Source: Fasciolopsis buskii (lineage: Eukaryota > Platyhelminthes > Trematoda > Plagiorchiida > Fasciolidae). From it: a DNA stretch of 64,000 nt. Below the pieces are notes generated by a model. That model was given only the letters and a program-made list of their open reading frames with translations. It had not been told where the DNA came from and made no database searches. A program made the position numbers and the translations under genes. Below are positions 1 to 64,000 of the stretch, in pieces. Position 1 is the stretch's first letter; each line of letters begins with the position of its first letter. The DNA is taken from contig LUCM01004989.1 of NCBI GenBank assembly GCA_008360955.1, positions 1-64,000 of the forward strand. Direction: 5' to 3'.

Positions 1-240
1 ATGTTCTTGTTTCTAATTATTTGAAAATTCCAACTGAGCACACTGATAAAACACAAGTTGGCGAACAAGTTCGGTTTCAGTGATTCGAACATTACATCAC
101 GACAAATTAGGATGAATTTTCAGAAGCGATTGGATTAATCAGACAAAAGTAGGAGTGGGGAGGAGGGTGTTTGTGGTTACATGCATAGCTCGAATAAAGA
201 TGAGCGTTTTGTGTTAATAGTTTCATGGTCTAGGGTTTGC
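1..240 (-). mobile_element. Penelope-like element, 3' end fragment
   Basis: These 240 bases match 12698-12937 with a single mismatch seen (G/A near 213). There they form the 3' end of a Penelope-like element and include the last codons of its GIY-YIG ORF. The copy may continue left of the window. At 241 it passes directly into an RTE 3' end. Confidence 0.8.
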
Positions 241-415
241 GTTTTGTGTTACCTACTGCAGCATTCTTATCTTTTCCCGGCCACATAGGTCCACTCCCTG
301 TTCCCTTTGGATATTTACTCTTTTTATAGAAACTTGTAACTCTGGGGAAAAGGCAGTGGTCAGTGAGGCTTGCATTGTTGTTTAACGCTGAACGATGATG
401 ATGTTGATGACTGAT
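241..415 (+). mobile_element. RTE-type LINE (lineage A), 3' end
   Basis: This shares long runs with 12455-12618, for example TTATCTTTTCCCGGCCACAT and CTGGGGAAAAGGCAG. It ends in CGCTGAACGATGATGATG, the terminal microsatellite of the lineage. Only the 3' end is present, as expected for a severely 5'-truncated LINE. Confidence 0.75.
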
Positions 416-892
416 AGGTTCTTATATGAAAACCACAGGGGGATCAATCTGGTAAACACTGCACCTAAACTGTTGATGGAAAGCATCTTCCGCTGACTAT
501 CTAGTACTCCCAAAAAGTACATGTGAGAATTAAGCCCTTTCTCGACAGGGCAGAGACTGTACCGAACAAATAATGACATTCCGATAAACCTTGTACTAAT
601 GTTCTTAGGCTTTAATTGCGACCTCAGAGTATCATCGACTCGGAGGATAAAAAGAGGATGAGAAATAGCAAAATATCAGTTGGAAAATAAGTTTGACATC
701 TACACGGAAGATGAAAGACTTCGGATACAAAAATTATGGTAATTTGCCATATCACTTATTTTCAGTAAACATCGACTGGCACAGCCTCGTGGACCCTCAC
801 ACGATAGTGTGGTTACACCTACACCACCGAGTCCACTGGTTACCGTTTTCGAATAGTCCGTCATGCCCTCGATTAACCACAACGAGCCACCT

Positions 893-1143
893 TCTAACCA
901 TTACTTGACTCGGACCACAACACGTAACGGGGCGATAGTAGTGTAGGCATACACGAAACACGTCCCTCCTAAAGATTGAACCATAGGGCTAAGAATCTTA
1001 TGCTTAAACTCAGTTAGTAGTGAAATTCTACGAAGACGACGAATAATACGGTGTTCAAACACCGAGAGTCTTCTCACACATCTGCCCGAAACGGGCATGT
1101 TTCGGAGTCCCATAGCAGCGGCAACATTACTGCTGCTGTGCAT
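893..1143 (-). mobile_element. RTE-type LINE fragment (C-terminal RT region)
   Basis: On the minus strand the frame reads RRLSVFEHRIIRRLRRI followed by EFKHKIL. This is the VRRLSVFEHRCLR segment found after the reverse transcriptase of the other RTE copies here. It is short, decayed, and opposite to its neighbour at 1415-1965. Confidence 0.5.
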
Positions 1144-1414
1144 ATTAGACTTTTGGTCGGTAACGCTAACGTCACGGATACCTGAAACTGATGAATGTCA
1201 ATCGAGCCTTCTGTAGGTGTGAAGACACTTCATCCAATATACGAACACCACGTGAGATACAACAATCCAAAGAGCTGAATATATCTACCTCACTCACTTC
1301 TGCCCCTACAAGAACAGGATTCGGCCTTGAGCCAATCCATTCCTGCATCCTTATTCCTTCGAAGATGCGAAATGGAAATCAGATAGAGTTCCGTCACGCA
1401 TACAGAAGGACCGA

Positions 1415-1965
1415 TTAAAATCCCCCAATTTAAGATATCCGTAGCATCGGCGTGATATCCGGTTATTGAATGCAGGTCGAACATACGCAACAACGGTGAG
1501 ATCGATGGCGCTATACGGCTCAGAAACAGTCGTTGAGAGCAGAAAGTGTGAGAAGACTTCCGGTGTTTGAACACCATATTCTTCGTCATCTTGGTATAAT
1601 ATGGTGGGAGAATTCCATTAGTAACTCAGAGGTTAAGCATAATGTTCTGAGCTTTATGGTTGAAACTTTAGAAGGGACACTAAAGGTGAGTAGATTAAGT
1701 TGACTGGAATGTGTTTCGCATAACCACGCTACCATTACTTTGCTGAACATTGCTATCCGAGATAATGGTTGAAAGATCAGTCGTGATGACCATTCGATGA
1801 TACGGACCGGCCCGTGCAGGTCCAGCTGTTTCCGGATTGGAGTTCACGAGACTGAGCCAAGCGACGGTTGATGACAATAAGTGACAAGGTTTTCGAGTAG
1901 ACAGTGCTGTGCGGTAACACGCTTGTGCCAGTTTAATGGTTGTAAAAACTGAATTGGACTGAACT
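1415..1965 (+). mobile_element. RTE-type LINE (lineage B), 3' part
   Basis: Frameshifted plus-strand coding traces include ALYGSET, VRRLPVFEH and SNSEVKHNVLSFMVETLEG, which belong to the RTE C-terminal region. The 3' end is GACTGAACTGAA near 1952-1963, the tail type of lineage B, also seen at 16690-16708. Many stops; a dead copy. Confidence 0.6.
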
Positions 1966-2469
1966 GAAAAGTCCTATCTAGCTGGGGCAGCTAGATTCCC
2001 TTTCTGGTTCAGTGTGTGCACGCTGATGACAGTTAACACTTAGGTTTAAGGAGTGCGACCAGATTAATTCGATCGCTTCCATTTGTGCTATTATCAGACA
2101 AATCCACCAAGCCCAATCATTCGTAGCACCTACAGATCTTAAAATTGGAGGAACGGAAGTGAGCGACTTTCACAGGGAAACCGTACTGCATTTGTTCGGG
2201 AAATGATACTCAGCGGTTGCCAACACAGTGGGAACCCTGATCGAAGCCTTTAACTCGAAAGTTTGACTCATAAGGCAGTGGAGCCATGTGACGTTAGATT
2301 GGAGATAGCAAGATATAGCCCTGAAGACACTGTGTGAAGAAATTAAATATGAATATACGGCGGGTGTCTTCTTTATACATCCCTTTCTTTCACGCCAACT
2401 TACAAACCACAGAAACTGTCAAATGTGTGACTATATCGAGAACATGGAGTTAGCGGCAAGTCTTACGAT

Positions 2470-3100
2470 AGAAGATATGAATCAACTACTGTACATTTAA
2501 TCCAGCTCGAGTTTAATGGGCAAATTTACCGCCAAAAATACGGTGTAGCAATTGGGTCTCTATACGGTCCACAGGAAGCCGATATTTTTTATATCAAAGC
2601 TAAACAGTGGTCCACCGGAATCGTGGGCCCAAGGGCTCCATTTATACAAACGCTATGTGGACGACGTTTTTTTTGTGAAGCTAATTCCTCAGAGTTAAAA
2701 AATTGTTGCACAAGTTCACCTGGCTCACTCAAGTCTGAAAATCATAACAGAAATGGAATCGAATAGTGAAACAGTGTTGCTAAGAGTGCTGCCAGGTTAT
2801 CGAGAAGACGGCTTCGTTCGGGATTCAGTACACAAAGCAACCACCAGAAATGAACAACACATCTACTTCCAAAGCCTCGTGTCTCTCCCAGTGATAAAGA
2901 ATTCAGTTTAGCCGCCTGGATGTCCAGTTAAGACAAAGGGTAACTGAAATCGAGATTAAACGTATAATATGGCTGGCCCAATCACCGTGAAGATGAGAAC
3001 GTAGATCGATTCTTCAAACGCCGAAAAGAGCAACTCGGAGTTCCAGAACTTGGGAAACAAAATATGAATTTAAACGAGCCCAATTTCACCATCTTTAGAG
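2470..3100 (+). mobile_element. Penelope-like element remnant (RT domain)
   Basis: Frames on the plus strand give LEFNGQIYRQKYGVAIGS near 2500 and, in another frame near 2645, LHLYKRYVDDVFFVK. These are the substrate-grip and YVDD catalytic motifs of Penelope-type reverse transcriptase. They are followed by a degraded SVHKATTRNEQHIYF segment. It is frameshifted and inactive, and much more diverged than the element at 12.7-15.2 kb. The flanks 1966-2470 and 3100-3600 show nothing else I could assign. Confidence 0.6.
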
Positions 3101-3605
3101 AGTTGGAGAAAGACCATCGGAAACCGGCACCTTCCTACTTTCCAGAGCTCGAATGTACTCGCGCAGTCCCATCACGGATGAATCTGTCGAAACAAACCAT
3201 GGGATGTGTGCCAGAACAGCTAGGAGAAGAAACAGGTTGTTACTGGCAAAACAAAATACAACGGGAGTTGAGTTTTACTGTTTTTTAATGAACAGATAGC
3301 GTTTTCGCTTCATAAAGCATTAATAATCAGTCCTAATTGTGCAGTGACCATAATACTCGGTTTCCAACAATGCATTTCAGCTCTACTCCGATTCGAGGTA
3401 CGGTAGATCTGTACTCCTTATTTCAAACATATAAAACAGCCACGAATTGTTTAAACGGTTTACCATAATTAGTTGGTCATTGCTACCGCCTTAGGAAGTA
3501 TTCTGTAAATTTCTTTTTGAGTGATAATTTTCTGAAGCTACAAGCAAGGAATGCTACAAAGCATGATTACTAAAATATTAATGGAGATTATGGCCATCGA
3601 CTCAC

Positions 3606-3790
3606 TTCTTGGGGATAATTGGCAGTGGTTTGAGGATATGCTGGCCATGAGGCCGGGCAAATCACGTTGACACTCAGTTCGATCCCATGTGGAGTGGGAC
3701 AGGCTGCTCTGAAATTTTTGCTCAGCTGACGACTTAACTCAATATCCTGAAACATGGTTTCCATCTTCCGAGTATAATTGGGGCCGCATT
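3606..3790 (-). CDS. CUL4: CUL4 exon 9
   Basis: This exon encodes the last two bases of Glu475 and residues 476-536: [19 protein letters not shown], then [18 protein letters not shown]. It matches CGAxFTxKLEGMFKDMELS and the IDLTVNIL...YWPTY stretch of CUL4. The acceptor is CCGTGTGCAG and the donor is GAA/GTGAGT. It is the last cullin exon that could be found on the left side. Confidence 0.94.
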
Positions 3791-6700
3791 CTGCACACGG
3801 ATGCCAAGGGAAAAGTGAACACACGACACCATATGATATCAGTCAAAAACAAAGTAAACCGGAAAACAGAGTGAGTTTCCTGAGAGCAAACTTCAGTCTG
3901 CGTATTTACCAAGTAAAATTATATGCTTCATCAGCGGATAGATTTAGGGGTGATCACAGAGGGTGGGTTAAGGAATCGGGCTGGGAGCTACATGCCGTTT
4001 GATGGAAGTTTAAAAACTCTATCTCGTTCAGAAACAGACAGTCCTTGAAATGTATAGAAACCTAATTACGCAGGAGTCTCCACCAGACGCTCTATTTTGT
4101 CAAATAAACAAACATTTTTATCGTTTCCGCTCATCCGAACGAAGCTCGGCTTGAGCAAAAAACGATGCATAATCTAGTCAACCTACTCCACAGAAAACGT
4201 TTTGTTACTTTTAGAAAGCTGATACCCTGTTAACCGCTCGATATCCCCTAGCATAACTCGTGGTAAACACGCGAGCCAACGTCACTAGACGGAACACGCA
4301 CTTGTCGACAGAGGAATAGGACAATCGCTCAGATGCATGACGGACTGCAATTAATGAAGCGTTTCAGACGATACACTGGTAACACCGCACACTTGCAACT
4401 TCTTTCATCTAATCAGTGAATGACAAGTGCATCATTGAACAGAGAGCAGGTTAGCTCATTCTTACTTGCATAATAAAAAGGTGCTTTTCAATCACACCCA
4501 TCTGTCACCAAAACTCACAGTTAGGATAATTGTAAGCCTACGATAAACAAGACAAACTTCAAAAATTAATTAGGCATAATTTTTTCAAATTTCGTTCTTG
4601 TTTCTGCTAATTCAGTGCCAGTTTCCGAAGTCGTAAAAGCTCGGATATAGTAAAAACAATATCACACCTCACACACCTTGTTTCAGCTTGGAAAGCATTG
4701 CCTTTTCAGCATCTACAGATGCACTCTTGTTCAACAGCAGTCGTTTGGCAAGCTCCTTTGTATAAAATGCTTCGAAAATATCCTTGCCTTCTATGTACCG
4801 GAAAAGTAGCATAGCCTGTTTTGGGTGAGAGGGTGCATGAAGAAGATATGTGATACTGATAGACAAAAAGGGGTGAAAAAATTGAGTGGGGAGCAGCTTC
4901 AAGAGGAAATGAACTGCCCCACAGGTGTTCCCGTTAGACGATGATGTCCATGCACGATTAGGTTGCTTATGAATTTGTGTATTACAAAATCAAACCCAAC
5001 TCGGTCTCTCTGATTCAGCGGCAGGGATTCAAATCTTTCACAGGTATGCCAGATACCCTTGGAATAAATAAGCCTAACCTGGAGAATGAAACAACCGGTA
5101 TTATTTACCATTCAGTAAACATAATAAGCTAGCAAAACGAGTTGTGGATGATGCGATTTACAGCCATTCAAATCATAGGATAAACAAAGGGCGATTTAAC
5201 CCCATTACCGCATGTTACCTAAGCACGATAAACTGAACGTCACCATCGTTTATTCCCGTTTTGTATACAGCTCAGCAGTTGGCATCTTAACGAGGTTGAA
5301 AATATTGATTTGCAATTGGACGTGAAACAGTGATGCCACCGCATGTGCCAAAAATGATTCGTTTTCACTAATAATGCGTTCATTCATACTCCACCAACCG
5401 CGCGGTAGTAGTCAGTAAATGTGATGGACGATTTTCAAAAATCTACACGTGGTCCGCACGCAGTCTTACCGGGAAAATAAAATAACCAAGATCCGAAAGA
5501 TCAGATTTACTTGCACTACGACGAAAAAAAACCAGCCAATGAACGAAAACTTCGTAATTTCAAGTGTATTTGATCACAAGCAAGATATGATGAGAACTGA
5601 GTGTAATAACGGAAACAGAAGTCGCGCGTGACTGAACAAACCCAACACTTAGGCTACAGAGGACTATGAAATAAGTGGCTCTAAACTATTCCCGCAGAAT
5701 TCTTACAAAGTATCTGAGATGAATACCGCACCACGTTCCACATTCCCGAATGAAAAAAAACTACCTGAAAAGCCTACTATTGGATCACCATAAAATCGTA
5801 GTTGGGAAATAGGCAAACGAATTCACACCAGCTGCAAACACCTCAATCACCGGGGCAATCGAACGCATGCATGATCGCAAGCATGTAGTTTCCTATACGA
5901 AACGGCCTTATCGAGGACACCATTCAAAGTTCGGCAAATTTTCCATGACCAGCTGATTCATAACTTATTGAGGTGGTTTGGAAGGTACAGGTAGCTGAAA
6001 AAAGTGAGTGCAAGTGCGCAGGTCGGGTTTGGGCTTATGGCCAGCCTTCGCTACCCTTCGTCGTTTCCAGTGGAGTGCGGCAAGGGTACCCTGTATCACC
6101 ATTTCTTCTTAACTTTGCCAAAGAGTATGTTCTACAGAACACTTAGTCCGATCTCTCGGACGAAGGAGTTGAAATCCACCAAGGGAACAGTTTTGAGTAA
6201 GGGTATGCCGATGATATCGCTTTTCTGAGGGATGATGCGCAGACAATTTAACGCGCATTAGACCGCCTGGCGATTGAGGTATCTGGGTACGGTATGTGCT
6301 TTGCATCTCCAAAGTGCAAGGTACTTCTTCAAGACTGGCAGGATCCTGCACTTGCACTCACTATTTGTAGTGATCGATTAAAAGTAGTCAATAGCTTAAA
6401 GTACCTTGGGAGTCTGGCCGCACCGGGGGGAGGCGTTGGGAAGAAGGTCACATCACGAACTACAAAGGCCAGAGCAGCTTCAGTGAGCCTGCATCACTTG
6501 TGAGGCCGCCATGATATCCGGCTGTTCCTCAAAGGAAGGGTGCACAATACCACAGTTTGTAGTGCTCTATTTTACGCGTTGAGGATGCCCGGCGACCTCC
6601 TGTTTTCGACCAACGATATCTCAGAAGCATTGTTTGTGTCTGGTAGGAACATCGGGTGAGCAATACGGAGGTGCATCGTGTATTAGTGGGTGCAGATAGT

Positions 6701-7193
6701 TGTCCTCTGACCAAGGTAATCGCTCTACATCGCCTTCGGTGGCTTGGAAAAGTATTGCGTACGCCACTTCATCGTCCATTTATTCGCGCTCTTTTCCCAC
6801 GTGTTGCGCAAAGCTGGAAGAAACGACGTGGCGGTCAGACTGTGACTTGACGTTGAGGTATGAAGAAGTCAGGTACGACATTGGCCTCGGGTGTTGCTTC
6901 CAGCCTTCTTGATTGGGATCCAAGAGATGAGGATTGTTTTTGGTCGGAGACGCTGAGGGATATGGTTCAGGACCGAAGCCGGTAGCACGAATGCTGCGTG
7001 GCCTGTCTGTTTAATTCATCCCCTCAAACATGATGCAAAAACAACAAAAAACCCACAAAATGTGTTCGATGAAAACCAAAAAATCGGCTGGTCCGTTATG
7101 GTTTACTATTTTCCTGCTCTTGTTTGGCCCCCTTTCTGTGAAATTCCATTTACATGATGTTGCCTTGGCGCCGTGTCTGCATTCAAGCCGGTG

Positions 7194-7231
<38 letters not shown>

Positions 7232-10200
7232 CCTCTCTTGGTTACGCCGTCCACTGTCTTCAGACAGTGAGCATGAGGAGTTCTAGGAAGAACTAACCGA
7301 ACAGTTTTTCCCCACACCCTGATCCCTGAGCTTATGATTTGGATTAAAATGACAATCAAAAGTGCCAGAACCTTGTGGAATTAATCAACTTACGTGAAAA
7401 CCGTTGCCAATTTTTAAAAACGCTGAAAAACTTAACAATTGGGGTTCTATATGCATATATCTGAAAGACAAAATACTAAAAGGTAGTCGAAATCTGGTCA
7501 GACAAAGGATTTCAATAAGCAGTATTTGCAAAAGAATGGTGACCCCGAAGTGTTTCCATACTCCAAGTTTTACACAGCAAGACTTCGCGCAAAGACAGGA
7601 TACCTGGTTAACCCCCATCGTTTATTGTTACCAATGCAGCTCAGTAAGGATTTTTTACCTCTCCAGTCCAGATTGTCTGTTTTCGAGCCCCCTTCCCTGT
7701 GATCCATTGCTTGCGTGTGTTCGTGACAGCGCCATGCGAGCAATGGGCTTAGGCAGCGTGCTACGCCGTGACAGTCGGTCACTTTAGAAGCTCGCCTCAT
7801 CGCATCCGCAAAAGTGACAGGTACACGTATCAAGTATGGACCAGCAGTTATCTCCCCGTACGCTGTTTGCAACAGCTAGAAACGGTTGGAAAAAATGACA
7901 TAGACAGAAAGAATGAAAAAGCTTACAGAAGATAAATCATCAGTCAGTTTTTTTCGCCATGATGATGTGGATTGTCCTTGCTGAGAGATTAGAGCAAACG
8001 GCCCCAGAAATACCTTAATTGTGAGGATTTACGACGGCTTTCCGTGTTGACATTGCGAGCGCCCAAAAGATCAGATCAAGGAACAAAGGAAAAGACGGGG
8101 AAGACTGCGAACGAAAAACAGGACAAAAGTATAACTTTTTGCAGTGAATGATAAAATGTTAATAACAGTGTTATTGGCAGATGTAATTCGCTAAAGTTTC
8201 GACTACCGTGGATAGTCTTTTTTAAGGCAAATTTCACAACCAGCTTACCCTGAGAAAGACTACTCACGGCAGTCGAAAATTTGTCGAATTGCATCTAACA
8301 ACAACATTGCGTTATTACCATTAAATCATCCACAGTAAAAACGAATAAATGATGAATCGATTTTTCGATACAGTCCTTACGTCGCTCGGTCTTGATATTA
8401 GATACTACTTACTTTATCCATCAATCTGTCTAGCTCCTCTTCAGTCTGAGCTTTATTGCCAGAACGTAAATGCGAGTCCAAATACTTGGCTAAAAATTCA
8501 GCTGGTTTATTAGGACGCTGATTGACAAATTCCTCGTAGCCTTCTTGAACCACTCGTATGAAACTTGCATCGTTCTCGAAACAGAAACCGATCAACTCGG
8601 ACAAATTATCCCGATAGTCCAGAAGGTTCTGAATCATACATCGATCCTTCTCCGGATCCTGTGATGGATTATCGACCATTTCACGACCCACTTGGATCAC
8701 ATACAAACGAAAATGTGCGCGCAGTTTGTCGATGCCGTTTGGTACACGGGAAAGTAGGGAATAAAACAAACGAAGTTGTTTATGTTCCTTGGCTTTTAAA
8801 GAAGAAACCAAACCGTTGTCTAACAAGTGATCTAGGGTTCGGGTCAACAATTCGGTGACCAGAGTAAAAAGTAACGGTTGTCTGGTACATCCTGGTTCCA
8901 AGTATGCAACCAAACGGTCCTCCTCCTCAGCAATACGTTTGTCAACGTGAATGAGGTATTCCGGGACGCTTAGTTGACGAGAAAGCGAGTCCGCTTCTTG
9001 ACTGTAGAAGTGCTGACTTTGCAAGAGGAATTCAGAGAGGAATATTGGCTGATATAACTGAAACATAGAACCGAGAAAAAAACGGTTTAGATCATGGTAT
9101 TAAGACCCAAAGGAAGTAGTCCATAATTAAGGCACACAAAAGGTAACAGTAGGATATCATCATCGGGCCCAATGAGACCTAGATAAAGCTTCGAACATAA
9201 TAAAATGTGAGATGAAACTGATTTCTGTCTTCAATAAAAAATCAGGTAGAAATGGAAATCACAGAGTCACAGAGAAATGACAACAAATTAAAATAAAAAA
9301 TCGTCATGCCATCTAAGGTCCCACTAGGTCAAGTACTATCGCCAATCCGTCGACAGCCAATTCACCTAGTATACAGGGAGGATGTCGTGCCTCTGAGAAA
9401 CCAAAAAGTATAGCTGAAATGCTTGAGATTCATTTTATTCTTCGAGAATGTACAATACAACTGCAGGAACAAACTAGTTTGAAAGATGTGATATAATGGT
9501 AGCTCAAATCGAAACTAATTAATTTCGCTAGTCAGACGGCTACTTTCGACCTGAAGTGCCATCGCGTGTTTAGAAAGTCAATCTGGCTTTGAATGACTTA
9601 CAACAATTATGACGTCAGTCGATAGTCGTTTCGTAAAAGTGTAAAGAACGAAAGCTACACCGATTCTTTGGAAGCAAGGCAGTGATCAGTAGGAATTCGC
9701 CCTGCTCTCTAGAGCTGAACGACGATGATGATGACGTCGAGCCGCAGAAGTGCATTCGTCCCATATGGCGGATAAACATAGAACATTGGGGTTCCAGTGC
9801 ATACTTCTAAGTAACATTGCTAGAATATGATAGGCAAGCCACAACAGTGATGAGTTGACGTAGGTGAACCAAGAAATCGGTCTTTAGCGATCGATTACGG
9901 TGATTGCAGTGTGCTGCACAGGTTATCGGAGAAACCTCGCTCATTTGTATTAGTTGGCCGTTGCAGGATGAGAAGAAAAAGCAAAATCGTGACAGAATTA
10001 ACGGATGGGAAATTCCTAACCGGTGAATTCCAGTTCCAGTGTCTAGATCCATTCGCTTTGCGTCGAAATACTTTGATTTTGGTTGCTACTTCAAAGTATC
10101 GCCTACTAAGAAGCAAAATTGACGAAGATTCGTGGTCGAACAAAACAAACTTTAAGGCCAAAAATTACATATTGTGATGACTGAATCCTTCTGCTAATGT

Positions 10201-13200
10201 TCACCACGGAAACCATCTTCAGCCGAAAGGACTGCTGACGAGCAAGGATACAAGTAAAGTAGAAATCTTACGAAGAACACTCCCGCTCATCACCGATGAA
10301 GTGTGAACTCGAAATTACTCACCAAACTGTATATGAAGGAAGATGGAATGCGAAGAGGCTACGGAGTGCGATGTGTAGCAATACCACCCACTATCTCCGA
10401 GAACATTGGGGGAAAAGCAGCTGAACCCCAAACCCGAAGTAAAGTGCCCTTAACTGACCCAGTCCATCATTTAGGGTCTTCAAACCCAAAACTGCAATTT
10501 AACCAATATACGCCTCCCACAATGAACAATGACAATCGCAAAAAGGATTCGTTGCATATCCCGACAATGCCTTGTCTTACACAAGCTTAGCGAGCCTCTG
10601 AAGACTGAACTCCAGAGCCCAATGAACTACACCTGAATTCATCATTGCCAGCAACGTTTTCCTACCTTACACGAGCGATACCAAGGAAACAAGGATGCAT
10701 AAACACCTCTGGGCAAACTTGGCCCAAAACGTCCATGCTTTTGGGCCTTTATAGATGGGAGATACCAAACCAACAGTGCAAACTCGAGTCCTGATGAACG
10801 GTCGATGATTGAGGTTTGCGAAAGATGACTGGGTGTGCGAAACTACCGAAATGTCAGCCGGATGGTCGCAAACATTTTGGTAAGTTGTTATTAAAGTAGT
10901 TCTTCGAGGTAAGAGATCGATGCACTCGAAGGAACCAAGGAGGTTGTCACTTTGGTACAAATTATGCGGATTAAATTATCACACTTCCGGAAAGCTTTTT
11001 ACTTGCCTAATCGTGAATCCCCTCTGACTACAAGTCGATCTGACGTTAGGATTAATCTCGACTGATAACCAGTTTCAAAATTGAACAAACATCGTTCGAG
11101 CAGCATCATGGCCTGAAACTACATGGAACAGCATGGAGACCAATCCGAAAGAACTTCGATTGTCCGATGGGTCAATTTCAGAGCTGTCTGGATGACCAAA
11201 AGGCAATAAGTAAACGGTGATTTTGGTGGTACTGAAAAAACAAGCAACCCTATCGTCAAAACCTAGGTGCACTTTAACGTGGAATGACGACTTGCGTGCC
11301 TCCATAATCCAACGAGCTAGACAGGATGGCTTTACGGAAGAGGAAGATCCAATCATGCCTCGAGGGTCCATGGGTAGAAGCCTGACAAAATAGTCTTCTG
11401 AACCTCCAAGCCACGTGAGGGTATATAGTGACCTAACAGGTTCATTCGAAACGAGGAGTGGTGTTCGGCAGGGATTTCCCACCTCTCCATTCTTGTTTAA
11501 CTTCATCATGAATGAGATAGTGGAGAGAACTGTATGAGATCTCCAGGACGTAGGCATCGAAATGGCTAATGTTGAGAAGCTATCCGATCTAGATTACCTA
11601 GATGACGCTGTGTGCCTGTTCGAATCCGCGGACCATGCACAACGTGCACTAGACAGACAATCGAGGTTTGTAGCTCGGTTCCGCATGTGGTTTGCACCTT
11701 CGAAGTGTAAAGCACTGTTACAAGACTGGGCAACGGTGGTCTCGAACTTGGTACTCGATGGAACGGAACTAATGACTGCGGATTGTTTCACTTACCTTGG
11801 TAGCTGCGTGTCGAACGATGGGAGCAGCGCAGTAGAAGTTAACACACGTCTATGTAAGGCTTGAGTGGCGTCCGCTGGACTGAAGCACTTGTGGCGTCTG
11901 CCTGATATTTCCTTGAAGTTCAAAGGTCGGATGCACTGCGCTGCAGTGCACTCAGATCTGCTGTATGGTTGCGAGACATGAAGTATGCATGTCGGAGATG
12001 TTCGTCGCTTGGAGGTTTTCGATCGCCGATGTCTACGTAGTATCCATAGGATTGGGTGGAGTGATCGGGTGATTAATGTGGAGATGAGGAATTTAGTATT
12101 TAGGTGCTGTCTCTGAGAATACCTTATCTCAGCGTATGGAACTTAGTAGACTGGGCTGGTTAGGTCATGTGTTGCGTATAGCGAACACTCGTCTATTTTG
12201 GGTTCCTCCTAAGGAATGGAAGAAGCCATGCGGAGGCCAGTAGATGACATGGCAACATGAGATGAGAAAATGCAGAGAATTTAGGTAAAGTGGGTGTCTC
12301 ACGTCTTCGTGGATGGGGCCGAAAAACCCGTCAACTAGCTGCGTGGAGATGTTGAAGAATATACCAGGGAACCGTGAACAGTGGCGATCGTGCTGTTATT
12401 TTCTATCGAATCAGAATGATTGAAAGAGTGCGTTTGTACAGTTAGACTGTGTTTCGTGTGTTACCTACTGCAGCACTCTTATCTTTTCCCGGCCACATAG
12501 GTCCACTCCCTGTTCCCCTTGGATATTCACTCTGTTTATGCAAACACGTAACCCTGGGGAAAAGGCAGCCGTTAGTGAGGTTTACCTTGTTGAATAACGC
12601 TGAACGATGATTATGAGTTTCACATAAGCACGTTAAGAAGGGTATGAAGTTACCGGTTAAATCATGTTCATCCTAGTTTCCTTCGCATACGTTCTAAATG
12701 TTCTTGTTTCTAATTATTTGAAAATTCCAACTGAGCACACTGATAAAACACAAGTTGGCGAACAAGTTCGGTTTCAGTGATTCGAACATTACATCACGAC
12801 AAATTAGGATGAATTTTCAGAAGCGATTGGATTAATCAGACAAAAGTAGGAGTGGGGAGGAGGGTGTTTGTGGTTACATGCATAGCTCGAATAAAGATGA
12901 ACGTTTTGTGTTAATAGTTTCATGGTCTAGGGTTTGCATGGGGAGGGGAGGATTGTGAAGACGGACCAAGACAGCTTCCGCTATGCTCAAGAAGCGAAGC
13001 TTTGCCAACCTAGACTGTTGACTCCTGACCTTATACAGAGTCCGGAGAGATTGCGTGACATTCGCGGTGTGGTCCACCTGTGCTAGGTGTGAAACGACTG
13101 CACTATTAAGTGGCTTAGTTGTTCCAGTGCCCAACCATGTAGGGTGGTGCTCACGGATGCGTTCAGACAAGCGTTTAATTGTGTGGCCCACGTGCGTTAT

Positions 13201-16200
13201 CCCATAGGAAAATGTGAACGCATAAACACGAAACGAGGCTGCAGAATCAGGAACTTTATTTTTCAACCGTAGTGACACCATGGGGCGGAATTCGAACAGG
13301 ATTCGAAGCTTAGCTACGTAAAATGTCTTAGTGATAGCGCTAGTCAGTCTTCTTGTTATCTCTGCTAGCTGTTACCTTTGAATGGCAGAAATGTGTATGC
13401 TGGCTTTCGCTCCACCGAAGCTTTTCTATCTCCGATATCTTATCAATTAATCTACTTGGGAAGCCATTTTCAGTGAATACTCTTCTTACCGTCCGCATTT
13501 CAGCTTCAGGAGTATCTTCTGCACATATTCTTTTTATTCTCTCTATGAAACATCTAATTAGGTGCCTTTTGACATTAGGAGGTACAAAGCTGTGGAAGTT
13601 GATGTATCGTCTATTCCACATGGCTTTTCTGTGTGCTGATCGCCGAACTGAGCCGTCTTCTCGACGACTTAATTGTACGTCTAGGAATGCTATTTCATTG
13701 TGCAACTCCATCCATCTTCGTTGTGAATTTCACATTTGCGTGAGCCGAGTTGAACTTATTCACCAGTTGATTAGTTCTCGTCGATGAGTTAAGTACGCAG
13801 AAGATGTCATCCACCTGACGTTTGTATAAGTAGAGGGTTTGCATTGACGATTCAAGTGACTCACGTTCCGGCTTTGCCATGAAAATGTCGGCTAGTAATG
13901 GACCGAGTGAAGACTCATTGCTACGTCGCCCTTCTGAAGTTTACATTTCATTGCTAAATTTAAACTGGACGTTGTAGGTACAAGGAAACAGTAGTTGTTT
14001 CGAGTTTGCTACCGCAAGATTTGTCGCTATCCCACTGTTCTCGATTTAGTCACGGAGGTACTCGATTGCTTCCGTGATTCGAAGGTTGGTAAAAAAAGAG
14101 CGATGACGCGCTAAGAAAACATTCTTCGTCCTTTCATATCTAACTTTTTCACGGAGTCGGTAAGCCGAAATGTCTTTGAGGCTGTCTTGCCAACTTCCGT
14201 CTAACAGATTTCAACAACCTAGCCGGCCATTTTGCCACGTGATACGGTGAACTGCACATGTCGAGGATAGGTCTCAAAGGAACTCCGTTTTCATGTAATT
14301 TCGGTAAACCTCATTCTCGGAATAGTGGTTCCCGTAGGCCGAATCTGTTCGAATTTATTATATCCTTTTGTTTCAACCGTCTCAGGATGCTGAAAAACGA
14401 TTTTTTAGTTTGATACGCTTTATCATCCTCCTTTGTCATTTTCGCAAATTTCGACTTGTCATTCGGAATGACTTTCACTTTCGCTGCGTAGTCAGATTTA
14501 TTAAGGAGCGCTATCCCCGCACCTTTATCTGGTCTTGATAACAAGTCCACATTTTTCTACAGTTCTCTCCTTTAACCACCTCTTATGTTCTGGCTTTAAT
14601 AACCCACTCGTTGGATGTCTAGCGCTATGATAATGATGGCAAGTGTATACCAAAGCTGAGTCAAATGGTTGCATTTCCATTCGTGGTGACCGAGATAAAC
14701 TCAATAAATGAGAAAGAATTCTCAAATCCAACTTTCAAGTCCATTTGTGCACTCGGCTTACTTAGACAAAAAAATTTGGACTCCAGGAATAAAAATTCTA
14801 ACCGTGTCTTACCTAATTTGAAGTCTGACAAACTGGGAACAAATCGACCAGGATTCTGTGGAAACTCATTCGATGATCTGGATCATTCCAATCCTTTCAC
14901 TATTACTTGGCGCTTCCGGTCCACCTCTTTGTGCACAATGGATAAACCGTATTCCTCAAAAGATCGTTTTTCTTCCTCAGTCAATTGGTGGAGCACATGA
15001 GTTGATATCACAAATGTTCGTTCTAATTCCGCAGTATGACGGCACATTGTATCAAGTTCGTTAAGAGCTTGTCTTTGAAGTGAGGTTTTAATATGTATCC
15101 GGTTTCTCCTTAACAGTGTACAATACTGTTCTGGAAACTTGGGTTTAGTTATACAGTCATCCAAGAACTGAACATGAGGTCTAGCCAGCGCCAGTTTCGT
15201 ATAGAACTTATTGTACTTACAGAATTACAGAGATCAATCTTAGGGGCTTGTGCGAGCCGCTGATTGTACTGACTTGCAAAAAAGGTGATGGATCTTGATA
15301 TAAAAACTGCAGAGGAATTAGTCTCCAAAGCGCTGCATCAAAACTGGTCGCGAGCATACTGCACTAAAGATTATCTAGTGCTCGTGAAAGGTGTGTGCGA
15401 CGGAACCATGCCGGTTTTCGTCCAACTCAGGATTGCATTAACCACCTTAAACCAATTAAAAAATAGGTACGTTTCGCGGACTCACGATTTCCGCTTTTTT
15501 CTACCTGGAAACGGCGCTCAACTTAGTCGAACGTGCAGTTCTTTGGCGATGCTTTTCAACGAACGGTGTTCCAGAGAAATTCACTTCACTCAGCTAATAT
15601 AAGTAAGTGAACAGCAGAAGCCGACTTCGGCGATCTCACCCGAATTTACCACGAAAAGTGGCGTTCGCCAGGGTTGATTCAACTCAACTTACCTTTTCAA
15701 CTTTGTCATAGATATGGTTATGGAGGTGGTCTTATTCTCGTGTTGGAATAGTAGCTTCAATATTTTCTCAGAGAGGAAACTGTCTGAATTAGAATATACG
15801 GACGACCTTTTGTTGCTAAGTGAAGACCCCGGGGAGCTGCAGGTTCTTCTAGTCTGAATAACTGCAGTTGTGTGTGAGATGCATTTGGCACCTTCTAAAT
15901 GTAAAATGCTTTTAAAAGACAAAGTTGGTCCGAAACCGAACCATGTTATTGAAGAGGAAATGGGTTGCATATATAGCTAATAGGGTCGTTTTGCCTCACC
16001 TGAATGTCATGTCACATGAAGTGCCTCCGCTCATACGGAAGGCTTGATTGGTATTCATCAGTCCGAGGTGTCTGCGCCGTCGGCGTCACATTTGGTTATC
16101 GATCGAAATTCTACTAGGCACAGCAACAGCTAGGTCGGAGCTACTGTGAAACTTGTTTCCGGGAGATGTACGATAACTTTCGACGTCTAAACACCGTTGT

Positions 16201-18064
16201 CTTCGTAGTATTGGCAGAATATGGTGAGGGAATTTTCTCAGTAACTGAGAGTTTAGGAGCAAGGGACTGCTCCGTAGGTTCAATCTTTAGACCGGAAACC
16301 AAAAGTGAGCAGAACAAGGTGATCGGAACGTATTTTGCGCATGACAAAAGAGCAAATGCCTCACTTTCTGCTGTTCTACGAGGCAGACAACGGCTGGAGG
16401 ATGGGTCGAGCTGGCCAGTCGATAAAATAACAGAAAAACATGAAAACTGGCGGGTGAACTGGCTGGCATAGACTTCCGGGTCGGGGGCCACGAGATCTTC
16501 CCAAAAGATGGTGGGATACAGTAGGTGATATGCCTCAATGTCACAGCGATCTTGCATTCGAAACGTCTTCGCTTCTGGGTGGTCGTTCAATTTATTACTC
16601 CGCAATCGAAATCTCACTATTCCTCGTTCTTTTTTCTCTCGGTAGAAGCTACCAAAACCATAGTACGTTGGTGTGAAAATTAACAGTTACATAAACTGAA
16701 CTGAACTCGCTGTTGTCCGGTTCGTTGTACATCAGACATAATGAAACCTCACGTGGCTCTATGCCATTCCAAGTCTCAATACTATGAATGCCCGTTACCA
16801 CACCAGCCATATAATGAGCTCAACCGGCTACGCGGCATGCGCCTCCTAGTATGGGCATGCTTCAACTGTATCATGAAAAGGAACTTATCTTGTTCAAGAA
16901 ACGAAACTGATGGTCTGTGTGAAGTTTCACAAAAGTATTACCACAGAAAATGCAAACTTCAATGAACACAGTTCTTCTAGCAACACAAAGACAATATATA
17001 ACCGGACACTCGGTTGATTCTTCCTATCCCACTTTGTCTTACTTAATGAAAACCCGAAGGGCAAAATTCAGCAAAACTGACCGTCTAAGTATAGCGCAAA
17101 TATTTCAACGGTTTTAGATATCGACAAATTTCGTGGTTTATGTTGGTCGCTACGATGTCCTGCAATTGTTGGGTTGATGATCAAGTGGATTCCGCATCTG
17201 TCACCTCAACGACTACATTTTCGAACCCCAGATAAGCCGGTCATCATGTTGATAGAAAACAAGTGACTATCCACCGACTCATTACCATGTCCGACCTATT
17301 ATGAGCTTACATAGTTTTGTGCCACTTCAAATTGTAGGCTTATGGTTACCATTTTCCCTTCTATCAGTGCGGCAGATCCAAGAGGCAATGAGACATGGCC
17401 TTTTCACCACATTCTTGCTCAAATCACTCCTAAAGAAACAATGTAAACGTCCAATCATCAGTCGGCCACGCCACAGACAACTGCACCTAGACTGGCTAAC
17501 CGAACTCTATGCTCGGTGAGCACAAAGCTTCGAATACCGTAAGGTGCGTCATTATTGCTGATAAGGATCTTCCCAATCGGTCTTGGTTAATGCTGTTTCA
17601 ATAAACGGAAGAAGGCGAAAATAAGAACCATTACTTGGTTCCCAAATGTCGCTCCCATGGAGATTGGCACACAGGTACCGTCTGGAAGGGCTCAAAGAGC
17701 ACCAATTACGACTAATTCACTGAAAATGGGAAAATATAACGCGATTACGGACTGGAAAGCTATAACAAAAGACAGATATGTAAAGGTTACCTTGAGATCT
17801 ACCAACATTCGAATGACTGTGCGCAGGAGTTGTCGGTCGATCGCTTCGAGACACCGTTCGTGTTGTATTTCTTCTAGAATCTGCTTGATAAGTCTACCTT
17901 TGACATGTTCATTGGTAATAACCAGCTCTCGAAAAAGAGTAAGCGCCAAATCCCTAGGGGAAATGGATATGAAACCAAAGGTTTAGACCAAGCCAAATCT
18001 GTTAAAGGGTATCATTTCATGGAAGTCTATCAAGATTGGCTAGTAAGCACCCACTGCTTACTAG

Positions 18065-18144
<80 letters not shown>

Positions 18145-21100
18145 TTATTAGTGCACTACCAACACTACAAAGAGAAACCGTCCAACAAAAATGGGCAAAA
18201 GCTAAAAAAACACTTCAGGAGGAGATTACGTGGCATTTTGAACTATGCATAAGACAAATTATCTCCAACACCAACTGAGACCATGGTTAATCAGACCCAT
18301 GTGGCTTATTCATTAGTTGTTGGAAGACTTTCGGTTTTTTCAGCTGTATTGCTGGAAGCCACAGTACTAAATTTTTGGCCGCCAGCATCAATGTTGGATA
18401 TTATTGAGGGCTGCATTAGCAGTGATGAAAGCCAGGAATTGTGGCGTACATTTTATAAAAACTGGGCAAATGAGTCTCGGAGTCTGTATAGCACGCTCTT
18501 ACGAAGGTATCCAGGCAGAAAACATTTCGAGAACGGCCCTTCTTACCATTCTGAATACTTAAGTCCGGGATGATGATCGTGCTAACAGAGGCAATCCCTG
18601 TGATCTGGGGCTGAAGGTATACATTCCTACTGGCTTTCAGTAGAGTTGTGAGTTGAGCTTATTCCATGGTCAAGGAAGAATTCGTTTGGTACTGCTAATC
18701 GTTTAGGTCACCATGTCCAATCAATGTTTGATCGAATATGATCTACTTGCTAATGCAACTGTTCACCCACAGCCGCTGACGGAAGCTAAGCGACTGTAAG
18801 TCGGATAGCGTACTCTGTGACTTAGCATTAAGAGCTTTAGGATTTCAGTCTCTGGTGAATGTCTTCAGCCTACAGATTCCGAAAGTCACCTTACATAACC
18901 AGAGCCCTTGGGCTGGCTTCTTGATTACATCTCGTTTTTCTCCCCAGCTTTTAACCTTACCGACCCTGTGAAACACGAGGTGACCTTCCAACTTCAGTGA
19001 TCCTTCTGATCAGAATAACTGCCGCCCGATTTCCCTCACATCTGCTACTTCGAAAGTACTTGAATCTGTCACCTCCAGATAACTCCGTTAGTTCCTCAGA
19101 GGCGAAGGACTACTGAGCAACCGCCAACATGGATTCCGACTTCGCCTTTTAATCGATTATCTACTGGTCCTAGTCTTACTCCTAATTGGCTGCACTCAGT
19201 AGCCAAGATGAAATACATCTAATCCCATTTAACATCTCCAAGGATTTAACCGAGTTTAAAATGAAGGCAGCCCGAAGACACTGCCTACGTTCGGGTTCTC
19301 TTCGGCTCTCGTATCTTGAAAATATGGTTTCTTCTATGAACAAATCATCTCCGCTCGAGTTAACGGCGTTCTTTCCCAGCATATCACTGTAAAAATACTC
19401 GCTTTCCTCAAGGCACAGTACTTAAGCTGTTCCGCTTCCTTTTGGTCACTGTTGATGTTCTGCCCAACACCTGCAACCCAAAAAACCACTACTGAATTTC
19501 CCAATCTCCTTTCTTTCCTCTACTAATGTTCAGTTCCGAACAGTTGTTACGCCAATTAACCTCAGGCCAACGTACGCTGATCTTCGTTGCTACATCATAG
19601 CACCATCTACTCAAAGAGAGAAAAATGAGGACTAATATAAGAGCGATTGCGAAGTGTCAGATTGAAACATTATTTCGGATGCAAGATCGTCATAAACTGT
19701 GGTACTGGGTCGTATTACCTATTGTCATCAACGATACATAGAGGGATCCCATGGACCTCAACCACGCAACGTAATTGGAACTACCCGAGTCAGCCCATCG
19801 GCTGACGTCTGCATATTTCTTCGTCAATGCATGGACTGATCACCTTAACTGACCTTCCAATAATTACATGCTTCGCAGAACCGCAGATATTGAGACAGTC
19901 CTTTGGTCCTAAACTCCCAGTTACTGAGAGAATTCCGTCACCATATTCCACCAATACTACGGAGACAACGGTGCTTGAACATCATAATCATCGTTCAGCG
20001 TTATTCAACAAGGTAAACCTCACTAACGGCTGCCTTTTCCCCAGGGTTACGTGTTTGCATAAACAGAGTGAATATCCAAGGGGAACAGGGAGTGGACCTA
20101 TGTGGCCGGGAAAAGATAAGAGTGCTGCAGTAGGTAACACACGAAACACAGTCTAACTGTACAAACGCACTCTTTCAATCATTCTGATTCGATAGAAAAT
20201 AACAGCACGATCGCCACTGTTCACGGTTCCCTGGTATATTCTTCAACATCTCCACGCAGCTAGTTGACGGGTTTTTCGGCCCCATCCACGAAGACGTGAG
20301 ACACCCACTTTACCTAAATTCTCTGCATTTTCTCATCTCATGTTGCCATGTCATCTACTGGCCTCCGCATGGCTTCTTCCATTCCTTAGGAGGAACCCAA
20401 AATAGACGAGTGTTCGCTATACGCAACACATGACCTAACCAGCCCAGTCTACTAAGTTCCATACGCTGAGATAAGGTATTCTCAGAGACAGCACCTAAAT
20501 ACTAAATTCCTCATCTCCACATTAATCACCCGATCACTCCACCCAATCCTATGGATACTACGTAGACATCGGCGATCGAAAACCTCCAAGCGACGAACAT
20601 CTCCGACATGCATACTTCATGTCTCGCAACCATACAGCAGATCTGAGTGCACTGCAGCGCAGTGCATCCGACCTTTGAACTTCAAGGAAATATCAGGCAG
20701 ACGCCACAAGTGCTTCAGTCCAGCGGACGCCACTCAAGCCTTACATAGACGTGTGTTAACTTCTACTGCGCTGCTCCCATCGTTCGACACGCAGCTACCA
20801 AGGTAAGTGAAACAATCCGCAGTCATTAGTTCCGTTCCATCGAGTACCAAGTTCGAGACCACCGTTGCCCAGTCTTGTAACAGTGCTTTACACTTCGAAG
20901 GTGCAAACCACATGCGGAACCGAGCTACAAACCTCGATTGTCTGTCTAGTGCACGTTGTGCATGGTCCGCGGATTCGAACAGGCACACAGCGTCATCTAG
21001 GTAATCTAGATCGGATAGCTTCTCAACATTAGCCATTTCGATGCCTACGTCCTGGAGATCTCATACAGTTCTCTCCACTATCTCATTCATGATGAAGTTA

Positions 21101-24100
21101 AACAAGAATGGAGAGGTGGGAAATCCCTGCCGAACACCACTCCTCGTTTCAAATGAACCTGTTAGGTCGCCCTATATTTTCTCGTGACCATAGGTATGCA
21201 AGTACAATACTCGCAACAGGTTNNNNNNNNNNNNNNNNNNNNNNNNNNNNNNNNNNNNNNNNNNNNNNNNNNNNNNNNNNNNNNNNNNNNNNNNNNNNNN
21301 NNNNNNNNNNNNNNNNNNNNNNNNNNNNNNNNNNNNNNNNNNNNNNNNNNNNNNNNNNNNNNNNNNNNNNNNNNNNNNNNNNNNNNNNNNNNNNNNNNNN
21401 NNNNNNNNNNNNNNNNNNNNNNNNNNNNNNNNNNNNNNNNNNNNNNNNNNNNNNNNNNNNNNNNNNNNNNNNNNNNNNNNNNNNNNNNNNNNNNNNNNNN
21501 NNNNNNNNNNNNNNNNNNNNNNNNNNNNNNNNNNNNNNNNNNNNNNNNNNNNNNNNNNNNNNNNNNNNNNNNNNNNNNNGGGAGTCAAGAGATACCTCAG
21601 ATGCAACCTTCTGCCTAAATGTTAGCCTGTGGCCAGCTAAACTTACCTTTGAAGTGCTCAGCCCAACGGTACAGCCTTTACTGTCTACCATGGATGAGCT
21701 CTCCATTCCTGTTGCACACGACTTCACTAACCGAAGTTCGCCGCCCATCGACGTCACGTATCAGCTTAAACAGTCTTTCACTGTTGCCTAAAGCGGTCCC
21801 TACTTCCGTCTTTCCGGCTACCTTAACACACCAGTTTTCACGGTCATTCTTAAGGCTTATCGCCAACTGACGCTGCAACTGTCGACGCATGTTATCCAGT
21901 TCCTTGCAGTTAGGCAGCTGGCGTCTTTGCTCCATTGGGCCCAGCGACCCTTGCGAGATCCAGTGAATTTGATGAACGCTAGTTCTAGGACCATAAGCTA
22001 GATCTGTCACCAAATTCATCGCCTGCTTTATTTGGTCCCAGTGCTCGTCTACACTGCTGCTCGCCGAAGTTATTAATTCGTTGGATAGTTATTGTTCATA
22101 GCTGTTGCGAACAGCCGAAGCACACAGACGTTTGAAGGCCAACTGGTCTTGTGGCCTACGTCGATGACCGATGAGCTGAGGCAAAAATCTTATCAAAACC
22201 AACGCATGGCTCGATTCGACGTACCTGGTTCAGTACGATCTATAAAGCTGGTTGGAACCGCATTAGCGGTAGCTTACTGTGTCAAATTTGTGCTAGACAC
22301 GAATAAATTGCTGCCAGCACAAAATCAAAGAAGCCTTACTCCGTTGTGTTTTTGCTAATCAGGTAAGGCGCACCACCCACCTAAGCAGGCTCCCAATACA
22401 CTCAGTTTTCCAACTTGAGCGTTAAAATCACTTGCCACCACTACAATGTCAGCCTTTGCTGTTCCGAACAAGAGTGACAAGTTCGTCACGAAACTCGTCT
22501 TTGCGCGTGTCGGCGCTGCAGTCTGTTGGAGCGTATGCCGAGATGACAAATAAACCGCGCCTAACACTACTATCCGTCCGAACGCTGACTGATCTCTCAA
22601 GTCTCACGGGGCGCAAATGACTGTTAACCGGACTTCTCATTTAAGACTATTCTTACACCGCGTTGACTCAGAGCATGAGCTGCTTCGTCTCCTGAAGCGT
22701 GCAGGAAATAACTTGAAAGTTCATTAGGCGCAGTTTTTTGAATTACTCTACTCGAAGCCCGAATTCGTGTTTCACTCACGCAGCAGATATCAATCGAAAG
22801 TGAGTCCACTGTCAGAGCTGAACACGCCGTTGGATCCAACATATTTTATCCGCTTTTTGACAGCATTTGTCTTTGCATGCTGGACGCCGTTTCTTCGAGG
22901 TTTTTAGTCTTGATTACCCTCTAAGTTGTTTACTCCGCCTGTCGAGCTGCTTGCCGGGGTGTGGCCGTTGACGTATGCCCCGGCTTTTTGGAGCTACAGG
23001 TGAGAGTTCAGTGACCGATGGAGAGCAAAGAAATGGAAGACATCCAAAGGGCACGACAGTCTAGCAAGTCACAGGTGGTACTCGTCTCATTTACTAATAC
23101 ACATCAGAAGACATTCGTCGCTTGGAGGTTTTCAATCACCGATGTTTACGTGGTACCGGCGGGATTGGATGGAATAACCGCGTGAGCAGTGTGCAAGTCA
23201 GATGTCCAGTATTAGGTTCCGGCTCTGAGTAATTTATCTCAGCGTATTAAGCTTGGTACACTTTGCTCGTTGGGTCACGTTTTACATCTGACGAACACTC
23301 GTTTTCAGTATCGTGCCGGTTTTTGTTCCTTCCATGGAGTGGAAAAGACCACGGAGGAATGAGAAAATGGAGTGAGAAAGGTACAGTAAAATTAGGTAAA
23401 GTAGGTATCTCTTATCGACCTAATGAAAGTACAAAAGACTGGCCAACCAGCTGCCTGGAGTAACTGAGGGATCCGGCAGCGAACTCTAAAGTGATAATAC
23501 TGTCATCTTCCGTCGAACCAGAATGATCGAAACAGTGCGTGTGTACAGTTACACCGTTTTGTGTGTTGGCTACTGGGGCATTCTCTTCTTTTACGGCCCC
23601 TGTATGCTCACTCCTTGCCCCCCCCCAATACACCTAATGTGTATAACGAGAAAGGCAGCGGCTAGTGGAAGTCTTCACTGTTGCTTAACGATGAGCGACG
23701 AATAAAAATAAATAGAGTGAGGTGAATCACGTGCGGCAACTATCCCAACCCGTTGCACATTACGAGCGGTGTATCACGAGCCACAATTCACCCATAGGTG
23801 TTGTGCTACCCCCCCCCCAGAACTCTACCCCTAACCCTCGATCCCAATACCTGGTCTGGAAGGCATCAAAGTGAGTCAATGTGCCTGCGAACTGAAAGCA
23901 GACGGCGATCAACACTCCAATCCAGATGTAATTCAATCCCCTCACTTCAGGAGCCCGAAACTCTGGGAAAGGCGGGAACAAAAACGATTTACTGGCGAGA
24001 TTTATTTCAAGTTCGCTTATTATAAGAACAAGACGAAAACGTAAGGCACTCCACCACTGCGAAAAGCTGCGCAAACGTATAACTCATAGGAGCGCATGAG

Positions 24101-26105
24101 GAAGAAAGCAAGGCCGGGTGTGTCGGAAAAAATGATGCTCTATGTGAAGTTCTTACTGAGTAACATCTGGTGGCAGGTTATCCGGGAACACCTGTCACAA
24201 AAATACTCGATATGACATGAATATCAGATACTTAAGCAAATTAGTTATTTGAAAAGGGCAACGTTGACCTATACGCCGAAGCTAACTGGCGACATTAATA
24301 AGTAGTAAGATTTTGCAAAATCCTAAGCAAAATAAGAGGAAGCAAACATTAAATCGGAACGGCTTACCAGATTTGGAGATGCTGCAAATTTGACATAATC
24401 ATCTGGCGATCCATGAAGAGAAATATATTTCTGATTAGAAGCTAAAATGCAATATCACTAAGCAAATTTTCCTCACCATTTTCTTGCAGTACATTTTCCA
24501 ACAATGTGCCACTGATCTCAGCTGCATTCCTTCAGTGAAATTAAGAATGCTAAGAAATCACTAGCAGATTTTGCATTGTTTAAGGCACTGAATAACTATA
24601 GACTTGAAAAATTGTTTCTAGGTATGATAACCGCGCATCGGAGGTATACTACGGAAGCTCCCATGAAGTGGAGGAAGCCATGTGGAAGTCAGCAGATGAC
24701 GTAGCAACGTGGAATGAGAAAATGCATAGCAAACTTAGGTAAGGCAGGTGTCTCACGTCTTCGTGGTTCATCACCGTTCAGCGTTAAAAAACAACGCAAG
24801 CCTCACTGACCGCTGCCTTTTCCCCAGGGTCAAACGTTTATATAAAAAGAATGAACATCCAGGGGGAAAAGGAAGTGCACCTACACAAGCGGCAAAAGAT
24901 AAGATGCTGTTGTAGCCAACACACGGAACAGTCTAACTATACAAACGCAATCTTTCAATCATTCTGATTCGATAGAAAATGATAACACGATCACCACTGT
25001 TCACGGTTCAGTGTCTCCAGCCAGCTAGTTGATGGGTCTTTCGGCCCCAACCACGAAGAAGTGAGACACCTAATTTACGTATGTCGTCGGGATCTGAAAG
25101 ACCCGTCAACTAGCCGACTGGAGACACTGAAGGACATGAAAGCGAACCGTAAATAGCGGCGATCGTTATCATTTCCTATCGAATCAGAATGACTAAAACA
25201 GTGCACGTGTACAGTTAGACTGTTTCGTGTGTTAGCTACTGCAACATTCTTATTTTTTCCCAGCCATATAGGTCCACTCCCTGTTCACTCTTTTTATAAA
25301 AACGTGACCCCAGGGAAACGGCAGCGGTCAGTGAGATTCGCCTTGCTGTTTAACGATGATGATGATGATGATTTAGGATGGGCAGAGCTATGAATTGATA
25401 TGACTACACCTGACAATTTATGGACCACCTACGTGACTACGGGAAAATTACTGGACCAATAAAGCAGGCTAGTTTGTAGGTGAGGGTACTGACCATGAAA
25501 CTTTAGTGGAGAAGATGCACATACGGTAGAATATTTTCCAGTAATCACAGAAGTCAACATATAGACCCTAACTACTATTATTTTCACGCGACGCGCGCAA
25601 TATACCTGTAAAATGTACTAGGTATAGGCTCGATTTACTGACTGTCACAATGTCCCCGTAAAGAGCAAAAATCATTCTTCCTCCATCACAGACAATCATA
25701 AAAAGGATATTTGACAAAAGCTGGAAGCAGGTCCTCCACAAAAGATTTCATGACGGCTTCAAGCTTCTTATACAGCTCCGTGAGCATTTTCTGAGTGCAC
25801 ACATCTTCGACGTTCTTGAAAAACATACACGAAGAAGCAAACCTTACTCTGTACAATTCCTCTAGTGTGAAATTCACTGGTTTACTGGAAAAAACTGCCT
25901 TTGTAGCCTCCTCAAGCTTTGGCCAAGCTAAATCAATGGCAGACGCGACTGGGAAGACATATGAATCTGACCGTTATGTATACTGAAACGCAAACTCACC
26001 AGTCAGTGACTTAAGAGAAATTCTCTTAGCGACCGAGGCACCCTTATCATGACCGTGGGAATAGGAAGACTTAGTGAAACCATTGATAGGACCCGAGAAC
26101 GCCAT
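3606..26105 (-). CDS. CUL4: Cullin-4 homologue, N-terminal two thirds, nine exons, C-terminus not in window
   Basis: Cullin-4 is the scaffold of CRL4 ubiquitin ligases: its N-terminal repeats bind DDB1 and its C-terminal domain binds the RING protein RBX1 and is modified by NEDD8. Exons (minus strand): 26105-26000, 25948-25848, 25814-25716, 24595-24477, 24441-24368, 17953-17791, 9057-8413, 4815-4677, 3790-3606. Apart from a 23-nt insertion in exon 4, the phases join without a break to give about 536 residues; full-length animal CUL4 has roughly 750-800. Family landmarks are LEELY (residues 64-68), [46 protein letters not shown] and [16 protein letters not shown]. The ATG at 26105-26103 is in a good context (A at -3, G at +4), and the N-terminus AKRISLKSL resembles the KKLVIKNF-type start of other CUL4 proteins. 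Introns are 51, 33, 1120, 35, 6414, 8733, 3597 and 886 nt. The exons for the RBX1-binding and neddylation regions were not found to the left. Identity to CUL4 rather than CUL1 or CUL3 is by recalled similarity and is strong. Confidence 0.92.
4677..4815 (-). CDS. CUL4: CUL4 exon 8
   Basis: This exon encodes residues 429-474 plus one base of Glu475. It begins [20 protein letters not shown] and continues [20 protein letters not shown], then LSKLKQ. This is the most conserved cullin signature and the start of the cullin-homology domain. The acceptor is CCAAAACAG and the donor is CAAG/GTGTGTG. Confidence 0.96.
5940..7010 (+). mobile_element. RTE-type LINE, 5'-truncated
   Basis: The trace reads [16 protein letters not shown] near 6070, then FEYADD (catalytic motif) near 6205 and [18 protein letters not shown] near 6295. 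Further on come [23 protein letters not shown] near 6730 and WKKRRGGQT near 6815. The order is that of an RTE reverse transcriptase C-terminal half. Several frameshifts break it. It lies in CUL4 intron 7, antisense to the gene. Confidence 0.75.
7194..7231. repeat. (CA)n microsatellite
   Basis: About 18 uninterrupted CA units lie between GGTGAAA and ACCTCTC. Such a tract is likely to vary in length between individuals. Confidence 0.95.
8135..8392 (-). repeat. Palindromic foldback element, diverged copy
   Basis: The left arm (from GTGAATGATAAAATGTTAAT) and the right arm (ending near ATCATCCACAG) are imperfect inverted repeats. Both carry the ACTACCGTGG..AGTC box seen in the 32.5 kb element. 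The right flank 8343-8392 (AATCGATTTTTCGATACAGT and CCTTACGTCG) is the reverse complement of the unique segment at 32462-32511, so this is the same family inserted in the opposite direction. Arms are more diverged than at 32.5 kb, suggesting an older insertion. It ends about 25 bp from the exon 7 donor of CUL4. Confidence 0.75.
8413..9057 (-). CDS. CUL4: CUL4 exon 7 (largest exon)
   Basis: An uninterrupted 215 codons, residues 214-428, in phase 0 at both ends. It starts [11 protein letters not shown] after the acceptor TATGTTTCAG and ends LMDK before GTAAGT. Landmarks are [54 protein letters not shown] and [15 protein letters not shown], all typical of the CUL4 helical repeats. A palindromic foldback repeat ends about 25 bp downstream of the donor. 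Confidence 0.96.
9058..9669. other. CUL4 intron 6, proximal part, nothing recognised
   Basis: Anonymous AT-rich sequence directly upstream of exon 7. Apart from the acceptor and its pyrimidine run at 9058-9075, I see no coding trace or repeat. Confidence 0.3.
9670..9740 (+). mobile_element. RTE lineage A 3'-end remnant
   Basis: AAGGCAGTGATCAGTAGGAA followed by GAGCTGAACGACGATGATGATG resembles the GGCAGCGGTCAGTGAG ... CGCTGAACGATGATG end of lineage A. Only about 70 bases are alignable. Confidence 0.45.
9741..11429. other. CUL4 intron 6, anonymous stretch
   Basis: I see no conserved coding trace. The open frames at 9895-10177 and 10303-10590 look like no family I know and lack clear splice support. 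The last few hundred bases (11100-11430) may be a diverged upstream part of the RTE copy that begins clearly at 11430. Confidence 0.3.
11430..12618 (+). mobile_element. RTE-type LINE (lineage A), 5'-truncated, inverted twin of 19981-21165
   Basis: The RT segment reads [20 protein letters not shown], then [16 protein letters not shown] and [16 protein letters not shown], and ends with CGCTGAACGATGATTATGA. The catalytic box is YLDD. A TGA interrupts the frame just before [14 protein letters not shown]. The 100-codon open stretch 11562-11864 encodes exactly the same protein as 20734-21036 on the other strand, and the 3' UTRs compared by eye are identical. Homology stops at about 11430. Confidence 0.9.
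12698..15190 (-). mobile_element. Penelope-like element with RT and GIY-YIG endonuclease, frameshifted
   Basis: Read on the minus strand the order is that of Penelope-like retroelements. An N-terminal region (15164-14883) comes first. Next is [19 protein letters not shown] at 14547-14491. The RT catalytic box follows as [15 protein letters not shown] near 13830, with QVDD in place of the usual YVDD. A post-RT segment, [20 protein letters not shown], sits near 13600. Last is a GIY-YIG domain (13281-12874) with [16 protein letters not shown] and [15 protein letters not shown]. The CxC of many PLE endonucleases is replaced by S-Y. At least three frames are used, so the copy is disabled. The 3' 240 bp recur at the left window edge. 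It lies in CUL4 intron 6 in the gene's own direction. Confidence 0.9.
15600..16715 (+). mobile_element. RTE-type LINE (lineage B), 3' half
   Basis: The plus-strand trace reads [13 protein letters not shown] at 15640-15680, [12 protein letters not shown], then [20 protein letters not shown] near 15780 (catalytic box YTDD), and [20 protein letters not shown] near 15880. It continues with a VRRLxxxxxxRSIGRIW-like segment near 16170. It ends with ATAAACTGAACTGAACTCG at 16690-16708. Stops and frameshifts are frequent. The open frame 15285-15602 just upstream may be part of the same element but is not recognisable. Confidence 0.75.
16716..17790. other. CUL4 intron 6, distal anonymous part
   Basis: Short open frames at 16741-16965 and 17301-17519 show no family similarity I can name. 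Nothing else stands out up to the exon 6 donor. Confidence 0.3.
17791..17953 (-). CDS. CUL4: CUL4 exon 6
   Basis: This exon encodes the last base of Trp159 and residues 160-213: [17 protein letters not shown], then [28 protein letters not shown] and VDLK. It matches the GLELFRxHI, LLxIERER, EAVDRxLLRSLL and LxDLQ run of CUL4. The acceptor is CCCCTAG at 17954 and the donor AAG/GTAACC. It lies alone between the two largest introns (6.4 and 8.7 kb). Each of these holds a near-identical RTE copy in opposite orientation. Confidence 0.92.
18067..18140. repeat. (TA)n microsatellite
   Basis: About 37 perfect TA units. It lies in CUL4 intron 5 just upstream of exon 6. Confidence 0.97.
18950..19620 (+). 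mobile_element. Jockey/CR1-type LINE fragment (RT domain)
   Basis: The trace at 18975-19070 reads [20 protein letters not shown] then [11 protein letters not shown], followed by [13 protein letters not shown] near 19110. This matches the NYRPISLTS, KVLES and QHGFR blocks of Jockey/CR1 reverse transcriptases. Later pieces ([23 protein letters not shown]) follow the expected order with frame changes. The upstream 18150-18950, including an open frame at 18283-18573, is unassigned. Confidence 0.65.
19820..19980 (-). mobile_element. RTE lineage B fragment, interrupted by an RTE A insertion
   Basis: The reverse complement (GCACCGTTGTCTCCGTAGTA, then ATATGGTGACGGAATTCTCT and CAGTAACTGGGAGTTTAGGA) closely matches 16185-16262 of the lineage B copy. 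It abuts the 3' end of the lineage A element at 19981, so A appears nested in B. Confidence 0.6.
19981..22960 (-). mobile_element. Near-full-length RTE-type LINE (lineage A) with EN and RT, containing the assembly gap
   Basis: On the minus strand an apurinic-type endonuclease comes first: CCVSETRIR near 22770, [20 protein letters not shown] near 22560, and [14 protein letters not shown] near 22420. A linker (22019-21678) leads to the N gap. The reverse transcriptase follows ([10 protein letters not shown] near 21125, [12 protein letters not shown] near 21000). The 3' UTR ends at 19981 with the GATGATTATGAT tail. Its 3' 1.19 kb is the inverted twin of 11430-12618, including the same in-frame stop. 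The 5' border near 22960 is approximate. The element sits in CUL4 intron 5 in the gene's direction. Confidence 0.85.
21223..21579. other. Assembly gap (357 Ns)
   Basis: Unresolved bases inside the RTE element, between its linker region and its RT domain. Open frames that cross it are artefacts. Confidence 1.
23085..23705 (+). mobile_element. RTE lineage A, diverged 3' part
   Basis: GACATTCGTCGCTTGGAGGT followed by ACCGATGTTTACGTGGT matches 11995-12040. GAATGATCGAAACAGTGCGT and later GGCAGCGGCTAGTGG match the 3' UTR. It is more diverged than the 11.4 and 20 kb copies and lies opposite to the adjacent full-length element. Confidence 0.65.
23706..24367. other. CUL4 intron 5, 5' part, anonymous
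   Basis: The sequence contains a poly-C run near 23810. A stop-free minus-strand frame at 23760-24074 does not resemble cullin. No other coding trace was recognised. Confidence 0.3.
24368..24441 (-). CDS. CUL4: CUL4 exon 5
   Basis: This exon encodes residues 135-158 plus two bases of Trp159: [16 protein letters not shown] then SNLQHLQIW. The vertebrate equivalent is IMIRSIFLFLDRTYVL followed by SIW. It is separated from exon 4 by a 35-nt intron (24476-24442, GTGAGG to TTTTAG). The donor is TG/GTAAGC at 24367. The split TG/G codon joins exactly with exon 6. Confidence 0.88.
24477..24595 (-). CDS. CUL4: CUL4 exon 4, interrupted by a 23-nt insertion
   Basis: The acceptor is TATAG at 24596. The frame from 24595 reads [20 protein letters not shown] then LKEC, where other CUL4 proteins have a DxxxFLxL stretch followed by CW. 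After TGC the frame hits TGA. Removing 24523-24501 (23 nt) gives [12 protein letters not shown], which aligns with the conserved CWQxxCxQM, and makes the exon exactly 32 codons in phase 0 at both ends. The donor ATG/GTGAGG follows the Met, as expected. The 23 nt have no GT-AG ends. They could be an assembly error, a disabling allele or a non-canonical micro-intron. Confidence 0.72.
24635..25372. mobile_element. Cluster of three RTE lineage A 3' fragments, head to head
   Basis: 24635-24766 is a plus-strand piece (GTGGAGGAAGCCATGTGGAA, then CAGGTGTCTCACGTCTTCGT). 24767-25079 is a minus-strand 3' end (starts TCATCACCGTTCAGCGTTA, with CGGCCCCAACCACGAAGA inside). 25080-25372 is a plus-strand 3' end (GAAAGACCCGTCAACTAGCC to GATGATGATGATGATG). 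The last two form a large imperfect palindrome. All are in CUL4 intron 3. Confidence 0.8.
25716..25814 (-). CDS. CUL4: CUL4 exon 3
   Basis: This exon encodes residues 70-102 ([33 protein letters not shown]), equivalent to the ENLCSYK and LYKQL stretch of vertebrate CUL4. The 3' border is set at TTTT/GTCAAA because this keeps phase 0 for exon 4 and the frame stops soon after. GTCAAA is a poor donor, so this border is less certain than the others. Confidence 0.75.
25848..25948 (-). CDS. CUL4: CUL4 exon 2
   Basis: This exon encodes residues 36-69, including [13 protein letters not shown] and FTLEELYR. In vertebrate CUL4 the same place reads TWQKLKEAV followed by YNLEELY. It ends at AGA/GTAAGG. 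The following intron (25847-25815) is 33 nt, ends in TTCAAG, and is itself an open frame of 11 codons. Confidence 0.88.
26000..26105 (-). CDS. CUL4: CUL4 exon 1 with start codon
   Basis: This exon encodes residues 1-35 plus the first base of Val36. It begins [12 protein letters not shown] and ends KRISLKSLT. The donor is G/GTGAGT at 25999. The next acceptor is TCTTCCCAG at 25949, so intron 1 is 51 nt. An earlier TTTCAG in the same intron would put the next exon out of frame, so it was not used. The basic stretch before the first cullin repeat matches the position of KKLVIKNF in other CUL4 proteins. Confidence 0.82.
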
Positions 26106-26180
26106 CGTCGTGAAACGTCCAATCCGTGGCCAGAAGAACTACGCCACCGTCAAGGTCATTGTCCACGAGGTTCGGCGGGC

Positions 26181-26460
26181 CTAGTAATCGAAGTGTGGCC
26201 CACTCTCCAAGGGTAAGTTTAGGGATCGGTAGAAGACCGAGGCCTTCAAGGTACGTCTGCTTCCAATGAGATTTCTATCCCATATTCTGTCTGGGAGCTG
26301 TTCAGTTCGGCTCCAGAACGGCAGAGTGCCTGTTTGTCCAGTTTCTTGCAATGGTGAGCACACTGGATATCCCAGTGCTCCGACAATTCGAAACCCAACG
26401 GTTTCCTCGGATTGCGGCAATCCTTGAAGATCCAGTTGACTGCAGTTTTTCTAATGATAC
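26181..26460. other. Upstream flank of CUL4
   Basis: This is the presumed 5' leader and promoter-proximal region of CUL4. No TATA-type box or other element can be assigned with confidence. A minus-strand frame at 26181-26420 is open but matches nothing I know. Confidence 0.25.
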
Positions 26461-26479
26461 GTAAAATTCAAACTAGATG

Positions 26480-29100
26480 AAAGTCTCACGTACTCTTCGA
26501 CGGCCCCATCCGCAAAGGCGGTTAGGGCATTTGGGTGGAGTTTTGTGTAAACAGAAGTGTGGTTGTGAGTCATGAGCACAATCGTGCCTAGTGACCCCTT
26601 CCGCCATATGCCCCCACATCTTCCCTATTTATTTTGAACTGTTCTAACGAGTTCGCATGCACTATTTCGCTTGGCAGTCCGTTCCATCTGTTTACCACCC
26701 CCACTAGTCACTTATTCTTGTTTACACCCGCTCGTTTCCGGCCTTTTCATGACCACTGGGCAGGAAGTCGTTTCCTAACTTGAATAGATCTCTACATCCT
26801 GTATATTTGCTAGGCTAATCGTTATTTTAACGATTTCTATGAGATCTGCCCTCTGTCTTTGATGTTCTAGGAAGAATAACCTCAGTCCTGTAGCCGCTAG
26901 TCCTATGGTAGCTCCATATATGCTGCAGACCACCTGGTAAATAGACACTGTAGTTTTTACAGCACTCTAATATCCTTCTTTAGATAAGAACCCCAAGCTT
27001 GTGCGGAATAACATAGATGCCTTCTGATTAAAACACTGTACAGCGGATGTAGAATCTCAAACTTTCCGCGGATGAATGCCCATTTTAGTTAGTGCAGCTC
27101 TCTGTTTCCTACCTATGCCACTCCTCAGCACTGCAGAGCTGGTACGGAGCCGGCACTAATAGTCACTCCTAGGTCACCAATAGCTGTGGTCTGCCAAAGT
27201 ACCGTCTAGTTATCTGCAAGAACCACGCAGCTGGTTTACGGTTGTTCCCCCTTCCTTATTAGAGTTGGCACTTACCTAAGTTGACGGGCAGATCCAGCGC
27301 CATTGACCATCCGCAAACTTCGTCCAGATTGCATTGGAGAGTTCCTGCATCTAATGAACGAATGATCTTTACAGCTTCTGCAAACCTGGGGCCTTGATTT
27401 ATCAACCCATTTGCTAAGTCTTTGGAATTAACTGGGAATAGTACGGGTCCCAGGAGGTTCTCTACTACTTCGAATCCCTCTGCTTGACAAACTCTTTTCC
27501 TACTCTAGCTCGAAAGCTCCCTTTCAAAAAACGTTTGGCCCACTTCAATAATTTTAGCGCCAATCCAACATCCTCCACTTTTCCATTTGTGTGGTTTACC
27601 GAGTCGACTGTCTTCTAGCAGCTACTTAGCAGCATAATTCACCTAATTCCCCTGTCCAACCTTCTAGTTACTCCATCAAGGAAGCTGATCGTGCTTGAAA
27701 ATCGCAACCATTTCCGTGCAAAGCCCTGTTGGCAGGCGGTCGACAGTATACTGTTTTTCAGGAACTCATTATTATCTCTCCAAAGATTCTCTCGAACAAT
27801 CTGAGCACTGCGGAGCACAGGTTGATGGGTATATACTTTTCACACATGCTCCTGTCTCCCGCCCCTTTTTCACGGGACTAGCAACCAACTTGATCCAGTC
27901 CTCTGGTCATTTACCCTCATATAATGATGCATTCAACAGACTCGCTAGGGCTTCTTGGAGTATGCTCGCCGTCGATCTTATTGTTTCCATATGGACTTCG
28001 TTTGGTCCAGCAAACTTATAGGTTTTCAGGAACTCTGAGGCATTCCACTACCTCCGTTGCAATGGTTTCCCTATCCAGCATTATTGTAATTTCTGCGGGT
28101 CTACTAAGTGGTTGTCCTGAAGTTCCCTGGTCATCCCTACACACTACTTGCCAGAAACTCAAGGTTTTCAACTTTCCACATGCCGCTAATTGCTTGTATG
28201 CCAGGCTCTTTTTGATCATTCCTACTGCCTTACTCAGGGTGATATTTGATTGGACATAGTTGCAGTAAGCATTTGGTCTTATACATTTTGTTTATTGGGC
28301 TCTCCGTACTTAGTTCTACGCCCCCTCTGCATGCACGACTATTTTTTCCAGCCAGCTTATACTTTAATCCAGCGTGATATCCAGTGGCGCATTTGTGTTT
28401 CGTGAAAATTCGCTGCTGCTGCTTCACAGCTTTCGAAGTACGGCTTATCCATCTTGGTGGAAGCCAGCTTCTTTTGATCCTTCTCCGAGGTACTACCACT
28501 TCCGTTATACCCTCTATGAATTTTGTCCAGCCCCATTTTCGTTCAGCATATTCTTATCTACCTTCCATCTTCCATTCCTCTTTCTCTTATTCTTTGCACA
28601 TCGAACCTCTATAGGTTCCTGACATGTTGTTCAGGTAACCGTAGCCCCTGCAACTTATGCTGGAATTGTATTACTCCATGGCAGTCTCACGTGCCGGTTC
28701 GTTCAAAGCAAACTGATATATGTTATTTGGCGTCTTTGTTCATTGCAAGATCAAGAGTCGATGGCGAATGGCCATCGCCCCATGGGGTTTCTTGTATGGC
28801 ATGCTGAATGACGTAATTGCGATGCAGGACATAAAGGAGTTTCTTCTGGTTGTGCCTAACATAGCATTCTTAGAATACCAGTTGATTTCTGGTGTACTGA
28901 AATCTGTGGTAGATAACTTACGGCCATGGTCTACAGTGGCTTGCAGGCACTCCAAGATGCTGTCATCTTCATTTGCATCCGTTCCTTGGCTTTGGAAAAC
29001 ACGCGATGAAGAATTTTGGCCGTCTAGTGGCCGCCATCACCTCCATTGTCCGTATATTTAGTGTGTTGAGTCTTCTTCATTTGTAGCCCTCGCGTTGTTT
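26480..29100 (-). mobile_element. CR1-like LINE, EN and RT traces, dead copy
   Basis: Minus-strand traces appear in the expected order. The endonuclease end (STTDFSTPEINWYSKNAML, 28905-28850) lines up with GDFNFPEINW-type motifs. A linker, RIKRSWLPPRWISRTSKAVK near 28480, comes next. RT pieces follow near 27340 (LQCNLDEVCGWSMALDLPVN). The post-RT block is near 27050 (FIRGKFEILHPLYSVLIRRH, then LCYSAQAWGSYLKKDIRVL). The C-terminus near 26680-26640 reads WNGLPSEIVHANSLEQFK. Stops occur throughout. It ends just upstream of the CUL4 start region. Confidence 0.8.
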
Positions 29101-32100
29101 TTCTATTGCCACCAGTGCTTCTCCTTCGATCCTACCTTCTCTTCTGTCGCCTCTGAATAAGAAGAACAATGCGGAATTGCCTCGTCACACTATTCCCCAG
29201 AATAAAGCCATGCATATATAGTGGCTATGATAACCGCTTTACCGGTCCTCATCTAAATTTCTGTCCACTTGCTCTCTGTGTTTGCTCTATTTCTGTAGAC
29301 CACAAATATCTCTGCCACAATTGCCATCCCTTTTTATTCCTCCACGGGGACTGGAAGGTGGGCAGGTCATAAAACCGATCATTCTGGCCGCTTTTCTTAT
29401 GGCTATCAGGTCTTTGCCGCGTTTTCCCCTACTTATTGCTTTGAAAGCCGCTGTTTGAGGCATTTCGTTCAATAACAAATTTCGAACATCTGTGTACTGC
29501 ATGTGCTTCTCTATACCCATGTTTCCTTTTCAGGTAGGCAGCGGGGATTCTGCATTGTTACCTCTAACCTGGAGAACCTGATAACAGCTCTATTGAATTC
29601 CAAAGTATCGACCCTTGTCCCAAGCTTGTTTAAAGCAGCACCTGATCTGCTGTCCGTTGTTATTTGTCTCAATTTCTGAATTCCGTTGATAATTCGCTTA
29701 GGTTTCACGGGCCTGCAAATTCTACTGGCGCATGTCTCAAAAGATTTAGAGTAGCTTCGCTTCTGCTTTCCACTGCCTCATCTTTATAATTTTCGTAATT
29801 ACTACATGTCCCGGAGTCTTTCCGCCTTCGACAGGTTTACCAGGTGGTACCTCATCACTCTATTTCTATTAATCCCGTTTTTCTTGTACGCCCTTGTGAT
29901 TTCATGAACCATTGCACTTTTGTTCCTCTCTAAGGCTATATCACCGGTGTTTTGCAGGACGGTTGATGCGTCAATTAAACATTTCGTCGTTTATTCTAAG
30001 GCCTCTACTCCACCGTTCAGCTCGGTAGATTTTTTTCAGCTACAAATGACCCTATACCAGGATTCCTCGGAGTCAATCATCGCTGGATGTCTGCAGGCAA
30101 ATTTCTCCACGATACCTGCTTCAGTCTTTCTGTTTCTGCTCCCCGGTTTTAGCACTACTTTCACCGTCTCATTCTCCGCCATGATATCCGGTGCAGCTTT
30201 AGCATTTTGTGCACTATGTTTATATTTGTTTACAAATAGCTTTTCTCTCCCTCAGTCCAGATACATCTTGTGCCTGTTCCGCTGGGATTAACATCGCCTT
30301 GGATTTGCTTCTTACGCTACTTCCCATAAACTTCCTACATCTCTGACATGTCTAAATCATTTGCTCACATTGGCAGCAAGCCACGTGGCACTCAGTGGTC
30401 GGCCCGACACGTGCCGCATAAACACAAATCACAAGCGCAACATGGAATGCCTGAGGAAAGATTCCTCTCACAGCGCTTCTGCCTCAATACCTCGTCCGGA
30501 TGCCCTACAAATGGCAGCTTCCTCAATTGTATTCAATTTAGTCTGGTGCATTTTACTCGAAGTATTAGCCAAATATTTGTGCACCCGCAGCTCTTGCATT
30601 GGTGGCAAGAAAGTGACTAATCCAGACATTTACCCTCTTGCGGTCAATGCTAGCAGCAGTCAGTTTTTGTTTTTACCAAGTCCCCAAGCAAGTCCCAAGT
30701 TAAACCTACTTTAGAATGGTATTAATTTCAGGTTAATAATCCAAAAGTTAGGCAAGCACAAACTCAATTGGGTACAGTCAGAACTTAGGCGCTTTACTCC
30801 AGTTCTCACGTTTGTGCCTTCTCATCCGGATTTCCCCATAGATTCTATATAGCCTTGGTTTCTGGCCTGCTACATCACGGCGTGGAACTGTTCGTGGATG
30901 CAGTTTGGGGATTATTAAATGAGAAAGAAGCGGCTGATCGCGGTTCTCGCTGAGTGTAGGGTGCTTGCCTAAGGATAATTTATGCCTAGTGTTAACTGCA
31001 GGAAACCGTCCGGCCGTATGCTACTACCTGGGACTCGCTTTGCAGTGGCTCCACCGTGCATTGCACTCGGTACCCCAATAATGAAGTCAAACAGAAGTAA
31101 GCTCTTCCTGGCTTACGGCGGCCAACCTAAAGCAAGGGAGCACAGAGGTGAAATTACTTACGAAAATGAAACTGTAACTGTAGGAGAATGGACGAAAGGA
31201 GGGAAGGACAGTAGGCAAGAAAGAGAGGATGTTTGGTCCAAGTCTCGAAACTGCTTTAGCTGCTGTCAGAATGACTGGTTACCAAACGGCATCAAATTTG
31301 CGGAAAACACTAAGAGCGATCTGCCGGAACAACTGTTATTGGCCAGTATATGGATGTTGGGTGTTGGCCTGGTTTGTGCTTGTGTTCACACATGCATTGG
31401 AGGCAACCCTTGATTGTTTTCTCTTTTCAGTTTTACTTTTCTTCAGCTCTCTGCTTTCTCGCTTTTCTTTTTCTGTTTTGACTCAATTCTGCTTGACGGT
31501 CATTTGTCTTCTTTGCTTTAGACCTTTGGTACCCAAGTTTCAGCTAATCGCTCATGAACTTTCCCTGTGTTTTGTTCTTGATTACAAGTGCCCTCAATTT
31601 CAGTTTTCGTTCCCACACCCTGTTTCCATCATCGCACCCGCAATATCCTACGCGAATGTACCCACGGTGAGACAACCTCAAGAGAATCGTACAATCTGGA
31701 GACGGATAATAGGATCCCCATGCGTAAGTGCCCAGTTGGAAATGTTCAACTGGAAAAGGACCTCGTTGGTGCCGGCGTCCCATTGTAGCAGAGAATGCGC
31801 TCTCGCAGCGTAGGCAGTATTTCTGATAATCGGTCTCCGTCTTTTGTTTGTTTGCTGGGATGGCACATATGATGCACGCTGCAAATAAAGTCTTGATGAC
31901 CAGCAGATAGGCCTTTCGAAACATAACCATGCTGGTCGTCAAACATGCGGCATTCGAGCTGAAGCAGTTTTTAACAGATGTCCAGTTACAAGGCAAATGT
32001 AACAACAGGGTTGAATACCCAATGTGCGTCTTTTGCTTTTTTCTTCGTGGTTTCTGCATTTAAACCGAATGAGTCACGACAGGGACCGTAAAATGTTTGT

Positions 32101-32448
32101 AGTTGAAAAAGTTGGAGGAGGGCATTGCAAGGTATACTACTGAGGGCTTTTGCGAGGTGAACGAATGTGATGTTTGAAAACCGTCACACGCAGAAATGAT
32201 TCTATGCGAGACATGCTTGGAAGGGGGCCGTGGTGGCCTGCGGGCTTAATACCGTCGTCGCGCGCAGGCCAATTGACTCGTTCTGAAACGCACTGAAATA
32301 CCTTGTTCGGGATGCTAATTAGGCCAGTGAGCCATTGTCTATCCAGCTGAAGGCGGCCCCACGTCTTGATTACGTGCCTGATGATGGCTTGCTTTCAGGA
32401 AACCGGTAAGTCAATCGTTAGAATAGAATCCAACCGCGACTTGCAAAT
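29101..32448. other. Anonymous stretch, possibly the 5' part of the CR1-like LINE
   Basis: This region is pyrimidine-rich on the plus strand, like the LINE beside it. Minus-strand frames near 30480-30340 contain clustered Cys/His residues (CHVACCQCEQM, CQRC) that could be a broken PHD-like finger of a CR1 ORF1; this is weak. Two long overlapping open frames, 31229-31813 (+, hydrophobic, Phe/Leu-rich) and 31544-32059 (-), are unassigned. Confidence 0.3.
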
Positions 32449-32746
32449 GCAATCAAGGTTTAAACGACGTAAGGAGTGTATCGAAAAATCGATGCGCCAT
32501 GTATTGGTTTTTTTTATTGTGAATGATAAAATATTAATAACAAAGCGTTGTTGGTAGATGTAATGCGCCAACGTTTCGACTACCGTGGGTGGTCTTTCTC
32601 AAGGCAAGTTTTACAATCAAAGCATTTGATTGTAAAACTTGCCTTGAGAAAGACCACCCACGGTAGTCGAAACGTTGGTGCATTACATCTACCAACAAAG
32701 CTGTGTTATTAATATTATATCATTCACAATAAAGCAATCAAGGTTT
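32449..32746 (+). repeat. Palindromic foldback element with 13-bp target-site duplication
   Basis: Arms 32513-32619 and 32627-32733 are 107 nt each, about 95 percent complementary by eye, with a 7-nt loop AAGCATT. The direct repeat GCAATCAAGGTTT at 32449-32461 and 32734-32746 brackets a 272-bp element. A unique segment, 32462-32512 (ACGACGTAAGGAGTGTATCG), precedes the left arm. Each arm holds CGTTTCGACTACCGTGGGTG or its complement. A second copy lies at 8135-8392. Confidence 0.9.
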
Positions 32747-32796
32747 GTTTCAGACTTCGATGGCAGAATAAATCTTGGCAAATGGAGCTAAGCAGG

Positions 32797-33090
32797 GCTG
32801 GTAAATCGAATATTTCCTCGAAATTATTCACCACGTGATGTCATCGCTTAAATCACCGTTAGGAAAACATGGAAAAGCATTTTACAGCTGTTTCATCCTT
32901 GTTAGGAATCAGCACGCCCGAACAGGGATGTGAGCCCAGGATTAACGATGTTGAATCGGACGCCTTAACCATTACACAACCGCGTGGGCACTCAACTAGC
33001 CGATAAACTTCACCACACTGTGGGGTTTCACCTATCCATCACTGATTTGCATGACCACGGGCCGCTAACGCACAGCAAATGGCCCCTATT
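32797..33090 (-). mobile_element. tRNA-like SINE with degenerate hammerhead motif
   Basis: The reverse complement carries an A-box-like GTAATGGTTAAGGCGTC, a B-box-like GGCTCACATCC, and then GCTGATTCCTAACAAGGATG and AAACAGCTGT. It aligns with the 52 kb SINE from its leader (CAGTGATGGATAGGTG) to its tail (GGTGAATAATTTCGAGG). The hammerhead core has lost bases (CUGAUU instead of CUGAUGA), so self-cleavage is not expected. Confidence 0.75.
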
Positions 33091-33159
33091 GATAGATTAC
33101 TTCAGTTCGGGTGGTCTAAGTGAGGAGAAGGCTTTGAACATAACTTGCAGAGCTTGGCT

Positions 33160-33250
33160 GCTTGCTGTGTACTAGCAGTCCCGGGTTCGCATCTCAGTTC
33201 GGGTGCAGTTGGTAGGCACTGCTGATGATTTCTAACAAGGATTGAATGTT
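33160..33250 (+). mobile_element. Partial SINE, same family, opposite orientation
   Basis: GTCCCGGGTTCGCATCTCAG (B box) is followed by GGCACTGCTGATGATTTCTA and ACAAGGATTGAATG. The CUGAUGA box is intact, but the second core box reads UGAA instead of GAAA. With 32797-33090 it forms an inverted pair like that at 52 kb. Confidence 0.65.
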
Positions 33251-34058
33251 TCACAAATTCCTGCCGATTAAAATGATTGAACATTTAAAGCGGAATCAAG
33301 AAACAGGTGACGGACGTTTGCTGTTGGAGCAAAGGTTCCCGGGGTGCCATCTTCCGTTTTCAACGTTAAAGGTTCTTTCGCCATCGGCCTCATTCTGTGC
33401 ATGCAGGGAAATCGCAAGCAGATTCCAACGGGCACCAGTTGCGACTGCATGCTGTTGTCTGGTTAAATTGCCTCTAATTTTGGTGTTTCATAGGTCGCGC
33501 AAAAGTCTGAGCGCAACCTTCGTAGCAAATGGCCGGAAATAATACTCCGAAAACAGTATGGTGGCGGACTTCGTGAAACCACTGCCATACAAATGACCTT
33601 GAGGACTTATGCTTTGCATGTTTTGTTAGCACAGTGTCATCCTATCATTCTATCATCCGGCGAGTGTCAGCGCGCGGTTTAAAATTTTGATGAATTCGTT
33701 TTCCTGGTTTTAGACAGTTTATCTGCTTATCGCTTGGTAGATAAGCTTGCGTTTCGCTCAAAAAAATTCCAAAAATTTTTCTGCATATTGCCTGTGAGCC
33801 ACTATTGCCTCATCCACATAATCCGTTTTTCTCAATCGAATTAGTTTTTAGCGGCATGCCGCAGTCACACTATGTAAAAATTACTAATCTCCAATGTCAT
33901 CGAACCTTCGTCAAACCCCTCCTTAAACGACCTAGTTGGGGCTATCAGATTCATTGAATCACTGTCTTCTGAATCACTTAGACGTATCCGGAACAGTTAC
34001 AGTGGAATAATTTTCAATATTCCAGGCCACCAACCACTGGTTAAGGTCAAAGGAAACA
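33251..34058. other. Anonymous intergenic stretch
   Basis: No coding trace or repeat was recognised; the region is AT-rich with short homopolymers. Confidence 0.3.
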
Positions 34059-35136
34059 TTGAAAGCGTGTAACATGGATCCCCATTCCAGTCACTGTGTG
34101 CGTCCAAAAAAGATCCAACAAAAGTTCTGCCCGCTCCTGATGCAATCCCAAGACGAAAAAGTCGCCGGTGAATTCATCAGGAAGAAAAATGCCATCGCTT
34201 TAAATACCCTGTACAAATCTATAAGGATTGCGGAGGACAAAACACCGCTCCAACGTGAGGTACTTGATCTTCAAAAAAGGAGCATCCACGCCTCTCCCAG
34301 CGCGCAGAATATTAAGCCCCCCTGCTATCCTTCTACACCACCGAACCCATGTCCGCGATCACAAACCCCAACTCCCTCTTAAACATGAAGCTGACTTAGG
34401 TAAGTCACTCTCCTCACCTCCCATCTAACCTCCACGTAAAACACTGAACATTGAACGATCCACTTCAAAGTGCAAGCCCCCACTGCAGTCATTTACAACT
34501 CCAACTTCAAAATCCCAACGAAAATCTGCAAATGAGGCGGTTAGCATGGTTAGAGCTTTCAATCTGCCTACTCTAACCGCCAGCCCCAAAGCTGGTCCTA
34601 TTGTTCCTCTCACCCCTAGACCCCAACCTACCCAATACACCCCAAATTTGTCACAAAAATGGATGGTATCGGTGCTATCTGCGCTCAAGAGGCCACAACA
34701 CGTACCTCGTTTTACACAAATAAGAAAAGCTGACCTAAATTTCAGCACCGCTTTAGTAAATAAACCAACAGCCCCTGGAACTTTATACGCACCAAGATAT
34801 CGAAGGCAGACTAGATTCTTCAAGTCCTCTGGTTTCCACCTTTCACACCCCAAAACAGCTACCCAGTTTCCCTTACATGGAAAACTATTTGGCAAAACTC
34901 GTATCTTCCCTCCACCTCCCAGGGATATCGTCAGTTATCACTCCATCTCGCTGCACCTAACCTCACAGCAAACTAAATGGATGACACCCAACATACAACG
35001 GAACAAAGTGTGGTGCAAATCCGGAAACCATGTGAACTACTATAGTAGTCCTTTAACATCTCGCAAAACTTGCGAAAGTTTTGCTTACTTTAATCTCCCA
35101 TGGAATCACCATTACTACAAGCCGCATCGAAAATGA
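34059..35136 (+). other. Two consecutive open frames in a C-rich, G-poor stretch, LINE ORF1-like at best
   Basis: Frame 34059-34382 ends with ALNTLYKSIRIAEDKTPLQR then EVLDLQKR, which is reminiscent of the end of LINE ORF1 proteins (D-x-T-x-x-x-R, charged helix). Frame 34546-35136 (196 codons) is Pro/Thr/Ser-rich with no known motif. Plus-strand G is scarce here. The bias may by itself lengthen open frames. Confidence 0.3.
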
Positions 35137-38100
35137 TTTACTACCCATTAATAAATGGCACATAAACTAGCGGATGCAATTGTTACCTCACGAAAACGAC
35201 CCACCTGCAAACAAACGCAAAATCCTAGCTAGAACCCTCAAATTCAACTAAAGTTAGTCTCTCCCTCAGAGCCCTCAGGGATATGGGTTGGCATTACCCT
35301 AGCACTATTAACTTCGGACAAATGCCCTGACTCGAGTGAAAAGGCTGGAAAACTGAATGAGTTAACAAACCAAACGTTCGCAGATCTGAAAAGCAGGCTG
35401 TCACTTTTTAAGATATGTGTAGCGCTTATTCGTGATTATTGCCATCTCGTGTTCAGACTCGCCACAAAGTCGCACATTTGAGGTCGGGGACGTCCACTGC
35501 AACATTCGCCATCACCAAACCACAACAAACACCGCAAAATACCGCAACCGTATGCTTTATGATCAGATGGATCACAAACAGCCTTTCAATTTTTTACGTG
35601 ATTAACGTTGGTATAGTGTGCATCCCCGGACAACAGGTATGAATCACCTCTTTGTGTACCCTGCATTGCATAGAGCTCTCGGTCTTAGTCCTCAAGTGGA
35701 ATGTGGCCTACCGCAAACATTTCTCTGACACCAAACACTTCTCCTTGCAGCGCATTCTGCCCAGCATATACGGAAGATTTCTCCCACCCTCATCAACTGC
35801 AACATAATAATAGAAAGAGTAACAGCACAACATTTATTAAACATGCATGATCCACAAACCCCAATAGATTATGCTTGAGTCAGGCCCAAGGAATCAATTT
35901 CACGCAAATGATTTTAGACCTCACAGTCCTTTTCCTGAAAACTGATGTGCGTTGTTGTTTCAATAACAAAGGAGGTAAAATATGAAGGACAAAAATGCCT
36001 CGCCCTACTCACTCCAAAGTCTGGTCTGTAGTGCTCCAATAAGTCTTCTCAACTCCGTATCCATGCTGCACCTCGCATAATACCCTGACCCGATTATTGG
36101 TATTTTCTCCATCAACACGCAGCTGACGAATGCAGTACCTCCCACCTGCTCTTGCTTAACACTTCTGTAACATTAATGTCTATACATGTGCATGTCGTAT
36201 TCTCATTTGCGAACTTCCGTTTACCATTAATTTTTGCCAATTGCCACCCCTTTCCAGACTGATGCAACCGCAGGCCCATTCTACTATCCAAATTTTCATA
36301 ATTTAGTCCAGCATATCAGCAGACACCTAGTGCCAAGCCTCTAGAAACGCTGCCGCACGAACATTCAAAGTATTTATTCATAAGGCGAACCCATCACCGC
36401 ACTGACCACAGAACCCTTCTGTCCAGCCAAACGTTTGGAACTAACAATTATATTACCCGACCAACTTGCTGTCGCTTGTACTGAACTATTAACAAGTATA
36501 ACGAATGCAATCTGCTTTTCAGACCTTATCTCCGCTACATTTCTGCTTCTAATATATCAATTTCGATAGACTTGTACTGGTGAAACCATTCATGGAGACT
36601 TAAGTACCGTGTCAGTGTGCCTTACTTTCCCTGACTTACTTCTTTCATTTGCTTGGTCTTCGGTTCTTTTAAAGCCTTAAAACCTCAGAAGAATCGGCTT
36701 CATTGATTAGGTCACATTCCTGAACGTTTCCGTTTTAGAGCCTTACTCCTGTCCGCTTCGTGCGTTTGCACGCCTCCCAAACAAATAAACGGACACAAGA
36801 ATTCGTGCCTGACGTAAAGATTATCACATTGCGCTCAGCCAGTTAATGCAGGCGCTCGCTCTTACTTAAAAATTTACTGAGCACGCACCTTCAAATTTCC
36901 TGCATATCTGTGTAGAATATTGCTCCCAAATTCTGACCTTCCAGGTTGCTCCACACTTACCCCCAATGCAGTGGCGTATTGCCCGCCGCTACGGTTGGAA
37001 ACTGATAATATTGCCCATTCCCTTGTAGCTGTGAGCAGCTGGTGCCACATGTAAAACATTTAGGACAGGTATCTCGTCAACATTTCAAGGCACGCTACAT
37101 ATGCATTTATTATTTAAAGCAATACCAATAATAAAAACGCGTTCGCGTTCAGGCACCGAAATATAAAATACAACGAGAGGGAAAATGTCCAAAACGTGTG
37201 ACGCTCATAATGGAGACATCCAGTTAAATGGAATTTTTAAATCAAGTTCACCCAGTCGTGCACCTGTTCACCGATGTAATTGTCGCTTTAAGGTTCGGCA
37301 GGGAAAAGGAAACAAAATTGTCCAGCATGGTACAAAACCGGAATGAGCTTAAGGTGAACACAGCAAACCACGAGACAGAGGGACAAAAAATGTTTAAATG
37401 AAGTCCCTTCATGTAACGTTTGTACGATTAGTTGGCATTCAACCATAATGTGCCATACATGGCCGTCAAGAAGACGTAAATTGGTAGGAGAGTGTAAATC
37501 TGTTCAGCAAATAAAAAAGAGCTAGTCATTGCATAACGGTAAGAAATAACGACAATAGGGGTAGAATGACAGTTACCTGGAAGTCAAACGAGAATGCTTA
37601 AGAGAAGAACCAAGACCCAGTGGAATTTCCGATATTGTTCCAAGTTGAATTCTAGAGTGGACCACATTTTTGGATATATGGGGGAAAAAGGCAGTCTGCT
37701 ATATGCTAAGTACACCGGTGGTAGTTGCTGCGGATGACAGTGAGCCGGGCGCCCAACCCGTAAACGTTTTTGGCAGTTGAAGCCAGAAAGTGTGTGTAAC
37801 CTGCCAGCGGCTTCCACACATCGCTGCAACCGAGCTTCCAGCTTGATATGAGCCCGTCGAAGCGACGGATCTGTCAATTTCTAGAATATTACTATTATCA
37901 CCAGTGTGCAGGAGATGTTTGCGGAGATTATGTATACAGCTTTGGTTGGAAAACCCAGACAGCCTTCTCAAAGCTAGTCGTTCTGGGAGAGTTGGAACCG
38001 CGGCAGCCAGCATGTTATGGCATTACCAAAGCTCAGTCAGAATTGACAGTTCCAGGACTAGTATAAAAAAGGCTGTCGTCTGATTTTGTCACTAAATATG

Positions 38101-41100
38101 GATGAAGAAGCAGATAATCTTAGAACAAACATGGGGAGGAGAGAGAAATATCACCAAGGTAATTGGGGAAGAGGCGTCAAAGTCGCCAGTGGAATAGGCC
38201 GACCCTCATGGAGAAGAAAGATTTAAACCGCAACAACACGATATACTGGTGGTGAGCCGCCATTAACAGCCTGTTTGTCGGAATCCTTAGAGGACCATTC
38301 AGAGACCGTAACCAGTGGAAGTTGGCCTCGGTATCCTAAGTGATCAGTAGGTGCAGTCCATTGACCATAGGACGGAAGCTTTCCGTCCCCATCTATCTCC
38401 ACCTTCATCAGGCTCCCGCAGCTGGACGTATCACTGAAAGCATCATTGTTACTGTTCTGCAATTCTTACGGTAGAAAGTCTCCACGGCAACCACCGGAGA
38501 CGGCAATCCACCATACAGCGTACGCAGCGGACACGTAAAAGATAACTTGACATAATGTCGGTGCACCATCTAATCCACTTCCTCACTCTAATTACTTGCA
38601 GTTCCCGTTGTAATAATTTTTGCTTTCTATATATATCGGCCTCATTGTCTGGCTCAGGATGGCAAAGGCATCCCGAGCACAACTGCAACGTAAGCATAGG
38701 TTCTTGTTCCCTCAGACCCCTGGGCTCTAAAATCTCTGATGAGTACGGCAATCCTAAAAGAACACACGTTACTCAGTGTCTTCAATTCGAATGTTTACCT
38801 AATAACACTATCTATTTACGCCCATCAAGCGCGAGCCTTGGGCTTTACTAAAGGCCCGTGAAACATTAATTGCCCCCATTTGCTCGGTTCATTGTTCAAG
38901 GCACCAGTATTTACTCCACTGTCTAATCATCACAGATCCTAGTTAACTCGAAACCGAGCTGAGTCCACTGGCCGGAATAAAATGGCTTGGTCTTCCACCT
39001 TCGGGTGTCATAGCCTACCGTTCATCAAACAAGTCCGGCGAAATATCTTACCCATCGTTTCCGGAAGGATGTGATCGTTAGGCTTATCTACCGTCTTTAA
39101 GTAGCGTGGAATCACTGAGTAGCTCGTTCCTTACATAATAGGTGCTTCCTTAATTTTACTATCGCTTTCATCGTAAATCACCATCGAGAATATCGCCCCC
39201 CTTGTTTTCATTTCGGACGTACTTGTTTTTATTGCCGTTGCACCATGCTCGCTATCCGGGTTTTGGCTAAAACATCGTGTTTTATGCAGCCTGAAAGTAG
39301 ACTGACCCAAAAGTTGTGTGTGCGGTCGTATATGATCGGCTTCCCAGGCAAAGCCAAAGAAGAATACTGCTGTTGTTTCATGTAATCCACCAATGACAAC
39401 TTATGCCCCCTTATGCCAAGTATCCCTAGAAAAAGAAACCACATAAATTAATCCTTAACTATGACGTGCCATGAACAGATGAATTTTCACCATTATATAA
39501 TCTGACCTCGGGATTTAATGACCGTAGCTGCCAAGGGCAACACGTTAACCGGTAAACTCTGAAAAATACTCACATGATTCCTTGTCGAAAAAATGTCGTC
39601 ACCGCTGTCTGTCCACAGTAACTTTTCATTTGACATCAGGATTATTATTCTCCAACTAACTCTCAGTCACTTGAGTCCGGAGTGCCACAGACAGAAGAAA
39701 CAAACAAACCCCGTTTAAAACCGGATAACGAGCGTTTGACATTGCATCAAATGCACTGCACGCTCTTCATTTAATTGTTCGGAATTGGTAACTTTTCCAA
39801 GACCTCAAACAGTGGCTGTCGCAATTATTTAGGGTCGTTTGCCTCTTTCCTGTCTCTAAAACCCACCAGTGCCCGACGGAAATGCTCTTTGTTCCGGCGA
39901 AATATCCCAAGGGCACTCATATCCGAAGCTTATTCAGCTGGTAGACAAAATTGCACCTTGGTCCTGGAATGGACTGTTTCGATAAAGGGCGACAAACGAC
40001 AGCCTGATACAAGCCGGAGCAGCTGGGTGATCGTCTTCCACCAACGGAGCCGCTGTCCTTCTTGGGACTAATTTTCACAACTTATGATTCGAAGTTCGGA
40101 GACGAACCTCACCGTCCTCGTGGCACCCGCGGTCTACAAGAGTGGTTTGCCCCGTTCTAGACTTAACATGGGAAGCCTTCTCGCCCACGCGAGTCCAACA
40201 TTCTTCGGAGATAAACAAACTCCTGAATCGCACCCCATTAAATTCTATCAATCAAATTAGGCACGCAGACCTAACAAATTTCTAAGCTTTCCAAGCACTC
40301 ACCAACACGATTTAGGGCCCCTGCTTGTTAGAAGACACCTGACTCTCAACGTCCAAACGCTGATCTCTTGGCTTAAGACGCACCAAGTGAGACTTTTATG
40401 ATACCTCATCTGAAAGAATCGTTTGAGCAACAAGCAGTCAAAATCGTATCCCGAATCTAAAACACAACGGAGTCGGAAACTCAGACACTTCATCAAAACA
40501 TTCAACCGATTTGCAGGCGTAAACAATTCCCAAATTCGCTATCATAAATACTCGAAGTGACCGCCCACGTCAGTGTATATAAATGCGCCGGTGATTAATG
40601 CGCATTCCAGAACATTGACTGCCAGGCTCTGACAGTGATTAAACAAGCAAACGAACTAAAGAAAAGGTGGGATAAAGCAAAAAAGGCACTTGTATGACAG
40701 TTGTTTCACGATTTCTGGAGCAAAACGTTTTCAGAGGATTTTCCCAAGCCAAACTATATACCACCACCTCGTATAGGGTAAATGAGGGATACTTTTAATT
40801 TCGGCTTTCTCTCCTCACTAAGAGGACCTGACCAAGCACTGCAATCCCGCTGTAGACCATTCGGGACCCCTTTGGATAACATTAAGCGAGTCATTAAAGA
40901 ATGCACTGAAGATGTTTCGCTGAGCTAAAGATGTGCAGTCGTGAGTACCCAGCTTGAGAAAACACCGGCAAAAAACGGTGTCGGGTAAATGCTTTTAAGT
41001 GGCAAATACAACCAATCGACCCAGATTGGGATTACAACCATAAAATTTGTCGCAGTGCAAATTGGTTGATGCCCTCACGGTTCCGCTGGCTTTCATCACA

Positions 41101-42559
41101 GTGGATTTTCGAACATCTGTCTCCATATTATCCTCCATTGTGGACATAGGCTACTTCGGAAACCGTGACATGCTTTAAGTGGCCTATCTGGCAGTAAACT
41201 TTTGAATGGTACAATTATCCAGCGGAACTAATGTCAGAAACTTAGACACTCCGGGTGGGTTCCCTCATAGGCCAGGATTAGGTCAGATGATGAGAAACAG
41301 CTCAATTGGCTCAAGCTAGTGATATGGGCTAACGTACTGTCGGACCCTTTGGCATATCATTTATATAGCAGCTCAGAAACCGAAATAAGTTTTTGGATCA
41401 CTTTTTAGACATGTCAAATCATCTCTGTTGTTTTCCAGAACGATTTCTGTTGCTGTTTGAAAAATTGTGACCGGCAGTTCATTCACTCTACTGAACAAAA
41501 ATTGACATCACTTAATGTAGGAGAGGCAATTCCTTGTTATGTTACGCAACATGGTCCGACCTTGCAGTAAGGCATAAGTAAAGCGGTTGGAAGTCTTGCT
41601 TTATAAACATTAGATAAACTAGAGTACGCAGAGGAAGGTCCATGCAAACTAACCATGAGTTAGTATCGTTGATAATGCTCTACCACGGTGGTACCTAATT
41701 TCACTACATATTCTGCAATTCATTAAAATATTTGACATATGTTGTGTTCGAGTGCTTACCCGATAATCTGTGATACGTTCTCACATCCTTTTTGCTGAAA
41801 TGGTTCTTTACTGGATCCCATTTTCATCATACCCGTGGGTCATTTCCTCCTGTTTTTTGACCATTGACTCTTCCAAGGAGATATTCCGCATTTACGCTCG
41901 TTAGCCACACTAAAGCTTCCAAAAGTCCCTGTCGAATCTCCAGAGACCTTTGCTCCTTCAACGAAAACTTCCGAGTCTAATCAATTTTTCCCACATGTCT
42001 CAGCCTCCCTAACCTCAAGCAAACAAAGGGTTGGTTACTTCACTTTCTTACTGGCAGAATTCCCTCTGGAAGTGACGCTCAAGCTTGTGTTTAATACAGT
42101 ATGCTGGGTTTAAATGTTTGCATGTCAAAATAAACACGTCGGTCTTCCCAAAGGAATGGGCTGGTCTTAGACAAAAGGATTCATTGTGACGTTTTAGAAG
42201 ACCGCTTTGCTCTTTTGAGTCTCTCGACACTCGAAGGAATCACTAAACTAAAGTCACCGGATTCTGTAAGCGAAGGGCAGGCTCTCATATGTCGCAGTTG
42301 CTTACCTAAAGGGCCTTGATGTTCAGCGAATTATAATCGCGCTAAGAGTGTTATCACGGTGTGGTGTCCGTCAAAATACCCACAGCATGCTCAAGATTAA
42401 AGAATTCTGCGCTCTTTAGCCATGTTTTTCAAATTATTATCATATAAGAGACATTTTTTATCTTTCAGCTTTTTCTTCATTTATGAAGGAAGGAACAAAG
42501 TAGATCAGCTCTCAGGAAGAAGACCAGGGCCAGCAAAAAGCTGCCAAATGGGGAAGTTG
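35137..42559. other. Long stretch without recognised genes
   Basis: I scanned both strands by eye. Scattered open frames (37584-38013, 38449-38751, 39775-40071) have no known motif and no convincing splice context. 35140-36700 continues the G-poor plus-strand composition of the preceding stretch. Old, decayed retroelement sequence is the likeliest content. Confidence 0.3.
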
Positions 42560-42650
42560 ACCAGCGTTGAGACGATGCGGACCCGCAACCTTCACACACA
42601 GACGCCATGGCCTTATCTACTGTGCCACCGCCACTGCAAAAGATCGTTCA
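42560..42650 (-). mobile_element. tRNA-like SINE remnant
   Basis: The reverse complement shows GGTGGCACAGTAGATAAGGC, an A-box-like run, and later GGTTGCGGGTCCGCATCG, a B-box-like run, at tRNA-like spacing. There is no hammerhead box beside it. It is short and may be a different SINE family from the 52 kb one. Confidence 0.4.
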
Positions 42651-44199
42651 GAAAACCGATCATTGTAGCTTCACATTTATGACCCTCGCTGGTTAGAGTT
42701 TGGTCTCCCACCCGAAACCATTTCGCCCATTTAGAATGATGCGCGAATCCCGCTCGCAAAGCTGGCTCTCTACATTATAAAGTTTTGCTTTTCAAAGCTA
42801 AATCGGAATAACATTTTCGCTGCAATTTAGGTGGCAGTGGCGGGATTTAAGTAACGCCGTTAACAGAAGGATTTCGTTGGAAGATATGAAAGCCCCGGCA
42901 AACGGGACATTTTTGTAGTGAAAAGAAGTGGCAATATAAAACCTAGATGGTTCATAAAAAATTTTAACTAAATAATTGACAACTTTTCCTGATAGACGCT
43001 TTTAGATGGACGAATAACAATCAGTGAGTGGTTGACTGTTAGGAAAGTCGGATGTGAGTCACTACTCTGCAGTTACCAATATATAAGGCTTTTCACTACT
43101 CAACAACTGGTCCAGCTGCGATATCGCTTCCTTCATCAGGAAATAATTTTGGCGAATAACTTAGAGTCTACTCCGGAGAAACTATGGGACAAGTTGTACA
43201 ACAGATTTTGGTGAAAAGTATAAAGGTTCAAGATGCTGGTAGCGAGTGAATCCTTAAGTGCACCGTGAAGCCTAAAGGGCCTCGAGAGCTTCTTCTGGAG
43301 ATGGAGCACATTGCGTTTTATCCCGAGGGCCGCACCTGTCTCCTACTTGGCTGAAATGGAAAGGTAGGTATGAAAATTGTGAAGCGTATTTCTGAAAGGC
43401 GGGTTTTAAATCAGCCCCTGCTAAGAAATGTTACTTCCTAGGTGGTGCGGAATGTTGCGCTGTAGTGCATGCCGGGACCCACGTCTAGTGGCCGGCGAGG
43501 CGGATACACCAAGAACAGAAAACTAACAAGATTAAAAACTCAGTTTAGTATTAGATTTCAACGCAGTCCTCGATATGACCGGTCTTATCCCGCTGCTTTT
43601 AAAGCCCGCTATTTCCAGGCCCGAACTTGATCCCCGTAACTTATTCGCCGTCGCCATCTCCGTAAAAGCCAACGCTAAGATAACTTAAAGATATCGGCAC
43701 TTGACAAATTTTGCTGCTTTTTGGGATACAACCTTTTGCAGATCAGCTTTGTTGCCGAAAAGAGAAAATACTCCTGCCGGCCAGCTGGCAAAGGACAGCA
43801 TAAAATTAAGGCAGTTTCAAGTAGGCTGTCGGTGAAGGCAAACGCCGGAAGCACCTGTCTGTAGCCCAAATTTGCAGACCAAAACAATGTTCTGAGAGAA
43901 GATGGAACTTAGCCATTTACGCGAAGATGTATGCAAAGGCTCAGATCATATTAGATGCCAAAAATATCCCATGTGCGTTCATTTTGTGAAGTTTTGGCTA
44001 AAAATCTTTTCGGGGAGCGGAAGGAAGCCAGTACAGAAGAATGCACGTTAACACTGGAGAGGGGCATTCACCACAGTGGTGCTAATGGGTAGGGCTGACC
44101 GAGTGCTGGCCACCTGACCTGAAAACACGTTGAGGGGTGAATTCCGCAGGTGTGGTACGCCAACCAGCACACTTCTGCAGCCAAGCTGCACGCCTGATA
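42651..44199. other. Anonymous stretch
   Basis: No recognised coding sequence. From about 43800 the plus strand becomes G-rich, as in the adjoining CR1-like LINE, and may be its 3' flank. Confidence 0.25.
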
Positions 44200-47100
44200 T
44201 GAACCAAGTTATTGCAATGACGCAGCCCTACACGGGCGGAGAGGGAGAGAATGAGGATTTGGTGTGTAGAAGCTAGATATCAGGTTTCCAGAAGCGCAGG
44301 ATCCCAGGCCAGGCAAAAAAGGTAGCCAGAGTGCGAAATAGTTTTTGAAGTCCAAACAGAATTGATCGGCCCCAAAAAATAGGAACGAGCGGTTTTCCGG
44401 TCTTGCTGCCGGCTGCGGATTAGAAAGCGATCGCTTGTGCAAGCATCTCAGAAAAGAAAGCTGTCAGTATCTATATCACAGTTCAAAATATTTAGTCAAT
44501 AGCTGGTTCTGTTAGCAAATCCGGTTACGTAGGCCCGTGCAGATAGGTGAAAAAGCCGACCTAGCGTCAGAATTGTCTACACGTGCCGGTAAAACGGAAC
44601 TGGGCTAATATTAGAGGGGACGGGCAGCAAATAAAGGCGTTAGACCTAAATACAAAACGAGCCAGGACAGACAGCGATGCGCCATGGACTGACTATGTCC
44701 GCAGTAAAGAAATCATAGCGAAGTTTAAAAGGCAAAGCAGATGAAACCATAGAAATGTTAGAGAATAAGATACCAGATAGGTAGAATGAGCTGATAAGAT
44801 ATTAATACATAGTTGGTCGATAATTCTGCGAAAGTAACAAAACAGTCTTACTCGTATAGGGAGTTGCGATGACCAGGACTAAGAAATCAGAAGTACGCAT
44901 TGCGGGTGCTGGTTGAGCCTATTCAGATGGTGATATCAGAAATGAAATATTTTTTCAAGATGAACAAAATGGCAACACCAACGCGTTTTAAAAGCAATAA
45001 TCTAGTTTCATACATTTGGTACTCATGTGGCTATGGTTGGTGCGAATGAGTGAGAAATGGTGCTGCAAATACTCCACCCCATAGATGATTGTCATAAAAT
45101 GCCCAATCGTTTGGGAAGTTTTCTTCATGATGACGAATATTTAACCATAAAGAATTTGGCCCTGATAGATTGCTTTTTCACTTAGAACTTACTAACGAAC
45201 TCCGTATTACGAAGAGAGCATCGGTGCGGATTCCAATCGCGAGTTGCAGAGTCGGAGACACCACCTGTTATAACGTTGTTGGCGAGCACCAGGTTTGCTC
45301 TTGTGAGTCAAAGCCACAAAGAACCGAAATGCATTGACTTGCGGCATTTCACTTAGTTCGCGTTTGCGAAGAAGCCAATGAATTGCTTGGTAAGGGCACG
45401 CGGGACGTTTTGGATTGCCGCTTAGTTACCCGGCTTCATGTTAGAACAGATTGAAAGAAATATTTTGGAATGGGTCTGACGTGGGCTCTAAAATGATCAA
45501 GTTTGCCTTCTTTTAACCAAATTTTCTGTACAAAAGTTCCACTAATTTATTTGCTTTCGCACTTCGCACAAGAGCATGTTTCGGAAGTTCAAGATGCAAG
45601 AATAATTTATCCCTAGGTTGTGAACTTGAGAGTCGATGGAAATGATTTGGTCACCAAGTTGGAGTTCACTTTAGAGCAAGGAGTATTTGCAGCCTGTGAT
45701 GCTGCTTTTTCCAGCAGTGAATTTCATCATCCAGTCATTTCCCTGGGAAATGAGTGAATCGGAGTCTTGTGGCGTGTTATTAGTGATAGACTCCAAGACT
45801 GCAGGGTGAAAAGTGCATACAATCTTGTCATCAACGAAGAGAAACAATACGCCGTTACAAATAACGTCGGAGACATCTCTGACTAACAAGAGGAAGAGCA
45901 GGGCCCCCAAAATCCGCCTTGGATTATACTGCTGGTCACTACTCAAGGTCCAGATATGAAGCTAATCAATTAAACCAGCTGGTCTTTTGACCACAGGTAT
46001 GACAAAAACTGTGACAACATCGGATCAACGGTAATGTAGGATCAAATTTGTTCATCAGTCTGCGGTGAGACCATCGGCCGGAAGCCTTTACCTTGTCCAA
46101 GATCACTATAACTAACCTAAAAGTGTTCATAGCCTTTGTGATGAGGTCAATCCTGCAAGTAGCGTAAGATTTCATTCGAAATGTTATCAGGTTCCTGTTT
46201 CAGAAGATATGCTGCAAGGCCATCCTTAATCAGATATTCTGTGGTTCCATTGGATATAGGGGTGCGGTTGATTGGGCGGTAACTGGCAGGAGCGTGTCCC
46301 CTCCGAGTAGTCGGGGCTAATCTTAGAGGGTTTCAACTGTCGCGGCAAGGTGCGGCATTGTACAGACAAACTGAACATGTTTGCGAGCAAAATTGAAATC
46401 CCAGTCCCGCCAAGCAAGAAAACAGCCAATGACATTGAGTCAGGTCGGGGATGGTGGACAATCGTTTTGCCATTACATAACTTACTCCCTTCGAAAGAAC
46501 TTCCATTGTTGAGTGTGACTCGGTAGTCGAGGGAGATCAGCAAGGGCTGGCATCATTGTTGTCATTTACCACAGAAGAGTCAACGAGATCTCCTTACTCT
46601 GCTCCTGTAAACTCTCGTGGGTTATTTTTGTAAATTCTGTTTTAAATGACGTATTGAATGCAATTGGCTGGGAACGTGGAAAAGATAATTCTACGTTCAA
46701 GCATCTTTCCTAGTGCTGCGTTTGTTTTGGACCGATTTATAGCTACCGGTGCCGCCTCCAGAGTTCGTGTTAATCGGTTTTTTCTTAGAAACATCGAAAA
46801 ATTTCTGGTCGTGAGAAAGTCTCGCCGGAGTTCGGCGAGCCTACAGTTTAGTCGGTCATGCTAATTATTTTGTGGAAGCTTTTTTGAATTTGGGATGGAG
46901 CATTGGCATCAGGACACCGGTATGGGTTGGAAAACAGCTTGCCCGTGGACGCCTACACTTGCGATGTTAGAAGAAATGGTTCCCTTTGCAGTCAGGAACT
47001 GGAGTAGACAAATGATTCCAGTTAGCTACGAAATACCGCCTTGAATATGGTGGGGGTTATTTATTCGGTAGGTGCAATGAAACGCTAAGGAGCAACTGAT

Positions 47101-48300
47101 CACATTCAGTTCATCTAGCCTCTGTAGACGTTTGGACCTGTTTTAATCCTACCGTAAGTACCAAATTAACAACACTGCAGCTCACTGTTTGGTTCGTTAC
47201 GTGTTACGTCCAACCGCCCTAATGAATAATTTCAGGGAAATGTGGCAAGTTGTTTTAAGAAGAAAAGGCGGACCAGCACAAGTCGGATGCTTTGAAGTCT
47301 CCAGCAATCGGCTTGGAAACTGTTAGGCCAGAAGCCGTACACATTTGTTCGGCTATCCTCAGAAAATCATTATGTCAAGAACCCGGGGGGCGTCAATTTG
47401 GATGGCACCCCGCAGGGAATATTGAAACAATAAAGTTGGTAGTGATCCAGTGACTTAGACGGGACAGCCGCCCACACGGTTGTTTTATCGAATCTTTCCG
47501 AAGAACGTGTGGCTGGGAATGGTTATGGAGTTGTTAGGAGTATGATCGCTGTGCTATGTGAGCTAAGACGAGAGTAAGAAAGAACGGATATATTTAGTTT
47601 CCGGTAGTTTGGAGTAGGCGAAAATTTTCCGAAGGTGCAACTGTCATTGATGAATGTGGGGTTTTTTGTTGATTGAGAATCCCGGACAGAAAAAACAATT
47701 TCAATTTCAACTATTTTTTTGAATTTTTATACACCTTGTTTGTAGAACCTCTTAGCTGAGGTGTCGCATCGTTTGAGCGCGGGAGCATCGGCCAAGGCAG
47801 GATGATGGTACGCCTTTTAGTGGTGATAGGCAGTTGACGGTAGGTGATCCCTTAGACTAACTGGGCTGATTAATTTGTGAATCGTAGCAATGTAACAGTT
47901 TGATAAAACTACATTCAGTCTCAGAGGAAGTTGCCGCCATGACAACATCGACAGCATAAGCCGATGGTGGGCCGATAGACGGGACAGCGTGGCCGGGGTT
48001 GGTAGGCGCAGGAAGGATGAAAGTTAAATCGTGGCCATGCTGGCCACCTCAAGTGGAGCTACATAGGGAGCGAATAATAGGAAAGGGAGCCGAGACCGTA
48101 GGCAGTAAGTCGGGGGTGAGTCGCTGGCAGAAGAGGCGCAGTTTTATGGAGAGGGAGACTTTCCTGGTTGTAAGGAAGATACCGGTGGGCGGAAGACGTT
48201 TGTGGGTTTGGAGCATGGTTCATACGGCTATCGCTTTGGGAGAAAGTTTCATTTCACCATATTTTGGGTGGCCCCGATTGAGACGGCGGCGGAGCTAGAT
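44200..48300 (-). mobile_element. CR1/Jockey-like LINE, EN and RT traces, dead copy
   Basis: Minus-strand traces: endonuclease near 47350-47150 (MCTASGLTVSKPIAGDFKAS, then DLCWSAF and GGWT-HVTNQT). RT entry near 46340-46240 (PRQLKPSKISPDYS, QLPPNQPHPY, a worn YRPI block). RT core 45946-45671 (ILGALLFLLLVRDVSDVI, then LFLFVDDKIVCTF, the xxDD box as FVDD). The order and spacing fit a CR1/Jockey ORF2. Both outer borders are approximate. Confidence 0.75.
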
Positions 48301-51300
48301 GTAATGGGATGGATTAGTGCCTGACCCTATGCACGAAAGGTGCCCGTGCACAGGAAATTTTGCCGCAGTTTGAGGGAGTAAATGGTGACGTGGAGGATCC
48401 TGTCTCCACTGTGCATCTTGATAGATCCGAGATTTGGGAGTTTGCCAGTCTGTGTGGTAAACGAGTAATGGAGAGTGACAAATTTTCTTGGCGCGCAATG
48501 AGGCCTCCAAGATGCAGTCCACGTCTGTGGCCTTCCTTTCGGCCACAACCTTGAGGAGTACTTTGTGGTTTGAGAGCTCAGTTTGAGAGAAATACTAAGG
48601 CCAGCTCGAGGGTTAATGGACAGCGCGGGTGGACCGAGTGCCGTAATCACTTCGGTGGCGTCGTTTGCAGAATTTGGCCTCGAGGTTGAATGCCTGTAGA
48701 GCAAGTGCTCCTAAGTACCGTTTTTCCGATTTCGGGATGGGATGTTTTTCGAGGCGTGTGTTCCTTCCCATTCGTGGGGAGGGTGCTTTGGTGATTAACC
48801 AGGGTCTGGGTCTTGGTGCCGATGTTAGCGGTACATTTTATTCGGGCGTTTTATAGGGAGGAGAAAAACTACCATGCGGAAACACGAACGACGCCTACCC
48901 TGGAAGATCTCTTAAGGAAGCAGAGCACAGCGAGACTGGCCAACCGTGGTTCGACAAAATAAAGAATCTCGGGCTCATCCGTCTGTAGATCAGTTGTCTT
49001 AACGCTGTTCATGCATTCTGTCCCTCTGACTTCAAGAAAAGGAACCAAATAGGCGTACCTTTGTATATTTCTGGACTTATGAGCGGCATGGGCAAGGCAA
49101 GATCAAATTTGTCTATAAAAGATGTACAGGAACCGTGAAGAATAAAAACCAGAAGGGATTTGTGATGAACGCTGCTTTCGTTAATCTTGAGGCAACATGA
49201 GAATCTGCAAATCGACGCAATGTTCAAAAGTATGCGAGACGAAAGTCAATACTGGACAAACTGCTCTGCAAGATTGAACAGGATTCTCTAGAACTGTTCT
49301 TCGGCAACAAACTGCAAGTCATTTCGTGCTTGCGCGCACTAAACAAGAATGCCGCTGGCTCAATGGCGGACGTTAAAATATGGCCGGAATCTCGGAAGTC
49401 AAGAGCGTTACGTGGTGGACAGAAAAGTTAGGGTGGGATGAGAATCAGTATGGATAGAAAAAGTGGATGGAAGTTACCCAAAAACAGAGTAACCTTATGC
49501 GAGGTGAACAAGGAAGTCGCATTCAACAGCAATAAAAGGCCGATAAAATGCCGAAGAAAGCGGAGAAATACTATCAATTCTGCTGAACTATTTGGAGAAC
49601 AAGATTTTGTGAAATACTTTCTAGAGATAAAATATGGAACTCTCAGTACTGCCGACTGGCGGCAAATTGATCTGTGAGGTGCAATGGAGGCAACAGTTGC
49701 GTAAAAATTAAAAGTTTTTTAAGTATACCAGTCAGGGATATCTTCTATGCTACCATTTTTGTTTTCATAGATATTGATCTGAGACGGCAGTAGGTATGGG
49801 AAATTTGAAGGGGCGCACAAGGCATTACAGCGCAAATGGTGACTGTTTTTGACCAGTCATGAAGATCCACATGAGTGAGAGTATCAAAAGGGATTAGCCA
49901 CTTGGTTTGTGTTGAATGGGCAAGTACTGAAGCACCATGTATGGCTAGCAGCATCCCAGCAGGATAGAGAAGCTAGTAGGTTTGGAGTTGCCCTTACGGT
50001 GGCGGAACTCACAACGAGTATTGTCTGGGTGCGGGATGTGAAACATAAAAGCGACACAGTCTGGCTTGGATGACAGCTTGGGGTTATGGTGAATAATGAG
50101 CGGTAGAGAAATAGGAGCATGATTCGGCCTAAGGTTGGTCGTGTGGGTGATAAATTCGATCAAGAATGAAAAAGGCAATGTAAAAGGTCAAGAATCATGA
50201 CGGGATATTGAGTTGACGTGAGTTAGCTCGACGTCAACTGTCCGAGGGTTTATTGGTGATACATCAAACTGGTGTCCTGGTTAATACCAAAGAAATTATG
50301 TGATACGGTTATCAGAGTATTGCTGGGATCAGGTTGCCACTATGACACAAAGTAATTCAGCTGCAGACAGTTGGCAGCTACTCCGAATTACTAGGTCAAG
50401 TGTCTGCCAGTTTTCATGGTCAACATGCTGTGCGCTGCTGACCTGTGCAATTAGTACTAATCAGCCAGAAGAATGAAAAGACAGCTAGAGTTAATACGCA
50501 GGGGACAATATTTGACAAAGGCATGCCAGCAAGTTTGCCGCAGCAGAGTGTAATTAGCAGCCTTGCCATGCAATTAACGTTTGTTCCAAACAAACGATAT
50601 GGAATGAAAAAGTCATGTTTATATGCACATAACCTGCAACGAGGAACCGTTCCAGTCTTGGTCCGGATCAAGTCGTTCAGCGATTCTTAATGTGATTCGC
50701 AAAAAAACCTCTCAAGTTGTGGATAGCAATTCAACCCCAATGCAACGCGTAGTCAGATTTGATTCGAAATCCAAGAAAGAAAAAGATTGCCCGCAAATTC
50801 TACGGCACTATTCATGGGTTAAAAATTATGCACACAACAGTCATACGTTTGAACGTGAGCCTCAGTGAATATCCAAATAGGAGGTGGTCAAAAATAAGAC
50901 AAAAATCTGTGTAACGTTGCATGCGCGATTAAATGGAATGAATAGGATGTGCCTGTCCCGTGGTTAAATCACATACAAGGGATTCTGCGCGCTTGATTAG
51001 GTCCAACAACACTTGCCTGGGCGTGGTAACCAAAAACAAATGTGAACAAACAAACCGTCCACAGTCGACAAACGTGATCAATAAAACGAAGGTGAACTGT
51101 TACAAAACAAGCCGCCCCACGACCAGTGATACGTTACTGCACCGAAGGTCCATAAAATAATCTCAAATAAAGAGCAGTGGGAGGAAAAATAAAGGATAAC
51201 ACATCGAACTGAAAATAGACGCAACCGAGGTCTGCGTCACTACGAGCAATTTGGGCGGGACGAGTTTGATATCGAGAGAAAAAAAGAAACGAATGGAATT

Positions 51301-52027
51301 TTTACCAGTCTAGATGTTTCAAGGGGTCTCATTTCTGTTTACTCCTCTAACTACAGCGCCACTGTGGCTTCTGCATAACGCCTTGGTTTCCGGTGGACAA
51401 TTTTTTTCCTTTCCTCCCGCTGAACTCTCCTGTCTCCGTCTTCTACTGTCCTTAGTGATCTTATACATCCATGCATAACAACATCAATATCTACCTCAGT
51501 GTGCATTTTCTGTTTCTCTTCATGCGGAGCCGCGATAACGACTGTCATCCAACCAAATATATTTGATCTACTGCGTGACCCAATCCACGAGTGGTCTGGA
51601 CACGTTGCTGCATCTACCCTGTCCCAGGTTGGTCGCTGCTTTCTGGACTTATCTGGCTCCGCAAACCTCAATTAGAAACTAGCTTCTTATCTCTGGGAAT
51701 CCTACCGGCATTTTTCTGGCTATCCGCTGCACTTCCCCATTTTGCATGTGCTCCATGTGCTTATTCTGTGCACCCGGTTTAGGCCGGTGTAACAGATTAA
51801 GCCCACGATTCTCGGAGGATCCCACGATTTCCTGAAACCTCGGATTCTTCAGGCCTTGTATATTTGAAGAAGAGTTGATTGGCGTTTAGGATTAACGAAT
51901 TTCTAAGTCTGGCGTTTGGTGGGATATATGTTTTTTACAATTCATTATAGCTGGAGCATCAGCCTTCAATTTCCGCTTCTTGCAGTTCGGATATGCTGCT
52001 TCGATTTCGGTCAAGTATCTAATTCGG
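48301..52027. other. Anonymous stretch, possibly the 5' part of the CR1-like LINE
   Basis: Up to about 50200 the plus strand stays G-rich and the minus strand has long open frames (48327-48704, 49884-50178) of low complexity. These may be a decayed ORF1. From 50200 to 52027 nothing was recognised. Confidence 0.25.
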
Positions 52028-52090
52028 TGAATCCTTGACTGAAATAATTCACCATGTGATATCATCACTCAACTCACCATAAAGAAAGCA

Positions 52091-52147
52091 TGGAAGCACT
52101 GTACAGCTGTTTCATCCTTGTTAGGAATCATCAGCAGTGCATATCCA
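52091..52147 (-). ncRNA. Type-I hammerhead ribozyme in minus SINE arm
   Basis: The reverse complement of this segment is identical to the plus-arm ribozyme over stem I, both core boxes, stem II, stem III and the GUA site. Transcripts from either strand of this locus would therefore carry one complete ribozyme, together with the complement of the other copy. Confidence 0.82.
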
Positions 52148-52421
52148 CCGCGCCCCAACTGGGACGCGAACCCGGGACGAACGATTGTGAGTCGAACGCC
52201 TTAGCCATTACGCTACCGGGCAGGCTCTGAACGGTTTGTTGAACTTCACCACATGAATCGCTGTGAGGTAACGGACAGTAACCGTGCAAACCAGTGACGG
52301 ATAGGTGCAACATCATGTGGTGAAGTTCAACAAACCGTTCAGAGCCTGCCCGGTAGCGTAATGGCTAAGGCGTTCGACTCACAATCGTTCGTCCCGGGTT
52401 CGCGTCCCAGTTGGGGCGCGG

Positions 52422-52478
52422 TGGATATGCACTGCTGATGATTCCTAACAAGGATGAAACAGCTGTACAGTGCTTCCA
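52422..52478 (+). ncRNA. Type-I hammerhead ribozyme in plus SINE arm
   Basis: Core box CUGAUGA lies at 52435-52441 and GAAAC at 52456-52460. Stem I is GCACUG (52429-52434) with CAGUGC (52468-52473), extended beyond an internal loop by UGGA (52422-52425) with UCCA (52475-52478). Stem II is UCCU/AGGA with loop AACA, next to a U-U mismatch at the core. Stem III is a 2-bp AC/GU with loop AGCU. The predicted cleavage site is GUA, after 52467. Very short stem III and type-I topology are features of the schistosome Sm-alpha and other metazoan retrotransposed hammerheads. Confidence 0.82.
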
Positions 52479-52575
52479 TGCTTTCTTTATCGTCAGTTGG
52501 GCTATCATATCACATGGTGAATTATTTCATGAAAATATTCAATCTCCTAGTACTAAAAAAATGAATCCTTGACTG

Positions 52576-55500
52576 TTGGTGCAAAAGGTCCAACTTTCAG
52601 AATCTAAGACTCAATACTAAATTGGGCCCTGGATTTTTTGACGGAACGATTCATCCGTCACAGTGGGAAAATGGATCAGAGCGACTCAAAACATCCAGCT
52701 TGGAACATCAAGCGTCAGTTGTCGGCCATGCTGGGCACGCTGTAAACCAACTTTTAAATCACTTGCTAACCGATGGCTCAGGGGGACCGACTGTAGAGAG
52801 CGCCAATTGGGAATCTTCGGTTGGTTGGGTTCATGGGACAGTCATGACTTCCGACCTAAAGTGAGCTGAACGGTACAAGGCTGCTGGCCGAAGACCATGG
52901 AGAGGCCATTCAGGTAACAGCCCATGGTATCCCATAGAAGACCAGAGATAATTCATCCTCTCTTACTAGGAGATAGTCAGGCCACACTTGGAGTAATGCA
53001 TTTAGGTGTGAACGTCATCCCCTAAAAAAAGAAGCGGCCTGCCTGGAGAGTGTTCTGCGACTAGCCTCTAGAATGGCTGAGGGACAGAGAGACAAGCCGT
53101 ATGCCGGAAAGCTGGAGGACCTGAACCTATGCTGAATGATAGCACATAGATTCAGGGGCTATATTATCGAAGATAGGCAACCTACCGAGGATGGGACGAG
53201 AAGCAATGGAGCTAAGGTGTTGCAGGCTCAATCTAGGTCAGATGTGGGGGCGAACTTTTTCTGAAGTAGTGTTTGGTGCTTGAAACCAGGTATCTGAGGG
53301 CGGCAAGGTCTTCAAAAAATCAGCACGACGCCATCAAAATAAGGAACCGGCCAACATCAAAGCTAATTAACCGGTCTCTGGTTCTGCACATATCAACCTC
53401 AACAATCTCTTAATTCGAGCCCTGTTTTCTTTTACCGGGTTAGCGGCAAAGAATAGGTTGATCAGCACGACCGTGAACTTTTGAAGTGGCCCAAATAAAA
53501 ACATGTAACAACCTTAGAATAGTTACTAAATTTCTGTAACTCATTCACGTTGTCGCCATTATCATAACCGCAGCGATACCTTTGATGGTCCCATAATGAA
53601 CCCGATAAACTTGCCACACCAGTCCCATTAGTGTTAACCAGGGAACGCGTCCTATGTGGCATCGACTAACCTCCAAGACTTGAATTAATGCCTCGACGCT
53701 GGCCAATCCATCTAACCTCCCCATTCCCTGTAAAATAGCTTGACTTCTTAATTTGTCTTTAAAAAATCAAGGCCCTCGAGTCCACACTCTAAGATTGGTT
53801 TACATGATCACACCAAAGCGAAAAACAGCAGTTGCAGCCCGTTCATCTAATTTCTCAATCTTACGGCCGAACGTCGAGAGGACTGTGCCATCTTTGTTTG
53901 AAATTGATTTTGCCCTGCGCATGCCTCTCTCTGTTCCATAAGTGCACATTGTTATGATTACAGCGTGAATTACGAATTATTAGAGGTATAAAGAGCTGAA
54001 ATCCGGAGTGTTGCAAAGCAGAACGAGTGATGAGAATATATTTTAGGATGACGTTGTGAAATATAGAGCACAAACACAAAGGATGTTCTCTGTTGCCGGG
54101 GATGAGAAGTAGCTCACTGAAGTTTGATAGGCAGAGTGGAAGGCTAAGAACTAGACAGCAAGCCTCCCACACCAGAGTATGCCGCTCATTGAACCAACTG
54201 CTGAAGAAAATCCGGCAGGCGGGAGGCAAGGGAGCATTCAAAGGTCAACTAAATACACACAGCCGAAAAGTAGCATCCCGGTGCGCCGGTTGAAATACCG
54301 CTACCAGTATTTGGCTCAGCACCGCACTGGTTGCGGCGGTGAAAGCATCTGATGCCACAGATGGCTTTGGAGAAGTGAACGCACGACATTTGACTGAATG
54401 ACTGATAGTTCCTTTGTGTATGCTTGCGCATTTTGCCTATGTGGTTGAGAGTGCTTTATTCGTTTTATGCCAAGACTATGAAATCCAGCGCACCAACTGC
54501 CATGCCCACTGGTTTCTGTCTATTGTCGGCGATGATCAGCTGCCGCCCACAGCAAGCGGTAATGGGGTAGACTGGCAGCAACTGCAAAGTGTTCATGCAG
54601 AAAAATCTGCGCTTTTCGACGGACTTCCATCCTTCTGACGGCAATAAATTTAACGACTCGTCGCAGTTGAAGTTTACAGCTTTTTCATTCATCATATCTA
54701 CCACAAAGCGAAGAGGAATCACAGGAAAACGACAAAAGTCTTGGGGGCTCAAGACAAATTATAGCGACCGTCAGAAATATAAATCAAATGGAGGGAAAAA
54801 GAAAGAGGAAAAGAGAAATGAATAAACAACAGAGAGGAGAAAATGACAAGACAGAACTGACAAAAAGCAAGCTGTCAGAAAAGAATAAAAATGAAAAAAT
54901 TTTGACAGAAACTCTACTGGGATAAATATATGAGAGGGAAAAGCGAAGTGGAGATCCGTTAAAACCACATCACAGAGGAAGACGAAGATTGACTGACTGA
55001 AACACGCCTACCATAGAACGTAAGGAAAGAAAGCAAATTAGAGGGATAAAATCCAGAAGAAGCGAAAAGGAAGAACAAGGAAAAAGGAAAGATGAATAGA
55101 AAAAGTAAAACCTGAATGAGTCCACCAACGCCTTCATGAAGGCAAAAAAACAAATCAGATAAACACGCTTCATCCATGCATTCACGAACAACATGCAGCC
55201 CAGGAGATTGCGCTCGGGGAGTTCCGGGATGTGAAACTTTCGGTATCCGGCTAATTAAGTGGCGGCAGCTGCCAGCTATTGCAAGGACTGGACCATATAT
55301 CCTCCTTCCTCTCTCCATCCTCCTTCGTTCTTCCTGTCTATTCTCCGTCAGCTACGATTCAGTTTTTTTGCTTATCTTCATTCTTTGGCTCGCCGCGACG
55401 ACGGTAAGAATGATTAAGCTTACCCATGTAGGGTGCAATTTTATGGAAAGCATCGCACCGTAGAACCACTTCAAGGCGGGTTTCGGCTGGCTAGTTGCGA

Positions 55501-55622
55501 CCAGACGCTCTGCGATAGGTATTAAAATCATAAATTGAATTCAGGCAAGTGCCCTTCCTTCAGGGATCAAGCAGTATGACATTTCCTTCTCGTTTTCCCA
55601 AAATTCCTGTCTTTGTCCGTGA
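52576..55622. other. Anonymous intergenic stretch before fibrillarin
   Basis: No conserved coding trace was found. A purine-rich plus-strand tract (about 54740-55100) causes long open frames on the minus strand rich in Phe, Leu and Ser. These look like composition artefacts. Confidence 0.3.
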
Positions 55623-55904
55623 GCGGTTTGCCAGACAACCCGGAACAATCCGACTCCGAAGACCCTGGTCTACTATCGGGTCGTAATTCAGCCACCAGAA
55701 CTCGGACATTCGGAAACTGCGGTTTTTAGGCCCACCAAACCTCGCGAAACATTACCGGTCCTCTGCCCTGTGTATCACTGCGTGAAAACACAGAACTCAA
55801 AATTCTGCACAGTGTTGAAAGCCAAGGAAGCTCGCCGACAACGCATTCATCCGGACGCTCGTTTGATTGTTCCGGTCGCCTCTGTCATGTGCGAACTAAA
55901 CTGA
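55623..55904 (+). other. Stop-free frame upstream of fibrillarin, unassigned
   Basis: This frame is open for 93 codons and stops at 55902-55904, 71 bp before the fibrillarin ATG. It has no ATG except one near its end. Its last part reads KAKEARRQRIHPDARLIVPV. A possible acceptor, AATTCAG, lies inside it. It could be a terminal exon of an upstream gene, part of the fibrillarin 5' leader, or chance. I do not recognise the family. Confidence 0.2.
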
Positions 55905-55975
55905 GCTGATCTGGGCTGTCCCGCGCTGGTTGAAATTCCGCGTGCTATTTTGGCGCGCGCTGAAGGTCGCATCGG

Positions 55976-57090
55976 ATGGCTAAACCCGGTTAGTTCACCG
56001 TATCGTTCTGAGGTCTTGACGATTGTAGAGGGTCGTGGTGACTTTAGGGGGGGACGCTCAAGTGATCGCGGTCGTGGAGGAGCTCGGAATAGTTTCGGTG
56101 GTGAAGGTAGATCGAGTTTTCGAGGAGGCGATGGGAGTCGTGGTGGGTTTGGGCGAGGCCGCTTTAGCGATAGAGGGGCGGGTGGCGGCAGAGGAGGAGG
56201 CGGTAGAGGGGGACGCGGTGGAGATTTTGGTGGCAGAGGTGGACGTGGCACACCGCGGGGTCGTGGTGGATTCCGAGGTGGAATGCGAGGAGGCAAAAAA
56301 GTTTTCATTGAACCACATAGGCACGAGGGCGTGTTTCTTGCTAAGGGAAAAGAAGACTGCTTAGTCACTCGGAATATCGTTGTTGGTGAGTCGGTGTATG
56401 GAGAAAAGCGCATCAGTGTTGAAGATGATGCTGGTGAAAAAATAGAGTACCGCGTCTGGAACCCCTTCCGTTCGAAACTGGCTGCTGGTGTAGTTAACGG
56501 CCTTGATCAAATACACATGAAACCCGGTTCTCGCGTGCTGTACCTCGGTGCTGCCAGCGGTACGACTGTTTCTCACGTGTCCGATATTGTTGGACCGGAT
56601 GGAGTTGTATACGCTGTTGAATTCTCTCATAGGTCTGGACGAGACCTGCTGAATGTTGCAAAGCATCGTACTAACATCGTCCCAATAATTGAGGATGCGC
56701 GCCATCCACATAAGTACCGGATGCTTGTTGGTAAGTCTTTCTGCTTTCACGTAACATGCTGAAAGGTATGGTCGATTGTATCTTCGCGGATGTTGCTCAA
56801 CCAGATCAGTCGCGAATAGTGGGTGTTAACGCCGAAAGCTATTTGAAAAACGGTGGACATGCGGTCATGTCTATTAAAGCTTCTTGTATTGACTCAGTAG
56901 CTGCCCCCGAAGTGGTGTTTGCAAAGGAGGTCGACACCTTACGTAAGTTGCAGTTCACACCGAAAGAGCAGGTAACTCTCGAGCCATTTGAAAGAGGGCA
57001 TGCAATGGTAACAGCACAGTACAGGTATGTTGGTATTAATTTGAATTTATTCCTCTCAGGGCTCCCAAAAAGGTCAAGTCGGAGACATAA
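55976..57090 (+). CDS. FBL: Fibrillarin, rRNA 2'-O-methyltransferase
   Basis: Fibrillarin is the SAM-dependent methyltransferase of nucleolar box C/D snoRNPs and methylates ribose 2'-OH groups of pre-rRNA. Exons: 55976-55988, 56029-56730, 56766-57024, 57060-57090; introns are 40, 35 and 35 nt, all GT-AG. The product is 334 residues, close to the usual 320-330. Residues 6-93 form the glycine/arginine-rich nucleolar domain (RGG, FGG and GRGG repeats). The methyltransferase fold follows, with the SAM motif [11 protein letters not shown] at 178-187, [15 protein letters not shown] at 197-211, [10 protein letters not shown] at 228-237, [12 protein letters not shown] at 242-253 and [10 protein letters not shown] at 273-282. 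The C-terminus is APKKVKSET. The start was chosen because ATG GCT AAA CCC G joins across a short intron to the Gly/Arg frame; the first exon codes only MAKP and part of Glu5. The SAM motif and the Asp and Lys positions look intact. Confidence 0.95.
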
Positions 57091-58029
57091 ATGTTCGATC
57101 TGCCGTCCTATTGTATATATTATATATATATATGTTGTTTTTGAGACCGCTCATGTTTTCCCCGGTCATCAACCGCGCTCACCGGATAGACTTATAAATA
57201 GTCAACAGGATCTAAGAGATATACGTAAATAGTAAACTATGGATCCATTTCTTTGGTAGACGGCAGCCCACTCGTACGGCTCTATGTAGCCGTATACCAC
57301 CTGACTTAATGTGGCTCTGTTCCACTCCAAATTTCAGATTCATGGTTGCGTGATCTATTCCCGTGTAGTGGGCCCTGAAGGTTGTTGAGGATTGTTATGT
57401 TCACTACGAGCCTGCTTAAGGCTTGTCAATGAAGAATGCCTATGGTTAACGTGAGTCACGAAAAACAAGAATGTGTACAATCGGATCACTACCTTTGCTG
57501 CGAATGTCTAGTAGCATGCCGGAGACGGTTCTTCACTCCCAAAAGCGGGTTCCCTTCAACCGGCCGGTTATAAAGCTCCAGTGAAACGCAATATCAGCTG
57601 TTGATATCGTCAGTGAAGCGGTGCGGTAGCTAGAATTCAGTGATTTCAGTAAACCACGATATGAGTATCCTCTATCCCTGTCGTAAATTAGGTATCGCGT
57701 TTCCCATTTCTCCTAGAAGCACTTGAGGGGTTCTACTGTCGACTCGTTTATTCCTCCGATTGGCCTTCTGGGTCGGTACTTGGTGCAATGTACAATGTGA
57801 AAAATAACTTCTTACAAGCGCAATATTCATTTAGGGCTCTTTGCCGCAAAAGCTTTCCCAAGGTAAGCACTATGGCACCGCAGCTGATACCTCCGATTCC
57901 TATGTTCAATCCCAAGACAGAAAAAAGCCTGCCTTTCAAAACTGATTAGAAGTAAGTGGTTCCATTTCTAAGTTGCTTCTTATTCATGGGCTGCTTCGAC
58001 CACAAAGCCCTATCGTTGAATTCAGGTCC
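57091..58029. other. Downstream flank of fibrillarin
   Basis: A short TA run at 57114-57132 lies just after the stop codon. No clear poly(A) signal close to the stop can be assigned with confidence, and no coding trace was recognised. Confidence 0.3.
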
Positions 58030-58330
58030 GTATTATGTCCAGATCTGAATTACGCAGATGACGCTGCGTGCCTATTCGAATTCGCGAACTAAGCACAGCG
58101 TGAACTAGACATTCGAGGGCTGTATCTCGTTTTGGCATGTGCCTTGCACATTCGCAGTGCAAAGTGCTATTACGGTACTGCACAACAGCAGTGCCGAACT
58201 CGATACTGGATGGAGAGGAACTAACGATTGTGGGTTACATCACCGGCGGAACGTAAGGTTTCTAAAGCGAATGATACGGTTGCTGGCTTGTTCAAATCAC
58301 TCGGAGGATCGCGGTTTTCCGGGTTTGCAA
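58030..58330 (+). mobile_element. RTE-type LINE fragment around the catalytic box
   Basis: The trace LNYADDAACLFEFAN followed by AQRELD matches the [20 protein letters not shown] stretch of lineage A, here with the ordinary YADD catalytic box. A stop interrupts AN-AQ. The fragment continues in other frames with SAKCYYGTA and AGLFKSLGGSRFSG. Confidence 0.65.
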
Positions 58331-60279
58331 TAGTGTGGAATTTAAAGGTGTGTACCTCAGCAAGATGAGAAACAAAAGGGTATCAAATAAGGAACGGTTG
58401 TTCCAAAGGTAATAAACTAAAAGTTCCCGAAAGCTGACCCAATCACCAGGGTCGCAGAGTCAAAAAGGTACTTCTAGGGTCGAGAGACTGGTCCGATGAG
58501 TACAAGGGTGACAGAATTGATACTAGGGAATGATGGAGTAGATGTAGGCGAGGCCAAGGATGTTTTTGGTCGCCAAGACGATCGAGGATGCGTTTAAGGA
58601 GATCAACCAGTGGACAAAGGTTGGTGATTATACCAAAAGCCTCGGCTTCACGTGCCGTGGTCGAAATGTCATGAGTTTAGTGGCCATTCTTTGTGAAGTC
58701 GAAATTGCCAAGAATGGTGATTTGGTGGATGGGGTTTATTGAAGTCTTTTAGTGTTTGAAGATAAGTCAAAATAGGGGGCAGCGACAAATGGTACAAAAA
58801 TGATGGGTCTAAGATGAGAACCGAGTTTTCAACCACAAATTGCAAGTACTCGTTGAAGAAGTCAAGATGTGAAATTTGAGAGAAGGCGACAGTTCGGTGG
58901 ATTTAGGTACAGAGACCGGCCCTAAAGATAAATCAGACGTGAACTAAATAGGAAATTGTAAGTAGGAGGGATTTGTTTCTTGGTCAAAATAAGGTAGCGG
59001 GAGAGGACTGGAATAAATGGTGCACAGGGTCAGCATTTCGATTCAGACGGCAAACGTTATTGAAAGCGGTTAGAGTTTCGTGAATGAGTGTGCACAAATG
59101 GACACGAACGGTTACTCATTTGATGTTAGAATCCTGTTTATTGAGAAAGAACCGGCAGCTCACATCGTGAGACTTAGAGTGGAAAACCACAACTCATTAG
59201 GTTTGGGCGTGGTAGTGAACCGGGCAACAGCGAGTTGCCGCCTGCCATCTGAAAGGGCCCTAGGTAAACTAGAAATGTACTTGTGCATTGGGGAAGAATT
59301 TCTTGGAGAAGCAGACCAAAGTTATGAGTCGCAGAAACATGGGAAAATTCAACAATGGAGAGCAGAGAAACAGTCGATCAAGAAGATTCCTGAGGTGTCT
59401 TATTGGCCGTGCAGTGGAAAAAATCTTCGTTAAAGTGAAATAAACTACATCATAGCTTGTGAGCCGAGATTATTGGTGTTGCTGCGCCAGCAGCAATCCC
59501 TGTTCTGCCCTTCAAGTGAATTTACTTATAATAGTAATGTAATCAGTTTGCCTTATTGCCAATAGAAGGAAGCTTTACTTGGTTGTTGGTGATACGCTAG
59601 CGGTTCCTTCAGTATCTGGATGCGACAACTAGTCGGATGCTTTCACAGTAAAATGAAACAAATGGAGAATACTCGCTCATCGTCTAGAAGAGCCTTTGAA
59701 TGCGCCCTTTCCTCTGTCCACGACAGAGACGGTAAACAACGCGCGGTTTAAGCCTCTTCATGAGAAACAAGACCACAACCGTCCCGATACGACAATAGAG
59801 ATGTACGAATATATGTTAATCGGCAGTGATACAAATGTGAGACCTTATGTGGTTCTGTGTAGCTAAGAGTTCCACGGTCGGTCACCACCTGTACAGTGGG
59901 TCCTAGTATCTGAGACGCTTCCCTTCCGCTGCACTCATGCTTCATGCATTTCATAGGCAGTTAGGACCACGCTGCCTATTGCATCTGGCAGGGTTGGTAC
60001 TAGTTGGTAACCTACCGCTCAGTTTCCTTTTGTTCAACCTACCTTTTGTCCCCGACCATGATAAGTATGCTACTACTCAGAGATCCATCCCTTATTCAGC
60101 CTGTATCTTCTGTCCCCAACCAAATCTATTTGCTGTCTCTGGCTATACATAATAATGCCCTCACTGGTACCGCGCCCGATACTCGCAAAGTTCACTGTCA
60201 AACAGTGTTGTAAGTGGTTTTCAACCTGCTAGCTTCTCAAACCTCGTCAGTCTCTAAATCTCGGATCCCCCAATGTGCA
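58331..60279. other. Anonymous stretch between RTE fragments
   Basis: A G-rich plus strand around 58500-59450 holds one open frame (59080-59433) with no known family. Nothing else was recognised. Confidence 0.25.
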
Positions 60280-60705
60280 CACTGTCATGCGGGCTGGTCT
60301 AGGGGCCTATGTAGCTCTGACAGTGGATTGATGTCTGCTGCGTCAGTGAAACACGAATTCATGATTCGAGTAGCGTAATTTAACTACCTTCACCTGATAT
60401 CCGATCATAATATTTCTTGGTCACTCAGGGAAACTTAGCAGCTCAAGCTGCGGATCAAATCGACCTAATGTTAGATTTGCGTGATAAGGCTGAAGCAGCC
60501 CTTTTAGACGACTCTGTAAGATTGTAGGGATCAGTCAGCATATGAAACCGCGGCTTGTCTGTCATCTTGGCATACGCTCCAACAGGCTGTAGCGCTGACA
60601 TGCAAAAAGATGAGTTTTATCCCGAAGTAGTCACCCTTGTTCAGAAGAGTAAAGGCACCGACACTGTACTGGCAGCGGGTGATTTTAATGCGCAAGTCAG
60701 ATGAC
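60280..60705 (+). mobile_element. RTE-type LINE fragment, endonuclease domain
   Basis: The trace ILAYAPTGCSADMQKDEFYP followed by EVVTLVQKSKGTDTVLAAGD and FNAQV at 60565-60700 is the endonuclease region seen on the minus strand at 22.4-22.6 kb. A GCGCTGACAT overlap and several stops show decay. Confidence 0.75.
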
Positions 60706-61265
60706 TTAATGTCATCACCGTTCGGCGTTAAACAGCAAGGCAAGACTCATTGACCGCTGCCTTTTCCACAGGGTTACATTTTTCTATAAAGAGTGAATAT
60801 CCAAGGGGAATAGGGAGTGGACCGACACAGGCGGAAGAGATAAGAATGCTGGTGTAACCAACACGGGACAGTCTAACTGTACAAGCGCATTCTTTCAAAC
60901 ACTGGTTCAATAGGAATTGACAATACGATCGCCACTGTCCGCGGTTCACTGCCATATCCTTCGGTGTCTCCAGTCAGCTAGTTGACGGGTCTTTCAGACC
61001 CCAACCAACAAGATTTGAGATACCTACTTTACCTAAGCTCGCAGTGCATTATCTCATTCCACGTTGCCACGTTATCTGCTGACCTCCAAATGGCTTCCCC
61101 CACTCCGTGAGAGGGACGCAAAATAGGGCGTGGTACGGTAGAAGAGTGTTCGCCATACGCAACGCGTGACCCAACCGGCGTAGTCTGCTAAGTTTCATAC
61201 ACCAAGATAAGGTATTCTTAGAATTGGCGCCTAATGCTAGACTCCCAGCCTCCACATATATTATC
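60706..61265 (-). mobile_element. RTE lineage A, 3' end, inverted against the neighbour
   Basis: It starts with TCATCACCGTTCGGCGTTAA, the reverse complement of the lineage A tail, and runs through CTGCCTTTTCCACAGGGTTA. It ends in coding traces on the minus strand (LSRLRRLGHALRMANTLLP near 61190). It abuts an endonuclease fragment of the same family on the other strand. Confidence 0.8.
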
Positions 61266-64000
61266 ATTTCATTGGGACTCCAGAATGGGAAACAGTTTTG
61301 TTTATTGTGGTCAACACGTATTGTTTTTTCTTCCAGAAAGGCATTTCAAAAGATTTGAGTTTTCTATAACCATGTGAACATCCCAGCATTGCCCGAATGG
61401 GAACGACTTTTGGTACAGACTGCCTTATGCTACGAGCGCGCAGCGTGCGAGGAGTGGGGGTTTTCGTCAGTGTGCGCGCCGCGGCAATCTATCAACATGA
61501 GTCAGTCAGGCAATGGATCAAAAAGGCAGCGGCATTTTTTGGTAGCTGGATAAATAAATTTAGTTCGGTAGGTTGTGACATGTAGGACTAATCCAAATGT
61601 GAAAAGTCTTTGACCTCCACAATATCTGAACCAACGCAAGGACAACCTGTGCATTTATACCGCATGGGCCCTATCAGATGAGCTAAGAAATAACACCGAA
61701 TGATGTTGGGACGTCGATCGAGACTGACATGGCCAGGTAACGGTCGGGGCTGGGAAAGAGGCTACGGTATACGAGCGCTGGTTTTACGTGACTTCGGTTG
61801 CGCAACGGTAGAGTTACCCGTACGGTTATTGTTAACTGTCAATTTTAAGTTTTTCCGTTATATAGAGAGCTCTCGGTTACTTGTGCTTCTTTGCTTGGCT
61901 GACCGCCCTTCGTACACCGGCTTTCATGCACGAACCGCATGTCTTCCAGTCAACTTGAAGTTGTACTATAAGACGACATAAGCCGCCGTCACTGGACTGT
62001 GGGACCGGTTGTCATTAGCTTTACCAGGTTTACCACGAGCCTGCAATTTCAACACACCTTTGTTACGACAATATGAGAAACGTACGGGATTGAATGAGTT
62101 GTTCGGAACAATCGATTATTTCGACAACCAGAATTTGCTACTGATAAACTTCTCCACGTACCGGGAGGAGGTGAGAGACCGGGATTGCATGCATGCAAGT
62201 TGAGTAGTTGTCGAAAAGATAATGTGTCCACCGCAAATGCGGTTATTAAGGACAAATACAATATTTTTTAGGAACGGCCGACCATTTCAAGGCCGGGCTG
62301 CAACAATTTCAAGTCAACTTTTAGCAAACACCCATACTTTATAAAAGAACATTACATGGGAAATAGGAAAACGCATTGTCGAACAGAACTGACTAATAAG
62401 ACCCAGATTACTGGAGTTCACGTATTTGAAAGGGAGTATTTTGAAACCTGAGGGTCTACAGCGAAGGCATTTTATGAAAAAATGGATATTATTTCCGAAA
62501 GCAACGTATAAGTACTGTCCGTCTGGTTCCCTTTAATACGTTCGTTGTAGGACTGAGGTTGTCAATGGTTCAGTAAATATACATCCCATATAGTTGTTGG
62601 GGCTAAGATTCAGGCCAGATGATTGAGAATATGTGACGATGGAAGAAATGTCGATGCTTTTTGGCATTATTTCTGAGTGACTAAAAGCGGAGTTGAAATC
62701 TGTACTACCATCGGTTTCCTGAAACAGATGGACAGGAGGCGTAACGGGTAGGTCAACAATGTAATCTGTGAAAACAAAAGACCATAGCGCAGTGCATCGT
62801 ATCTTATTGCTGTTCTGATATATTAAACAGCACTGATAAGGCACTCAACCAAGATGAGGAGGGAAACAAATAGATGGTTGAAATTGCTGAGTAGAGTCGT
62901 CTTGGGAATATGGTGGAAAGCCCTTGATTATTTGAGGAACTGCGCACTTGTTGATCTATCTTTGAAGAATCTTGCTAGCGGAATCGGCTTAGGAGGATGT
63001 TACTTCCTGTCTACAGCGGTTTTATTACAAGCAAACATGTGAGGGTTGCAGGGAATATTGAGGGCAATCAAAACACGTAGCTGAGCTAGCTGCTCCATCA
63101 ATTTCCAGCCCGTACAAATAAGAGCAGTTTGCCTTAAAGGCGTATTGGTTGAGAGTTGTGTCATGTTTTTGTTTTAATTTGCAGTGCCGGAAAAGGAGGG
63201 CTAATTTATGAAGAATGGGCGATTTGCGTGCTGTCGAAATGGTCTGTCATACCATTAATGGCTTCCCGCTGTTTCCACCCACTGGTTTATGCTCCATATG
63301 TACCCGTAGCTGTTTGGCCACCAATCATATGGGTAGGCTTTTTCGTCCGCTGAGTGTACTTTCGCGCTCGGATTGTTTCTTCTCGATGTCGGCGTCCTAC
63401 TGGTCTGGAAGCGTTTATGGTTATGGTGGTATTGAATTACAGCCAGCTTAGTTTATGGGCTTCGCTTTTTTTGAAGCGCAGTTTTGACATCTGGTGTCCC
63501 TGTTAATCGAGCTCTGCTGGACTTACCATAGTACAGAATTAATTTATCGCAGCGGATCGGTTTCAGCGGTGCTGCTGCAACCTGCTGAGTAGGTTCTATC
63601 CTGTTTTTCTTTATTGTTCAACAAGAATCACACGCTTTAGTTTACAACCTTATTCATGTTATCTCTAAGATATTCTTATCTCCCGTCAAGTTAGTGATGT
63701 ATAACTCCATTGCTTGATTTGGACTTGGTGTATTGATCACATAATGGCGGAATATGGTGTGGTGACTGCGTGTGGTCGGCCCTGATGCATGTATCATACA
63801 GTGTTTGGCTTCAGCTCTTATTATGAGACTGATTTAGACTCCTTATGTGCCATTACTACACCGTGTATGGCATATTTCGCGTTCGAGGAAACGTACAGAG
63901 GAACGTTCGCTCTACATCGTCCGAAATCGAAAAACCCGGAAAAGGTGGTCTTCGTCGTACTCAAGCTACATGCAGGGACGCCATCTGTACTAGCGGCCCG
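61266..64000. other. Right end of window, nothing recognised
   Basis: Open frames at 61700-61981, 62009-62203 and 63156-63451 were examined. The last follows a possible acceptor (TTTAATTTGCAG near 63183) and is hydrophobic (YAPYVPVAVWPPIIWVGF), but I recognise no family. It could be an exon of a gene to the right. Confidence 0.25.

Follow-up and report, generated by a model that had tools for sequence, protein, structure and literature searches.

We have found that a 64,000-nt stretch of DNA of the fluke Fasciolopsis buskii (contig LUCM01004989.1, referred to here as the window) carries two head-to-head arms of a non-autonomous, SINE-like retrozyme, which combines a tRNA-like Pol III head with a type I hammerhead and is probably copied by the reverse transcriptase and endonuclease of a Penelope-like element (PLE). 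Within this PLE model, the identity of the enzyme, the transcription of the element, its cleavage and its circles are the parts that we infer. The features of the window are collected in Table 1, and all unit positions given below are counted from the ribozyme cut.

Table 1. Positions of the retrozyme insertion, its parts and related features in the window
Feature	Position	Strand	Remarks
GIY-YIG-like C-terminal part of a decayed PLE	12877..13368	-	candidate relative of the mobilising enzyme
Older diverged retrozyme copy	32805..33164	-	72% over 377 columns; hammerhead box I hit by a deletion
Short arm adjoining the older copy	33178..33242	+	86%; likewise head-to-head
Target site duplication, left copy TGAATCCTTGACTG	52028..52041	.	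last 2 nt common to the element end; 14-nt outer-flank match
Retrozyme minus arm	52040..52256	-	3' end at unit 62 (site A), facing outward
Second hammerhead core	52096..52140	-	sequence as in the plus-strand core
Minus-arm tRNA-like head	52151..52221	-	Rfam tRNA 23.7 bits, gathering score 29
Retrozyme plus arm	52257..52558	+	ends 3' at site B (unit 91); next come three additional A, then the right-hand target duplication
tRNA-like head, Pol III promoter candidate	52348..52418	+	A box TAGCGTAATGG 52354-52364; B box GGTTCGCGTC 52397-52406
Type I hammerhead with outer stem I extension	52422..52478	+	predicted cut after 52467
Self-complementary stem III strand ACAGCTGT	52459..52466	+	2-bp stem in the monomer, 8-bp in a two-ribozyme dimer
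Region 3' of the cut	52468..52561	+	contains sites A (unit 61-74) and B (unit 89-104), where copies of the family end 3'
Target site duplication, right copy	52562..52575	.	flank match

The complete type I core of the plus arm occupies positions 52429-52473 and lies 3' of a tRNA-like head with A and B boxes. The first-pass annotation had described this copy alone; the second hammerhead, which faces it head-to-head on the minus strand, was absent from it. The minus arm is 97% identical to the plus arm over 217 nt, and both belong to one insertion at about 52040-52561 flanked by a target duplication of 12-14 bp. Since TGAATCCTTGACTG is found on both flanks of the arms, the pair was most likely inserted as a single event. 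The tRNA-like head remained below the gathering score of the Rfam tRNA family (23.7 against 29 bits) and ARAGORN called no tRNA, although matches to both the A and the B box are present on the 392-bp unit of the element. Matches to the Rfam family Plastid-ycf2, also below gathering, lie over the head on the opposite strand and were set aside. A near-perfect palindrome at 32599-32647 (+), near the older retrozyme copy, gave a weak sub-gathering match to Rfam mir-2831. Elsewhere the window contains a fibrillarin gene of at least two exons (55905-57232, +) and a cullin exon (8398-9099, -). The fibrillarin exon matches Fasciola gigantica at 97% identity (95% of the query) and Schistosoma and Trichobilharzia at 91-93% (80% of the query), which indicates a fasciolid-like fluke as the host. 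Two identical 116-aa frames on opposite strands and 8 kb apart (11792-12142, -, and 20456-20806, +) probably mark a large inverted repeat.

The plus-strand hammerhead has the features by which type I is recognised: a CUGANGA...GAAA core, three stems, an NUH triplet (here GTA) and an open stem I. In the letters of the window, the CTGATGA box is at 52435-52441, the GAAA box at 52456-52459 and the GTA triplet, after which cleavage is predicted, at 52465-52467. Stem I is formed by GCACTG and CAGTGC and is continued by an outer TGGA/TCCA helix beyond a 3/1-nt internal loop, and stem II consists of the three pairs TCC/GGA (52443-52445/52452-52454) closed by a TAACAA loop. Where a pair usually adjoins the core, this ribozyme has a U.U (52442/52455). 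All of the parts reported by the first-pass annotation, that is the two boxes, stems I to III with the outer extension and internal loop of stem I, and the GUA triplet, were thus recovered as it had described them, and we also consider its naming of a type I hammerhead, of a tRNA-like head and of the schistosome Sm-alpha precedent to be sensible. The comparison with Rfam models that it had proposed came out divided. Nothing reached a gathering score, either among all Rfam families in the scan of the window or among hammerhead-clan matches in 20 further loci, yet there was a clear sub-threshold match to Hammerhead_1 (RF00163; cmscan on 801 bases, 26.7 bits, E 3.7e-4, gathering score 34). When the whole window was scanned, the top match of the hammerhead clan was HH9 (24.9 bits, E 0.078). 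The Hammerhead_1 match exceeds chance, although it is sub-threshold in Rfam.

The element is very abundant. The exact 33-nt core occurs 849 + 819 = 1,668 times in the 703-Mb genome, while the reversed control pattern gave no match, and a subfamily in which the stem II loop is 3 nt longer adds 78 + 78 cores genome-wide. The suggestion that the U-U in stem II is a trait of the family is borne out, since every one of the exact cores carries it and a genome-wide search for a single canonical G-C variant of stem II, CTGATGAGTCCN{4,8}GGACGAAAC, gave 0 matches. The loss of the core boxes from most genomic copies, which would have spoken against the ribozyme, is not what these counts reveal. One diverged relative (L088:1478-1529; G000:C2111:106961) has a tRNA-like head and the core CTGATGATTCCCAATAAGGACGAAACGTC, with C for U before GAAAC. 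Copies also form head-to-tail arrays of a 392-bp unit with 47.4% GC, such as those in L029 (3.6 copies) and L025 (3.7 copies), both with 99% matches. We looked at the missing TTTT terminators in the unit as possible evidence and rejected them, as 60% of Markov shuffles were also without TTTT.

With its type I hammerhead in 392-bp arrays, the element falls within the description of metazoan non-LTR retrozymes, which carry such hammerheads in tandem repeats of 150-450 bp with a GC content below 50% and, where target duplications are present, have ones longer than 4 bp (excerpts of PMC7229834). We class it as a non-LTR retrozyme of animals, of the same kind as schistosome Sm-alpha, and it resembles the metazoan retrozymes of that source in the size of its tandem unit, its GC content and its target duplications. 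In contrast to them, the ends of its insertions are resolved here and bear the marks of PLEs. Its units, like those of the Sm-alpha SINE/satellite, measure a few hundred bp and include a type I hammerhead, the Sm-alpha-like W36.2 unit being 335 bp long according to a part of PMC8490949. Compared by description, it differs from Sm-alpha in its 392-bp unit, in the U.U beside the core and in the palindromic strand of its 2-bp stem III. We return here to the reading of the first-pass annotation that the ribozyme is borne by a SINE. That reading captured the tRNA-like head and the hammerhead, and it missed the inverted insertion, the 392-bp tandem retrozyme and the PLE marks. As for the head, Sm-alpha of Schistosoma mansoni was reportedly described as carrying a tRNA-like one by Ferbeyre in 1998.

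The first of these marks is given by the 3' ends of the copies, which in the sampled loci fall at two sites past the ribozyme cut, at about 61-74 nt (site A) and 89-104 nt (site B). In the first 30 loci together with the window (74 rows), 16 ends lie at unit 61-74, 31 at 89-104 and 0 at 75-88, while 20 rows run on into the next unit and 7 end elsewhere (133, 166, 173, 187, 221 and twice 238); those at 221, 238 and 238 look like alignment breaks within arrays. A second sample of 30 further loci (27 after overlaps) was picked by the exact core alone, with the ranges fixed beforehand, and its 42 rows were distributed as 16 at site A, 16 at site B, 2 at 88, 5 elsewhere (51, 55, 57, 60, 167) and 3 running on. 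When the outer 3' ends of 68 insertions were pooled, using slightly wider classes (A = 58-76, B = 86-106), 31 of the 99 belonged to A, 50 to B and 18 to neither, with 0 at 77-85. Sites A and B do not represent two subfamilies, because arrays ending at site A (L025, L029, L034) hold the stretch beyond A in their inner units. The two sites are about 28 nt apart, which agrees with the PLE-type pattern of alternative ends roughly 30 nt from each other.

The second mark is the arrangement of the arms. We classified 69 insertions uncut by a locus edge, of which 68 are distinct (L085 overlaps L082) and some are local duplicates and not independent (two copies in L030 and repeated pairs in L016). Head-to-head arms were present in 31 insertions and a single orientation or a tandem in 38, but this classification split groups at plus-minus neighbours, so that its zero for tail-to-tail arms is built in. 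Counted unsplit, 31 insertions (L083 being counted beside L082) gave 15 head-to-head and 0 tail-to-tail, and junctions between adjacent segments were head-to-head in 33 cases against 1 tail-to-tail, the latter in L009, where two head-to-head pairs abut. The outer ends of the 31 head-to-head insertions were paired as A+B in 15, B+B in 4, A+A in 0, B+other in 8, A+other in 3 and other+other in 1, and A+B is in significant excess by permutation (p 0.0077) when the 19 pairs with both ends classed are considered. At least one outer end outside A and B was found in 12 of the 31 head-to-head and 5 of the 38 single-orientation insertions. The arms overlap by 2-5 nt at 20 of the 31 junctions. Target duplications of at least 8 nt flank 15 of 31 head-to-head insertions and 6 of 37 single-orientation ones (that of the head-to-head L073 consists of an AT repeat alone), compared with about 1.1% in a swapped-flank control; no target duplication was detectable in the other 16 and 31. 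Those of at least 9 nt, AT repeats excluded, are 73-78% A+T. A large part of the insertions, though not all, thus has the PLE-type combination of head-to-head arms, a tail on one arm and a duplication. Of 62 5' starts of head-to-head arms, 14 cluster at unit 341-369, which lies to the 5' side of the hammerhead (p 0.012). In L011, L014 and L067, an arm starts at unit 263; this base, 16 nt upstream of the A box, is a possible Pol III start site.

Do PLEs of the same genome insert in this way? The window itself contains a decayed PLE (10700-16200, -) with a GIY-YIG part, a member of a family that is very abundant in the genome (6,570 first-look candidates, 150 of them scored). The GIY-YIG-like part gave no Pfam match and is presumed by us to be Penelope-like from the known features of the family. 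In 14 loci of this PLE, 22 ends were compared with the reference end: 11 lay at -3 to -11, 4 at -30 to -34, 1 was the reference's own end and 6 were elsewhere, so that the 3' ends form mainly two groups about 26 nt apart. Target duplications were examined in 7 of the 14 loci, chosen for two visible pieces, and 5 of these 7 had duplications of 12-16 nt outside minus-plus arms (L045, L051, L049, L040, L047; the PLE reference does not cover what separates the arms of L051, L049 and L040), while L042 and L053 had no such duplication. PLE copies in this genome therefore share the insertion marks of the retrozyme.

The same marks are familiar from PLEs of other animals. The reverse transcriptase of PAc from Anolis starts at two internal sites, which define a tail of 30-40 bp, and both target strands are cut and extended; subtraction of the published positions puts 85-92 nt between the hammerhead cut and the main start downstream of it (sections of PMC11167929). 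As in PAc, the 3' ends of the retrozyme lie at either of two positions that are separated by about 30 nt and follow a hammerhead cut. In the rotifer Adineta vaga, head-to-head is the commonest arrangement of PLEs, the tail is optional on one inverted arm and target duplications measure 8-10 bp (excerpts of PMC3846280), and the retrozyme shares with these elements its head-to-head arms, the tail on one arm, the target duplications and partial tandems. In contrast to PLEs, it has 392 nt, no protein and a Pol III-like head. At the start sites, the comparison with a single PLE family revealed neither a shared sequence nor a shared fold: the end of the retrozyme had no sequence similarity to that of the PLE (p 0.73), and folding at the ends was strong in the PLE (z -3.1) and weak in the retrozyme (z 0.74 and 1.16). 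No hammerhead was found with Rfam in the 14 PLE loci. A minimal PLE-type hammerhead pattern, CTGATGAN{6,26}CGAAACGTC, had 7 + 4 matches against 3 + 3 for the reversed control, too few for so abundant a PLE family, and was rejected. The partner of the retrozyme may be a different PLE family.

Could the element instead be an ordinary SINE moved by a LINE, with a fixed 3' end at which target-primed reverse transcription begins, and with inversions arising by twin priming? Variable 5' truncation, target duplications and microhomology, all seen here, also occur with LINEs, which could have made those 12 of the 31 head-to-head insertions in which an outer end is unusual. However, twin priming starts the inverted segment inside the RNA, whereas in 19 of the 31 both outer ends are the usual 3' sites. 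Moreover, the spacing of the two 3' sites by about 28 nt and the use of one of each in an insertion match the tail of PLEs, and in our comparison of retrozyme and PLE copies the PLEs of the same genome carry the marks as well. We regard mobilisation by a LINE as rather unlikely. It is less likely still, and in our opinion very improbable, that the element is a satellite DNA whose 392-bp tandems, carrying the ribozyme as a by-product, owe their spread to recombination, segmental duplication or rolling-circle DNA. Such an origin would suit the head-to-tail arrays with 99% matches and the local duplicates in L016 and L030, but it accords poorly with at least 1,668 cores spread across many contigs, with single-unit and inverted insertions, with target duplications at 21 of 68 insertions and with the fixed 3' ends.

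More questions are raised by the ribozyme itself. Is it possible that the hammerhead is an inactive relic and that a plain Pol III SINE RNA spreads through the PLE enzyme without cleavage? The pair position beside the core binds metal, and a U.U there may weaken catalysis; together with the sub-threshold Rfam score and the three 5' ends that share unit 263 upstream of the A box, this favours a relic. So does the misfolding of the monomer, whose minimum-energy fold is not the hammerhead (-17.3 against -10.9 kcal/mol, with a pair probability of 0.00 for stem III). PAc mutants in the ribozyme still insert (as described in part of PMC11167929), which points in the same direction. On the other side, differences from the reference unit in 66 distinct segments amount to 0.35% in GAAA and 0.25% in stem III/GTA compared with about 2.7% in the flanks, although box I (2.7%) and the 5' strand of stem I (3.9%) are unconserved. 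In the 62 distinct fetched copies that span the ribozyme, the variation resembles neutral decay by inspection, and covariation in the family speaks neither for nor against the fold. We consider a relic possible but doubtful. When two copies are folded together, the minimum-energy structure is a double hammerhead in which the palindrome ACAGCUGU forms an 8-bp stem III, resembling the minimal hammerheads of PLEs, which may cleave as dimers (excerpts of PMC7761336). The energy gained by dimerization is not above that of shuffled sequences (66% of shuffles gain as much), so that the two-ribozyme dimer is a structural suggestion only.

The PLE model that we prefer would explain the insertions as the coordination of several events. 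Tandem units would be transcribed into a multimeric RNA, which the hammerhead would cut into 392-nt units, and these may be ligated into circles. A dimer would probably act best in this cleavage, since stem III has 2 bp in one copy alone and 8 bp between two. The PLE protein would nick both strands of an AT-rich target, and on each strand cDNA would begin internally, either about 66 or about 95 nt downstream of the cut. Synthesis of both cDNAs would proceed in the direction of the RNA's 5' side and in some cases pass round the unit more than once, after which the two would be joined head-to-head, mostly through 2-5 nt of microhomology and often with a target duplication of 8-14 bp. The inner units of arrays cross the cut site, from which we infer that the template is an uncut multimer or a ligated circle.

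PLEs have already been proposed as the movers of retrozymes on the basis of co-occurrence, shared hammerheads and tandem copies (excerpts of PMC7229834 and PMC7761336). Our search of titles and abstracts in a PubMed Central collection returned no report of PLE end marks on a retrozyme, and what is new here is the genomic evidence for this earlier proposal, namely the pattern of 3' ends and arms. The finding bears on which enzyme mobilises the hammerhead retrozymes of animals. Any animal genome can be searched for the two-site ends and head-to-head arms, and the existing in-vitro PLE assay could test them. The one-of-each pairing of start sites (p 0.0077, n 19) constrains how PLEs prime two target strands. 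We lean towards the wider view that the hammerhead retrozymes of flukes, and perhaps of animals in general, are parasites of PLEs, in which both target strands are primed and one cDNA is made from each of two adjacent sites on a tandem or circular RNA. If this is true, the tails, the head-to-head arms and the arrays would all be explained by one PLE mechanism.
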